From: Corallium rubrum
Taxonomy: Eukaryota > Cnidaria > Anthozoa > Scleralcyonacea > Coralliidae
NCBI GenBank assembly: GCA_964035015.1
Contig: OZ036005.1
Span: 14,708,549 to 14,772,548, forward strand
DNA: 64,000 nucleotides
Reading direction: 5' to 3'
The translations under genes were made by a program, and so were the position numbers. Below the pieces are notes generated by a model. The model saw only the letters and a program-made list of their open reading frames with translations. It was not told the origin of the DNA and made no database searches. Every line of letters starts with the position of its first letter. The stretch's first letter is position 1. Below are positions 1 through 64,000 of this stretch, piece by piece.

Positions 1-900
1 TTTAACTAACAGAATACATTTATTAAATACAGAAACTAGTAACGATTTAACTTGTTTTTACATGCCAAACTTAGATATTTGATGTATGGGTCAAACACTG
101 TCAAAATTTATATTTTTCTAAGACTTCGAAGATACAAACGCTATTTATCCCGCTGTGGAATTCTGGAATTTGATCCAAGATACAGAATACTATTACTAAT
201 AGTTCACACTGCTTCAGTTTACTAACCTCTTTATCAAAGTAATGCGATTTCTTCAACTTTTTGGCGTCGTTTTTCGTGATCAATCTTCGTTTCCAGTTTT
301 TGTTTTTACAGTGCCGTCACTGCAGTGTTTAACAAGCTTTTTTTGACGTCAAAAATCCACATATTTTGACAGATAGCACGGGATAAACAACAGAGGTTTC
401 TTAAGGCACCACTTTGATGACAAATGATGAAGTTTTTTGTTGATGTTCACTATAAAAAAATGGATTTTTTCCTTGTGTCCATTCAGACAAAACCAACCCG
501 CCAATCCCGCCATCTTCTTGCTTGAATTAATGTGTTTTAGCGGGAAATTTCTTGAGATATGATTGGCCAATAAAACTATGAACAAGTGTCCGACTTTAAT
601 CCGACGACTTCCGATGACGCATCGATGGAAATATCGAATAGACAGCACTGCCGCAAAAAGTATTTGTTTTTTTGAGCATACTTTTTCATATTTAGGCAAA
701 TGCCTTTCTGTAGAAGCTTGTTGTGTATAGGCATATTTTAAGTTATTCGTGTTGTTTCTTGTTGACCGCAGGTGCTCCAGGATACAGGTTATATAGGATT
801 TCCTCTTGGCAGGATATGGTACAATTTTTGTCATTCTAAGTCTTGCTCGAACATAGGGTTATATTTTTTTTGATCAAACAAAAAGCATGTTTTGAATGAA
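1..900. other. Unassigned AT-rich sequence
   Basis: I see no recognisable gene here. The longest open frame (minus strand, about 349-834) has a biased, basic composition and no motif I can name, so I treat it as chance. No repeat structure stands out. Confidence 0.4.
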
Positions 901-944
901 CAAGGCACAGTTGATTAATTGTTATTAGTTAATTAATTATATTG

Positions 945-1440
945 ATTGATCGATAATTGATTGGTCGATTGATTGATTGATTGATTGATTGACTGATTGA
1001 TTGATTGATTGATTGATTGACCAATTAATTAATTAATTAATTAATTAATTAATTAATTAATTAATTAATTAATTGTTTGAATGTTTGAAGGAATGTTTGA
1101 ATGAATGTTTGAATGAATGAATGTTTGAATGAATGAATGAATGAATGAACGAACGAACGAACGAACGAACGAACGAACGAACGAACGAGTGAGTGAGTGA
1201 GTGAGTGAGTGAGTGAGTGAGTGAGTGAGTGAGTGAGTGAGTGAGTGAGTGAGTGAGTGAGTGAGTGAGTGAGTGAGTGAGTGAGTGAGTGAGTGGATGG
1301 ATGGATGGATGGATGGATGGATGGATGGATGGATGGATGATGGATGGATGCATGATGGATGGATGAATGAATGAATGAATGAATGAATGAATGAATGAAT
1401 GAATGAATGAATGAATGAATGAATGAATGATTAATTGATT
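945..1440. repeat. Compound tetranucleotide microsatellite
   Basis: About 500 bp of back-to-back 4-bp repeats. In order the unit is TTGA, TTAA, TGAA/TTGA, GAAC (about 1147-1186), GAGT (about 1187-1292), GGAT (about 1293-1336) and GAAT (about 1365-1430). Neighbouring units differ by one or two bases and mostly keep the same register. Long minus-strand frames rich in HSFI, HSLT or HPSI repeats are only translations of this tract. Confidence 0.95.
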
Positions 1441-1479
1441 GAGTTTTATTCAATTTTCCTTTTTTGCAACCGTGGGAAA

Positions 1480-1990
1480 GTTGTGCAAATTTAACTACAC
1501 ATTTGCTTTTTAATTTAATATGAGCAAATTCATTAGTAAAATTTTACGCCGAGTGCAATCAATGCAAAATGGTAAGAATTTTGCGTGTTATTTACGCAAA
1601 TAGCAAAATTAACTGTCGGTGAAAATTTAATCAAATTTGCAATATATTTGCACGCTTGGCAAATAGCATGCAAAATTAGTTATAAATTTGCACAAATTTG
1701 CTACGTTGCAAATTTAGTACAAATTCAGTAATAAATTTGTACTAAATTTGCAACGTAGCAAATCCTTGCAAATTTAATACTAATTTTGCATGCTATTTGC
1801 CAAGCGTGCAAATCTATTGCAAATTTGATATTCAAATTTGCGACGTAGCAAATTCATGCGCAAACCTGTTGCAAACTTGAAGTTGTGCAAATTCGAAAAT
1901 GCAACTATTGCAAATCGCTGCAAATTTAGTATACTAAATTTGCGCCAAATTTGCTACATAGCAAATTTAGTGCAAATCCATCTTTTCGCC
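1480..1990. repeat. TTTGC-rich palindromic repeat (MITE-like)
   Basis: The stretch is saturated with GCAAATTT/AAATTTGC words. Its core is a long imperfect palindrome: about 1641-1725 is the reverse complement of about 1733-1818, with matching blocks such as GCACGCTTGGCAAATAGCAT. There is no coding potential. It resembles a small non-autonomous foldback element; the family is not known to me. Confidence 0.8.
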
Positions 1991-2741
1991 CTGTGAGTGG
2001 CAACTAAATTTCGACAAATAGTTGTCGTGCAATGGATGTTTATAGGTAGGGTACTTTCGGTATTTTGGGAATATATAAGGTCTTAAACAGGCGGAAAATG
2101 TGTTCTACAATAATTGATTTGGCAGAGTGTAGGTTGAATCGATTTTAATAAATAGCGTAGGGAACAATTCGCCAGTCGTTGGTCTTTGCATTAAGAGTGC
2201 GGCACTTTGTCAGCGAACTTCTTGAGAGCCACAATTTTCACTTTTGTATATCCCCCATATGTAATCACTGTATATATTTCGACGCCATCTTGAAAATCCA
2301 GAATTAATTAAACCGAAAGCGGGCGCCATTTGTCCGAAATTTCTGGTAATAGTTATCCTTCAGACTGCCGTCTGGGTAAATGTCGACGATCGTCCGAATG
2401 CTTCGAATTTCTCTCTACTCTACACCTCGGTAATATACGTATAGTATTCACATAAAAACAAGTTGTGTATAAGAATAAGCATTATAGTCGAAATCTTGAA
2501 ATGGTGAATTATTTACCGTCTGCGATCTGCTTCTTTGCTTCGCTTCTCTACGGCGCGAGTCTCTTCTACGTTACCCGTTTCTTGTGAACATAATCAGAAA
2601 TCATATCGTACCCACTTAGCGCTGTGGTATTTTCTCACACGGTATTTCTTTCAAACGAAAGCTTCAAATCCTCTCTACCCCACCCCTGCCCAAACAAAAT
2701 TTGTCACAACCAGATTTTGGTAGTCACGTGACCATGATACA
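1991..2741. other. Unassigned sequence
   Basis: I find no supported gene, RNA or repeat structure in this stretch. Confidence 0.4.
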
Positions 2742-2785
2742 CCAGGGTCTTTTCTCCGCGCGGCGGGTCGAAAAGAGCCTGGGTA
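2742..2785. repeat. Short GC-rich hairpin
   Basis: CCAGGGTCTTTTC at the left pairs with GAAAAGAGCCTGG at the right across a GCGCGGCGGG loop. The adjoining CCTGGGTACGAGG word recurs in the opposite orientation near 54092. Probably the end of a small DNA element. Confidence 0.45.
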
Positions 2786-2954
2786 CGAGGTTGCAGACGA
2801 TGATGGGGAGAGTTCTGTACCGTAACTGGAACTGCTTTCAACGGCCAAAACCTGACTGGAATGAGTTGGGAGCTTTGTCACCGGAGACAAAACGACTCAA
2901 AATATTTGACATCTTTTCCTTCTGCTGGAATGATACCCTCGAGAAGTATCAGAT

Positions 2955-4136
2955 TTATGACCAGTGACTGCCTTGATGTGCCTCCACGCTATGATCCGAC
3001 AGAACTGTAACTGATGTGGCACGAACACAATGATTTGTGAGATGTGGGACTATCTCGGCTGCATTCGACATGGTCTTCATCATAGTCGCCACCGTGTTTT
3101 CTCCAGCGGGGGAGTTATAGGACCAAATTTCGTCTCTCTCTGGCTGGAACTTGGCACAAATCTCCCTTGGGCGCTGAAATAAAGCCTCTGTGTTAGGATT
3201 AAGTTGGCTTATAGGGTGTTCCAAGGTTTTCACTGGACAGCGAGTTGAATTCTTCACTTCAAACATTTTCCCGTCAGACTCGTCGCTGTTGTCATTCAGG
3301 CCGCCTTGATGGTTCTTCGTCGACATTAAGCTGTCCCAGCAAAACTCGTAATATCGCCGTCCCTGCGCGGTAGTGCGGAGAACCAGCATCTCCTTGGTAA
3401 GTTTTCTTTGGTTTTCCCGTCCCCTTCTTCCGAAATACAAAGTGACATAAAACAAAGCCGTTTGTAGGAGCTGGCGGGGGTCTTTTAAATCACACTCCCC
3501 GAGCTGACCGCTTTCGTAAACTTCTGTAATGGGGTTCTTGTGGACAAGCGGGCCTACTTTGCCTTCTCTTGTCATTTGTTTGCAAATAGCATTTAGCATT
3601 TTGTTCGCTTTTTCAAACTCAGGGTCGCCAATCATTGACCAGGGCTTGTTGTGTGGAGGTTGTTTTAAATGCCGGTCAATTGCTGCACGTATCGCTCGAA
3701 GCGACGAAACTTTAAACTCCGTACCATTTTGTTGTCTCGCAGAAACGTAAAAAATACTGAAGACAGAGACAAAGGTCGTCTTTAGATATCCACTCTACTG
3801 GTATTGTAAATTTTGACTGGCCTGCAAACCATTCTGAAACTGAAAATTCACGGGTTTACTGAAGGGTTTTTGTCAAAGCGGAGTCAACATTATTTTGTTG
3901 AACTCGGGTTTCAATCACGATATTTTCATATTAAATGTATTATTTTTATTTTTATTTTGATTCATACCATTAAAAATCTTCATTCCATATCTTGTTGACT
4001 TTTTGGTCCTTTCTGGTAAGGAGTTCTCCAACAAATTGTCTAAAAACTCATCTGACACTTCGGCAAAAAGCGAATTTTCCGCCATTGTTTTGAATTTGAA
4101 AATTTTCTCTTTAATTTCTCTACTATGGTCTATCAA
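2955..4136 (-). pseudogene. Crypton-type tyrosine recombinase (DUF3504-like), frameshifted
   Basis: The protein resembles the Crypton-derived tyrosine recombinase domain also found in vertebrate QRICH1, ZMYM2 and KIAA1958; those host genes are known domestications of Cryptons. Exon 1 (upstream limit 4136, likely ATG at 4085) ends at 3968 with a GT donor. A 128-nt intron (3967-3840) ends in TTTTCAG, and exon 2 runs from 3839. The two exons join in phase. The C-terminal box [13 protein letters not shown] (minus strand, about 3040-3000) is the typical Arg-containing recombinase segment, and [17 protein letters not shown] precedes it. A run of six A on the plus strand at 3749-3754 (six T in the gene) shifts the frame once, between the CLCLQYF and [11 protein letters not shown] segments. 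Apart from that the frame is open for about 370 codons. It may be a recently inactivated copy, or the run could be a sequencing error. Confidence 0.75.
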
Positions 4137-4197
4137 CCAACAGTAGCTCAGCCAATCAGAATGCTGGATTTGTAATAGTCCACTAGTTGGTTCATAC

Positions 4198-4198
<1 letters not shown>

Positions 4199-4230
<32 letters not shown>
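4199..4230. repeat. (TA)n microsatellite
   Basis: Uninterrupted AT dinucleotides directly at the left edge of the Penelope-like element. Confidence 0.95.
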
Positions 4231-4237
<7 letters not shown>

Positions 4238-5150
4238 CAAATATATAACTTTATTTCTTGTACATACGTACGTTTCGGGGCACTGCCCCTTCTTCTAATC
4301 ATAATATTCGAGTCCCAAATTAGAGTTCCTTTATACCTACTGTAAGATTACCATACAATTAAATATTCATTAAATCTCTAAAGCGTTAAGTCCCAGCGGT
4401 ATATTGCGGTTCAATTTTCCAATCCAAAAAGCTTCTCTACAAGTCGGATCTCTTACATCTGTAACATCTATAACCTGTACCATCACATCATCCAAACCCC
4501 TATGACCCTCTTTCCAAAAATGAGCTTTTTAAGTTAAGCTTTAGAAGACCAAAGAATCTTAAAGATAATCTAGTAAGAGCGAAAATACAACCTATAGAAG
4601 AAAAAGTTAAGGGAATGTTTTGCTGTGGAAAGACAAGATGTCAAGTTTGTAAATTGTTAAATTGGGTTCTACCTTTATGTGTAATGTAGATAAGAAGTCG
4701 TTCCACATCAATCATTCCTTTGATTGTGACTCGAGCGGGGTGATTTATTTAATTGAATGCAAAAAATGTAATAAGCAATATGTGGGTAGTACCATCACAT
4801 CATTTAGAAAGCGGTTTAATAATCATAAAAGTTCATTGAGTAGATTTGGTAAGGGCCAGAGGGGGATGTGTGGAGAGCATCTTTATGCTCATTTTTGGAA
4901 AGAGGGCCATAGGGGTTTGGATGGTGTGATGGTACAGGCTATAGATGTTACAGATGTAAGAGATCCGACTTGTAGAGAAGATTTTTGGATTGGAAAATTG
5001 AACAGCAATATACCGCTGGGACTTAACGCTTTAGAGATTGAATGAATATTTAATTGTATGGTAATCTTACAGTAGGTATAAAGGAACTCGGATTTGGACT
5101 CGAATATTATGATTTGATACAAGAAATAAAGTTATATATTTGATGTTTTG
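4231..5150 (+). mobile_element. Penelope-like element, 5'-truncated with inverted partial copy
   Basis: The right part carries the C-terminal Cys linker and GIY-YIG nuclease of a Penelope-like retroelement. The left part (about 4232-4528) is the reverse complement of the element's own 3' end (about 4893-5148). Shared blocks include the 3' terminal ATAAAGTTATATATTTGATG and the coding stretch around GATCCGACTTGTAGAGAAG. Inverted or tandem partial copies at the 5' side are typical of Penelope elements. TA microsatellites lie on both sides, suggesting insertion into or generation of TA tracts. Confidence 0.85.
4531..5045 (+). pseudogene. Penelope-like GIY-YIG endonuclease domain (C-terminus)
   Basis: This is the nuclease end of a Penelope-like reverse transcriptase, the domain that nicks target DNA for insertion. 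It begins with the Cys-rich linker CCGKTRCQVC, which in this family sits between RT and nuclease. The nuclease has GVIYLIECKKCNKQYVGST, i.e. the GIY and YIG equivalents spaced 11-12 residues apart. It also has the RKRFNNHK helix with the conserved Arg, and ends EDFWIGKLN...GLN. A single-base deletion near 4650 (AAATTGTT) shifts the frame between linker and nuclease. The RT domain is missing upstream because of 5' truncation and inversion. Nuclease residues look intact but the product cannot be functional alone. Confidence 0.85.
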
Positions 5151-5185
5151 TAAATGTGTCTAACTTTATGGCGAAGGGGCTCGTG

Positions 5186-5188
<3 letters not shown>

Positions 5189-5243
<55 letters not shown>
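5189..5243. repeat. (TA)n microsatellite
   Basis: About 55 bp of TA dinucleotides between the Penelope-like element and the next dispersed repeat. Confidence 0.95.
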
Positions 5244-5247
<4 letters not shown>

Positions 5248-5460
5248 ATGGTATAGGTGGTTTGAAAGGAATGAGACTGGTACACGTGGAGTGTCGAATT
5301 GACCAACCCTGTAGAACTCATTTGATGTCAAATACAATAAAATCAATGAACCAGGAGTATAAAGAACTCAGGTCAATTCCCTGTACACACCCCACCCCAC
5401 CCCACCCACAATGTTTCAGCAAAACATTGATTGGTGCATTATTTAATATACTAGAAATAC
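5244..5460. repeat. Dispersed repeat, copy 1 (second copy at 36.7 kb)
   Basis: Closely matches 36728-36930 in the same orientation, for example ATAGGTGGTTTGAAAGG, CCCTGTAGAACTC and AATGTTTCAGCAAAACATTG. Both copies contain a CACCCC or poly-C stretch, and this copy abuts a TA tract. A poly-C run follows at about 5507-5529. No coding potential. Confidence 0.8.
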
Positions 5461-5530
5461 ATGAACGCAACAACCCCTCGCCCGCTTTATATGCATTTTT
5501 TAACCCCCCCTACCCCCCCCCCCCCCCCTA

Positions 5531-6478
5531 ATTTCGTTTTTTTGTTGTATTATTGAAATGACACACAGATCAGAAAACATCCCAGAAAATTAGTTAGCAA
5601 GGTTCATCTGTAGTCATGTATTGACACACCGAAAGAACATGCAAAGTCAATATTAAAGAAAAAAAAACAAACAACGAGATGAAGCAAATGACAAATTTTC
5701 ATTCAAAAATATATAATATATAAACAATGGCCAAGAAAAGACACAATGTCAACGTCCTAGCGTTCAAAGACAAATCTAGACAAAATATTATTTATGTTAA
5801 TTTTCATTTTCAAGATTTCTTCCGATTTAACTCAGCTAAACTGGTAAATAGTAATACAAATCTCCTACCGTTAAACTTTCTTCTGCTTTTGTCACCACAA
5901 ACACTGCCAATTCAGTATAGTCTTTTCGGATTGTTTTTCTCGTTCGCGGTTTCTTACTTTTTTTCGTTGTTGACACATAAACTTAAATTAAATATGACAA
6001 GGCATCATTTAGTTCTCTTCATGATCTAAAAAGCCGTTTGTTTCAAAATTTCTTCATTGTTCCCTCTCGAGTTATGTAGAATACACCAGAGCAAAATTCC
6101 TTACCGGCTTTGAACAGTTTCAGGACACATCCTTCTTCTTTCAGTTTTACATTTCGCTCGGCATCGCTTTCAGTCTTTATCGTATTAATTTTTAGGCTTT
6201 TTCCAGTGGTATTGTTGTCTTTTTCTCGCTGCCACATCTCTTGTTAGTCTTCTTTCTTTGGTCTTTTTCCATAGTAATATTAATGTACATTTTAGCATTT
6301 TAGCTGAAACCATTTTTTCTGGCAAAGATTTCTTTCGTCATGATCGTTGAAAAACTATTTCGTAATCCAACCGAACTTATAAATTATATATTTGCTGACG
6401 TAAATTTAAATAATTTGAATAATTTAACAGGTTAGTTACCAGTACCCTGCTGTTCGAACTGCGCAAGTTGTGGATTTG
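5531..6478. other. Unassigned AT-rich sequence
   Basis: Only short frames with no recognisable motif on either strand. Nothing supported. Confidence 0.4.
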
Positions 6479-6480
6479 AT

Positions 6481-6521
<41 letters not shown>
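6481..6521. repeat. (TA)n microsatellite
   Basis: About 40 bp of TA dinucleotides. Confidence 0.95.
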
Positions 6522-6522
<1 letters not shown>

Positions 6523-6649
6523 AACAGGTTTCAGAATTGCTTTCCACTTTTCATCTCGCGTGTAAAGTGGACTCCACGCACGTCAAGATTAGCACCCTCA
6601 CCCGGGCTCCAGGCGTTCGGCCCTACGCCCGGGCTCGGGGATGATAGTG

Positions 6650-6828
6650 TAATGTTCGTAGTTCTGCGTTACACAATTTCTTGATTTGTTTACTTGTTTA
6701 TTACTCGCATTCAGAATCACACTGTCCCAAATCAATCTATGTACAATCATCCTCTTCATTCCTAATCGTAGTTACTGTATAATCATAATGTAAAGGTGAT
6801 AATTAATTGATGATTAACATAACACTAC
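6650..6828 (-). repeat. 3' LTR of the minus-strand Gypsy element
   Basis: On the minus strand this 179-bp segment starts TGTAGTGTTATG and ends GAACATTACA, the usual TG...CA limits. It contains an AATAAA signal (in GAGTAATAAACAAG). It is immediately preceded on the minus strand by a polypurine tract. The matching 5' LTR is not found upstream of the gag region. Confidence 0.75.
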
Positions 6829-6845
6829 ATTCCTCCCCTCTTACA
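6829..6845 (-). other. Polypurine tract
   Basis: Minus-strand GTAAGAGGGGAGGAA directly abuts the LTR start. This is where plus-strand DNA synthesis is primed in Gypsy elements. Confidence 0.7.
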
Positions 6846-7004
6846 GAAAAAACGATTAAATTATCATGCATAATTAAGAGAATATTCATTATACTAGTTT
6901 TTATTATGCCACCGTCCGTTGCATCCTATTCTGAGTTTAATTGTACCACGGTATTTGGTTTCCGCTTTGCCTCACAGGATATCGTCTGTCTTTGTCACAG
7001 TTGG

Positions 7005-7325
7005 GAAGCACAGGTGGCGTGTGCTGTTAGGGCGCTGCCTCTCACCGCTGTAGTTAAGCCCAGTTGGACGGGGTTACTATTTGGATGGGTGACCGTCTGG
7101 GAATAACCCCGTTCTCGAATTTGAGTTTCATATAGGTAGAGTTTTGTTGCTCTCTCCTGTGCTTCGAGGGTATTTCGCAGGGTTCTGCGGTTTTCCTCCC
7201 TCCGTAAAATCAACACTTAGGCCTTAGCTAATTAACTCGTGCACTTTAATCATGAGCCTCTGGCTCGGATGATTGGGCAATCACATCCTGTGTTTACGAC
7301 GTTAAATAAGTCATTACTCATTACT
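7005..7325 (+). mobile_element. SINE with 5S rRNA-derived head
   Basis: Positions about 7052-7110 match the internal promoter of 5S rRNA: AGTTAAGC (box A), an intermediate element, then GGATGGGTGACCGTCTGGGAA (box C region). The upstream half of a 5S gene is not recognisable, so this is not a 5S gene. A conserved-looking body follows (about 7160-7205, TTCTGCGGTTTTCCTCCCTCC), as in 5S-headed metazoan SINEs, and the 3' end is a CATTACT-type tail. It lies in the 3' untranslated part of the Gypsy element, just after the integrase gene. Exact 5' end is uncertain. Confidence 0.75.
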
Positions 7326-7327
7326 CC

Positions 7328-8335
7328 TTATTTATTGTTGCCATTACCTCGAGTGTTTAGACTCGTTGTTGGTACCTCATTATCTTCACTGTCTTTGGTC
7401 TCGTCTCCTGCTCTGTGATTCATCTGTTTGAGAGGCTTGAAGAAGGATGAATTTCTGGTGATTCTACGATTGTTGGCTTGGACAGTGATCATAGTGCCGT
7501 TGATACTAATGACCTTGTACGGACGAGAGTCGTACGCTGCGGTTAGTTTATTCTTCCTTTTTTGACGGACCAGCACCATTTTTCCGAGTTAAAATCTATA
7601 GGGTCGATGCTGTGTGCGCTGATCAGCTAGTAGTTTCATTCGCTGTTTGGAGACGTCATCTCGGTGCCAGACATCCTCGTCTTAAACTGGTGGACGATAC
7701 GACGGAAGGGTTACTTTCATTTTGCGACCAAAAACAAGCTCGGCAGGTGACTTTCCAGTCGTAGCATGGGGTGTAGCACGGTAGTTACAAAGGAATGTGT
7801 ACAAATCTTGTTGCCAATTTCGTTCGTCAATGCACGAGGTTCGAATGGCTCTTTCCAAGGTGCGCATGAATCTTTCACACTCGGCGTTTACTTGCGGCCA
7901 TGCTGGTGTAATATTTCGATGTTTAATTCCTAAGTGTTCGAGATAGCGAGAAAACTCGGCACTTTGGAAAGGGGGCCCGGGCATGGCATTCCCGACTTCA
8001 ATTCGTCGGGAATGCCATGCGTGGTGGGTAAGATGCGGTCGATTTTAGGGATGACTGCTGTGGCGGAGGTAGAGGACACTAATTCAACCTGGGGATAACG
8101 GGAGTAATCGTCCATTACTATACAAGGAGGTAATCGCCACTTGGAAATGGGCCACAGAAATCGGTGGATAGGTTTTGCCAGGGTCCTTCAAGGAGAGGAC
8201 TCATCTGAAGTGGTTCTCTTACGTTGGATGGTGTATAGTGGCTTGGCAAGGAATACATCCTTCGACTAACTTTTTCACTGCGTCGTCGATACCTGGAAAC
8301 CAGACTTTTTCGCGAAGAAACTGCTTCGTTTTGAT
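7328..8335 (-). pseudogene. Gypsy 1 integrase
   Basis: Catalyses insertion of the retrotransposon DNA. The N-terminal zinc-binding part is split by the LINE insertion: GHQGIKK lies on one side (near 8570) and FLREKVWFPGIDDAVKK with CIPC on the other (8330-8230). The catalytic core begins with the first Asp in VMDDYSRYPQVE (near 8115). It continues through AEFSRYLEHLGIKH and ITPAWPQVNAECERFMR (near 7900), where the Glu-type position is occupied as NAECER. GKSPAELVFGR marks the end of the core. The C-terminal domain (7579-7328) has RPYKVISINGTMITVQ. Frameshifts separate at least three segments (breaks near 8000 and 7600). Confidence 0.85.
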
Positions 8336-8566
8336 AATAATATTTATTTAGGATCCATCTTAGGTATATTAAAAGTACAATGGATTTACAATTTGAGTTA
8401 TTACTAATACTTATATATAGATATCTAAAATTTTACAAATATTAAAAACCAATATTAAAACCTACATTATATGTACAATTCAATTACGACATGCTCTTGG
8501 AATAAATGAGTTCTTATGCCGATCTGTTCCCGATATTATCATGTTCAAGTCATTATTCTGATTTCT
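8331..8566 (-). mobile_element. LINE 3' end inserted in Gypsy integrase
   Basis: The Gypsy frame is interrupted by about 235 bp. On the minus strand the insert encodes the last residues of a non-LTR RT protein (ISGTDRHKNSFIPR, then a stop). An AT-rich 3' tail ending AATAAATATTATTATCA follows. It is a strongly 5'-truncated insertion. Confidence 0.7.
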
Positions 8567-8569
8567 TGA

Positions 8570-9225
8570 TGCCTTGATGACCTTGATGGGCGAGCGTTTG
8601 AGCGTGGTTACGTAAGGAACTAGGTAGTAGTAGGATTTGGGTTCCTCGGAGGATGATGTCGTTGTTGGCGGACATGATAAGTTCATGTCGAATTTTCTGG
8701 AGTGCTTGTGGCACCCCCGTCCTGACTTCGGGTTGTGAATCAGTCTCGTACAGTTTGTGCCATTTGTTATGCTGGATGAGTTCTTTTAGTCGTTGAAAGG
8801 TGGGATCACTTTTCGTGGCTTCTATGACAGCGGGTAGCGTCAATGCTTTTGGAACCGCGTGTTCGGCGACGAAATGGATGTATTCCTCAGCTTGTTGAGC
8901 CGCACGGGACATCGTCGCAGTGGGAACCGGGTGTCGAGGCATGTAATCAGCCGGATTGTCTTTGCCTGTTGCATACTGGTTGTTGGCTTGGTACTGTTGC
9001 AATTTGAGCAACCATCGTTCTATGCGTGCGTTTGGTTTGGCTGTCGGGTTGGCGAAGATCTGCTCCAGTGACTTGTGATCAGTTATAACGGTGAATGGAG
9101 AACCAAAAATATAGAGATGAAAATGTTTACATGCCCAGACGATACTGAGGGCTTCTCGTTCGGTCTGGGAGTATCGTTGCTCTATAGGGGTGAGAGAACG
9201 ACTGGCATACGCGATGACTCGATAC
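8570..9225 (-). pseudogene. Gypsy 1 RNase H and tether region
   Basis: Degrades the RNA strand of the replication hybrid. Translation of the minus strand shows TPIEQRYSQTEREALSIVWA and then HFHLYIFGSPFTVITDHKSLE, carrying the catalytic Glu and Asp of Gypsy RNase H. GKDNPADYMPRHPV is the end of the domain. A non-conserved spacer leads into the integrase zinc-binding region. The frame is mostly open. Confidence 0.85.
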
Positions 9226-9228
9226 CCT

Positions 9229-10072
9229 TCATTCTGTGCTTTCTTGGGTCAGGAGAAATGTCATCAGCTGAGAAGACGTATCCATAAAACTCAAGAGTGG
9301 GTTTGTTAATTCACATTTGCTTGGGTTGACTGTGAGGTCTTTAGGTTGAAGGCATTGGAAGACAGCGTGAAGTGCGCGATCACGATCATCTTTGGTCTTG
9401 CCGAAAACGATGATATCATCGCTGATGTTTTGAGCATCGTCGATACCTTCGAGGACTTTTTGGATTGTCGGCTGCAAAATCTTGGCGGCGGATGTTGTCC
9501 CAAAGTTTAGATGCGTATACTGACGTAATCCTTTATGAGTGGAGAACGTGGTAATGTATCTGGACTCGGGGTGAATTTCAAGTTGATGATAGCCAGATTT
9601 GAGGTCAATTTTGGAGAAAACACAGGAGCCGTTGAGGTCGTGGATGAGGTCGTCTACGGTGGGGGTGACGTATCGTTCCCCTTGGATAGCGCGATTTGGT
9701 AAGCGCATGTCAATGCACATTCTGATTTCGTTGGGATTCTTCGGCTTTGGTGCGACAACAACAGCTAGGCGATACCCAAGGAGTGGGGCCATCGACGGGT
9801 TCGATTTTTCCTTGCTGTTCGAGGCGTTCGAGTTCAGTTTCTAACTTTTTATGCATGTGGAACGGAATGCGACGGTGTGGTTGAGCAACTGCTGCTACCT
9901 TGCGATCAATATGCAATTTCACTTGATGATCTTTAAGTTTTCCTATTCCAGTAAAAACACTTGGATATTGCGTTTCGAGGCTGGTCAGTGTGTTATCACA
10001 CCGGCACTTGTGGCGTTTACCTTGAGTTTTGAGTTGGATTAAGTTCAGTTGGATAGCTAAGAAGGGAACCAT
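9229..10072 (-). pseudogene. Gypsy 1 reverse transcriptase
   Basis: The N-terminal segment (10072-9710) has HRRIPFHMHKKLETELERL and the motif IEPVDGPTPWVSP. The next frame (9792-9229) has EIRMCIDMRLPNRAI, VFSKIDLKSGYHQLEI (first catalytic Asp) and ISDDIIVFGKTKDDRD, where SDD stands for the YxDD box. The two segments are in different frames, and another shift occurs near 9250. The typical length of about 450 residues is preserved overall. Confidence 0.88.
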
Positions 10073-10118
10073 ATGTTCCTTTAACCACGCACATCACAGC
10101 CGGTGTGAGACGTGTTTT

Positions 10119-10779
10119 TTATTCAATATGAGTTGTGATTTTGCCAAGAACAGTTAATGGACGTTGAGATCCATAAGCATGGACTTTGATATTAGCTGAA
10201 CATAGTTTGAGCGGTTGAGCTCGTGTTCTTTGTAAATTTTGGTATGCGGCTTCGTCGATAATATTGACACTGGCGCCAAAATCAATTAACACGGCGGTAA
10301 GTACCCCGGCGATCTGGACCACACATTGTACTGATTGAAGACTATTGACTAAAAAATGTGACGGGGTGGTAGATTGGCTGTTGACTGTGAAGATATATTC
10401 TTCGTCCGAGTCGTGGAAATCGGGTGATGGAGGGTTGCTGATTTGAAAAACGCGTTTGGAATGTGGGAATTGGCGTTGCGGTGTCGTGCTGGGCAATTGG
10501 TTGCGTGGAAACGGGTCAGATTGCATGTCACGAGATCTCGGGCGACAACAACGAGCAAAATGTTTAATTTTACCGCAATGTCTACACGGGTTCTGGGCCG
10601 TTAAGGTGAGGATATGGATGCCCACAGTTACCGCAGAGGTTTGACGTTCCCTGGATACATGCTAGTGCATTTGTACACAACACTTCCGTTATCACTGGCA
10701 CAGATGAACTCGCTCTTTCTTTGTGATATTTTGTAAGAGGACATGTTATGCCAACTGATGCAATGTTTTCTTCCGTCAT
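10119..10779 (-). pseudogene. Gypsy 1 gag zinc knuckles and aspartic protease
   Basis: The minus-strand segment 10779-10582 ends with a first zinc-binding motif, CGNCGHPYPH. After a frameshift, 10625-10119 has a second knuckle, CRHCGKIKHFARCC. It then encodes a retropepsin-like domain with AVLIDFGASVNIID, in which the usual Asp-Ser/Thr-Gly is Asp-Phe-Gly. That substitution would probably impair catalysis. Paired knuckles before the protease are common in metazoan Gypsy elements. Confidence 0.8.
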
Positions 10780-11390
10780 ATCAATCCCACAAGACCAGAA
10801 AACATACGCTCAAGACCTGCTCACACGACTCTCCAAAGCTCGCAAATACATGTCCGGTATTACCGTATCTTCTGCTTATGTCGAAGCTCTTGCGCTTTGA
10901 CAGTAGAAACTGTTCAATTTCACTTCGGAGATCTCGTCGTGGTTCGTCGCCCCCAGCGTATAGTTGGAAAACCGGAATTGCATGCAAATGGCTATCTCGC
11001 TAGCGTGCATGGTCCTTATCGCATTATCGAAAGAATACCAAACGGTGATAACTATACCGACCCCTCGGGGGACAGACTTGATCCAAGTCTATACCGACTA
11101 CAACATACTATACAGACTACTACCTTCCGCTTATGTCGAAGCTCTCGCGTAATACCGGACATGTATTTGCGAGCTTTGGAGAGTCGTGTGAGCAGGTCTT
11201 GAGCTTATGTTTTCTGGTCTTGTGGGATTGATGACGGAGGAAATCATTGCATCAGTTGGCATAACATGTCCTCTTACAAAATGTCACATAGAAAGAGCGA
11301 GTTCATCTGTGCCAATGATAACGGAAGTGTTGTGTACAAATGCACTAGCATGTATACAAATGTCCCATTCTCTTGAAAGCTTGGTCATGG
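10660..11390. repeat. Inverted duplication of gag sequence around a second Gypsy scrap
   Basis: About 10660-10864 is the reverse complement of about 11147-11375, for example GACCTGCTCACACGACTCTC and CATGTCCGGTATTA. The centre (about 10865-11146) on the plus strand encodes a Gypsy-type integrase C-terminal stretch with FGDLVVVRRPQRIVGKPELH and GYLASVHGPYRIIE. A short direct repeat (TTATGTCGAAGCTCT) occurs at both ends of the centre. This rearrangement replaces the 5' end of Gypsy 1. Confidence 0.7.
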
Positions 11391-11412
11391 TGATGTACAC
11401 AGAGACAATTGA

Positions 11413-11664
11413 TTAAGGCATAAAGCGGTGGACTGTTTCTGTACCGCCATTTGCTTGTGGTCGATAAGTGCTTGTATATACTTTCTTTATGGAATGAATA
11501 AGTTGTCGACAGAGTTCATTGATGATGGGATTCAGGAACTCGGTTTCTCGGTCACTCATGAATTTCTTTGGGCTGGCATGTACAGTATATAATCGCTTTA
11601 ACGTGTCATTTGTGTGCCACGGTTCTCGCTGATTTGTCTGGTAGCGGAACAATGACAGTATAAT
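11413..11664 (-). pseudogene. Gypsy-type integrase core fragment
   Basis: The frame holds TLKRLYTVHASPKKFMSDRE followed by TEFLN, then VYTSTYRPQANGGTETVHRF, the second Asp and Glu region of a retroviral-type integrase core. Nothing upstream is preserved because the Harbinger element begins at 11666. It is a scrap from a different Gypsy copy than the one at 7.3-10.8 kb. Confidence 0.7.
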
Positions 11665-11682
11665 AGGGACCTTAAGATACAC

Positions 11683-12596
11683 CGATTCCCGGGTACGGGT
11701 AACGGGTAAGCGCCATTTTTTTCGGATTTTGTTATGACGTCATCGACTTACCCGGTAGACTTAGCCGTTTTCCCGGGGTAAACACACTTTACCCGTAAGA
11801 AGTTTACGAGTGGGTCATGGAGAAACGAGTAAGTATTTCTGCTGCTTAAATGGTTTTTTTTTTATATACAAAGTTAAGTTTAATGATTCTTTAAGAATAT
11901 TTCAACAATTCGGTTGACATTTTCCTCTGAAAAAGGGATGTTTTAGCATTCGAATACACGTTTCAAAACAACTTGATTTTCATGTCGAGAAAATGGTCGC
12001 CGCCAGTTGAACTATCGAAGCTTTGTTGTAACGGTCAAATATAAACATATTTGTAAGTTCTCTTGAAGCACTAGCACTGTTCATTTTTTAACCTGTGCCA
12101 GTGTTAAAGTATGTTTTACTGAATAATGTAACTACGATAGATTACAAAAAAAATCATTGCAGACAAGGAAAAAGTTAGAAGCATACTTTGAAGAACCTTT
12201 TTAAAATTTGTGTGTCTAAGAACACTGTGACTAAAATGATCATGAGTAGAAATGAGGTTAGGGTTAGCAGTCTTATCCAGTCTAAAGCTGTGGTTACAGC
12301 TTGAGTTCGATTTTTTTTTGTGTGAGACACCCAAACTGAATAAAATATTCAGTGTTCTAAGAGGTTTTTTCATGACATGCAATTTTAACATATGATTGTC
12401 TTTAATAAAAGTACAAAATTATTATTTTAACAATTTTAAAATATGATTTATGTATAGTTAAAAGTACAAGATTATTTTAATAATTTTAACATATGATTTA
12501 TGTAGTTAAAAGTACAAAATTATTTTAATAAATCAAGAGTTCCAAACTCTATTTATATGTTAGAGAAGAATAGCTGAATGAGCTAAATTAGATATT
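11683..12596. other. Harbinger 5' non-coding region
   Basis: No gene. An approximately 60-bp unit (AAAAGTACAAAATTATTTTA...ATATGATTTATGTA) is repeated in tandem about twice at 12410-12536. Short minus-strand frames here are not convincing. Confidence 0.5.
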
Positions 12597-12776
12597 GGGT
12601 CATTCCAGAAAAGATCCATACCTCCCCCACAGAGGAAATTTGTGCCATCTGGAGAGGGGAGGGGGGTAAATCTACTTCTGATAATAGTAAAATGTACTAG
12701 GACGTCCGAAGGGGGAGGGGGTCAACTTCACATTTCCCCCGTGGGGGAGGTGTGGATGTTTTCTGGAATGACCCAT
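12597..12776. mobile_element. MITE with GGTCATTCCAGAAAA ends
   Basis: The left end GGTCATTCCAGAAAAGATCC is mirrored at the right (GGATGTTTTCTGGAATGACC). CCTCCCCCAC/GTGGGGGAGG extends the pairing. About 180 bp, non-coding, inserted upstream of the Myb-like gene. Confidence 0.8.
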
Positions 12777-12927
12777 TTCAAACTAATTTTGCTTTAGTTT
12801 TTAGCTTTTACTAACTTTCTACTCTTAAATTTAAACAAGCCTCAAGACTTAAATGCCATAGTTTGCTAAATTATACATTAAGAGCACATTAAACCTCATG
12901 GCTTGCATTCCATTCGATTTCTAGACT

Positions 12928-13841
12928 ATGTTCAGGTGGCACATAAATCATGATGTTGATCTGCTAAAAGAAGTGGTGGCTATAAGACCCAAACAACCAA
13001 CAGACTGGAACATTATAGCTGATAATTTACAGCGGGCATGGATAAATGAACAAATCATTGTAAAAGGCCGCTCTTGCAAAGAACACTTTGATGTTCTCTT
13101 GCACCACCACAAAGATGGGAATGCTGATGCATTAAAAAAGTAATGTACAGTAGAGTTTTGTTTGTATTTCACCCAGTTTTTCTGGATATAAAAGTAAAAG
13201 TATGGGTACTAAGTATTAAATTTAAATTTAGGTCTGGCACTGAAGAGCAATACACAGAAGTTGAGCAACTATTAGATGACATTGTGTCTTACATAACTGA
13301 CTTAAAAATACAGCAATCCAAGAACAACAAGAAGGATGCAGATGATAAACAAAAAGGCGTTGAACTCAGAGATAAGGCTATGGAAACATTAAAAAGAAGA
13401 AATTACAAATCAATTTAAGCACTCTGTTGTATTTATGCAGTTTTTATTAATTTTATTAATTAAGTATAAGCTAATTCTCTCCACAGAGTCAAGTACTTCA
13501 AACAGTAATAGTGACTCAGATGATGGTGCTAGCCCTAATCGTAAGTTGCTGTTCTTAGCTGAAAAAGCACATAAAACATGTACTTTATCAACCAAGTAAT
13601 GGAGGGGATTTTTTTCATTGCAGGGAAAACGAAAGAAAAACCAAAGACTAAACGATCCAAACGCCTAGATGTCATGTCCTATCTAGCTGAAAAAAAAGAA
13701 GCAGAAACTGAATTGAGGGACAAAGAGCTTCAATATAAGCGCGATGCACTTGAAGCAGAAACAAAACTAAAACAAGAGGCACTTGATCTTGAGAAAAAGA
13801 GGGTTGCTTTGCAAGATTTGATAAACTCAAAAAAAGATTAA
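12928..13841 (+). CDS. Harbinger Myb/trihelix-like accessory protein
   Basis: In Harbinger elements a Myb-like protein binds the transposon ends and brings the transposase to the nucleus. Exon 1 (from ATG 12928 or an upstream splice, to 13139) encodes a trihelix/Myb-like domain with DWNIIADNLQRAW and GRSCKEHFDVLL. A GT donor at 13140 and AG acceptor at 13230-13231 join it perfectly to exon 2 (13232 on). Exon 3 (13487-13540, Ser/Asp-rich) and exon 4 (13624-13841) have good sites (CACAG, GTAAGT, TGCAG). Exon 4 encodes a KEKPKTKRSKR basic patch and a C-terminal coiled coil. The oddity is exon 2: I find no GT donor before the in-frame stop at about 13416-13418, so splicing to exon 3 may be lost and a short protein made instead. 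Confidence 0.75.
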
Positions 13842-13893
13842 AAGTAGCATTCATTTGTAAATGAAGCAATCTCCTTGTGTTACAAACATTATA

Positions 13894-13898
<5 letters not shown>

Positions 13899-13973
<75 letters not shown>
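13899..13973. repeat. (TA)n microsatellite
   Basis: About 75 bp of AT dinucleotides at the left side of the hammerhead-bearing palindrome. Confidence 0.95.
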
Positions 13974-13974
<1 letters not shown>

Positions 13975-14035
13975 GTGTGGGTTTTGGTCTACGAAACACA
14001 AAGAGTGCTCGATAACATATAGTTAGAGCAAATAC

Positions 14036-14143
14036 AGATTTTCGCTTACCTCAAACGTCTGCTACAGGCTGTTTCATCTAAAAAATCTGCCTGAAGATTC
14101 TTTTTTAGATGAAACAGCCTGTAGCAGACGTTTGAGGTAAGCG

Positions 14144-14152
<9 letters not shown>
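14036..14152. repeat. Near-perfect palindrome between the Harbinger genes
   Basis: About 14038-14083 (TTTTCGCTTACCTCAAACG and onward) is the exact reverse complement of about 14102-14148. An 18-nt centre contains CTGAAGA. A second TA tract (14146-14178) follows. It looks like the 3' end of a Penelope-type element in inverted duplication. Confidence 0.85.
14086..14128 (+). ncRNA. Candidate hammerhead ribozyme
   Basis: The core boxes of a hammerhead are present in order. Helix I strand TCTGC is at 14086-14090, CTGAAGA at 14091-14097, a weak stem II at 14098-14110, and GAAA at 14111-14114. A two-base helix III with a five-base loop leads to the cleavage triplet GTA at 14121-14123, and helix I closes with GCAGA at 14124-14128. 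Tiny helix III is typical of the hammerheads in Penelope-like elements. Stem II has only three good pairs and a U-U mismatch at its base, so activity is doubtful. Confidence 0.55.
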
Positions 14153-14180
<28 letters not shown>

Positions 14181-14273
14181 TTATTTAAGCTTAATTTTGA
14201 TAATTGTTACATAATACACCATTGTTGAATTAAAACTTTAATAAAATATATATGTTTATACATAATGTTCAAT

Positions 14274-15936
14274 TCAATTATTAAGGTATGTGTTCAAATC
14301 AGGGGGATGCATGCAAAAGTAGTCTGAAGCAACACTGCCATAAAGGCATGTATGACAATTGGTCAATAGTGTGCCTACAACATAGTATTTCCCAATTGGT
14401 TGCAAAAGTACTTTGAGGTTTTTCCGAAAGTCCAAAAATGCAAAATACTGCACGACTTTTCCAAATGACCACTCAACTGATACTCGAACTTTACTCATTT
14501 TCTTGTTAAACAACTGCTGAGCTGGAGTAAGCATTGCTCCTCTATATGGGGCAAGTAGATGTTCTCGAACTGGATAGGCAGGATCTCCATAAAGGGTGAA
14601 CACATTTGGAGCTCTAAATTTTGCTTGAAGCCTGTGGAGCAAATTACTCTCACAAAGCATGAAAGCATCATGGTGCCGTCCAGCAACCGGCCCATATAGG
14701 TTAGCTATCAAACCATTTGGGCATACCACACTCTGGAAAAATAAAACAAGACTAATTACAGTTGTCTTTTGACTACAAATATTTTATACACACAGTTGCA
14801 CGAAAAAGATCCAGTGTTCGTATTTATAACCCTGTAGAATAGTTTATTATATATACATTCACACTACAGTAATTCACAGATAGTTCTGTTTCTTTGCAAC
14901 AAATAGACAATACTCTATCTCTTTTACTATACCTGAAATTTTAAACCATGTATTCGTTTGTGTCCAGAAAAGAGAATTCTTTGATTTTTTATGGGTCTAC
15001 AGCATGGCCTTAGTGTCCCATCTATAAATCCCCAACAATTTTGTAATGGACACCCAGCATGATGGATAGCATCTGCAAATGTTTGTGCATCAATCCAATT
15101 CTGGTCCACATTTTCTAGTAGGTGATGAAACCGGTCATATATATCACTCAACACCTGTAGAGAATATTTGGCTAAACGTTTGTAAAAAACCCCACTAAAA
15201 TACAAAGTTAAACAAAATACTATTTTAAAGAAACAAACTGAAACTTTGTAAAAATGCCTTTTTCTGCCCTTGTTTTGAGTTTGTCACAACTATCACTTTA
15301 AACTAGAAAATATGCAGTACAATGCAGTGTATTTACCTCGTGAACAATCATGCTTAATTCAGGCTCTGGCCTTCCAAACAATTTGCATAAATCACATAGA
15401 CGGTTTGGGTACGTTAGTCTTCGTAGAAGTAAAAGAAATGATTCCATACCACCAGCGACTGTTCCATTAGGACACTTATACCACGAAGGAATAGATAAAG
15501 AGTTGTACAATACTCGAATGTCATCTTTGCTGAACCTGAAGGAAAAAAAATAAAAGGTCTTGCATGTTAAGGACTCAGCTCTGAAAAAATTAAATTTAAT
15601 TCTCTTGTTATTTATGCTACAACGCAAATTGCACGATTACCTAAACAGATCAATGCACACTTGTTCATCAACACTTTCAAGGTTTATTATATAACCAAGT
15701 TCTGTAGATGATGGTTGTTTACAGAACGCATCTACAAGCAAAATCTCCAAGTCTTCGTCATCTGTATCGTCTGCATGAAGCAGCAACATATCGTTAACGT
15801 AATTTCTAAACAAAAACCAAAATGCATTTGACTTGCAATCGTCCAATAAAAAGATTACAACAAATTTTCTCAAAATATAAAAGATCAACAAAACGAGAAA
15901 TAAGATAAAAACAAACCTTGCTTCGGTGGCCGCCAT
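14274..15936 (-). CDS. PIF/Harbinger DDE transposase (five exons, intact)
   Basis: Cuts and joins the transposon ends. Exons on the minus strand: 15936-15917, 15805-15641, 15535-15337, 15154-14933 and 14732-14274. All four introns have GT...AG borders, and the joined length is 1065 nt (354 residues plus stop) with no break. The start is MAATEA in exon 1, the first ATG after the terminal repeat. The catalytic triad fits the family: Asp in CWGFIDGTLRP (exon 4), Asp in LYGDPAYPVRE and Glu in VRVSVEWSFGKV (exon 5). An N-terminal helix-turn-helix-like part (exon 3, LLLLLRRLTYPNRLCDLCKL) precedes them. Intactness and good splice sites suggest recent activity. Confidence 0.92.
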
Positions 15937-16079
15937 ATTTGTTTTGAAAACAAATCATTACCAGTCCTCGTATATGGAAACGGTGTATCGTAAGCTGTTA
16001 TACGCACACTCTGCAAACGTGTACGGGTACGGGTAAGTTACCCGTACCCGTACACGGAATCGGGGTATCTTAAGGTCGC

Positions 16080-16623
16080 TAATGACTGAAGAAATCGGTT
16101 ACGGTCAGCACGTACTTGTAACCGGTTTTAGTTTCAGGGAGGCTGATGCAATATTGAAAAAATATCGAATATCGATATCGAAAAAAAAATCGATAATATC
16201 GACTATATCTATATTATGCAAATTAGAAAACTTAATTTATTTGCTGTTTATAATACGGCATACGCGCGTGTAAAAAAACAAACAAAAACAAACGCAAAAT
16301 AGTGAAAACGTTAAAAGGTTTTTTTAAAAGAATTTGCTTTCAAGCTTAAACGTGAACTATTTCGCACGTTTGTTTACTTTTGTGAAAAGCTATCCTTCAT
16401 AGTTCGAACGTAGCTTTTTAAACGTAAACAAACGTGCGAAATGGTTAACGCTTCAACTTGATTGCATGTATAAGTATCTTCAATCCACATAGAGTAATTA
16501 TTTACAATTTTATACATTCTATGAACAGTATGAAAAGAAAATAATCAAAATATACCGTCTACACGCATGCACATGCAGGTATATAAAAGCATCCAAAGAG
16601 TAAAAAGAATCCAAAAAAAGCTT
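16080..16623. repeat. Non-coding with one hairpin
   Basis: No gene. About 16345-16385 (ACTATTTCGCACGTTTGTTTAC) pairs with about 16408-16446 (GTAAACAAACGTGCGAAAT), forming an inverted repeat, perhaps the end of the adjacent hAT remnant. Confidence 0.5.
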
Positions 16624-16803
16624 TTACAAATTTTCAGCCAGAAACACTAACATGCTCGCCTTGTTCGGCTTAAGCTGGACTCGCTTTGCCGTTACTATTT
16701 GTCCGACTTTGCTGAATAATCTTTCAGTCGGTGCGCTGCTTGCTGGAATCGCCAGATATCGTCGGACATACTGTGAAAGGAGAGGAAAATCGTTTGCGTG
16801 GAC
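16624..16803 (-). pseudogene. hAT transposase C-terminal fragment
   Basis: The minus strand encodes DFPLLSQYVRRYLAIPASSA, then PTERLFSKVGQIVTAKRV, ending QLKPNKASMLVFLAENL and a stop. This is the dimerisation region that ends most hAT transposases. Everything upstream is missing because LINE sequence takes over at about 16804. Confidence 0.85.
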
Positions 16804-16804
16804 T

Positions 16805-17655
16805 TTTCACCGTTGGAGTGGATCGTCATTATTCATCAATTGTTGGAAATTGTAGGTAGCCAAGAGAAAGTTGTCAGGAGCAGGCAGTATAAGAATTTTA
16901 ATTTTGATGATTTTCATAATGATATTGAACTTGCTCCGTGGCATAAAATTTTGGAATGTTATGACCCTATCGAGTCATGGGAAATTTGGACATTACAATT
17001 TCAGTGCATCGCTAACTACCATGCACCTTGGACAAGCAAACGTGTAAGGAACAAAAGTGCCCTGTGGCTTACTCCTGATATTAAGAGGAAAATGTGGGAA
17101 AGAGGTCGATTAGAAAGAGTAGCTATTATTAGCAACCAAATATCAGTGTGGGATAATTTTAAGAAGCTTAAGAACCAAGTTAACCTTGAAATAAAATTAA
17201 GCAAAAAATGCTATTTTCACTCTTACTTCGCTGACAATTTTGCTAATATCAAAGGTACTTGGAAGGGGATCAACTCATTGCTTTCTACTAAAACACAAGC
17301 AAATAACATATCAAAACTGGAGATAGGTGATACTGAGATCAGCGATCCTGTGGAGATTAGCAACGCTTTTAACAACTATTTTACGGAAATTGGGCCAAAA
17401 CTTGCTGCCAAAATACAGAATTCAGGTGATATACGTTATGAACACATTCAACGCCCTGAGTCTACTTTTCAAGTAGTGGAGGTTAGTACAAGTGAGATTT
17501 TACGTACCATAAATACAATTCCCGCTGGTAAAGCTAGCGGCCTTGATGAAATTCCGGCTTTTCTGTTAAGGCCAGGGCGAATATGCCAGTCACTCGGGGA
17601 TCGATCGCTGACGCATATAATTAATCTAGCTATCGGAAAGGATCAGCAGTATATA
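16805..17655 (+). pseudogene. CR1/Jockey-like LINE fragment (between endonuclease and RT)
   Basis: The open frame has the linker typical of non-LTR retrotransposons: FQCIANYHAPWTSKRVRNKS, LWLTPDIKRKMWERGRLER, SNAFNNYFTEIGPKLAAKI. It then starts the RT domain with TINTIPAGKASGLDEIPAFL. The rest of RT and the endonuclease are absent on both sides, so it is an internal fragment. Confidence 0.82.
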
Positions 17656-17901
17656 GGGTTATACGGCGGGCGGATCGGGTGGATCATTTGATCCACCCAT
17701 GACGTCATCATTTTACTCTTATATTAATTTATGCGTTAATTAGCAGGCCCCTTTGGGACCCTCTTCACCCGAACTTTCATCCAACCCCCCTAAACCCTAA
17801 TTCTCAAACCAACCCCCCGTGTAATACGTCATAACCGATAGCTCTCCGACTGATTCCCGAAGTTATGTCCTTATCAAAAGACACTCGACTTACATCCGAG
17901 C
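17656..17901. repeat. Palindromic and duplicated flank of the giant inverted repeat
   Basis: Contains the perfect palindrome GGGTGGATCATTTGATCCACCC core at 17677-17698. A segment (about 17745-17880, CCTTTGGGACCCTCT...ACCGATAGCTCTC) is repeated directly inside the left arm at about 18718-18806. Confidence 0.7.
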
Positions 17902-18939
17902 CTTATAAGTATTAGTAATTACCTTTTCATTTACACACTTAACTCAAGCGCCAGTCGACAGTTGTGGGACATGTAGACGTACAGACGTTCTTTACAAACT
18001 AAAGAGCAATTAGTAGACGCACTTTATATCTTTTATCCTAAACCTTGTCTGGAGGATTATAGAGCGTTTTGAACAGCCTAAGTGTCTGAATTGGCAGAGA
18101 TAACTGCTCTTGTGAAACCTGAATATTATTTGAATAATATGGAGACTTTGAATATTATATTAGAACCTAAATGATCAAACAGTCCTATACACATTTGATG
18201 GCAATACGTGTTAACAATTTTAGAGAGTTATCGTTTACTTTAGCCTAATTTGTAGGGGAACGAAACAGAAATGGATAGAGACACTTTATATTTTTTATCT
18301 TAAACCTGGTTTGGAAGAATATAGCGGGTTTTTGGTTAAGTAATCTGAGCTGAGTGTTATTTACGAAGAGATGAATGTTGACAGTTTTGGTCGAATTATC
18401 ACTTATCTAACCCTAGTGTATAGAGTATACGAATCCTTGGATGAAGAATCAATTCGAGAAGCCGTAGGAAGAACGATCAATGATTTCATGAGAAAATATA
18501 AACGGAATAACTCTCCAAGCTGTCTTCAAGCTGGTTGTTACGCTTTCTGTTACTAAGTGTGATCTTGGCATATTTATCCTCAGTGCACGTGCAGGAGACA
18601 AAATAAAAACTCATTAGGGGCAATTAAGAGGATTAAGCGCTTGGGCAAGTCTACTCGAGAAGGTCATTAACAGTGTTACCATAGAGAAACTGCGTCGCGT
18701 CCTTCATTCGTCTCAGGCTCCTTTGGGACCCTCTACTGTTACTCAACCCCCCCGTGTGATACGTCACAACCGATAGCTCTCTGACTAATTCCCGAAGTTA
18801 CAAATGTTTGACAAACGATGTCTTTCCCGTGTGGGGTTCTGGATTACACACCTATTTTAAATCTTTAGGCATTATGAGAATATTTCGTTTGTATTCTTTC
18901 AATGATTTGGTGGCTCTTATAAAAGATTGTAATTTTTCT

Positions 18940-19172
18940 AAGACTATAGTCTTAGGACTACAGTCTTAGCCTTTGGACTATAGACTTAGTCTTAGGACTA
19001 TGTAGTCTTAGTCTTAGGACTATAGTCTTAGACTTAGGACTATATTCTTAGGACAATAGTCTTTGGACTATAATCTTAGTCTTAGGACTATATAGTCTTA
19101 GTCTTAGTACTATATAGGTCTTAATCTTAGGACTATAGTCTTAGTCTTAGGACTATATAGGCTTAGTCTTAT
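18940..19172. repeat. TCTTAGGACTATAG minisatellite (left arm)
   Basis: Variants of GACTATAGTCTTAG repeated about fifteen times. Each unit is partly self-complementary. Mirrored at about 21226-21512. Confidence 0.9.
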
Positions 19173-19385
19173 AATCACCCCAGGGGTAACCCCCAAACAC
19201 CGTCGGGATACCCCATCACCCCGAGGGTAATCCCCAAACACCCCCCCCGGATACCCCAATCACCCCAGGAGTAACCCCCAAACGCCTCCGGGATACCCCA
19301 ATCACCCCTGAGGTAACCCCTAAACACCCATTGGGTACCCCCAATCACCTCCGATATACCCCAATCATCCCCAGGGTAACCCCCA
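19173..19385. repeat. ACCCC-rich minisatellite (left arm)
   Basis: About 30-bp units of the form CACCCCAGGGGTAACCCCCA with AAC(A/G)CC. Mirrored at about 20966-21222. Confidence 0.9.
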
Positions 19386-19389
19386 ACAA

Positions 19390-19800
19390 TTTGGAGAAAG
19401 AGGAGGAGGAGGAGGAGGAGAAAGAGGAGGAGGAGGAGAAAGAAGAGGAGGAGGAGAAAGAGGAGGAGGAGGAGGAGAAAGAGGAGGAGGAGGAGGAGAA
19501 AGAGGAGGAGGGGGAGGAGGAGGAGTAGAAAGAAAAAAGACGAGGAAGAGGAGAAGGAAGAGAAACAGGAGGTGGATAGGGCTCGGAGTTAGGAGCAAAG
19601 GGCTCGGAGCTAGGACTCGGGGGCACGGAGCGAGGACCGGGGAGGGGGGGGGGGGCTCGGGGCCAGGAGCCAAGGGCTCGGAGCCAGGAGCCAAGAGCTC
19701 GGAGCTAGCGGCCGGGGGCTCGGAGCAAGAACCCGGGGCCTCGGAGCTAGGACCCGGGGGGACGGAAGTAGAACCAGGGGGGCTCGGAGTTAAAAGCCTG
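19390..19800. repeat. GGAGGA tract and GCTCGGAGC minisatellite (left arm)
   Basis: A purine-only GGAGGA/GAAAGA tract (to about 19560) is followed by GGGGCTCGGAGCTAGGA-type units. Mirrored at about 20640-20966. Long Glu-, Pro- or Ser-rich frames across it are artefacts. Confidence 0.9.
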
Positions 19801-19888
19801 AACTCGAATTCAAAGGTAGAAATATATACATATATACCTAGCATTTGTTTGGGAGAATAATTTTGCCGCTGATAGCCTCCGAAGCACC

Positions 19889-20053
19889 ATGCCCTACGCC
19901 TGTGATATTTGCGGAAAGAACTATTCAAAACCCTTTAATTTACGACCCCATTTGGAAGATGTCCACGGAGAAAGTCACTCGAGGACAGCAACGGCTGTGG
20001 TCAATGGATCAGCAGTTATATGCAGCATATCATACTTTTACGTGCATAAGTAG
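19889..20053 (+). CDS. Short C2H2 zinc-finger frame in palindrome (left copy)
   Basis: A 54-residue frame starting ATG. It encodes one classical finger: Cys-Cys in CDICGKNYSKPF and His-His in RPHLEDVH, with 12 residues between the pairs. The tail is Ser/Thr/Val-rich with no further motif. The right-arm copy on the minus strand keeps the CDICGKNYSKPF half but lacks the four residues including the first His. If real it could be an exon of a larger DNA-binding protein; a functional role is unproven. Confidence 0.45.
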   Translation: MPYACDICGKNYSKPFNLRPHLEDVHGESHSRTATAVVNGSAVICSISYFYVHK

Positions 20054-20390
20054 CCGGATGTACCCAGAGTGGTAAAACTGTATGGGTGAAAACACTTCTG
20101 GAAAACGCCGAAACTACGATTAATCCTCCTCCCGAAGTATCATTTGGTGTGATGGACAATGGCAGCCCATGTATTTAGATATGATCAAGACAATACCAGG
20201 CATCGAATTCTACGAGGGTATACCTTCCGACATTGACTCTGATAATTTTCTTGATCATTTCTAAATACATGGGCTGCCATTGTCCATAACACCAAATGAT
20301 ACGTTCGGGAGGAGGATTAATCGTAGTTTTGGCGTTTTCCAGAAGTGTTTTCACCCATACAGTTTTACTACTCTGGGTACATCCGGCTAC

Positions 20391-20561
20391 TTATGCACGT
20401 GAAAGGATGCTGCATAACTGCTGATACATTGACCACAGGTGTTGCTTTCCTCGAGTGACTTTCTCCGTGGTCATCTTCCAAATTAAAGGGTTTAGAATAG
20501 TTCTTTCCGCAAATATCACAGTCGTAGGGCATGGTGCTTCGGAGGCTATCAGCGGCAAAAT
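20391..20561 (-). pseudogene. C2H2 zinc-finger frame (right copy, finger deleted)
   Basis: Mirror of the left-arm frame. It has MPYDCDICGKNYSKPF but a 12-nt deletion removes RPHL and thus one zinc ligand. Other small changes include loss of the stretch before the end. Confidence 0.45.
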
Positions 20562-22552
20562 GATTCTCCCAAACAAATGCTAGGTATATATGTATATATT
20601 TCTACCCTTGAATTCGAGTTCAAGCTTTTAACCCCCTGGTCCTAGCTCCGTGCCCCCGGCTCCCAGCTCCGAGCCCCCGGGTTCTAGCTCCAAGCCCTTA
20701 GCTCCTAGCTCCGAGCCCCCTGCTCCTGGCTCCGAGCCTTTGGCTCCTGGCTCCGAGCCCCCCGGGTCCTAGCTCCGTGCCCTTGGCCCCGAGCCCCCCC
20801 CGGGTCCTGGCTTCGAGCGCCCGAGTCCTAGCTCCGAGCCCTTTGCTCCTAACTCCGAGCCCTTTCCTCCTCCTGTTTCTCTTCCTTCTCCTCTTCCTCG
20901 TCTTTTTTCTTTCTACTCCTCTTTCTCCTCCTCCTCCTCTTTCTCCTCCTCCTCCTCTTTCTCCAAATTGTTGGGGGTTACCCTGGGGATGATTGGGGTA
21001 TCTCGGAGGTGATTGGGGGTACCCAAGGGGTGTTTGGGGGTTACACAGGTGTGTTTGGGGGTTACCTCAGGGGTGATTGGGGTGTCCGGGGGTGTTTGGG
21101 GGGTACTCCTGTGGTGATTGGAGCATCTCGGGGGGGGTGGTGGGGGGGGGGGGGTGGTGTTTGGGGGTTACCCTTGGGGTGATGGGGTATCCCGGGCGTG
21201 TTTGGGGGTTACCCCTGGGGTGATTATAAGACTAAGCCTATATAGTCCTAAGACTAATACTATAGTCCTAAGATTATTGTCCTTAATTAGAATATAGCCC
21301 TAAGACTAAGACTATAGTCCTAAGATTAAGACTACATAGTCCTAAGACTAAGACTATATAGTCCTAAGACTGAGATTATAGTCCTAAGACTATTGTCCTA
21401 AGAATATAGTCCTAAGACTAAGACTATAATCCTAAGACTAAGACTACATAGTCCTAAGACTAAGTCTATAGTCCATAGTCTAAGACTGTAGTCCTAAGAC
21501 TATAGCCTTAGAAAAATTACAATCTTTTATAAGACCACCAAATCATTGAAAAAATACAAACGAAATATTCTCATAATGCCTAAAGATTTAAAATAGGAGG
21601 TGTTTAATCCAGAAACCCCACACGGGAAAGCGATCGTTTGTCAAACATTTGGAACTTCGGGAATTAGCTATAGCCGGAGAGCTATCGGTTGTGACGTTTC
21701 ACACGGGCGGTTGAGTAACAGTAGAGGGTCCCAAAGGAGCCTGAGACGAATGAAGGACGCGACGCGGTTTGTCTATGGTAACACTGTTAATGACCTTCTC
21801 GAGTAGACTTGCCCAAGCGCTTAATCCTCTTAATTGCCCCTAATGAGTTTTTGTTTTGTCTCCTGCACGTGCACTGAGGATAAATATGCAAATATCACAC
21901 TTAGTAACAGAAAGCGTAACAGCCAGCTTGAAGAGTTATTCCGTTTATATTTTCTCATGAAATCATTGATCATTCTTCCTACGGCTTCTCGAATTGATTC
22001 TTCATCCAAGGATTCGTATACTCTATACACTAGGGTTAGATAAGGGATAATTCGACCAAAACTGTCAACATTCATCTCTTCGTAAATAACACTCAGCTCA
22101 GATTACTTAACCAAAAACCCGCTATATTCCCCCAAACCAGGTTTAAGATAAAAAATATAAAGTGTCTCTATCCATTTCTGTTTCGTTCCCCTACAAATTA
22201 GGCTAAAGTAAACGATAACTCTCTAAAATTGTTAACACTTATTGCCATCAAATGTGTATAAGACTGTTTGATCATTTAGGTTCTAACTAATATAATATTC
22301 AAGGTCTCCATATTATTCAAATAATATTCAGGTTTCACAAGAGCAGTTATCTCTGCCAATTCAGACACTTAGGCTGTTCAAAACTCTCTATAATCCTCCA
22401 GACAAGGTTTAAGATAAAAAAATATAAAGTGTGTCTACTAATTGCTCTTTAGTTCCTTGTAAAGAACGTCTGTACGTCTACATGTCCCACAACTGTCGAC
22501 TGGCGCTTGAGTTAAGTGTGTAAATGAAAATGTAATTACTAATACTTATAAG

Positions 22553-22906
22553 AGTAGCTTAATCCGCACAACCAGGACCGGAAGTGACGTCACAGGGGTG
22601 TGCGCACAGGCTGACGTCATTACGGGTGTGCGCACACCTTTACGTAAATCCTTAAAAAACTAATAAAGATTTTTTTAAAAATTACCATGAACAAGCGCGG
22701 CGGAACATTTTAAAGATTTTGGAAAGATCATGAGGCAACTCTTAACTTTCTGATGGATTTGAGACAGAGTTCAGGTTTTTCTGATTACCAAGCCATTTTA
22801 AATTATCTTTCTTTTTGGATTAATGATCACAATGACAATGTGCATTAGACACTTTTATAAGTTTATTTACACTGAATTACTTACACCGATGTTTTATAAG
22901 TTTTTG
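22553..22906. other. Non-coding; TGTGCGCACA motifs
   Basis: No gene. GGGTGTGCGCACA occurs at about 22597 and 22624, each containing the palindrome TGTGCGCACA, next to TGACGTCA-like words. A third copy lies at about 24138. Confidence 0.5.
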
Positions 22907-23575
22907 TTATACCAAAGACTTTCGTTTGCCAATAATGAAATCCTATTGGTCAAATCATGGTCACGTGTGGTTCAACAAACTCAATGTTTCTTTCTGCCGA
23001 GGGAAACATTGAACTGTTTCCCTCTGACGTCAACAATGAAGAGGGAAACAGTGCAATGTTTCCCTCTGACGTCGCTTTAACCATGCGTTGTTCACGTGAA
23101 TACACGATTATTGCATCAGATCAAGAACTTTGGACTCTTCGGGCATTTTGAAAACAAGAGCTTGTTTCGAGCTTGTTTGGTACGAAATAGTCCATTTTCT
23201 GAAAGAAAGAATTTCTATACATATCTTCAAAGGTCTGAAAAAGACTTGGAGAAATTTAAAGCTGTTCTTAGTGTTGAGTCTGGTGTATTTGTTTAGTTGA
23301 ATGACTTGAATTGAAATTACGAAGAAAAAGTGAAAGTGTTTTGGTAAGTCTTTTCGCCGTTTGCAAGTTTCAAGGCAGTTTTCTATTTTGTATTTTAAAA
23401 GTCTTTGGTATATAACAAAACGCTTGTTGACTTTTTCCTCGAGAAACATCGAGTTTTACGGTCCCTCAGGCTTCAATGTCACCCTCGGGCTAAAGCCCTC
23501 GGGTGACATTGAAGCCTTCGGGTCCGTATAAAACTCGATGTTTCTCTTGGCGCCAGTCAACAAGTGTATAATGTA
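22907..23575. repeat. Dispersed ~0.67 kb element, copy A
   Basis: Matches 42562-43232 along its length. It has partial inverted ends (TATACCAAAGACTTTCG at the left, AAAGTCTTTGGTATATAAC at 23398). It ends in a strong hairpin (about 23440-23550) with TGTCACCCTCGGGCTAAAGC and GGGTGACATTGAAGCC. Non-coding. Confidence 0.85.
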
Positions 23576-23787
23576 CACTGAATTACTTAGACTGATGTTT
23601 TATAAGTCTATGTGAGAATTTTCTACCATAACTAAACACTTAAGTATACTGTTCAGGTTTTTACGTTGTTTGTTTATGTAAATGGTTACACGAGAAAGAA
23701 ACGTCATGTGGTTATTTTCAATGGGTACCTGAACCAACAAAGTCGTCCCACGTTGAAGAGCCGTTCATTTTTGTGAGATGAGAAGAT

Positions 23788-23965
23788 GAGCACATGCTCA
23801 TAACTGCTCTGAGCACTTGCTCATTTGCTCATAACTGCTCATGCATGAGCACTTGCTCATTTGCTCATAACTGCTCTGAGCACTTGCTCATTTGCTCATA
23901 ACTGCTCATGAGCACTTGCTCATTTGCTCATAACTGCTCATGAGCACTTGCTCATTTGCTCATAT
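23788..23965. repeat. GCTC minisatellite (iteron-like)
   Basis: About five tandem units of roughly 33-36 bp, GAGCACTTGCTCATTTGCTC then ATAACTGCTC. Each has the internal palindrome GAGCACTTGCTC. It abuts the left 15-bp inverted repeat of the Rep-like module. Confidence 0.9.
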
Positions 23966-24029
23966 GGCCCGATCACGCCCGATGGCCCGATAGAAGGTAC
24001 GGCTTAATTCTGGTGTACATTTTTTTTTC

Positions 24030-24292
24030 TTCAAAAGGGAGATAAAGGGGGCTTGACGAATACGAAAATGTATGCATTTTTAAGGCGAAACATTGAGACG
24101 CGTCTAGTAATTAGCACCATTTGGCTGAATTAAAGGGGTGTGCGCACATGATGTGACTGCTCATAACTGCTCTGAGCACTTGCTCATTTGCTCATAACTG
24201 CTTTGAGCACTTGCTCATTTGCTCAAAAGAAGGAAAAAGGGGGTTAGGCGAATGCGAAAATGTATACATTTTTAGAGCAAAATATTGTTGCT
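24030..24292. repeat. Tandem duplication of ~195 bp with iterons
   Basis: AAAATGTATGCATTTTTA (about 24065) recurs as AAAATGTATACATTTTTA (about 24258), each preceded by a purine-rich AAAGGGGG stretch and a GCGAA(T/C)-like word. The GCTC repeat (about 24158-24225) lies between. It is downstream of the small frames, where a rolling-circle element could keep its origin. Confidence 0.7.
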
Positions 24293-24395
24293 AGGATACT
24301 GCTTTGCTTGGATGCATGCATAAATTAACACACAGATTAACGTTTTAAACAATTTATTTCTTAAAGTATAACAATTTTACAAAAATAAACAGTTA

Positions 24396-24605
24396 TTAAA
24401 CATATTGTCCGGCTTTTACAGTCTTTTCCAGCTTCGAACGTTTGACTTTATACATTGTTCCGTCTTCCGCTAGTAGGAGTTTACGTTTTTGTCCCTTGTG
24501 TTCCACAGACTTGACATCCAAAACTTTGACTACACTTCGTTTCTTTTCTGCAGGTAATAGAGGAATTTTTTCGTAGTCGAGTACACCAGCCCAGTCGCCT
24601 TGCAT
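24396..24605 (-). CDS. Small basic protein of the Rep-like module (third frame)
   Basis: A 69-residue frame from a true ATG (MQGDWAG) to TAA. It is basic, with VVKVLDVKSVEHKGQKRKLL and MYKVKRSKLEKTVKAGQYV; the alternating hydrophobic pattern suggests a small beta-rich nucleic-acid-binding fold. It begins nine bases after the stop of the preceding frame, on the same strand. I do not recognise the family. The tight spacing suggests it belongs to the same transcription unit as the Rep-like gene. Confidence 0.5.
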   Translation of the reverse strand: MQGDWAGVLDYEKIPLLPAEKKRSVVKVLDVKSVEHKGQKRKLLLAEDGTMYKVKRSKLEKTVKAGQYV

Positions 24606-24614
24606 TGTATAACT

Positions 24615-24923
24615 TTACACAGTGCAAACTTCCTTCTGGTAGAAGATAACTTTGTTTTGGATACGATGATTTTGCATTCTGTTGTTAATTGTTCTTTCTA
24701 TTGCCACTAGGGTGTGGGTCGAACCAAGAGGTAACTCGGCCAAATTTCGCATATGTTTGTAAGGCACAATTTCTTCTCTCGTCAGTGTTAGTGTAGCCTT
24801 CGAAGACGTTGTCGATTCCACGTGCACATTTCTCAACTTTACTCTTTCTTATTTTATCTCCTTCGTTACTTGCTCCTGCAGTTGTTTAATAGCGTGTTTT
24901 GCCATGTCTTCGGCGAAGGTCAT
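24615..24923 (-). pseudogene. Second frame of the Rep-like module, one stop
   Basis: Starts at ATG 24923, overlapping the TGA of the large gene as ATGA. It encodes MTFAEDMAKHAIKQLQEQVT, meets an in-frame TAA at 24851-24849, then continues open to 24615. The second part has HMRNLAELPLGSTHTLVAIE, which resembles IHLKELPLGSYNVMAMRET near the C-terminus of the large gene. A duplicated small domain (perhaps OB-like, ssDNA-binding) is therefore likely; that function is inference. Confidence 0.5.
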
Positions 24924-26894
24924 ATATTGCAGTAGATCACAACGTGCCTTTGCGATGTACGTCTCCATCCTGTTATATTTAGGACTGCCAGTGGTTTCTC
25001 GAAGAGTGTGAGGTAATTTCGCTTAGGATCTCGTATCTTCTCTTTGTCAGCATCCGTCAGGTTATCGCGTAAGTACGTTTCGATATACTTGTTGGAATAG
25101 CAGAGTCCTAGCGTTCGGTTTCGGTCTGTTGCTACTAACATGATATACTTCACTCCAAACTGGGTTTGGGTCTCTCGCATGGCCATGACGTTGTAGGATC
25201 CTAAAGGCAGTTCTTTTAAGTGGATGATCTTGTTGTCGGAAAAAGCGCTGCTATAATTATCCAATAACCGTAACCTGTTCCTTTTTTCTGCGATCGCATC
25301 TTCGAAAGGTTGTCGACTCTCTCGTATATCCTTCGCTGCTTCTCCGGCTACCTCTTTCCACTGTTCGTTTCGTTCTTTCTCGGGGGTACTGCGTTGCTTT
25401 ACTGGTAGTTTAACTTCCAAAATATCTGTTCTTAACAAATTCATATCCACTTTACAGTTCTTGTTTCCCTGCACGCGTGCAAGATAAGGCGTACAGTGTC
25501 CGTGGGCCACTAAACCAGCTTTCTCCAGCAGTTGTAAATTATCCTCTTTACTTCCTTCGTACCAGCTGTAGATACCACCGTTGGATACCAAGCGTGTTGT
25601 AAAAGGCCCCCGTCTTTTCGACTTTTAAAATAGCGAGCTCCGGAAATGTCTACAAATACATCTTTGGGTTTTACACGTCTAACTTTACTTCGATCACAAA
25701 CTTCAATGACATCCACAGGCAGTTTAGAGCTAAGTGTAAGGTTGGCAAGGCACCAGTTTTCTTTTTCAGACCATTTCGCTACAAACTGTCCACTTATATC
25801 CTTCGTTGTCTCGTTGTACCTTTAGACGATCAAACCAATATCCCGAGTTCTGTCGATGACCACTAAGCTATGCAACATGGAGTCACAGTAAGCTTTCCAA
25901 GTGTCCGAGAACGGTGTAGAGTAAACTAGTGTAGGTGAAACATATTCTGTAATACGCAGAAGAGTATCCTCCATAAGGTTGTCACTTGGAACACGGTCCT
26001 TGCGATAAAAGGTCACTTCGGCCCGCGTCAAACCGCGATCTTTGGCTAAATCGCGAGCGTTTGCCAAACGTGTATCTTTCTGGCAAACCCAATCTTTTCA
26101 GTGCTGCCCAACAGTTTCTCGTACGCTCTTGCTTTCCAGCATTTGCACCATTTTGTTGTAAATTTTACTACGGGTTGTTAGACCGTCTACAGTTTCCATA
26201 TACGTCAGACAGTTGTTGCCAACTTGGTCAGCGTTATCTAAAATAGTTCTATCACCATCTTTTGTACTGCCTTGGATACGAAAACCTTTCTTCGTTGTCG
26301 GATGCTGGATGACTTCGTCCTTGTCAAAGCTGCCAGCATAATCCATTGTGACGTCAATATCTTTTAAAAATATATTTCTTATCTTGTACTCGTCGGTTCT
26401 CAGTAGGAACTCGAGAACTTTGGAGTGTTCTTCGTCTGCACAGGCAATTTTAAACTCTTGTACGTAATACAAAATTTTCTCAGTCCCTTTGGATTTAAGT
26501 CTACCGTAGACTTTATCCAACCCATCTGTTGTTAGCTCTTCCGTTAGGGGTGATAAGGCGACGGCTTTGACTTTACATTTACGCAAGCCGTATTGGTAAA
26601 CATATCTCGGATATGCTTGTTGACATGACCAACTTCCGTATACGTTTTCTTCGCTGCCACGAAATAATCGGGAACGTATACATAAAGCAGAAAGTTGTCC
26701 ACGAAATTCTTGCTACATGACGTAAAACCAATACTGTCTTGCTTCCCATGCTTGTTAAAGTTGACAGCCCCAGTTCTGCTAAAGGAATTCTCCTTTGCAA
26801 TCTTCTCCAAGACCACTGTACTCTTGTTGGATCGACCAAGAATAGCACGACGAGAAAAAAGACCCAAAGCTTGCATATTGCCAAGTAAAGTCAA
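24920..26894 (-). pseudogene. Rep_trans-like rolling-circle initiator (decayed)
   Basis: About 650 codons, with a likely ATG at 26876 (MQALGLF). Visible motifs in order: FLKDIDVTMDYAGSFD (near 26345), an Asp-x-Thr-x-Asp-like metal-binding pattern; NNCLTYMET; TTRSKIYNKMVQML (near 26150), the Tyr-Asn-Lys pattern; and GLTRAEVTFYRKD (near 26000), an Arg-x-Glu beta strand. This order of motifs is that of plasmid Rep_trans (PF02486-like) initiators, where a Tyr nicks the origin. That comparison is by pattern only. Downstream are KWSEKENWCLANLTLS, GGIYSWYEGSKEDN and the ELPLGSYNVMAMRET domain. Breaks: frameshift near 26590, TGA at about 26098-26100 (where Trp is plausible), TAA at about 25822-25824, frameshift near 25600. 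Alternatively it is an unrelated cnidarian-specific transposon protein. Confidence 0.45.
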
Positions 26895-27092
26895 ATATTT
26901 TCCAAGAGATGTTCACAGCACCAACATGTGACAGAGAATGAGTAAAAAACTGCGAAGGGCGCTTTATATAACGCATTTTTGCAAGCTAGTCACTTTTTGT
27001 AGTGACGTCACAATAACAGAGCGTGACAAGCCCGGGCTTGCCCAGGTTAGGACGTCTGGTCAGCAATCGGGCCATCGGGCCGTATAATGCCT

Positions 27093-27596
27093 TAAAAGGC
27101 CAAACCGGGCAAAAAGAAGACAATCACCTATGTATCCTCTAGTCTCAGTGTAGATGATCTGGCTTTACTGGACAACCTCAGGGAAATAAGTAAGATGAAG
27201 ACACACTGCTATAGGATGTTGGCTAAACGGTATAGAAACCTTCACCTTGGGGCTACAATGGTGTCAGTGATTCTGAATGCTAGTGGAGTGGTAGTTGGCT
27301 CAGTAACTCTCAACCCCATACCTATTGCTGTACTAAGTGGTTTATGGCTAATGCTGCAGACTCTACTTCAGAAGAGTAGTGTGGCAGATAAAAAGACAGG
27401 TTGTAAAGAGGCATGGAGACTATACCGTGAGATGACTGATAGAATAACCCATATAATCCAGGGGGTTGAGGACTACAACCATGATGCGTTGACCAGTGAC
27501 ATAACCCTCATTGACGGAATAGTAGTAGGATCAAATGCAGTACCTATTAATGGCATCAGTGAAAAGTACTATAGGAAGTATACCAAAGCCGGATAA
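27093..27596 (+). CDS. Two-helix membrane protein of unknown family
   Basis: Open from 27093, with first ATG at 27195 (133 residues to the stop). The in-frame stretch upstream of the ATG (TYVSSSLSVDDLALLDNLRE) looks coding, so the true start may be in an exon further left. It has a charged N-terminal helix (CYRMLAKRYRNLHL). Two hydrophobic segments follow, VSVILNASGVVVGSVTLNPI and PIAVLSGLWLMLQTLL, then a charged helical tail beginning EAWRLYREMTDR. This layout recalls short two-helix membrane proteins (SLATT-like), and similar frames recur in cnidarian repeats as I recall. It lies divergently next to the Rep-like module, outside its right inverted repeat. No function assigned. Confidence 0.5.
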
Positions 27597-27599
27597 GTT

Positions 27600-28009
27600 A
27601 AGTCCCTTCTTTTATGAGGGGCGTAACTCGAATGGTAAAAACGTCATCAGTTCATCGAATTTTATTTATTTATTAACTTTACAACCATACATAAATGCGA
27701 AAGAATTAAAACTATCAAATTAGAGAAAAAAAACTTTGAATAACTAAAGATATGGTAAAAATGGGAAAAGAGAAAAAATGGGCTTGTCTGGACTGCAGAA
27801 AAAATGGGCGTGTCCGTGGCTTAACTCGAAAAGGGCTTAACTCGAAGGGCTTAACTCGAAGGGCTTAACTCGAAGATTACCACCTCCTATAACTGAACTA
27901 AGTGAACTTTGAACTTTTAGTTGGTTTAACAGAATGTTTGTGGTACTTGAAGTACCGAACAAAGGGATCGCGGGCTCACTCCAAGATTAGAATCAGACCA
28001 TCAGTCAAG
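27600..28009. repeat. Non-coding with GGGCTTAACTCGAA tandem repeat
   Basis: At about 27822-27875, GGGCTTAACTCGAA is repeated four times; TAACTCGAAT also occurs near 27625. Otherwise nothing recognised. Confidence 0.6.
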
Positions 28010-28489
28010 GAACCCCGTGAAGTTAGCTGCCAATTCGCCAGCTGCCAATTCACTGCCAATTAAGATAGCTGCCAATTCGGCTCAGCGATGTTTTGCAATG
28101 GCGCTTCCAGGGGGGCGCAACCGAGAAGCAGTCTGGCTTCGAAGACTAATGTTTCGCAGGTCTTTTAACTCGCTCAATCTAACACAAAATAATCATTCAC
28201 CGTCGATAATTTAGGACATTTACGTTAGTACAAACCACGTTTCTTCAAGTAAAATTATGTTTTAAGAATGCTAGGCTTTAATAGAGTAAATAAATATCAT
28301 TCACTCCATATTAATAATTTATCAAGATTTAATATTAACAAACAAGCCGCGTTCTATCTAAATAATTTTCTCCTCGGTAGATAGCGAATCCAAATATACC
28401 GTTCGATTCCTTATACAATTCTGCGTCTAGTGATATTAAATATGTGATTTCCATTATTTTTCTAAATTTTCTGAACATTTATTTATTAA

Positions 28490-30855
28490 CGCGCGCTTGC
28501 TGACCCACATCAAATGACATATTGATTTGCCAACAAAATATTTTGAACACGGTAGACGGAGATTCTGTAAACAACATTAGATTCCTTGTTAAATTTCGCA
28601 TAGGACAGTGTACGAAACGAATGTTCGACTGTAAACAAAGTAATTTATTTATATTTTTTAATATGATCGTCACTTAGCGCGCCCTTGGTGACTCAGATCA
28701 AATGACACATTGATTTGCAAACAAAATATTTTCTGCAACGGAGATTCTGCAAACGGCATTATATTCCTTGTAAAATTCTACATAGGACAGTCTACGAAAC
28801 GAATGTTCAACAATAAACAAAGTAATTTATTTATATTTTTTAATACGATCGTCAGTTAGCGCGCCCTCGATGACTCAGATCAAATGACACATTAATTTGA
28901 AAACAAAATATTTTCCGCAAGGTAGATGGAGATTCTGTAAACGGCATTAGATTCCTTGTAAAATTCTTCATAGAACAGTCTACGAAACGAATTTTCAACT
29001 GTAAACAAAGTAATTTATTTATATTTTTTAATACGATCGTCAGTTAGCGCGCGCTTCATGACTCAGATCAAATGACACGTTAATTTGAAAACAAAATATT
29101 TTCTGCACGGTAGATGGAGATTCTGTAAACGGCATTAGATTTCTTGTAAAATTCTGCATAGGACAGACTACGAAACGAATGTTCAACTGCAAAAAAAGTA
29201 ATTTATTTATATTTTTTAATACGATCGTCAGTTAGCGCGCGCTTCATGACTCAGATCAAATGACACATTAATTTGAAAACAAAATATTTTCTGCAAGGTA
29301 GATGGAGATTCTGTAAACGGAATTAGATTTCTTGTAAAATTCTGCATAGGACAGTCTACGAAACGAATGTTCAACTGTAAACAAAGTAATTTATTTATAT
29401 TTTTTAATACGATCGTCAGTTAGCGCGCGCTTCATGACTCAGATCAAATGACATATTAATTTGAAAACAAAATATTTTCTGCACGGTAGACGGAGATTCT
29501 GTAAACGGCATTAGATTCCTTGTTAAATTCTGCATGGGAAAATCTACGAAATGAATGTTCAACTGCAAAAAAATTAATTTATTTATATTTTTTTAATATG
29601 ATCGTCACTTAGCGCGCGCTTGATGACTCAGATCAAATGACACATTAATTTGCCAACATAATATTTTCCGCACGGTAGATGGAGATTCTGTAAACGGCAT
29701 TAGATTTCTTGTAAAATTCTGCATAGGACAGTCTACGAAACGAATGTTCAACTGTAAACAAAGTAATTTATTTATATTTTTTAATACGATCGTCAGTTAG
29801 CGCGCGCTTCATGACTCAGATCACATGACAAATTAATTTGAAAACAAAATATTTTCTGCACGGTAGATGGAGATTCTGTAAACGGCATTAGATTTCTTGT
29901 AAAATTTCGCATAGGACAGTCTACGAAACGAATGTTCAACAACAAAAAAAGTAATTTATTTATATTTTTTTAATATGATCGTCACTTAGCGCGCGCTTGA
30001 TGACTCAGATCAAATGACACATTAATTTGAAAACAAAATATTTTGCGCACGTTAGATGGAGATTCTGTAAACGGCATTACATTCCTTGTAACATTTTGCA
30101 TAGGACAGTCTACGAAACGAATGTTCAACTGCAAAAAAAGTAATTTATTTATATTTTTTAATACGATCGTCAGTTAGCGCGCGCTTCATGACTCAGATCA
30201 AATGACACATTAATTTGAAAACAAAATATTTTCTGCACGGTAGATGGAGATTCTGTAAACGGCATTAGATTTCTTGTAAAATTCTGCATAGGACAGTCTA
30301 TAAAAACGAATGTTCAACTGTAAACAAAGTAATTTATTTATATTTTTTAATACGATCGTCAGTTAGCGCGCGCTTCATGACTCAGATCAAATGACACATT
30401 AATTTGAAAACAAAATATTTTCTACACGGTAGACGGAGATTCTGTAAACGGCATTAGATTCCTTGTTAAATTCTGCATGGGACAATCTACGAAGCGAATG
30501 TTCAACTTTAAACAAAGTAATTTATTTATATTTTTTAATATGGTCGTCACTTGGCGCACGTATGATGACTCAGGTCAAATGACACATTGATTTGCCAAAA
30601 AAATATTTTCTGCACGGTATACGGAGTTTCTGTAGACGGAATTAGATTCCTTATTAAAGTCTGCATAGGACAGTCTACCAAACGAATGTTCAACTGTAAA
30701 CAAAGTAATTTATTTATATTTTTTAATATCATCGTCACCCTGCGCGCGCTTGTTGACTCATATCAAATGACACATTGATTTGCCAGCAAAATATTTTCTG
30801 CAAGGTAGACGGAGATTCTGTAAACGGCATTAGATTCCTTGTAAATTCTGAATAC
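28490..30855. repeat. ~188-bp satellite array, left arm
   Basis: The marker AAAGTAATTTATTTATATTT recurs at about 28640, 28822, 29010, 29200, 29384, 29574, 29762, 29952, 30141, 30329, 30518 and 30707, a spacing of 182-190 bp. Units also share GACTCAGATCAAATGACAC and ACGATCGTCAGTTAGCGCGC. Confidence 0.95.
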
Positions 30856-31649
30856 CCATAAGTCGAATGACAAGTTCGTTTTCCAACAAAGTATTTTCTG
30901 ATCTCTAGACAAACATTGTATCAACAGGATCTTACATTAAAATGTTTCTAATAATTTGTCATATATGTTATATATTTTATAGAAGGTTTCGGTCAACCGA
31001 TTGACACACTGCAGAAATCACGTGTATTACACAAGGACGTGCTAGAACTATTGTGATTATAGTGAAGTGGCTGCGTAATTTTTGGCGCCGGTTCAATTTG
31101 CCAAGATATGTCCGAAATGTTGCAGACTCCCAAGGAATACTTTACCTTACTCTTTAGTACAGGTCGTTACTGAAATTTATATGTATTTGACACATTAGGA
31201 TTTTCTGGTCATTGGTCAGAATTCGTAAGACATAATTTCACAATTCATATTTAATTTGATTAATCGAATCGTGCCTTCTGAACTTAAGACTCAGTGGCGG
31301 AAAATGCCGGAAAAGTTATTAATATAGCTTAGTTGCGAAAATCCTCTTATCATTATGCCTGGGGTTCAAAATACAAGAGCTTTAATGCTCCATCCTATAT
31401 AACAGTTACAAGAAAAGGTATAACAGGCGCAATCGTGTGCTATGTATATTGCTAGCATGTAGAAAATGTATCATAGTACGTTATACGAACCAGGTCATAA
31501 TAATTCATGAGGAAAACACAAAGAAAATCCATGTTTAATGAGTGTCTGTACATGTCATACAGACTCCTCTTGATTTACATAAAATTTAGCTTTGATTTTC
31601 TCGACTTAGACAACGTTTTTTTAGAAAAATTACTACGCCAAGTAACTTA

Positions 31650-33255
31650 CCAAATCGGACGTTTACAGAATCTCCGTCTACTGTGCAGAAAATATTTTGT
31701 TTCCAAATTAATGTGTCATTTGATATGAGTCAACAAGCGCGCGCTAGGTGACGATGATATTAAAAAATAGAAATAAATTACTTTGCTTAGATTTGAACAT
31801 TCGTTTCGTAGACTGTCCTATGCAGAATCTTACAAGGAATCCAATACCGTTTACAGAATCTCCATCTACCGTGCGCAAAATATTTTGTTTTCAAATTAAT
31901 GTGTCATTTGATCTGAGTCTTCAAGCGCGCGCTAAGTGACGATCATATTAAAGAAATATAAATAAATTACTTTATTTGCAGTTGAACATTCGTTTCGTAG
32001 CCTGTCCTATGCAGAATTTTACAAGGAATCTAATGCCGTTTACAGAATCTCCATCTACCTGCGGAAAATATTTTGTTTTCAAATTAATGTGTCATTTGAT
32101 CTGAGTCATCAAGCGCGCGCTAACTGACGATCGTATTAAGAAATATAAATAAATTACTTTGTTTATAGTTGAACATTCGTTTCGTAGACTGTCCTATGTA
32201 GAATTTTACAAGGAATATAATGCCGTTTACAGAATCTCCGTCTATCGTGCAGAAACTATTTTGTTTTCAAATTAATGTGTCATTTGATCTGAGTCATTAA
32301 GGGCGCGCTAAGTGACGATCATATTAAAAAAATATAAATAAATGACTTTATTTACAGTTGAACATTTGTTTCGTAGACTGTCCTATGCAGAATTTAACAA
32401 GGAATCTAATGCCGTTTATAGAATCTCCGTCTACCGTGCAGAAAATATTTTGTTTGCAAATCAATGTGTCATTTGATCTGAGTCATCATGCGCGCGCTAA
32501 GTGACAATCATATTAAAAAAATATAAATAAATTACTTTGTTTATAGTTGAACTTTCGTTTCGTAGACGTCATATGCAGAATTTTACAAGGAATCTAATGC
32601 CCTTTACAGAATCTCCGTCTACCGTGTAGAAAATTTTTTTTTTCCAAATCAATGTGTCATTTGATCTGAGTAATCATGCGCGCGCTAAGTGACGATCATA
32701 TTAAAAAAATATAAATAAATTACTTTTTTTGCAGTTGAACATTGTTTTCGTAGACTGTCCTATGCAAAATTTAACAAGTAATCTAATGCCGTTTACAGAA
32801 TCTCCGTCTTCCTTGCAGAAAATATTTTGTTGGCAAATCAAGGTGTCATTTGATATGAGTCAACAAGCGCTCGCTAAGTGACGATCGTATTAAAAAATAT
32901 AAATAAATTACTTTGCTTACAGTTGTATATTCCTTTCGTAGACTGTCCTATGCAGAACTTTACAAGGAATCCAATGCCGTTTACAGAATCTCCATCCACC
33001 GTGCAGAAAATGTTTGGTTGGCAAATCAATGGGTCATTTGATCTGAGTCAGCAAGCGCGCGCTAAGTGACGATGATATTAAAAAATATAAATAAATTACT
33101 TTGTTTACAGTTGAACATTTGTTTCGTAGACTGTCCTATGCAGAATTTTACAAAGAATCTAATGCCGTTTACAGAATCTCCGTCTAGCGTGTTCAAAATA
33201 TTTTGTTGGCAAATCAATATGTCATTTGATGTGGGTCAGCAAGCGCGCGTTACAA
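31650..33255. repeat. ~188-bp satellite array, right arm (inverted)
   Basis: Reverse-complement copies of the left-arm unit; AAATATAAATAAATTACTTT recurs about every 187 bp from about 31770 to 33080. Copies are as divergent from each other as from the left arm. Confidence 0.95.
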
Positions 33256-33743
33256 AATAAATGTTCAGAAAATTTAGAAAAATAATGGAAATCACATATT
33301 TAATATCACTAGACGCAGAATTGTATAAGGAATCGAACGGTATATTTGGATTCGCTATCTACCGAGGAGAAAATTATTTAGATAGAGCGCGGCTTGTTTG
33401 TTATTAAATCTTGATAGATTATTAATATGGAGTGAGTGATATTTATTTACTCTATTAAAGGCTAGCATTCTTAAAACATAATTTTACTTGAAGAAACGTG
33501 GTTTGTACTAACGTAAATGTCCTAAATTATCGACGGTGAATGATTATTTTTAAAGTTAGATTGAACGAGTTAAAAGACCTGCGAAACATTAGTCTTCGAA
33601 GCCAGACTGCTGCTCGGCTGCGCCCCCCTGGAGGCGCCATTGCGAAACATCGCTGAGCCGAATTGGCAGCTATCTTAATTGGCAGTGAATTGGCAAATGG
33701 CGAATTGGTAGCTAACTTCACGGGGTTCAGTCAGGGTCAGTCA

Positions 33744-34724
<981 letters not shown>

Positions 34725-35041
34725 TGTTGATGCATGAACTGGAAGCCACAGAACCAACTGGAATGGAATACATTTGTTTCCAATGTGATGCCAGATTTGA
34801 CTTAGCCACTGATTTAGTAAGTCATGTTAACAAAGGTCATTGGAGATCTGCTGTGCTGTATACAGTACCTGTACTGGTTAGTTTGATAACAATTATATAA
34901 AATAATAGGTTTTTTCCCATTCAAAACTTCACATGTGTAAATTAGTACTATATCTTGATATGCATGGCTGCTTGGAATGGTGGTATGGATATTTAGATTT
35001 TGTTTTACTCAAAATATTCAACTCATGATACACCACAGGCA
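34725..35041. other. Zinc-finger gene tail and unassigned sequence
   Basis: Includes the remnant last finger (to about 34835), then non-coding sequence without visible structure. Confidence 0.5.
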
Positions 35042-35475
35042 GCCCATTCAAGCGACTTGTCTGACTGATTTTACTAAAATGTATTACATATGTCATCACA
35101 AGCACTTAAACTATTAAAAATGCATTTAAATATAAAATACCTGGTGTTGTGTTGTTCCTTTTTGTATTTCAGTCTTACAATAACCTGCGCCGCAGATGAC
35201 TAAACAACCTGCAGTATAACCCCAGTACTATACTGGGGTTTAGTCATTTATGGTGCAGGCTAGTCTTAAATAACTGTATATTCAAGCAGTATTGAGCATA
35301 CTGCAAAGCAAGCAATACTGCTAAGATATACAGGTATGAGACTGAAATACAAAGAGGAACAACACAACACCCGGTATTTCATATTTAAATGCATTTTTAA
35401 TAGTTTAAGTGCTTGTGATGACATATTTAATACATTTTAATAACATCAGTCAGACAAGTCACCTGAATAGGCCAC
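35042..35475. repeat. Foldback element (~430 bp)
   Basis: About 35042-35178 pairs with about 35336-35475 (TTTCAGTCTTA / TATGAGACTGAAA; GCACTTAAACTATTAAAAAT). The centre has a second palindrome, CCCCAGTACTATACTGGGG. Confidence 0.85.
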
Positions 35476-35877
35476 CTGTGGATGACACTGACATTTTATA
35501 TTGACAATTACAGTATTATATTGATGTAATTGTATTACGTATCGGTCAGTGTTTTGCCTCACTCAAAGGAGAGTGGGCATTATAACCCAGGGGCATTTGA
35601 CACTTTAAAATATCTTCTATCCCTATCTTGAGTTAGAGCACATGGTTTTGTTTAAATAATATGTGTTTTCTTGCATGAAGAAATTATGTGTTCTATCTGG
35701 ATAGTTGGACATACTTCTATTTATTGCCAATATTGAATCAAGCTCTTTGACTCTTTTGAATAAAATTTTCGCTACTGCAAAGGATAAAAACAAAAGTATG
35801 ATTAAAGTGTAAACAAAAGTTCACAATCACATGTGTATTGTTTGCATCAGAAAAAACTGAATAAATACTGTATGTAC
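35476..35877. other. Unassigned sequence
   Basis: Nothing supported. Confidence 0.4.
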
Positions 35878-36402
35878 TACAGTAAAAACCCGCATAAAAG
35901 AACCACTATTTTTTGACATCAGGCTGAAATGGTACTTATATAATGGGTACTTAGTGAGAAATCAGGCTGAGTTGGTTCTTAACTGGTTTGGTGTCTTAAA
36001 TGATTTGTTTCCTTAGTTATTCACATAAATTGAATGTTAACATCCCAATTGTATTTCATATTGCCAAACAATTTAATTTACTGTCATAACAAATATACTG
36101 CATATATTTGTGAAATCATTAATAATTCATGAGTTTTGCAGCCAATCCAATTTCAGAAATTACGTCACATGTATATCCCTGTAAACCCCATACAAACTAA
36201 AACCAATGATGCTAATTAATTACAACCACCAGTGGATGTATACTCTTCTGATACAACCACTAGTGCTTGTAACTAATTAGCATCTCAATATCCCAAAGGG
36301 ATTTTTACTATTTATTCTTTTCACAAGTTGTTTGGCTCGCCTTTGACTCGTGATTGTATATTCAATACAACATGGCCGCTCGTGTTGTAAACATTACATA
36401 CA

Positions 36403-36457
<55 letters not shown>

Positions 36458-36678
36458 CAGTATATATATATATACATGTATACATATACAATGAAAGGTT
36501 GAAAATGTACATGTTTAATCATATTGAAAACAAAGTTTTGTAAGCCTTTTCAGGTTTTTTAAGAACCAGTCTCATTTGTCAGCCTGAAGTGGTTCTTGTA
36601 TTTTGGGTGCTTAGTTGCCTAAATTTCAGGCTGTTGGTTCTTAATCCACTGGTTCTTTTATGCGGGTTTTTACTGTAT
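35878..36678. mobile_element. MITE with mariner-like ends and TA duplication
   Basis: Terminal CAGTAAAAACCCGCATAA at 35880 on is matched by its reverse complement ending at about 36676, with TA at both sides. Subterminal GGTACTTATATAATGGGTAC / GGTTCTTGTATTTTGGGTGC segments are also mirrored. Inside is a TA tract (36403-36450) and no transposase. The TA target fits the Tc1/mariner group. Confidence 0.8.
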
Positions 36679-36724
36679 ACCATCATGAACTCAACTTGCA
36701 ATGCAGTGTACACGTGTTATATTG

Positions 36725-36935
36725 TATATATGCTATAATATAGGTGGTTTGAAAGGTAGGAGACTGGTAATGAGGAATGTCAAATTGACTAACCCTGTAG
36801 AACTCCTTTGATGTCAAATACAATAAAATCAATGACCCAGGAGTATAAAGAACCCAGGTCAATTCCCTGTGCCCCCCCCCCCCCCCCCAATGTTTCAGCA
36901 AAACATTGATTGGTACATTATGTTGATATTACATG
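36725..36935. repeat. Dispersed repeat, copy 2
   Basis: Matches 5244-5460 in the same orientation, including a poly-C run (36873-36888) at the place where copy 1 has CACCCCACCCC. Confidence 0.8.
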
Positions 36936-37155
36936 TAGCTTGTGGTCTTTAATATGTGATAAAACCATGCCTTGGAAATGTAATATAATTTTTTTTCTAC
37001 CAAAACTTTGAGTAGCTCTAAACGTTATTGTACACCTAACTTTAGTTTGATTCTTTATCAAAATATTCATAATTATTTACCTTCAGATATTGAAACTTGC
37101 AGCTTTTCCACTTTTGAAGAGACACTAGGGTCCATCTTAATCATGATTTATAAAG

Positions 37156-37344
<189 letters not shown>

Positions 37345-37371
37345 TCAAAGACTCAACAGTTGTGATTAGAC

Positions 37372-37437
37372 ATTTTATTACTAGTTAGTTTTGTGCCACA
37401 CGCGTATGGTGTGGTACTCTTCAGATAAAATGGTCTA
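37372..37437 (-). ncRNA. Hammerhead ribozyme, left arm (core mutated)
   Basis: Mirror of the right-arm ribozyme on the minus strand. CTGAAGA, stem II, helix III loop and the GTA triplet are kept. The plus-strand base at 37392 is T instead of C, so the core GAAA reads AAAA on the minus strand. The lost G (G12) is essential in known hammerheads, so this copy should be inactive. Confidence 0.75.
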
Positions 37438-37945
37438 ATGACTAAGATGTAATTACACAGAGAATTATATAAGAATCTAGATAAGGAAGCTTGTTAAAGT
37501 TCTTAACGTTCATTTGTTAGTTTAAATTTTCAAAATTTTCAAAATGTAACCGTTTTTATGCATGTAATGTTATACTATAAACATGAATAATCCACTTGAA
37601 CTAATAGATAAGTGGTTAAAGAGCAGGTCCCGGAAGGCTTATAATAAGTTCACAATATATATTTAATACGGCTCCTTATACTTAATACTTATTATAAGCC
37701 TTCCGGGACCTGCTCTTTTTTAATTTTTTTTTTAATTTTTTTTTTTTTTTTTTTTATTTTTTTTTGACAACCACTTATCTATTAGTTCAAGTGGATTATT
37801 CATGTTTATAGTATAACATTACATGCATAAAAACGGTTACATTTTGAAAATTTTGAAAATTCAAACTAACAAATGAACGTTAAGAACTTTAACAAGCTTC
37901 CTTATCTAGATTCTTATATAACTCTCTGTGTAATTACATCTTAGT

Positions 37946-38021
37946 CATTAGACCATTTTATCTGAAGAGTACCACACCATACGCGTGTGGCACGAAACTA
38001 ACTAGTAATAAAATGTCTAAT
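37946..38021 (+). ncRNA. Hammerhead ribozyme, right arm (intact core)
   Basis: Self-cleaving RNA motif. Helix I strand 37946-37961 is followed by CTGAAGA (37962-37968). Stem II is GTACCACAC...GTGTGGCAC (37969-37993, one mismatch, loop CATACGC). GAAA (37994-37997) and a minimal helix III (AC / GT with loop TAACTA) lead to cleavage triplet GTA (38005-38007). Helix I closes with ATAAAATG-TCTAAT (38008-38021), eight and six pairs around one bulged C. All invariant core bases are present. The very short helix III is as described for hammerheads of Penelope-like elements. Confidence 0.85.
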
Positions 38022-38110
38022 CACAACTGTTGAGTCTTTGAACTTTTTCTATAACATGCTCTGGATTTCCATTGAGCACTCTGCCAACGGTTTTTACTAC
38101 ATCGTCTATA

Positions 38111-38112
<2 letters not shown>

Positions 38113-38190
<78 letters not shown>
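38113..38190. repeat. (TA)n then (GT)n microsatellite
   Basis: About 54 bp of TA followed by about 24 bp of GT. Confidence 0.95.
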
Positions 38191-38335
38191 TATTTACCAA
38201 CTGGGAGGTCCGTATAGAAAAATATTTGCCCAAGGTCTTAAAAAAGGCCCGAGGCCGCAGGCCGAGGGGCATTTTTGAGACCGAGGGCAAATATTTTTCT
38301 ATACGGACCAACCAAAACGGTAAATAACGTATTTA
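38190..38335. repeat. Hairpin MITE, copy 1
   Basis: GTTATTTACC...GGTCCGTATAGAAAAATAT at the left pairs with ATATTTTTCTATACGGACC...GGTAAATAAC at the right. The loop contains CCGAGGCCGCAGGCCGAGG. The same hairpin occurs at 50577-50735. Confidence 0.9.
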
Positions 38336-38770
38336 TTTTTTTGTTACATAATTAGATAAATTAACTTATCATTCATTTCGTTTCTATCCGGCATTCTGAT
38401 TGGTTAATTTACCTGCAAATAACTGAGTGCAAATCATTTTCTGCTGCAAATAATTTTATGAGCATGCGCACTAGCGGTAACACTGCTGACGGCAAATAAT
38501 TTTCGTAAACATGGCGGCTAGTTCTTCAGCTATCCGAGGAAATAATCGAGAGTATTTGGAAGCATTTTTAACGACGATGTACTTCAGAAAAGAAATAGTG
38601 AAAAGGAAGTTTTAGTGAGATAAAAAGCAAGACTCGTGCCAACATAAAGTAAGTTTTACGAAGATTTTAGTATGCCGAAGACAGAGAGAAGAGTGGCGAT
38701 CTCTTACTTCAGGCATTTCAAATTTTTAACTATTTTATGAATGATAAATCAATTATTGAACCATCTATCG
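38336..38770. other. Unassigned sequence
   Basis: Contains the words AACATGGCGGCTAGTTC and CCAATCAGA-like motifs seen in cnidarian promoters, but no supported gene. Confidence 0.35.
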
Positions 38771-38878
38771 CAAAATATCATGATTTGTCAGTGTCTCGCT
38801 ACTAGTTATTTGCCTCTGCCTTCGGCATCGGCAAATAACTAGTAGTTCGCCACTGACAAATCATGATATTTTGCTCCG
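38771..38878. repeat. Hairpin
   Basis: AAAATATCATGATTTGTCAG at the left and CTGACAAATCATGATATTTT at the right, with inner ACTAGTTATTTGCC / GGCAAATAACTAGT. Confidence 0.9.
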
Positions 38879-38999
38879 ACTCGTCCAATAATTGATAAAC
38901 TAGAAGTTTTTATCAAAAGTGAAGTGCTGCGAGTTGCTACCATTTACTATTTAGTAGTAAAATACTTGTTATCGTCCGAAGCATTTTCAATTAAAGAGC

Positions 39000-39266
39000 T
39001 TACAGTTGATTTCACATTACTTTACCGCCGTGTGTTGCGAAGTTCGTTGGGAAGTTCCGAAGTTCGTTCGGAAGTTCGGAATTACGTTGCCAAGGTTGAA
39101 AAATTATCCAATCAGAATGAGTTTTGATCCAAAGCTCGCAATTTGATTGGATGATTTTCAACCTTGGCAACGTAATTCTGAACTTCCGAACGAACTTCGG
39201 AACTTCCCAACGAACTTCGCAAGTCGCAACACACGGCGGTAAAGTAATGTGAAATCAACTGTAAGC
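39000..39266. mobile_element. Palindromic MITE with GAAGTTCG repeats
   Basis: CTTACAGTTGATTTCACATT at about 38999 is mirrored at about 39265. Arms of ~110 bp consist largely of GAAGTTCG(T/G)-type words and flank a short centre. A degenerate relative is at 43755-43960. Confidence 0.88.
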
Positions 39267-39705
39267 ATGCGACGTTTTATGGGGTTATGAAATAACCAAG
39301 GTTAAAACAAAGGAGAGCGTGGCGGTTCGGGTACTGTCAACTGGCAAGGAAGAAAGCGAATCATGTTGCGGGCGGTGTGAATCTGGTCTCTAGCAATGTA
39401 TGACGTGTTAAGCGCAGCGGAGTCTGTAGCCCCCCGAGGCATCATGACAATGTGTTGACAGCAAACGGAATGATCGGAGTTCGCATTTCGATAATCCTTT
39501 ATTACTCAGTCGCTCACCGCATGGACGTCACGCGTATAAAATCGAGCCATTAAAGAGTGATGGCGTCAACACTCTTGCTTGAAGTGAAGAACGGCAATCT
39601 ATGCAGTTTTAGGTTGTTGATTTGCAGCAATAACGGCCGTTTCCATCTTTAATGGCTCCATTTTGTACGCGTGACGTGAGTGTTGACAATAACGTCGCAT
39701 GCTTA
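39262..39705. mobile_element. MITE with AAGCATGCGACGTT ends
   Basis: AAGCATGCGACGTT at the left and AACGTCGCATGCTT at the right. Inner mirrored GACGTCACGCGTA / TACGCGTGACGTGA and AGTGATGGCGTCAACACTC-like blocks. Non-coding. It shares its left edge with the preceding MITE. Confidence 0.7.
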
Positions 39706-41904
39706 AAATGTTAAGTGAAATTATCTGGCACAATGGTGTGGAATTTCATATAAAAATTAATGAACAAAGACTCATATAAATGACTGTCTGCCCCTCGAAA
39801 TGTCGCTAAGCCTTTTGTGGCCTTGATATATACTTCCAGCAACAAATAGAGTTGTGTTTGATATAATAGTATAGTAGAAAAATACACTTCTCTTTAATAA
39901 ATCAATATATTCCAGCGCCAAACAATGCCAGCTTGCCAAGAAAAGTCCTAGACAACGTGGTGTAGCCTAGTGCACAATTTAATAATGCCTGCCGCTGATC
40001 GGTAGACATTGCGTATACCGAAGATCATCGCCCACGAAATCCTAAATCGAGTTCGTGGACGCATATAAACTCGGCCCAGACCTCGTCAAGATTAGTGAGC
40101 TTGAATTAAGTTGAATTAAATTGCGTAATCGAGATGACGTTCACGTGATATTCAAAAGTCCAAAGTTTATCTTTCGACAGTAAACAACGGCCGACATGCA
40201 GTCTGACAGGGAAGCTTGGAACCTTTTTTGTGATAAAAAACATTCAAAACTTGAAGATCTAGTTACGAAGGGAAGTCAAAATGCAGTCCAAGTGTTTTTA
40301 AAGTTTAGTTGATAACGATTCTTCGTCGTTCTTCTTCGACGCTTGCTCGTTTTTGGCTGTTCGCTTGGAAAGTCGCTTTCAATATTTGGCTGACTGCATG
40401 AAAATGTGTTCTTCGAGTTTGAAGCCGAAAATGTTTGTAGTAGGCCATTTGTAATTTCAAGTTTCCAGGACATGACACGATGAGGTTGGCATGTGGAAAA
40501 TATTTAACTAAAAGGTAAAGACTTGTAGCGGGTTTGTTGAGTATAGCGGTTGGATAAACAGAAGAGAGACAGTTTAGTGTCAAAAGGTTTCAGCTTTTCT
40601 ATCTTCTCGTGATATGTTTATGTTTTTTTATATACATACTTCTATATTGTCAGTTCATTTGGTGATTCAAAATACTGTGTTGACAAGTTGATGTATGTTT
40701 TTCCTGCCGTTTTAAACTGTTTTGTTTATAAATATCGCTTGTAAATTTTGCTTTGTCACTGTTTTCCGCCAGCGTTTCTTTTAAAATTCGCTGTTTACAC
40801 ATGAAGTTGTTAAAACCATTTGGATAAAAAAACTCATTTGCATCCCCGTAGCTCTCTGTTGAATATATTTTTTTCTGTGGCAAGCGAAATAGTTATGAAA
40901 ATCGATCAATTTTAAATGACAGAATGTAAAAAAATAACTTTTTGGACCGCGGTCCAAGATATCGTAAAAAACTGCCCGCTCACGCAGCCAATCAAATTGC
41001 AGGAAAGCCTGCGATTCCGCCCGCTCACGACTAATAAAAAAATAGATATTTATATCACGATTGAGTCAGGTTTCTTTGATGTACCGCGGTGTATATACAG
41101 GTTATATCGCGTGCATAAATAATTGGATAAAACTTGTCGACAAAACTCGAAAAATCTTGATCGAAACTCTTCGGTATTGACGAAACCTTGTTCGAAAATC
41201 TCCTCTGTATTTTTATCGAATTAAACGTGTAATTTATTTTGAAGAACGAAGCAATTTTATTTGGGAAATTTGACACCATTTGCGTTGAAGGCTGATAAAC
41301 TGGAGAAATGTTTGCTTACGCCAAGTTTCTCCCGAAATCTGGTGATTTGACCGCTTATTAACGACCAAAATTTTGAGATAATACTTTTTCACCCCACATT
41401 ATGGACTGCGTTCGTTGTTGTCGCATTATCCCACTATACAGCAATGCGTTTTGACTCTGCTAAAATCGACAAACAGCCGCGTCCCATGTCTACGTTGCAG
41501 CCACCCCTCAGTTGAGGTAACTTTAGTATTATAACGTTTCTACACGTTGGTTTTGAGCGATAATAGTCGAAAATCAAAGAACGAACATACCAGCTCACAG
41601 GAGAGTGATCCAAACCACGATTAAAGACGAATTCGACAAAACCCGAGGCGACATACTTCTTGCTTCGCGAATTTCGCCATGATTTTAACAAGGATAAATA
41701 GGTATGGCCGCGCTGACATCTTTGTTTGAGATGACTGCTGTGTAGTGTGCCAAGAAATGTCGTGCAAATATTCAAAAACATTGATAAAATCGCAAGAAAG
41801 GATTCGTTCAAGAGACAACTCGCCATGAAAGTGAAATCTCGGTTTCGCAAAGCCTGCTGGGGCAATATCGCGACCCCCCAAAACAATTAGCATTTATAAG
41901 CCTG
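39706..41904. other. Unassigned region, no convincing gene
   Basis: Several minus-strand frames of 77-150 codons (about 40276-40883 and 41434-41893) lack recognisable domains and overlap each other in different frames. The stretch 40105-40200 (GCGTAATCGAGATGACGTTC) is repeated at 50785-50870. Otherwise I see nothing supported. Confidence 0.4.
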
Positions 41905-42011
41905 GAGCGAGGGAATTCGATGAAATATTACCCCGAGGTATGATATATCCCGAGGGCGAATCCCTCGGGATATATCATCCCTCGGGGTAATATTTCATCG
42001 AATTCCCCGGG
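41905..42011. repeat. Hairpin with CCCTCGGG motifs
   Basis: GGAATTCGATGAAATATTAC pairs with GTAATATTTCATCGAATTCC; inner GATATATCCCGAGGG / CCCTCGGGATATATC. Confidence 0.92.
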
Positions 42012-42529
42012 CGAAAGATATATAAATTATATATTATATCGAAACATATTAATCTTTCCAAAAAAAGCTTTATAATGTTAATAAAGTTCGCTTAGCTTAA
42101 CGTTTGTCCGCTTTTCATTGTCTGTTTCCATTCTGTTGTCGTTTCAAGGCTTCTGGATACATTGTTTGTTGCTTCCTTTGTATTCCCTGAATCCTTATTT
42201 TCTTGTAATCTAACAATCTTCTTGTCAACATCACAATGTTCAGGCGAAACGTTTTCTTGTCTCGCCAAACTCCACCATTGTTGACAGCTCCGTGAATCGT
42301 GCGTGACATTCACGTGTGGTACACGAACTCGAATTTCCGGCCACAGCGGGGTAGTCGACACGAATACCCCGCCACAGCTCACAGCGGGGTGTTCGAGGTT
42401 ATACCCCCATGTGGCGGGTAATTCTACGATTAATTAACTGGTCACGTGGTACAAATCAAGCTCCCTGACTGGACAATTTACAGTTGAGATATATATTACC
42501 AATAATAACACGACCGAAACCTAGACTCG
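42012..42529. other. Unassigned sequence
   Basis: A minus-strand frame (42092-42382) has no recognisable domain. A CAGCGGGGTA/TACCCCGC doublet is present near 42340-42400. Nothing else supported. Confidence 0.35.
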
Positions 42530-43305
42530 TCTACCTTCGGTAGCCCGAGTAATAAAGCAAATTGTTATATACCAAAGCCTTTCGTTTGCCAAAGATGAAA
42601 TCCTATTGGTCAAATCATGGTCACGTGTTGTTCAACAAACTCAATGTTTCTTTCTGCCGAGGGAAACATTGCACTGTTTCCCTCTGACGTCAACAACGAA
42701 GAAGGAAACAGTGCAATGTTTACCTCTGACGTCAGCTTTAATCATGCGTTGTTCACGTGAATACACAATGATTATTGCATCAGATCAAGAACTTTGGACT
42801 TTTCGGAACATTTTGAAAACAAGAGCTGTTTCGAGCTTGTTTGCTATGAAAATAGTCCATTTTCCAAAGGAAGAATATCTATACACATCTTCAAGGAAGG
42901 TCTCAAGAAAACCTGGATAAATTTAAAGCTGTTCTTTGTACTTGTCGAGTCTGGTGTATTTGTTTAGTTGAATTGAAATTACGAAGACAAAGTCAAAGTG
43001 TTTTGGTAAGTCTTTTTGCCTTTTGCAAGTTTCGAGTCAACTTTGGTATTTTGTATTTTAAAAGTCTTTGGTATATAACAAAACGCTTGTTGACTTTTGC
43101 CTCGAGAAACATCGAGTTTTACGGTCCCTCAGGCTTTAATGTCACCCTCGGGCTAAAGCCCTCGGGTGACATTGAAGCCTTCGGGTCCGTAAAACTCGAT
43201 GTTTCCCTCGGCGCCAGTCAACAAGTGTATAATATATTTAATAATGTCATAATTACTCGGGCTACTGTGGTAGCCGAGTCACAGAATAAAGAACTGAGCA
43301 GAAGG
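42530..43305. repeat. Dispersed element copy B inside an outer inverted repeat
   Basis: 42562-43232 matches copy A at 22907-23575, including the TTTGGTATATAACAAAACGC block and the terminal hairpin. Here it is bracketed by GGTAGCCCGAGTAAT (about 42540) and its reverse complement ATTACTCGGGCTAC (about 43252). Such bracketing is not seen at copy A. Confidence 0.8.
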
Positions 43306-43754
43306 GCCCCCCGCGCTGGTTACCGTAAACTACTTCCGGAAAATCTTGCAGCCAGTAAACTTCAGCCAGGTCAACAAGGAGTGCAATGGCGAAATACGGA
43401 GTTGGCTCACTAAAATCGTTATATCTCGCAAACTAGTCGCTCGATTTTTACGCTACAACCAGTAGTAATAGAGGAGAGAGGTAGATGACAATATTTTTGC
43501 CGTTTAGAAAGTACGAAAAACATTTGAAAGTGAAAATCTACGGAATTAAAACGAGCTCCAACCGCCACTGTGTGAAGCTATTTAACGCATTACCGTCTTC
43601 TTTAAACTTGGATTTGCAAGCAAAAATAAGAGCAGACAATCTTTGAAAACACTTTAAACGTTAAGTATAAAGATTAAACTATACATATTTCCTGTTATTT
43701 CTTGAATGGAATGAGTAATTTTGAAGAACGAAGCAATTCTATGAAGTGACGTTT
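43306..43754. other. Unassigned sequence
   Basis: No supported gene. Confidence 0.35.
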
Positions 43755-43960
43755 TGTCGTTTTACAGTATTACAGAGGATTTCACATAACTTTTGCCGAT
43801 TGTGTTCCGAAGTTCGTTCGTTATTTCCGAAGTTGGCGACGAACTTCGCAAGTTCATTACGTAATAGCCAATCAAGTTGCGAACTTCGAAACGAACTAAT
43901 TGCGAACTTTCGAAGTTCGGAAGTTCGTTGTTCACGGCCTCATTTCAAAGTTCGCTGTTG
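43755..43960. repeat. Degenerate GAAGTTCG MITE
   Basis: Multiple GAAGTTCG/CGAACTTC words and a TTTACAGTATTACAGAGGAT left end relate it to the MITE at 39000-39266, but the palindrome is eroded. Confidence 0.6.
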
Positions 43961-44034
43961 AACGTATAGAGTAAATATTCGAATAACAACAGATCTTAAT
44001 TAATACTTTCTAGAGTCTGAGCTGCCAGTCTAAC

Positions 44035-44985
44035 GTTCAAATTTCAGTCAACTTATTCCCCATCTTCAATCCCGTCTGCTCTTGGAGTATATGCAGGTTT
44101 TGAAAATGTTCCCATCTCACCTTTTCATCATTCATGTCAATGAAGGAGCCAATGTGTGCCTGTGCATTTCTGGCAAGCTTCAACATATGGCATGGGTCGC
44201 AGATTATATAAAAAAAATATCTTCTCCTGTGGTTGGGTGTTCAATTTTGGTAACCATCGAGTTGTACGTTGCACCAAATTTACAGCCCAGCTGCTGAAAA
44301 GTGCTCAAGTTGACCGAAGTCCCATCTGCGTTACAAACCATACCTTTAACTCAGCATCAACTGCCATTTCTAGTGCCATCTTGACAAGTTGTGCCTGAGC
44401 TGTCGATGGTACCTTATCAGTTAGGAAGTAGCCAATCAGAATAGGGCATTTCCAATGACCTCGAGCACCAACCAAGAGGAAAACAAGTGCCTCTGAAGCC
44501 AATGTGTCAGGATCTTCGGGAATTACTCCTCCCTGACCATAATCCACAAAACCAGCATACCGATCATTCTTTTGGTCCCACATTGTCTGCTTTCTAATGG
44601 ACATAGCATCAATGACCATGCAGCAATCTTTTTTGATGGATGCATTACGAACTTGACTTGCTAGGGCTGTAAATGCTTCTTTAAAGAAACCTGGTTCGCA
44701 GTTCACAGTTTACAGAGGATGACCATTTTCGAAGTAGGGATGGATTAGGTAATGGGATGATAGATCTTACATACCGGTACGCCTTGGGTGAATAGAAATA
44801 CAGTGTCAGTGCAAATTCTTTTACTTCGTCAGAATATCTTTTTGCAGTTGGTGCACAAGTTAAATTTTCTTTTGGATCTTGGAAAATAGATAATTTTAGA
44901 TTGTCAAATGCAGCATGAAGTATACCTGCCTGCTGTACTAATTATCAGTTTTTCTTGTAAATGGGCAATTATGCTTTCCATGTAA
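44035..44985 (-). pseudogene. P-element (THAP9-like) transposase, catalytic part
   Basis: Minus-strand translation from 44985: HLQEKL coiled-coil end, ENLTCAPTAKRYSDEVKEFA, then AYRYVRSIIPLPNPSLLRKW. Next is the RNase H-like domain with DCCMVIDAMSIRKQTMWDQK, the first catalytic Asp, and GYFLTDKVPSTAQAQLVKMA. Further on (about 44240-44050) a frameshifted stretch has CDPCHMLKLARNAQAH, the second Asp region of THAP9 and P transposases. Breaks: shift near 44930, a short duplication (AACTGTGAACTGCG) near 44700, and frameshifts near 44300-44220. The missing N-terminal side lies beyond 50299. Confidence 0.85.
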
Positions 44986-46258
44986 TAGACGGCCGGCCAG
45001 CCTCAATAAAGTGCCTGGAAAACACCTTTGATGGCACTTCGTGTTACAAGCAGGCAACCACCACAGAAATGTAGCTTAGACTTCGACAAAGACGACTAGG
45101 CCGGTTGCCATCCGAGTTTCGGGGTTTTTATGTGAAAATTTTGAGGTTTCTGCAGCTATTTCACGCGCCACGAGCTGGATTGAAAATTCCAAGTTCGGTT
45201 TCCCTAGCAACACCTTCGTTTGGGTACTTTCTTGTGATTGGCCAGGTTCTAATTACATAGCCAATGAGAACACGCGAATCAAAACAAGCCCCCCGGCACA
45301 TAGATACAGGCGCATTTCTTGCAAATTATATTCGATCTGAATATTCAACTCTCAAGTTTTTATACTGAGCGAAATCAGGCTATTATTTTATTGCAAGAGG
45401 GCAAAAGGACAACAAGTGAAAGTTTGTATAAGATATTATTACAATATCGTAATTTTATTGTTGAAGTGGGTGTTGACAGGTTGACATCTTGTCTGGGTCA
45501 GGGTGTTGAGAGGTGTAGATTGACTTTGTCAAATTTAAAAAGTTTAATACTGTTTTATACTCGTATACAACAAAGCGACTAAATAAATAAATGATTAAAC
45601 AATGGCTTCAACATCGGGTTCGAAACGTAAACTGCTGAATATAATCCCCGTTACGGTTATAAAAAAGAAGAAGGAAGAATTGGAGTATTCTCTAGATGCT
45701 TGTTTGTTGTGCCAAAAACCAGTGACCTGCGTTGTTCCTCTGCAGATGGAAGTAGAGTTATACAATCTGCAATAGAAAGAAGGGAATTAAACGACGTTAC
45801 ATCAAGTAGCATAATTGATAGGGTACATCACATCATTGGCAATAACCAAAATTGTTCGGATGTAAAATGGCATCATGCATGTTATAGTAACTTTACGCAC
45901 CAGGGAAAGCTAACTAGGCTACGAAAAAAACCGGTAGTTTTAGACGAAACAGACTTGAATTGTACAACAGGTCTAGGTACTAAGCAACCTTCTAACGTAG
46001 TAACAGGGAAAAAGCTATTGACTGGAAGGTGTGTATGTTTTGCCAAGAAGGTGCAGATAGCAAGAACATCAGAAATGTTGCAACAATAGAGCTCTCCCAA
46101 AAAATAATAGATCTGTCAGAATTAGATTCTACCATGCATGTCAGACTGACAAACATTAGTGACCTAGTAGCAGCAGAGGGTAAGTATCATTTGAAGTGCT
46201 GGGTACAGTTTCAAACAAAGGTAAGTAAGGTTAAAACAACAGATGGACAAGGGAATAG

Positions 46259-48440
46259 CAGGGGCGGATTTAGGATTTTGGAAATGTCAGTCAGATGTGG
46301 TCCACATATGTAGGGGGGGTCCAGGGGCATGCCCCCCCGGAAAATTTTTGAAATTTGGGTCTCTAAAATGGCATTTCCCGTGATCTGACAGCATATTTGA
46401 GCCAACTTTGTTAAGTTTTAAAGCATATTTTTAATAGCACATTTTATCATTTTTACAAAAGATTTTCATTTAAACTGAGAAAATTACAGCATTATATATT
46501 TACAAAGCTAATTAAAATATTAGTTAGCTGAAGGAGACAGGTGCGAACACCCATGCTTTAAAAAAATTAACTATTCAATGCATCAAAGACCTTGTCATAG
46601 CCTGTTATTTAGTGTGTAATTTTCTCCATAAATTAGGGGAGAAAATCGGATAAACAGTAGATATATATATATATTTATATAATTATTGGTCTGATAACCT
46701 CATTGTATTGTAGTATAAAAAATTGGCTGTTTCGCCAGGGAAAAAGCTGGAAATTTTTTGTTTGACATTTTTAGAATTTTTAACCAGTCTAGAATGAGGT
46801 TTTCTTTAAGGACTTTGCTTGAGGTTGGATGTTCAGACTGTTTTCTTTTTTGACCAGTTGGACAAAAAAGTAAAGGAACAAAATGGTTAGGTTTTAATTT
46901 ATCACCAGACTTTACCAAACCATCAACACAGAATAGAATATGAATGTCATCTACTACTGGTACTGCTTTCAGAGGAGAACGGGGTTTAACTTTACGATTA
47001 AACAATAACTTACACCTATGGTCTCCATAATCTGGGTAGTGGGAAACTATATTTCTGTTAAGAACAGAAGAAAGACCAAGAATACAAAGAAGAGATGACC
47101 ATTTATTATTACCACAATTAACAATAGCCTCCTTCTTCACTAGCTCATCCCCGACAACCCTGAATCTAAGCATTCAAAGGAAACTGATAAAGGTAAAAGA
47201 TTATTTAAACTTCTACCAAAATCTTCCTGATGCTCAGCAACAGCAGCGAAGAAACATGGATGGTTTGAATAAAAATTAGCATGGAGGAAAAGCTCAATGC
47301 ATGTCAACACTCTCAAATCATCAACAAGGGTATTGTTACCTACCAATACCAAAGAAACTGAGCTGTAAAGACAATTGCCAGTAGCTTCAGATCTAAACAA
47401 ATATTTAAAACCAATATTAAACGCCTGAGTAATTGATTTGTGATATGTTCGATCTGTTAATAAATTATATGTTATCTTATTTCACGACCACGCGGTTAAA
47501 ATATATCTTCATCAGAGCAAGATTATAAACAAATAAGTTGAAAAGTAAACAGTATTCATTTCAAAATCATGAAAAGAAAGGTCCGATAAAATTTAAAGTC
47601 GGACTAAACCTTGCCTTAAGAATCAATTCATTGATCCTTCATTCCAAATTCACATACAAGAGCTGCTGGTTGGCAAGCGTGAAATATGCTAATGCCGCCA
47701 TGCTGAATAATATGTCTGAACTCTGAACTCAGACTTCACTAGGACGCAAAATGATATTATAGTACGATATTGAAACTGGACAAAAACACATGTATTTCGA
47801 CACTAGACTGTTTGTCGATTTGAAACGAAACAAGACGACCTTAACTTACCTTACAGCAGTGCATGACCAGTTTCCTTTCTTCGTTGGTTTGGCATGCTTG
47901 GGAATAAATGACTCCGCGCCAAAATTCCTGCTCAAGAAGCTCGAAATGCTTCCAATCGCGTTTAAATTTTCCTCGCTTGAAAGAAATCGGCGATCGTGTA
48001 AACTTGATGACAAATCATCGTAGATTGTTCGAAGTATGTCTTCATCGGTGCTGTTAAAAGCAGCTAAAACCCGTTCGAAAACGCTTACCACAGAACTCAT
48101 GACTGAAACACAGAAGCTTCGATGTACTCAGCTGACTCAGCAATGGTGCAGATCCAGCAAAACGCTTGATATCAACGCGAGAGCCAATCAGGTTTGAGGC
48201 AAATCCAGCAAAAAAGTGGTTGCCATGGTGCAGATCCAGCAAAACTTTCAAAGCGAACGCTGACCACCGGTCATCTCTGCTCGGTGTTTGCTTGACTCGC
48301 AAACTAAGATAAAAGCGAATTTGAAACCCAATCTCTCCGAAGAACTCTTTAGATTAAAATATTGTCTGATTGCGCAATTATTCTTGTGATTTTTTACGTC
48401 AGTCGCGTGACTGGTCTGATGTATGCTAAATCCGCCCCTG
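46259..48440. mobile_element. hAT-like element carrying a vertnin/OTU-like gene
   Basis: Ends CAGGGGCGGATTTAG (46259 on) and its reverse complement CTAAATCCGCCCCTG (to 48440). They are flanked by AATAG on both sides (46254-46258 and 48441-48445). CAGGGGCGG ends are typical of hAT elements, although hAT duplications are normally 8 bp; only 5 bp match here. Removing the insert plus one AATAG leaves the host frame open. No hAT transposase is inside; the only gene is the minus-strand vertnin-like one. Confidence 0.8.
46697..48100 (-). pseudogene. Vertnin/OTU-like protein (two exons, frameshifted)
   Basis: Exon 1 (48100-47850) starts MSSVVSVFERVLAAF and ends in a GTAAGT donor. A 457-bp intron ends TTTGTTTAG, and exon 2 starts at 47392; the junction is in phase. 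Exon 2 opens with SEATGNCLYSSVSLVLVG, the GNCLY/GNCLF segment of OTU-like and vertnin-like proteins, in which Cys is the protease nucleophile. It continues with LRVLTCIELFLHANFYSNHP. A frameshift near 47165 separates this from KWSSLLCILGLSSVLNRNIV and the C-terminal part. In related families this domain can be catalytic or purely structural. It is cargo of the hAT-like element; whether it aids transposition is unknown. Confidence 0.65.
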
Positions 48441-49180
48441 AATAGAGATGACTGTTTAGCTCGACTATGTGCAGACATAATTACAGGGTTAGGGTTAGGC
48501 CATGTGTATGATATGGGAAGGGTCTGGCTTTACTACATCAAAGTGTGTCAAAAAGAAAATGTTGAACTTCCACAAAGGTATACTACACGGCGAAGTTCTT
48601 TTTACAACGATGTTAAACAACTACTAGGTGAAAAGGCTGGTTTTGTTCAACCGATTGATCCAAAATCACACCTCATATACCCCAGTGATAAGTCTAATTT
48701 TGTTATTGCTGAACATTTGACTACTGAACAGGTTACAGTAGATGATGAGTTGGTTGCTGATAACAACTCTGATGAAGTTGTTCCTCTGCAAAATAACATG
48801 TTACTAGATTTGATCCATACTGCCCTACACATCCGAAATGATTTGGAAAAAATGCCAGGTCATAATGCTGGATGGACTGGCATTGACCAAGAGCATGTCA
48901 CCAGAGTTACACCAGATAGCTTGTACCTTTGCATTCAAGTTTTGCTGGGGGGTACAGATGCACTAGAGCAATCATCAGGTAGGATGCACAAACAAACCTG
49001 CAACATTGCCCAGGACATTGTGTATTCAGTTTAAAAAAGAGGTAAGTTAACCCCAAAACATATGAATGAAGATTGTTTGCAGAGAATTTGTGATTCATTC
49101 TTCAATTGTGTCTGGCAACCGAAGACAATTTGGTGTGACTATTTCAGCAGCAATTAAGATGCTATTTGAAATAGAGACAA

Positions 49181-50160
49181 GAGAGTGAGATTTCAGCCAT
49201 GGGATATTCTTCTCAAGTCTTTGGAAACCCAAACCAAACTCTTGACAGCAGTATACAACACTTGGCTATACAGACAGACAAGAATCTCTAATTTCATGAA
49301 TAACTAACTCTGACTTTCAACCAAAACACTGGGGAAAATTGGCCAAATGTCTGGAAGAGAACATCTCGGTTGTTGTTCAAATGGTCGCTGTGGAAAGTCC
49401 TGCTGCCAAATACATCTGGGCAACGGACCACAAAATTATTTGGAAAGAAGCTTCTCTCATCTATATTGAAGATAACTACTTCTCTGCTTGGATTAGGAAA
49501 TCAACAAGAATTCACAAGCATCAAACTATTTCTCAAGAAGGCCAACCTCTCAACGATACTACAACAGCACTTTTCAAAAATAATTATAAGCTTACGGAAA
49601 CAAATATTGTTAAACGAAATCAGAATAAAATGTAAAACTTAAAGACAACAGTACACACATTTACCAGATCCAAGATTAATATTTATGTTTAAGTGACAAA
49701 TCATAACGAACAACAACTCAGTTTGGTTCGCTAGCTCTGACTCTGATGATGTTCAAGTTCAGAGCAACACGGGACGACTGCTTTGCTTTAAAAGGAAATA
49801 TATTATGGTTGTATCTGCAAATTACCAAAACCAACTGTGGCCCTTAATATAAAGGACTTTACCGTAGCTACCAGATCCAAAAAAATTATAAAACTTTACA
49901 AATTTACCTTCTTGTCGCCTTTCTTCGAGGTGTTGTGTTCAAATTTAGGTGTATCCACGCCATGTTTCTTGTTTGTTCGTCATTGTGGCTGATGCGAATT
50001 ATGACATGCGAAACTTTACGCGCGCTGATTGGATGACAGAAAACATTGCCAATCATCGTAAAACATTAGGACTCATTTCATTACTTCACCAAAATCCCAT
50101 GTGTCGTCAAAGCGGAACATCAAAGGCGTAGTGTGCTTTCAAAAATCTCCAAATTTTTAT
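49181..50160. other. Decayed 3' part of the 5.3-kb element
   Basis: Only short frames (for example 49339-49635) with no recognisable domain. Probably eroded coding and untranslated sequence of the same element. Confidence 0.4.
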
Positions 50161-50298
50161 ATTGAAATCCCGAATTACGGATGGCAACCCCCCAAACCTT
50201 CAAAGTAAACACTATTCGATGCGATCTAGCATGGTTGCCTGCTTGTAACAAAGAATGCCATCAACAGTAATATTTTGGATCCTTGGCCGGCCGTCTAT

Positions 50299-50513
50299 AA
50301 GTTTGTAATTTTTTTCCTTAATTTTTCTTCCAATTCTGATCTTTCTGGTGCTTCTTCTGGTTCTGGTGCTGGTGCTTCTTCTGGTGCCGGTGCTTTTCTT
50401 GCATAAGTATGATCGCACACGACCTTTGCTACAGGTGACATGCATGGTTTCTGATTCTTGGGCAGTGGACGTTTTTGCAGTAGCCCTAGTCGTATTCTCG
50501 GTGCTTCTGACAT
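50299..50513 (-). pseudogene. P-element transposase, linker and coiled coil
   Basis: The minus-strand frame has CMSPVAKVVCDHTYARK, a Pro/Glu/Ala repeat, then SELEEKLRKKITNL, which runs into the insertion site. In THAP9 and P transposases this segment joins the THAP domain to the catalytic part through a coiled coil. With one TA removed it continues in frame into the segment at 44985. The N-terminal THAP domain is not visible; a TA tract and MITE lie upstream. Confidence 0.7.
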
Positions 50514-50530
50514 GCCACGACTGCTAGTTA

Positions 50531-50532
<2 letters not shown>

Positions 50533-50577
<45 letters not shown>
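50533..50577. repeat. (TA)n microsatellite
   Basis: About 45 bp of TA dinucleotides. Confidence 0.95.
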
Positions 50578-50580
<3 letters not shown>

Positions 50581-50870
50581 ATTTACCGGCTGGGAGGTCC
50601 GTATAGAAAAATGTTTGCCCGAGGTCTTAAAAAGAGGCCCGAGGACCCAGGCCGAGGGACATTTTTGAGACCGAGGGCAAATATTTTTCTATACGGACCG
50701 ACCAAAACGGTAAATAACATATTTATTTTTTTGCTAATCGTACAATTTATAATTTACATAATCAGTAAATTAACATAATTGAATAAAGTTGCGTAATCGA
50801 GATGACGTTCACGTGATATTAAAAAGTCCAAAGTTTATCGTTCGACAATAAACAACTGCCGACATATATA
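50577..50870. repeat. Hairpin MITE copy 2 plus shared tail
   Basis: 50577-50735 matches the hairpin at 38190-38335. The following TTGCGTAATCGAGATGACG stretch (50785-50870) matches 40105-40200. In copy 1 these two blocks are about 1.8 kb apart, so copy 2 looks like an internally deleted version. Confidence 0.75.
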
Positions 50871-50871
50871 T

Positions 50872-51228
50872 CAATTTATTACTCTGGTATTAAATGACTT
50901 TATAACATTGATATATCTGGTATTAATGAAGGAGCAAAGAAATTAATGCTGGCGTTGGAAGTAAATGGCTTCTCCAACCACACAGTTGGAGTTGTGATTT
51001 GGACTACTAAACCGTCAACCACCAATTTATTACTCTGGTATTAAATGACTTTATAACATTGATATATTAATGAAAGAGCAAACAAATTAACACTGGCATC
51101 TGAAGTAAATGGCTTCTACGACCACACAGTTGGAATTGTGAGTTGGACTATTTAACCGTCAACCACCAATTTATTACTCTGGTATTAAATGACTTTATAA
51201 CATTCATATATCTGGTATTAATAAAAGA
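50872..51228. repeat. ~150-bp tandem repeat, 2.4 copies
   Basis: ACCAATTTATTACTCTGGTA begins units at about 51021 and 51163 (first unit at about 50871 as TCAATTTATTACTCTGG). Units share CACACAGTTGGA and ACCGTCAACC. Confidence 0.9.
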
Positions 51229-52255
51229 GACTTTGCGGAAAGACATTTTGCCGAAAGACATTTTGCCGAACGGACATTTTGCCGACGGACATTTTGCCGA
51301 ATGGACAATTTAACGAACAAACTTTTTGCCGAAAAGACATTTTGCCGAAGGGACAATTTGCCGAAAAGACATTTTGCCGAATGTTATTTCGTCAAAATAA
51401 ATTCATCCACATTGTTTTCCAAATTGTTTGAGACGATGACTCATCTCAGGAATTCCTACGTGGGTCATAAGCGGTGCTTTTCCATATGCATGGCTAATTT
51501 GTTTGTGTAGCGGATGACCCATTTGTTAGGAACGTGTTTTTTTTTGTCAGGTCATAAACAAACGAGGGTATATGAAGACAACGGCGTAAGCAAATCTCAT
51601 TTTGAGAATCATGAAATTCATTTACAGCTCTCGGGGTAATCTCAAATTACATTTCGAAGGTTTCGTCTACGTTTTGTACAAGAAAAAGGTGAGACGTCCT
51701 ACTGGAGATGCGAACGATGTAAGGAATGCTCTGTCAGACTCTCAACTCTGGCAGAAACAGTATGGCAGCAACCAACAAAGCGTTCGCATCCACCCGAGAA
51801 CATGATAACTTACTTACGGGCTATTGCTCACGATCTGTAGAACGGTTGTAAGCATGTTTTTGTAAAATATGTGTGTAAAACATTCGTAAAATATTTTTGT
51901 ATTTCTATTGCATTATATCATATTATATCATATTATATCTCGATTATATCCTCACATTCATGTTAGTCCTACCTAGCGAATTTTCGGTAAACAGTCTGTT
52001 CATTAACCTGTGTCTTCCGCAAAATGTCAAAAACTCGAAAAGATATGGAACGAAAGATGTTCGTTTTCGGAGTCTTAGTTTGCGGAAATAACATTCGGAA
52101 AAATGTCTTTTCGGCAAATTGTCCCTTCGGCAAAATGTCTTTTCGGCAAAAAGTCCGTTCGTAAAATTGTCCATTCGGCAAAACGTCCGTCGGGAAAATG
52201 TCCGTTCGGCAAAATGTCTTTCGGCAAAGTGTCTTTCGGCAAAATGTCCGGCCAC
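51228..52255. mobile_element. GCCGAA-rich foldback element
   Basis: The left arm (51232-51400) is made of about nine units like GGACATTTTGCCGAA. The right arm (52083-52255) has the reverse complement TTCGGCAAAATGTCC units and ends GTCCGGCCACCCC. The 0.7-kb centre is non-coding. Long frames full of FCRK/RHFAE are translations of the units. Confidence 0.9.
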
Positions 52256-52620
52256 CCCCAACGCCAATATTGAATATCAATGTATACGAATACCAAAAGT
52301 ATATTTATAAATGCTAAAAGGATATGTATCAATGCCAAAGTTAAAACAATGTCATGATGGCTTTCAGTATACGAATTCTATGTTGTCCCAATCTATGTTG
52401 TCCATGCATGTAAGTTTACAATTGTAGTCAATAAAAAAATTGTTCTTTGCAAAACAAATGAGTATACTTTCTAACTAGCTTTCTAACATGTTCTCCTCCA
52501 CCAATCTCGTTCTCCACAGTCATCGCCATGCCCATTGGCCATGCCCAGTAGCCGAGTTAACGCCTATAGCGGGCGTCTTGTTTTATTTTATTTTATTAAA
52601 CTTTGCCTACAACTTACAGA

Positions 52621-52622
<2 letters not shown>
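52256..52622. other. Unassigned sequence
   Basis: Nothing supported apart from an ATACGAATACCAAAAGTAT-type AT-rich stretch. Confidence 0.35.

Positions 52623-52673
<51 letters not shown>
52623..52673. repeat. (TA)n microsatellite
   Basis: About 50 bp of TA dinucleotides at the 3' end of the LINE fragment. Confidence 0.95.
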
Positions 52674-52678
<5 letters not shown>

Positions 52679-52699
52679 ATGATGTGAAAGTATATAGGC

Positions 52700-53666
52700 G
52701 GGGTAACCACATCAGTTATTACCAATTACTGTGGGCCCGAAATACAATTACATATACTGACTTCCATGTCCTAGGGTTATCAGTCATGTAGAAATGATTA
52801 AGGGCATAATTATAGTAGTTAAGTAGTTTATTTTTGAAAGATTCTAATGATAGAGACTTGTGCCTGATGGAGTCTGGTAAAGTATTCCATACTCTGCACA
52901 CGCGTATAAAGAAGGATCGTTGACGTGTTAGGGTTTTGCTTTTTTTTTTTGAACATATGTTGTGACATCTTGGTTATGAGTAGATCTCGTTATTCTGCCC
53001 GTCTGCCTTGGAAGTGGTAGTATGTTGCTATTGATATCAACTAAGCCATTATTAGCCTTATAAAAGAAGATCAAATCCATCAGCTCGTGCCGACAAGTAA
53101 CTGGTAGGAGATTGCATTGTTTAAGCCTCTGAATATATGATATTTCTGTCAGGAAGGGTAACTTCAAAATATATTTAGTAGCCCGTCTCTGTACCCGTTC
53201 CACACGTTTTATCAGCTCGATAGATTGTGGAGTCCATACCTGGGTTGCGTAACCCAGATGCGATCGAACAAGGGCCAGATACAGAGCTCGACGTGTACCA
53301 ATGTTCTTTATGTTCCAGGAGGATCTGCGGACAAAGCCTAATAACTTGTTTGCCTTGCTGCACTGTTGGTGGACTTGTTTTGACCATGTCAGTTTACTAA
53401 AAATCCAAACTCCTAGGTCCTTTTCTACCTCTGATTCCCCTAAATCTTTTTCCTGAATGGTATACGAAAAATGGGTAGGATTTTTCTTTTTTGTAACTCG
53501 CTGGAGCTTGCATTTCTGCGGATTGAACTGCAAGGCTGACGATTCTGACCAAAGAGTAAGGCTGTTCAAATCAGACTGTTAGGCTTAGCTTTGGCGTCAG
53601 TTTCACTCTCGACTGTCCTATATATTTTCGTATCGTCGGCAAAAAGCGCGTTGATCATTGTTGAGA
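52700..53666 (-). pseudogene. LINE (CR1/Jockey-like) RT C-terminal half
   Basis: The minus strand starts with the RT catalytic box INALFADDTKIYR (near 53650). After a frameshift it continues with NSLTLWSESSALQFNPQKCK, KDLGVWIFSKLTWSKQV and RALYLALVRSHLGYATQVW, then VERVQRRATKYILKLP. After another break come FFIRVCRVWNTLPDSIRHKS and a stop at about 52722. This is the normal end of a non-LTR RT protein. The 5' part is truncated. It could be the same family as the fragment at 16.8-17.65 kb but covers a different part of the protein. Confidence 0.88.
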
Positions 53667-54260
53667 CAAATCAATTCATGTGTTACCATTGTCTAACGTA
53701 GTAAAGCCTAGAACGAAAGCGATATATTATCACATCCTTTTAACAATGCGATTAGCGATCGGGTTTCCTGTTTTTTCCCCCCAATTTACCTATAAAATTG
53801 TCATTTTAAGATTAGAGTTAAGACTAGAAGTTACTATCGCAAGGAAGTGCTGCTTGGTTAATAGTTGGTGGGATAAGGCCATTGTGAAAAGCATTCAAGT
53901 ACATATTGTCTCCTTCCACAATACTCGGTCGATAGTATATGAATTCCAGTCATTCACTTGTATAGTTTGTGTTGTTAACAGCGCTGATACTCATATAAAA
54001 AGAGCACTGTTTTCCTCGAGACTGCCCACTAAAACGTTCATGGCCTTGATGAATACTTCCACAAGCAAAGCGCACTTTGCTGCAGCCTCGTACCCAGGCC
54101 CTTTACTGTTGTCATACCCATCTGTTGCATGGTCAGGGGGGTGGGTCAGAATCAACATCTCGAAATCTCCAAATTCCAAAATTGCTATACGCAGCCATAC
54201 ATGATCACAAGTAACCCAAGAGAGATGTCAAGAATAGTGTGCTGCCTGTCTGGTGGGAGG
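53667..54260. repeat. Dispersed repeat, copy left of the DIRS element
   Basis: Blocks AGTTACTATCGCAAG-GAAG, TTTTCCTCGAGACTG and GTCAAGAATAGT-TGCTGCC recur in the same order and orientation at 60080-61300, where they are further apart. An open frame at 53680-54204 has no recognisable domain. Confidence 0.65.
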
Positions 54261-55000
54261 CAGCAATTAGGGTTGGGGCCGGGCTTGGGTTAGGGATTTG
54301 GTTGGATTTTAAGTAAGGGCTAGAATTAAGCATTATTGTAAGTTATTAAGGGCATTTAAAAATTAATAATTATTGTCAATTCTAGATGATACGTGAGAGT
54401 ATATGCTGATATGTCGTAAGGTTATCAAGCATTTTCAGTATGTTTTAGAGAACAATTTACGTTGAATTAATTCCAATCAAAATTTACAATGAATTCCAAT
54501 CGTTCACTTGAATAGTTTATGTTGTTAACAGCGTTAACAGCCCAATTTGTACTAATTAGCAAAGAAATATTTTACGTGGTGTTTCCACAAAACTTATTTA
54601 TATCAATTTACGTTGTTGAATCATTATCTATACGTATAGGCCAAATAAATACCAGTATCCGCATGTGCGCATTGCGTACCTATTTTTAAATAAAGCAACG
54701 CGGTTCCGCTGTTTGTGGCCTGAATCTTTCAGATAAACAAATCATGTCTGTATATTATCCATATGTACGGAATTATACTTCACACTTTCTGGTCGAAATG
54801 TATGGAATATTTACGGTATGACGTTGTCCAATTGGTGATGGAGGCACCATATAAGCCATCACACCAGGTCTTATCTCCGATTTTTTTCAATGGTGCGAAG
54901 GAGCCACATCAAGGTACGTTAGACAGGTAAGTTTTAGTTTAGTTGCTATACTGCATCTTTTCAGTTTCAGTGATTTCTTTCTATCCTGTCCAGAAAAGAT

Positions 55001-56330
55001 ATGAGTTCGAGCAAACGCTCTAGGTCTAGAAATCGTGAGGCTTCAAAATCACGTTCAAAATCCCCTCGTCCAAGCAAGAGACGACGCTCTGGGTCCAAAC
55101 ACGATGAACATCACAACTCTGGTAATGATGGTAATTCATCAACTGCTTTAAACCAAATACTGGAAAAGATAAATGGCATAAGTTCAGCTGTTGAGAACCT
55201 CAACAGTCGTCTGACGTGCTTAGAGTCAGACCAGAACTCACATCTGCCACATGGAAAAATGGCGCCTGATCCTACCGGAGAAGACGAACTATCAGCGGAA
55301 AAACAAGACTTTGATTCGTTTGACCAACTTTCGGTCATGGTGCCACAGGACCCAGAAATGGCAAGTTCAAGTCCAGAAATCCTGGACGCCCAAATAGGCC
55401 ACAAAGATGGCCCCACAACGAGCAAAGCGCTCAACCTTTATACAAACAATGACAAAGACAACGACAACAATGGTGGGAAAAATCTTCCCGAAACTAGCAG
55501 TGCTGTAAAACCACTACCTTTTCACCCTGTTGCAGAGGCGCCTAACTGGGCACCTTCAGCGAATCTGAAAGAGATTTTATGGACGAATTTCCGTCGAAGT
55601 TTATCTTCCTCTCAAATATTCAGTATTTTAGAAGACACGTCACTTCCAGAGATTGACGTGTTTACAAGCCGAACCCAGACAAGGCACTTTCCGATCAAAT
55701 TCCACAAAAATATAAAAAATCGGTCGGGAATCGCGATAAAGAACTACTCAAAGTTCAACGCCATGTTTTAAACGTGGCTTCTCCGTTAACAGCCCTACAT
55801 GATTTGCTAGAAACAAGAAATGACCAATGATGACTTGCTGGACATCGTCGAGAAAGCACTTTGTCTCTTGGGGAATGCCTCTAATTCCATGTCTGTGTCA
55901 CGCCGATCGAAAATTCTTTATTCTATCAATCCAAGCAAAGTTTCGCTTGCCGTAGCGTCCTTTCCTAACGCGGCAAGTATTTATTCGGAAACGACATCAG
56001 CAAACTGGCAGCAGACAGTGCCGACATTGCTCGCAACTTACAAAAGAATCTTTCACAGACACACTCGCATAATAATACGACTCCCTGGCCTAAAACCCAA
56101 TTTCATAAATATCAGTCAAAAAAAGAAAAATTTCGTCCAGCTCAGTCTGAGCCAAGCCGATTTCCCCATGCGGGGACAACAAAAGGCAAGTTTCCTTTTC
56201 CCCAACGGCAACAGTCCATTCGAGGCAAACCAAACAACAACTTCCGCTAACGGGAAGACTACGTTATTTTTATACAAACTGGCAAAATGTCACTCGGGAT
56301 CCAGTTATTTTAAACATTGTTCAAGGTTAC
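55001..56330 (+). pseudogene. DIRS ORF1 (gag-like)
   Basis: From ATG 55001: an Arg/Ser-rich basic start (KRSRSRNREASKSRSK), then a short coiled coil (LNQILEKINGISSAVENLNS). An acidic middle leads to SSSQIFSILEDTSLPEIDVF. A frameshift near 55675 ends the first frame at 55771. Coding resumes in another frame with NDDLLDIVEKALCLLGNASN (from 55820). Beyond about 55970 the frame changes again. The protein would package element RNA; DIRS ORF1 is poorly conserved, so this rests mainly on position and composition. Confidence 0.65.
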
Positions 56331-56339
56331 AAATTTCAC

Positions 56340-57925
56340 TTTCAAAGCCAGCCGTTTCAGTTAGTAATTCGCGCTCAAACTTTGACTCAAAACCCTCTTT
56401 TAGTCGTCGAGGAAATATTGTCGCTTCTGAACAAAGGAGCAATTATTCAGGTGCCTTTCAGCCAGGACGCGTTTTATCACAAAATGTTTTTTAATCCCGA
56501 AGAAAAACGGGGGTCAGCGTCCGGTGCTAGATCTGAGTCCACTGAACGAGTTCATCGAAACCGAGCATTTCAAAATGGAAAATCTTTCGACAATAAAATC
56601 TCACATAAACAAAGGGGATTTCATGATAATTTTTGATCTGACAGGCGCTTACCTGACTGTCCCCATTCACACAACATCCCAACGATTTCTTCATTTTCTG
56701 TGGCAAAACAAGTCTTACCAATTTACGACAATGCCGTTCGGTTCTGTTCACCAAACTCCTGAAACCCGTGGTCGCTTGGCTACGAGGTCAAGGAGTTCGG
56801 TTAATAATCTACCTTCGACGATTTGCTATTAATAGCTGCGTCAATCGAAACCCTGAACTATCACAAACAAATGACCATCAGATTACTGGAATCTTCAGGT
56901 TTCTTGATCAACTACCAAAAGTCGCAACTGACTCCAATGCAAAAGATCCTATTTCTAGGCATGCTAATCGACTCTACGGCAATGCAGTTCATTTTACCTC
57001 CTCAAAAGTCCACTTAATTCAGAAGGAATGTCGCCTCTTGCTAAAGGCGATGCGTCCGTCTATATCCGGCAAATATCCCGAGTACTGGGACTCCTCGAAT
57101 TTTGCCGTCCGGCAGTTTGGTCTGCGCCACTGCATTATCGTCACCTCCAGGAACTCCAGATAGAGGCCTTGCAACAATGGTAAAATTACGACACACAAGT
57201 GAGCTTGTCCGAGAACGCCAAAGTGGACTTGTCTTGGTGGGTAAACAATCTTCCATTGTTAAAAGGCAGTCGCATTCTTCCTCCAACAGCGGATCTGACA
57301 ATAATCTCGATGCCTCCAAGATGGGATGGGGAGCATCTTGGAGCAACCTGAGAACAGGTGGGAAGTGGACCAGAACAGAATTGGAAGTCCACATAAACAT
57401 TCTGGAACTCAGGGCAGCCTTTTTCTTCAGGAAAAGTAATTTGTCTAAAGATGGACAATACCACAGCAGTGGCATATCTGAACAACATGGGCGGCACTCA
57501 CTGCCCCCAGCTTCTGCAGTTGACTCTCGAGATCTGGGAATGGTGCGAGCAAAGAAACCTGTCTCTTCTAGCCCAGTACATCCCAGGCAAAACAAACATC
57601 GCAGCAGACTCGGACAACGAGGGACTGAGGGACTGGAACAACTGGCAACTGAAGCCATCAGTGATTTTTCCCATGATCAAACACTGTCAAGTAGACCTAT
57701 TTGCCTCACGGTTAACCCACCGACTAAAAAAAATATGTCAGTTGGAGACCAGACCCAAATGCAGCCCACACAGATGCATTCACCATGGATTGGTCCAACA
57801 TAACAAAACCAAGAAGGACTGTGCGACTCTAGTGTTGGTAGCTCCAGTGTGGTCAGCCCAGCCGTGGTGGCCACTACTAGATGCTGATAGACTACCCAGT
57901 ATACCTGTGAAACAACACTAGTCTA
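56340..57925 (+). pseudogene. DIRS reverse transcriptase and RNase H
   Basis: Segments in order: NPLLVVEEILSLLNKGAIIQ with VPFSQDAFYHKMFF; LDLSPLNEFIETEHFKMENL; FMIIFDLTGAYLTVPIHTTS (first catalytic Asp); QFTTMPFG. The YLDD box is split at about 56815, where one extra T turns the frame (CTACCTTCGACGATTTG). LESSGFLINYQKSQLTPMQK follows. RNase H has SKMGWGASWSNLRTGGKWT, NILELRAAFFF and MDNTTAVAYLNNMGG, then IPGKTNIAADSDN (usually DxxSR). The tail has WQLKPSVIFPMIKHCQVDLF and VLVAPVWSAQPWWPLL. At least five frameshifts; the Dam-like methyltransferase of some DIRS elements is not evident, and a deletion lies near 57795. Confidence 0.85.
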
Positions 57926-57928
57926 CTA

Positions 57929-58949
57929 GTGGAGGCATCCAATCCAGACGCAGTACACCCACTATTTCCCGTACTCAAACTGGCCGTTTGGAAAATATCC
58001 AGCAACACTTTCAAACAACGGGAATTTCAGAAACAGCTGTCGAACTCATTACCAACAGTGTTAAGACGTCAATCACCAAAACCTACAACTGCTCTTGGTC
58101 TCAGTGGAGTAGCTGGTGTGAGGAACGGCAAAGTCATCCCGTATTTGGTTCAATCTCTGAAATTCTAACATTTTTGCCTGAGCAGTTCTCTAAGGGTAAA
58201 TAATATAGAACAATAAATGTCCAGCACATTGTGATGTAGATAAGAAACCGATTGGTCAACAGCCTTTTGTTATTAAATTAATGAAAGGCATTTCAATTTC
58301 GCGACCTCCTCAACCTCAATATCAGATCACATGAGACGTAGTAACGGTTACTAATTATTTAACAAATCTTGGTGAAAATTCTACATTGTCTTTTAAACAA
58401 CTATCGCAAAAGCTTTGTATGCTCATGGCACTTACCTGCCCTGAGAGAAGTCCTATCATGGCTACATTGGATATGAGGTACTTACGTCATTATTCAGAAG
58501 GTGTAAAATTCCTCCAAACTACTTATCGCAAGCGCTCTCACAGTGGCAAACTTGGAGAGTCAATTTACCCGAAGTTTACGGAAGAAACTCTTTGTCCAGC
58601 TCAGTGTCTTGACATATACTTAGACAAAACCAAGGAATGGCGGCAAGAATCTAACGACAACATGCAACAACTATTATTTCTTTCGCTGAGGAAACCTCAT
58701 AAACCCGTCACTTCTTCCACGCTTTCTCGTTGGCTCAAAGAGGTTATTTGCCTTTCTGGAATCAAAGAAGGCATTTTCAAAGGTCACTCTGCCAGAAGCG
58801 CTTCGACATCGGCGGCGAGACGTGCAGGTCTAAGTGTGGACTCAATAATGTCCATAGAAGATTGGACAAACCTATCAACTTTCAATCGTTTTTATTATAA
58901 ACCTTCTCTTCCTGTCTCTCACAGGACATCAATTTTGTCTCAGAAATAG
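57929..58949 (+). pseudogene. DIRS tyrosine recombinase
   Basis: Integrates the circular DIRS DNA. The N-terminal SAM-like part has SWSQWSSWCEERQSHPVFGS and ILTFLPEQFSKGK, then meets a TAA at about 58201. Coding resumes (about 58205-58385, with stops) and becomes open from 58386: SFKQLSQKLCMLMALTCPER carries the first Arg region. KGHSARSASTSAARRAGLSV carries the His-x-x-Arg box, and FNRFYYKPSL the terminal catalytic Tyr. All usual catalytic residues are visible but the gene is interrupted. Confidence 0.88.
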
Positions 58950-59444
58950 AGAACAGTACAAGATTAATGCATGTACGTGCATGTAATGACTAGGTTCGTC
59001 ATCTTTTTAGTGTTGTGTTGTGCAACATGGGTCATTCGTTGGGAAACTTGCGTTGTAATCTACCGTAAGTATTCCATACATTTCGACCGGAAAGCGTGTA
59101 GTATAATTTGAATTATACGAGCACTTGAAGGAAGAAATGCATGGATTCCCAACCCAGCTACTTAACAGTACTTCCCAACCATTGTTGAATTGGAACGACC
59201 ATGTTGTTGTTTACATTAAAATAATTTTTTGCATTAAAGTGTAGCATGTTGTCTTTCTCTGTGCTCTGTGAAAAAATCGGAGATAAGACCTGGGGTGATG
59301 CCTTATATGGTGCCTCGAGGCGGGTTTCCCGCGTTTTCTTTTCTCACCCCAGTGCTTTTTATGTGTGGCTCCATCACCAATTGGACAATGTCATACCTTA
59401 AGTATTCCATACATTTCTCCCTTCAAGTGCTCGTATAATCAGAA

Positions 59445-60079
59445 TTATACGAGCGCGGCGCTTGCATAATTCAAATTCAGTTTTACTGAACGCCTAATCG
59501 GTTATTTTATTCAGCTTGGTCTCAAACGCGATATAAAAGATTTGATGATATTTTATCTATGATACGGCTACTCGGTTTATTTTATTCAGCTTTGTCTTAC
59601 TCAAACGCGATATAATAAAAGATTTGGTCATATTTTATCTACGATACGCCAACACGACGGCAAGTGTTTATATAGAATTAATTTATGATTGAGTCGGTTT
59701 TCTTTGTTCTTTCGAGGGCTTTATATCGCATAAAGACCTTGAATACTAATTAGATAAGAAATGAAGGAAAAAACTAGGAAAATCTTTGTCCAAGGTAGAA
59801 AAAAAACCCCAACTTTGTTGGAAAACCTCCTCAATCATAAATTAAGTCAGATAAATCCCTCGAACGTCGGGATTTATGCGATATAAAGCCCTCGGACGCT
59901 TCGCGTCCTCGGGTCTTTATATAGCATAAATCCCTCGTTCTCGGGATTTATCTATTACATAAAGAATACAACAAACGTAACAGGTTTTGAAATGTTTTAT
60001 TATAACTCAAATCCACAAACACATACATTGCAACATGATTCAATAAACAAACAGGATCACATAATAATGTAAGACTATA
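59445..60079. repeat. Tandem duplication and ATAAATCCC hairpin
   Basis: A ~90-bp unit (TCAAACGCGATATAA-AAGATTTG...ATTTTATCTA) occurs twice (59520-59570 and 59610-59645 cores). Then a foldback (about 59700-59955) with GGGATTTATGCGATATAAAG and TATAGCATAAATCCC blocks. Non-coding. Confidence 0.7.
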
Positions 60080-61300
60080 TTAGAAATTACTATCGCAAGT
60101 GAAGTGCTGCCTCAAATGGTACAAAAACCTGTAGCCTACTCCACAAGCAACTCTATGTAGTCTGTGGCCAATGTGACACCCCCTTGCCCATTCCACCCAA
60201 GATTGCCCACTCCACCCTAGTTTGCCCACTCCACCCGAGTTTGCCCACTCCACCCAAGTTTTTCTCACCTCTTCAGCATAAGAGCCCACAGAGTTGCCTG
60301 TGAAGGACGCTGGAAAGTCCAAAAAATTAATATTAATTACAATAGACAGAGTATTTACACATTTCTTCTATATTTTGTAATTATAAAATTGAAAACTACA
60401 AGTTACTGTAACTTATCGCTTGACATAATATGGCAAGGATTTTGACAGGATACACACACAATTAATGTACAAATATTAAATAATCATGCCTCTTGCTCTA
60501 ATGCTGTGGCAAAACTGTCAATGAAACTCCAAGTGCTTAATTATGTTTTGACAAATCTAGAGCTCTAACCCAGAATTTGTGTCAGTCAACATACACACAC
60601 ACGCAGTCAGAATGTTGATCAATGCAGACACAATGAACCCACACCAATATACACCTAAAAATAGAAGAAAACGACCATGAAATTTCCTACCAAGGAACAC
60701 AGTTGTCAGTTTCAGAAACTGATATATTACCTCGACAAGATGTTCACAACTTTATAGTGTGTCGTGGCATTTCCAATTTAGAAAATCCATCGCCGTCGTG
60801 GTGTTGACAACTTCTGACCGACATGTCTCAATGGACGAGTTCTTTGACTTGTCTTCTAAGCAACGTCAACAAACAACAGTTGGTAAGTTGTTCAGCGACA
60901 GAAATCTCTCACGAGTTATCAGATTGAGATCATGGTTGATTGGTTGTCGAGTTCCACTCGATAGTTTGTGCTGTTTTAATAACAGCGCTAATAAACTCAT
61001 GAAAGAGCATTGTTTTCCTCGAGACTGGCCACTGAAACCTTCATGACCCAATGATGTATTTGTTCTTATGATCGTGAATTTTTTGTCGAGAAAGAAGGGC
61101 ACAAGCGGCAGTAGCGGGACATGTGCACTGAGTCACATCAGCTCATACATGGATGACGTAATGCCTACAAACAAACAAAAGCAACATTTAACAAATCGAG
61201 ATCTTGGTCGGCCATATATAGCTCTAAAAAAGGACTGAGCACGAGGCAACGTCAAGAATAGTCTGCTGCCTCGCTGACGTCGGCAGCAATTAAACCGCTG
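60080..61300. repeat. Dispersed repeat, copy right of the DIRS element
   Basis: Shares ordered blocks with 53815-54260. It contains a 20-bp minisatellite at about 60180-60265 (TTGCCCACTCCACCC with A/G-AGT, four units). No supported gene. Confidence 0.65.
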
Positions 61301-62150
61301 CCTTTACCTCAACATCTCATCTTACGTCTACAAATATTGTACAAGTTTGAGAGTTGCGCGCTTAAGAAGCTGTCTCCAATTTGTACAGAACAATTTCCTC
61401 CAATCTTTTCACGTATATTTCAGCAATTCAAGACCGATAACTGTTGGCTTGATGTTTTTGTAAAAGCTTCGACAATTCTTGATTCGCAAACCCTTTCTAA
61501 CGCACTGTCAAAATACAACTAGACCTTTTGATTGGCCTCCATCATAAGACAATCGTGTTGTCTTTGAGCGGAAAGATTAATGAAAAACCAATGTAGAAAT
61601 TTCTGACGATATTTCTTCGGCATAACACTGCAACAGTTTCCCTTCAATTAGCTTTTGACGGTGAGACAGAAATCCTTCTTCCAAACCAATATCATTGGGA
61701 ATGTTTAGATTAGACATGTTCCTTTGGGAAGTCATGGTTTAGATATGTTCACGTAAATTTTAAAACAAAATATTGCAATTACAAAATAAATCAGTTCACG
61801 AATCAATGTAAACCTATTTTCGATAATATGTGCGCGCACATGGTTCACCTGTCCCACTAGAGTCGTTCACCCGTCCTGAGACAAAGCGTAACAAATACAA
61901 AGCTGAAACATTATACTTGTATGAAGTCTTTGCATGACCTTTGTATAAATCATAAGAAGAAATCGTAAAATAAAAAAATTGTCAAAATAAAAATTGTCAA
62001 AATAAAAGTCACAAAAAATCATTAAAATAAAATTTCACAAGAATAAAATTTCATATGAATAAAATTTCATAACAAATTTCACAAGAAAAAATAAAATGAA
62101 AATTTCCAATCCTAAAAAGTGCCGACTAGGTGTTTTATAGCTGTGACTAT
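61301..62150. other. Unassigned, AT-rich; degenerate AAAATTTCA repeat
   Basis: At about 61970-62100 the words AAAATAAAATTTCA and AAAATTGTCA are repeated many times. GTGCGCGCAC lies near 61832. No gene. Confidence 0.5.
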
Positions 62151-62700
62151 ACTACTCACGATTTTGCTTTCAAATTGCAAGTGTCACTGGTGCCCCATGT
62201 GGAGTGATGTACTCTCCGAAGATCTTCTGTGAAATAGATGTGGGTATTGGTCTTGAAGGGCATAAAGATTGACAGACTTGGTAAAATAATCTTGGGTGAC
62301 CAGTATGTAGCTGTTTTTCCTCGCTTGGATCGTGGCGTTTTGGTTAACTCGGTAGCCACAAACACTTCCGGAGTATTGGCAGTAATGAACTGTAGCGGTG
62401 CGCGGGGGTATTTGGGCGGCATCTTCTGAGTTGCACAAGGTTGACAACGATCACACCACTGTTGAGCATCTCTGTAGAACCCTGCCAGTAGAATCGCTGT
62501 CTGATGAGATCGCACATTTTCCTCACACCAAAATGGCCTGCAAGCGTTCCAGAGTGTAATTCAGCAAGGATCACTGGAATTACGGCTAGAGGGACAACCT
62601 GTTGAAAGCGTTGACCATCGGTAGGGTGGGGTCTGCAAAGGAGGCCTTATTTTACTACGAGCTCGTGGTATATACGCCAAAACGTTTGTATTCTGTGCCC
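62151..62700 (-). pseudogene. Gypsy 2 integrase N-terminal half
   Basis: AELHSGTLAGHFGVRKMCDL with IRQRFYW, the His-His part of the zinc-binding domain, is followed by CDRCQPCATQK carrying the two Cys. The core start is present only in part (ATYWSPKIILPSLSIF and, in the next frame, YFTKSVNLYALQDQ). The rest of the core and C-terminus are absent; AT-rich sequence follows. Confidence 0.85.
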
Positions 62701-63330
62701 GTGTCGTTTGATTGCCTCGTTCGAAGGTCTTGATCCTACAGCTATCCACTGTAATACTTCAGTAATTACAGGATCAGCCTTTTGGGCATTCACCATATCG
62801 TGCCATCTGGGAATAGTGTTGAGTTGGTCCTCTCGTCCGCTCGTCGACCTTACCGCTACATTCAACACGGCCGGTGCGTTATGCTCAGTGTCTCCCTGTG
62901 ACTTATCGAATCCTAACCTGCTCAGTGCATCGGCAACCACGTTCTTTTGGCCTTCGATGTGTTCGATATCAAAGTCGTACTCTGCAATGTCACTAAGCAT
63001 TCGTCCTCTACGTGCATATGGATCTTTCATGGTCTTCAAACGAGACAAGGGGAGGTGATCCATTCTCAAACGAAACTTGACGCCAGGTAGATTGTAGCGG
63101 AAATGAAGAAGAGTATCTCGGATTGCCAATGCTTCACGGTCAAAAGTTGAATAGCCTTTTCACGTTTGGATAAGGTTCGGCTAAAATAAGCTATAGGACA
63201 CAGCGTTCCCGTACTATCTCTTTGTGTCAGGGTTCCACCAATACCAACATCAGAAACATAGTTACCACAAATTATTTCCTTGGATCTGGGTGGCGTAGGA
63301 CAGGAGCGCTTGATATGCAATGCTTCAGTT
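62650..63330 (-). pseudogene. Gypsy 2 RNase H
   Basis: DVGIGGTLTQRDSTGTLCPI and AYFSRTLSKREKA (first Asp region), then, in another frame, FRLRMDHLPLSRLKTMKDP with the conserved Asp-His. IEGQKNVVADALSRLGF is the typical domain end with Asp. The break between frames is near 63150. Confidence 0.88.
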
Positions 63331-63374
63331 TGCCAAATGCTGCTTGAGCCGTGTCGTTCCAGTCAAAATATTTA

Positions 63375-64000
63375 CTATCTCGGTTCTTTTCTAGAAGACG
63401 GCTGAGCGGTTTGGCGATAGTAGCCTAACTGGAAATAAATCTCCTCCACCAACCACAAACTCCCAATTAAGAATCTCTGAACTTCTTTTAAGTCGCGGAG
63501 TGTTTTCCAGTTGTCTAACTGGGTGAGTTTACTCCGGTAAATAATAATAGCTCCGGAGCTATTCCTTCTCTTATTATTATCCGGTGGCCTAGAAAGGACG
63601 CCTCGGCTGTAGCAAATCTGCATTTTGTTGCTTTGATCTTTAAATTGTGCTTGCGCAGTGTAGTAAAAACTTCTTGAAGTCGTTCCAAATGTTCTGAAAA
63701 TGTTTGGGAAATTATGCAAAGATCATCCATATACAACACTAAACGTTCTGGAGAAATATCGTTAAATACTTGGTGCATTAGCCGAGAGAAAGTAGCAGGT
63801 GCATTCTTCAACCCGAAAGGCATCCTCGTCCATTGCCAAACTCCTGTAGGGGAACGAAAAGCTGTTTTCTCTCGTCAATCTTGGATATCTGTACTTGTTG
63901 ATATCCTTGTACTAAATCTATAGTACTAAAATATTGTGCAGCCAGCAGCTGATCCAGGCAACCGGCCATGCTACTTGTTGGAAATGGGTCTGGTGGAGTG
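63375..64000 (-). pseudogene. Gypsy 2 reverse transcriptase (runs off the window)
   Basis: MPFGLKNAPATFSRLMHQVF, then RLVLYMDDLCIISQTFSEHL with the catalytic YMDD box, and LKIKATKCRFATAEASFLGH. This is a standard Gypsy RT. Frameshifts occur near 63560 and 63850; the N-terminal part continues past position 64000. Confidence 0.9.

Follow-up and report, generated by a model that had tools for sequence, protein, structure and literature searches.

A broken copy of a probable transposon in Corallium rubrum, from a family with TCA-joined ends, a predicted Rep_trans-type nickase and frequent residence within Polintons

A broken cassette copy beside a Polinton-type repeat

The DNA studied here is a stretch of 64,000 nucleotides of the Corallium rubrum genome (C23:14708549-14772548; genome of 474 Mb in 312 contigs), hereafter called the window. 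It carries part of a gene cassette, with the following features in and around it:

22553..22640, plus strand: left Polinton-type terminal inverted repeat, 5'-AGTAGCTTAATCCG and then the GTGCGCACAGG repeat, with TATAAG before it at 22547-22552
23795..23964, plus strand: GCTCAT tandem array of 31-32 bp units, belonging to the Polinton-bounded host element
23977..23991, plus strand: left 15-mer, a motif of a neighbouring element of the L025-L027/L029 type and not an end
24034..24095, plus strand: diverged solo cassette end, about 80% alike to the 64-bp end, following TCA at 24031-24033
24158..24225, plus strand: second stretch of the GCTCAT array, whose final TCA (24223-24225) is the cassette target
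24226..27110, no strand assigned: cassette copy, comprising left arm, broken Rep-like gene and promoter region, the right part missing
24226..24588, plus strand: left inverted arm, starting AAAGAAGGAAAAAGG and containing the palindrome AAAATGTATACATTTT as well as the final gene codons
24396..26912, minus strand: broken Rep_trans-like gene (protein of about 870 codons), in several frames
26158..26160, minus strand: predicted catalytic Tyr codon in KIYNK, read directly from the sequence, equivalent to Y237 of the relative P0001
27066..27080, minus strand: right 15-mer, an internal motif upstream of the Rep-like gene, common to most retrieved copies

The left end of the cassette lies at 24226, immediately 3' of the TCA, and homology to other copies stops at 27110, where in complete copies the second gene and the other inverted arm come next. 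Spanning 24226 to 27110 only, the window copy is therefore without the second gene and the right arm, and it also lacks about 86 nt at around position 24702 that are present in the compared copies L009 and L013. In complete copies the sequence of the left arm is found inverted at the opposite end as well. For the Polinton-type repeat no right partner was found in the 64-kb window. What the window carries is, in our reading, a eukaryotic DNA transposon in broken form; the explanation of which this is a part is one that we hold as a whole to be probable.

A preliminary description of this DNA had drawn the unit as 3.1 kb long, with a large decayed gene, and had placed its ends at two exact inverted 15-mers. 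The 15-mers (GCCCGATGGCCCGAT) are indeed there, at 23977-23991 on the plus strand and 27066-27080 on the minus strand, but the right one is internal to the family, the left one lies in a neighbouring element, and other copies do not stop at them, an outcome that the preliminary description had itself named as counting against its reading; they are two copies of a promoter-side motif rather than termini. The broken minus-strand gene between the repeats was correctly seen, with the motif order DVTMD, KIYNK and TRAEV, whereas the boundaries have to be moved to 24226 and 27110. Likewise, the GCTC repeats exist, as GCTCAT at 23795-23964 and 24158-24225, but not as iterons of an origin: the unoccupied array reads GCTCA^TAACTG, so that they represent target sequence. 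We agree that no DDE, reverse transcriptase or tyrosine recombinase is recognisable in the unit, since no Pfam family exceeded its cut-off in the seven gene segments scanned, and the proposal of a replicating transposon family beyond the usual eukaryotic classes also fits our data. The earlier reader could not have seen the Polinton setting, the TCA rule, the second gene or the long arms.

At the break of the cassette, positions 27096-27593 contain an open frame of 166 aa that had no Pfam match.

A multicopy family with long inverted arms and two genes

The search of the genome for other copies that the preliminary description had proposed did reveal a multicopy family and allowed its true ends to be defined. 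With window positions 24000-27050 as query, at least 121 matching pieces were counted, a lower bound from the 40 candidates scored out of 401. Twenty places were retrieved for comparison, later sets reaching 23 loci plus the window. Complete copies measure about 3.5-4 kb and consist of inverted arms of some 320-375 bp around about 3 kb, L018 being an exception with a shorter match. The arms start 5'-AAAG and enclose a large gene running leftward, whose last codons fall within the arm, and a small divergent gene. The large frame is open in six of the 20 loci (L015, L016, L017, L019, L021 and L023), including the Polinton-bounded L019, and comprises about 870 codons (868-894 from stop to stop, or 856-864 aa from Met, in these six). 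The second gene encodes at most 115 aa, including a single zinc-finger-like motif (CPxFGC...HL..H), and was present in 17 of the loci scanned, among them composites without Rep; examples are L013 5579-5791, L021 5773-6114 and L023 5228-5551. A GCCCGATGGCCCGAT-like motif (at most 2 mismatches) lies between the two genes in most retrieved copies.

As a sign of fold-back copying, we asked whether the two arms of one copy resemble each other more closely than they do those of other copies. The outcome was mixed: this held for three of nine copies (L009, L021, narrowly, and L023), and not for L013, L015-L018 or L020. A 219-bp pair of ends at L016 6822-7040, as well as L025-L027, which carry another gene in the middle, look like non-autonomous relatives.

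The ends join target DNA exactly after TCA

Of the 24 sequences compared, made up of 23 loci and the window, 21 yielded sharp ends, 47 in number. At 41 of these ends TCA precedes AAAG or AAGG, the rest having GCA, AGC, CCA or TCC, and the flanks beyond the ends mostly differ between loci. With the TCA removed, the flanks were compared with the retrieved loci and the window in order to find unoccupied relatives, and at least one was obtained for 29 of the 47 ends. The top-ranked unoccupied match carried exactly TCA in 23 of these 29 (24 by majority of matches), as compared with a mean of 0.63 and a highest value of 4/29 for TCA at 60 other offsets. Because some ends copy one site, as both inner ends of L018 do, the independent sites are fewer, approximately 21-22 with TCA and 3 without. 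The ends thus join the target exactly after TCA, as the following unoccupied sites illustrate:

L009, left: CCTTCA^ATAGACC, from L029-L031
L009, right: CCATCA^TGAAATT, from L017, L018 and L032
L018: AACATCA^GAACGCC
L017: GCCTCA^CCACTG
Window: GCTCA^TAACTG

The solo end at 24034 has its own unoccupied relative, CTTCA^AGGACTT in L029.

Twenty pairings of ends were compared and revealed no target-site duplication. Insertion with such a duplication was rejected, 17 of the 20 pairings being without a direct repeat of at least 3 nt; L020 showed a 3-nt direct repeat, and two pairings of L026 showed repeats of 4 and 8 nt within mirrored palindromic flanks. One flank, mirrored, stands at both ends of L018, L026 and L027, and L009 has two TCA on opposite strands, because of which it seems that every end was attached independently, on the 3' side of a TCA. 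The two ends of a copy can be placed at separate TCA sites, or at a single half-site present in mirrored copies. At L009, the Polinton DNA between the two TCA sites seems to be gone, as judged from several loci pieced together rather than from one intact locus.

Frequent residence within Polinton-bounded elements

Terminal AGT and 6-bp duplications are criteria of Mavericks (PMC8097293). Both ends of AGTAGCTTAATCC type (at most 3 mismatches) together with identical 6-bp flanks were present in five of the 20 loci plus window, with the duplications AATACC (L009), CAGCCG (L019), AAGGAG (L022), GCTGGC (L025) and CCTGTC (L026). L017 has both Polinton-type ends with unlike flanks; L010, L013, L014, L020, L028 and the window have one such end within the stretch examined; and no pairable ones were found in the other loci of this set. 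A DNA_pol_B_2 domain lies about 1.5 kb from the cassette in L013 (4.3e-10), and L024 has an rve integrase ORF (1.1e-13), the genome as a whole giving 199 DNA_pol_B_2 matches. On C12, sequence of the L009 right arm (5598176-5598306) is located just upstream of PolB domains at 5595356-5596831 within a frame of 1387 codons. The loci taken as a set show PolB, AGT-type terminal repeats and 6-bp duplications; a PolB, an integrase, a Polinton terminal repeat and a 6-bp duplication of its own are all missing from the cassette itself. These observations establish its frequent residence within Polinton-bounded elements.

Such residence invites another reading, in which the Rep-like gene would simply serve the ordinary replication of a Polinton/adintovirus lineage and the cassette would move only with these viruses, by means of their integrase. 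Consistent with this, in five loci the cassette or its arms lie inside Polinton terminal repeats with a perfect 6-bp duplication, and in five listed places (C56, C51, C13, C37 and C258) a solo cassette end precedes the PolB start by about 74 bp, one of these places having been read (L032). Against it, the TCA sites that bear junctions are many and unrelated to one another; at 39 of the listed PolB starts the match sets in only at the junction, so that no cassette is joined there; L015 lies in a non-Polinton setting, between B-box and filamin-like ORFs; and Polinton DNA seems to have been replaced at the L009 junctions. We therefore regard a purely viral gene as unlikely. Given that the solo ends recur at this distance of about 74 bp, one rearrangement made by the cassette seems to have spread with a Polinton lineage.

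Small, largely palindromic composites were observed in L025 (1718-6642), L026 (2005-5879) and L027, in which cassette arms flank another gene of about 168-188 aa in place of Rep; in L025 and L026 they are bounded by Polinton ends and flanked by a perfect 6-bp duplication. On C203, the facing Polinton-type ends at L028 1235 and L014 8474, about 60 kb apart, share the 6-bp flank TATGCC, as if bounding one very large or interrupted element.

The large protein has a predicted Rep_trans-type nickase domain

The preliminary description had inferred Rep_trans homology from motif order, a proposal now well supported by a domain model and by the invariance of the motif residues. When an AlphaFold model of the domain only was compared with 350,542 PDB chains, the two best matches, and the sole ones with E ≤1e-3, were chains of staphylococcal RepDE, a member of the Rep_trans group (4cwe_A, E 4.7e-4, probability 0.98; 4cwc_A, E 7.6e-4, probability 0.94). 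The model has the TBP-like crescent expected of the catalytic domain. Most described Rep_trans motif residues are invariant or nearly so across 55 aligned relatives. D60, D172 and E284, the predicted metal ligands, are conserved in this alignment, would correspond to D46, D142 and E214 of RepDE and are each predicted to lie on a strand of their own (58-69, 167-178 and 280-288, from strand assignment in the model). The YxKxxE motif is represented by Y237-x-K239-x-x-Q242 in all 55 relatives, with Tyr on the predicted strand 230-238 and a Gln resembling Q184 of RepSTK1. Motif IV reads L280-x-R282-x-E284 (53, 54 and 55 of 55, respectively), in agreement with W/LxRxE. In motif I (D170-x-D172) the Asp of RxD is kept and the Arg is replaced by Asp; in the region of motif II (T/SxY/ExG) 53 of 54 relatives have T or S at T222, E225 is one position off and the matching Gly is absent. 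The model places Tyr237 on a strand and not on a helix, and an HxH metal motif is absent from the lists of invariant and nearly invariant residues, so that the features of HUH nickases are not seen. Taken together, the structural predictions point to an N-terminal nickase of the Rep_trans type, with a TBP-like fold, in a protein of about 860 aa, followed further C-terminally, probably, by OB folds.

Sequence profiles did not recover this relationship. PF02486 gave no match at E 1 in five family proteins, nor at E 10 in the genome; PF25227/DUF7845 was not among the Pfam matches of the five proteins at E up to 1. With the broken pieces, no Pfam family exceeded its cut-off and no PHROGs match was better than E 0.13; the PDB searched by sequence gave only chance-level matches, such as TAF1 at 0.08. 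A histone match of P0115 (E 0.0058) stayed below its cut-off.

It might be argued that the protein is a non-catalytic TBP- or OB-fold protein binding single-stranded DNA, the cassette being moved by another enzyme and the TCA rule reflecting microhomology joining. In the structure comparison TBP did reach Z scores as high as or higher than the Reps, and there were matches to LEF-3 and RPA. Yet the predicted metal ligands, Tyr, Lys and Gln are kept in nearly all 55 relatives, as in RepDE, and the unoccupied sites match exactly at TCA, with variable bases on both sides. TBP is not known to have these predicted ligands, Tyr, Lys and Gln. We give a non-catalytic protein a low probability.

Relatives, selection and origin

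The full protein has 115 relatives, down to 31% identity, one of them from EukProt, and the domain profile retrieved 210, of which the 120 listed carried no precomputed Pfam label. From these sequences the family looks widespread. The contigs that carry many of the metagenome relatives (P0001-P0115) are only about 2.7-3.7 kb long and represent either assembly pieces in which repeats have collapsed or small replicons that exist freely. Between lineages dN/dS was 0.05-0.12 (0.12 at dS of about 1, and 0.05-0.07 at saturated dS above 2; two pairs involving L023 gave no dS), and it amounted to 0.24 for L021 against L017 or L019 and to 0.32 for L015 against L016. The youngest pair, L017-L019, was uninformative (dS 0.005). 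These ratios indicate that the protein has long been kept under purifying selection.

Enzymes of this type have been described from bacteria, their phages and, distantly, archaea, which could favour the recent capture of a rolling-circle plasmid or virus from bacteria or phage. No relative was confirmed in prokaryote genomes or IMG/VR by short peptide patterns, none was found in plasmids by tblastn, and one window piece used as query had no match in phages; a bacterial, phage or plasmid origin was rejected on these searches. Phage B5 was discarded as a Rep_trans representative, as it carries Rep_1. The 115 relatives down to 31% identity, one in EukProt, and the saturated dS between lineages of one genome point instead to an old eukaryotic family, and a recent capture appears very improbable.

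Mechanism and comparison with known systems

The explanation that we consider probable is, in full, a DNA transposon moved by a Rep_trans-type nickase and often riding on Polintons. Starting from the observed TCA rule and anatomy, we infer its chemistry and copying as follows. The protein would nick TCA^AAAG via Tyr237 at both inverted ends, stay linked to the 5' end of the element and transfer that end to the 3'-OH at a TCA nicked in the target. The element would be copied by rolling-circle or hairpin synthesis, with a host or Polinton polymerase, while the OB-fold part may hold the displaced strand. Joining to Polinton DNA would make small composites with Polinton termini, which the Polinton integrase could then insert. 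A bolder version, which we advance tentatively and rate somewhat below an even chance, is that the family forms a class of its own among eukaryotic transposons and is the first eukaryotic system based on a Rep_trans/TBP-fold nickase, with both 5' ends joined to TCA without duplication, and a parasite of Polinton viruses that recombines with their DNA, yielding small, often palindromic composites copied and inserted by the virus polymerase and integrase.

The Rep_trans group (PF02486) includes RepDE of pT181-type plasmids, RepSTK1, Reps of inoviruses and some varidnaviruses, and ICE relaxases. The present protein shares with it the predicted TBP-like fold, D/D/E ligands and Tyr on separate strands, YxKxx(E/Q) and LxRxE, and differs in the lack of Pfam-level similarity, in the Asp replacing the motif I Arg and, probably, in extra OB folds; moreover, it is eukaryotic and tied to insertion at TCA instead of plasmid replication. 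Helitrons, IS91 and Replitrons, which are HUH rolling-circle transposons, are nickase-driven, as the present element would be, and like it leave no target-site duplication. These HUH elements differ in having the HUH fold with Tyr on a helix, whereas long inverted arms and TCA at both ends characterise the element described here; a helicase had no Pfam match in five family proteins. Polintons/Mavericks, the frequent carriers, have AGT ends, a 6-bp duplication and PolB, all of which, as well as an integrase, the cassette itself lacks. Transpovirons and other riders are likewise small elements in or on a virus-like one, as the cassette would be; their genes and ends differ from those of the cassette. 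Rep-Arvir (PF25227/DUF7845) of archaeal viruses and plasmids is a distant TBP-fold relative of Rep_trans outside bacteria (PMC13107129). It had no Pfam match here, and it drives viral or plasmid replication and has other C-terminal domains.

The same source presents Rep_trans as apparently restricted to bacteria and Rep-Arvir as the first case outside them (PMC13107129, 2026). Among the open-licence papers listed we found no eukaryotic Rep_trans element, those on Rep_trans dealing with bacteria and phages, gut phages among them. A eukaryotic family, if true, would mean that nickases of this type occur in all three domains, place a second nickase fold beside HUH in eukaryotic transposons and provide a system in which to study how transposons prey on integrated viruses. 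A cautious reading could treat the family as a variant of rolling-circle transposons; we set it apart as a new class because of its different nickase fold, inverted arms and TCA rule. Direct tests of the idea are made possible by the TCA rule, the sharp ends and the native reading frames that are still intact.

Other repeats in the window

A different interspersed repeat occupies positions 22908-23579, inside the Polinton arm, and 42561-43236; it is 91-97% identical to L017 1-1143 and has inverted repeats. Retroelement ORFs lie at 52928-58949, the last of which we take to be a DIRS-type tyrosine recombinase from its appearance, and 8553-10661 and 62647-63159 are presumably Gypsy-like gag/pol pieces.
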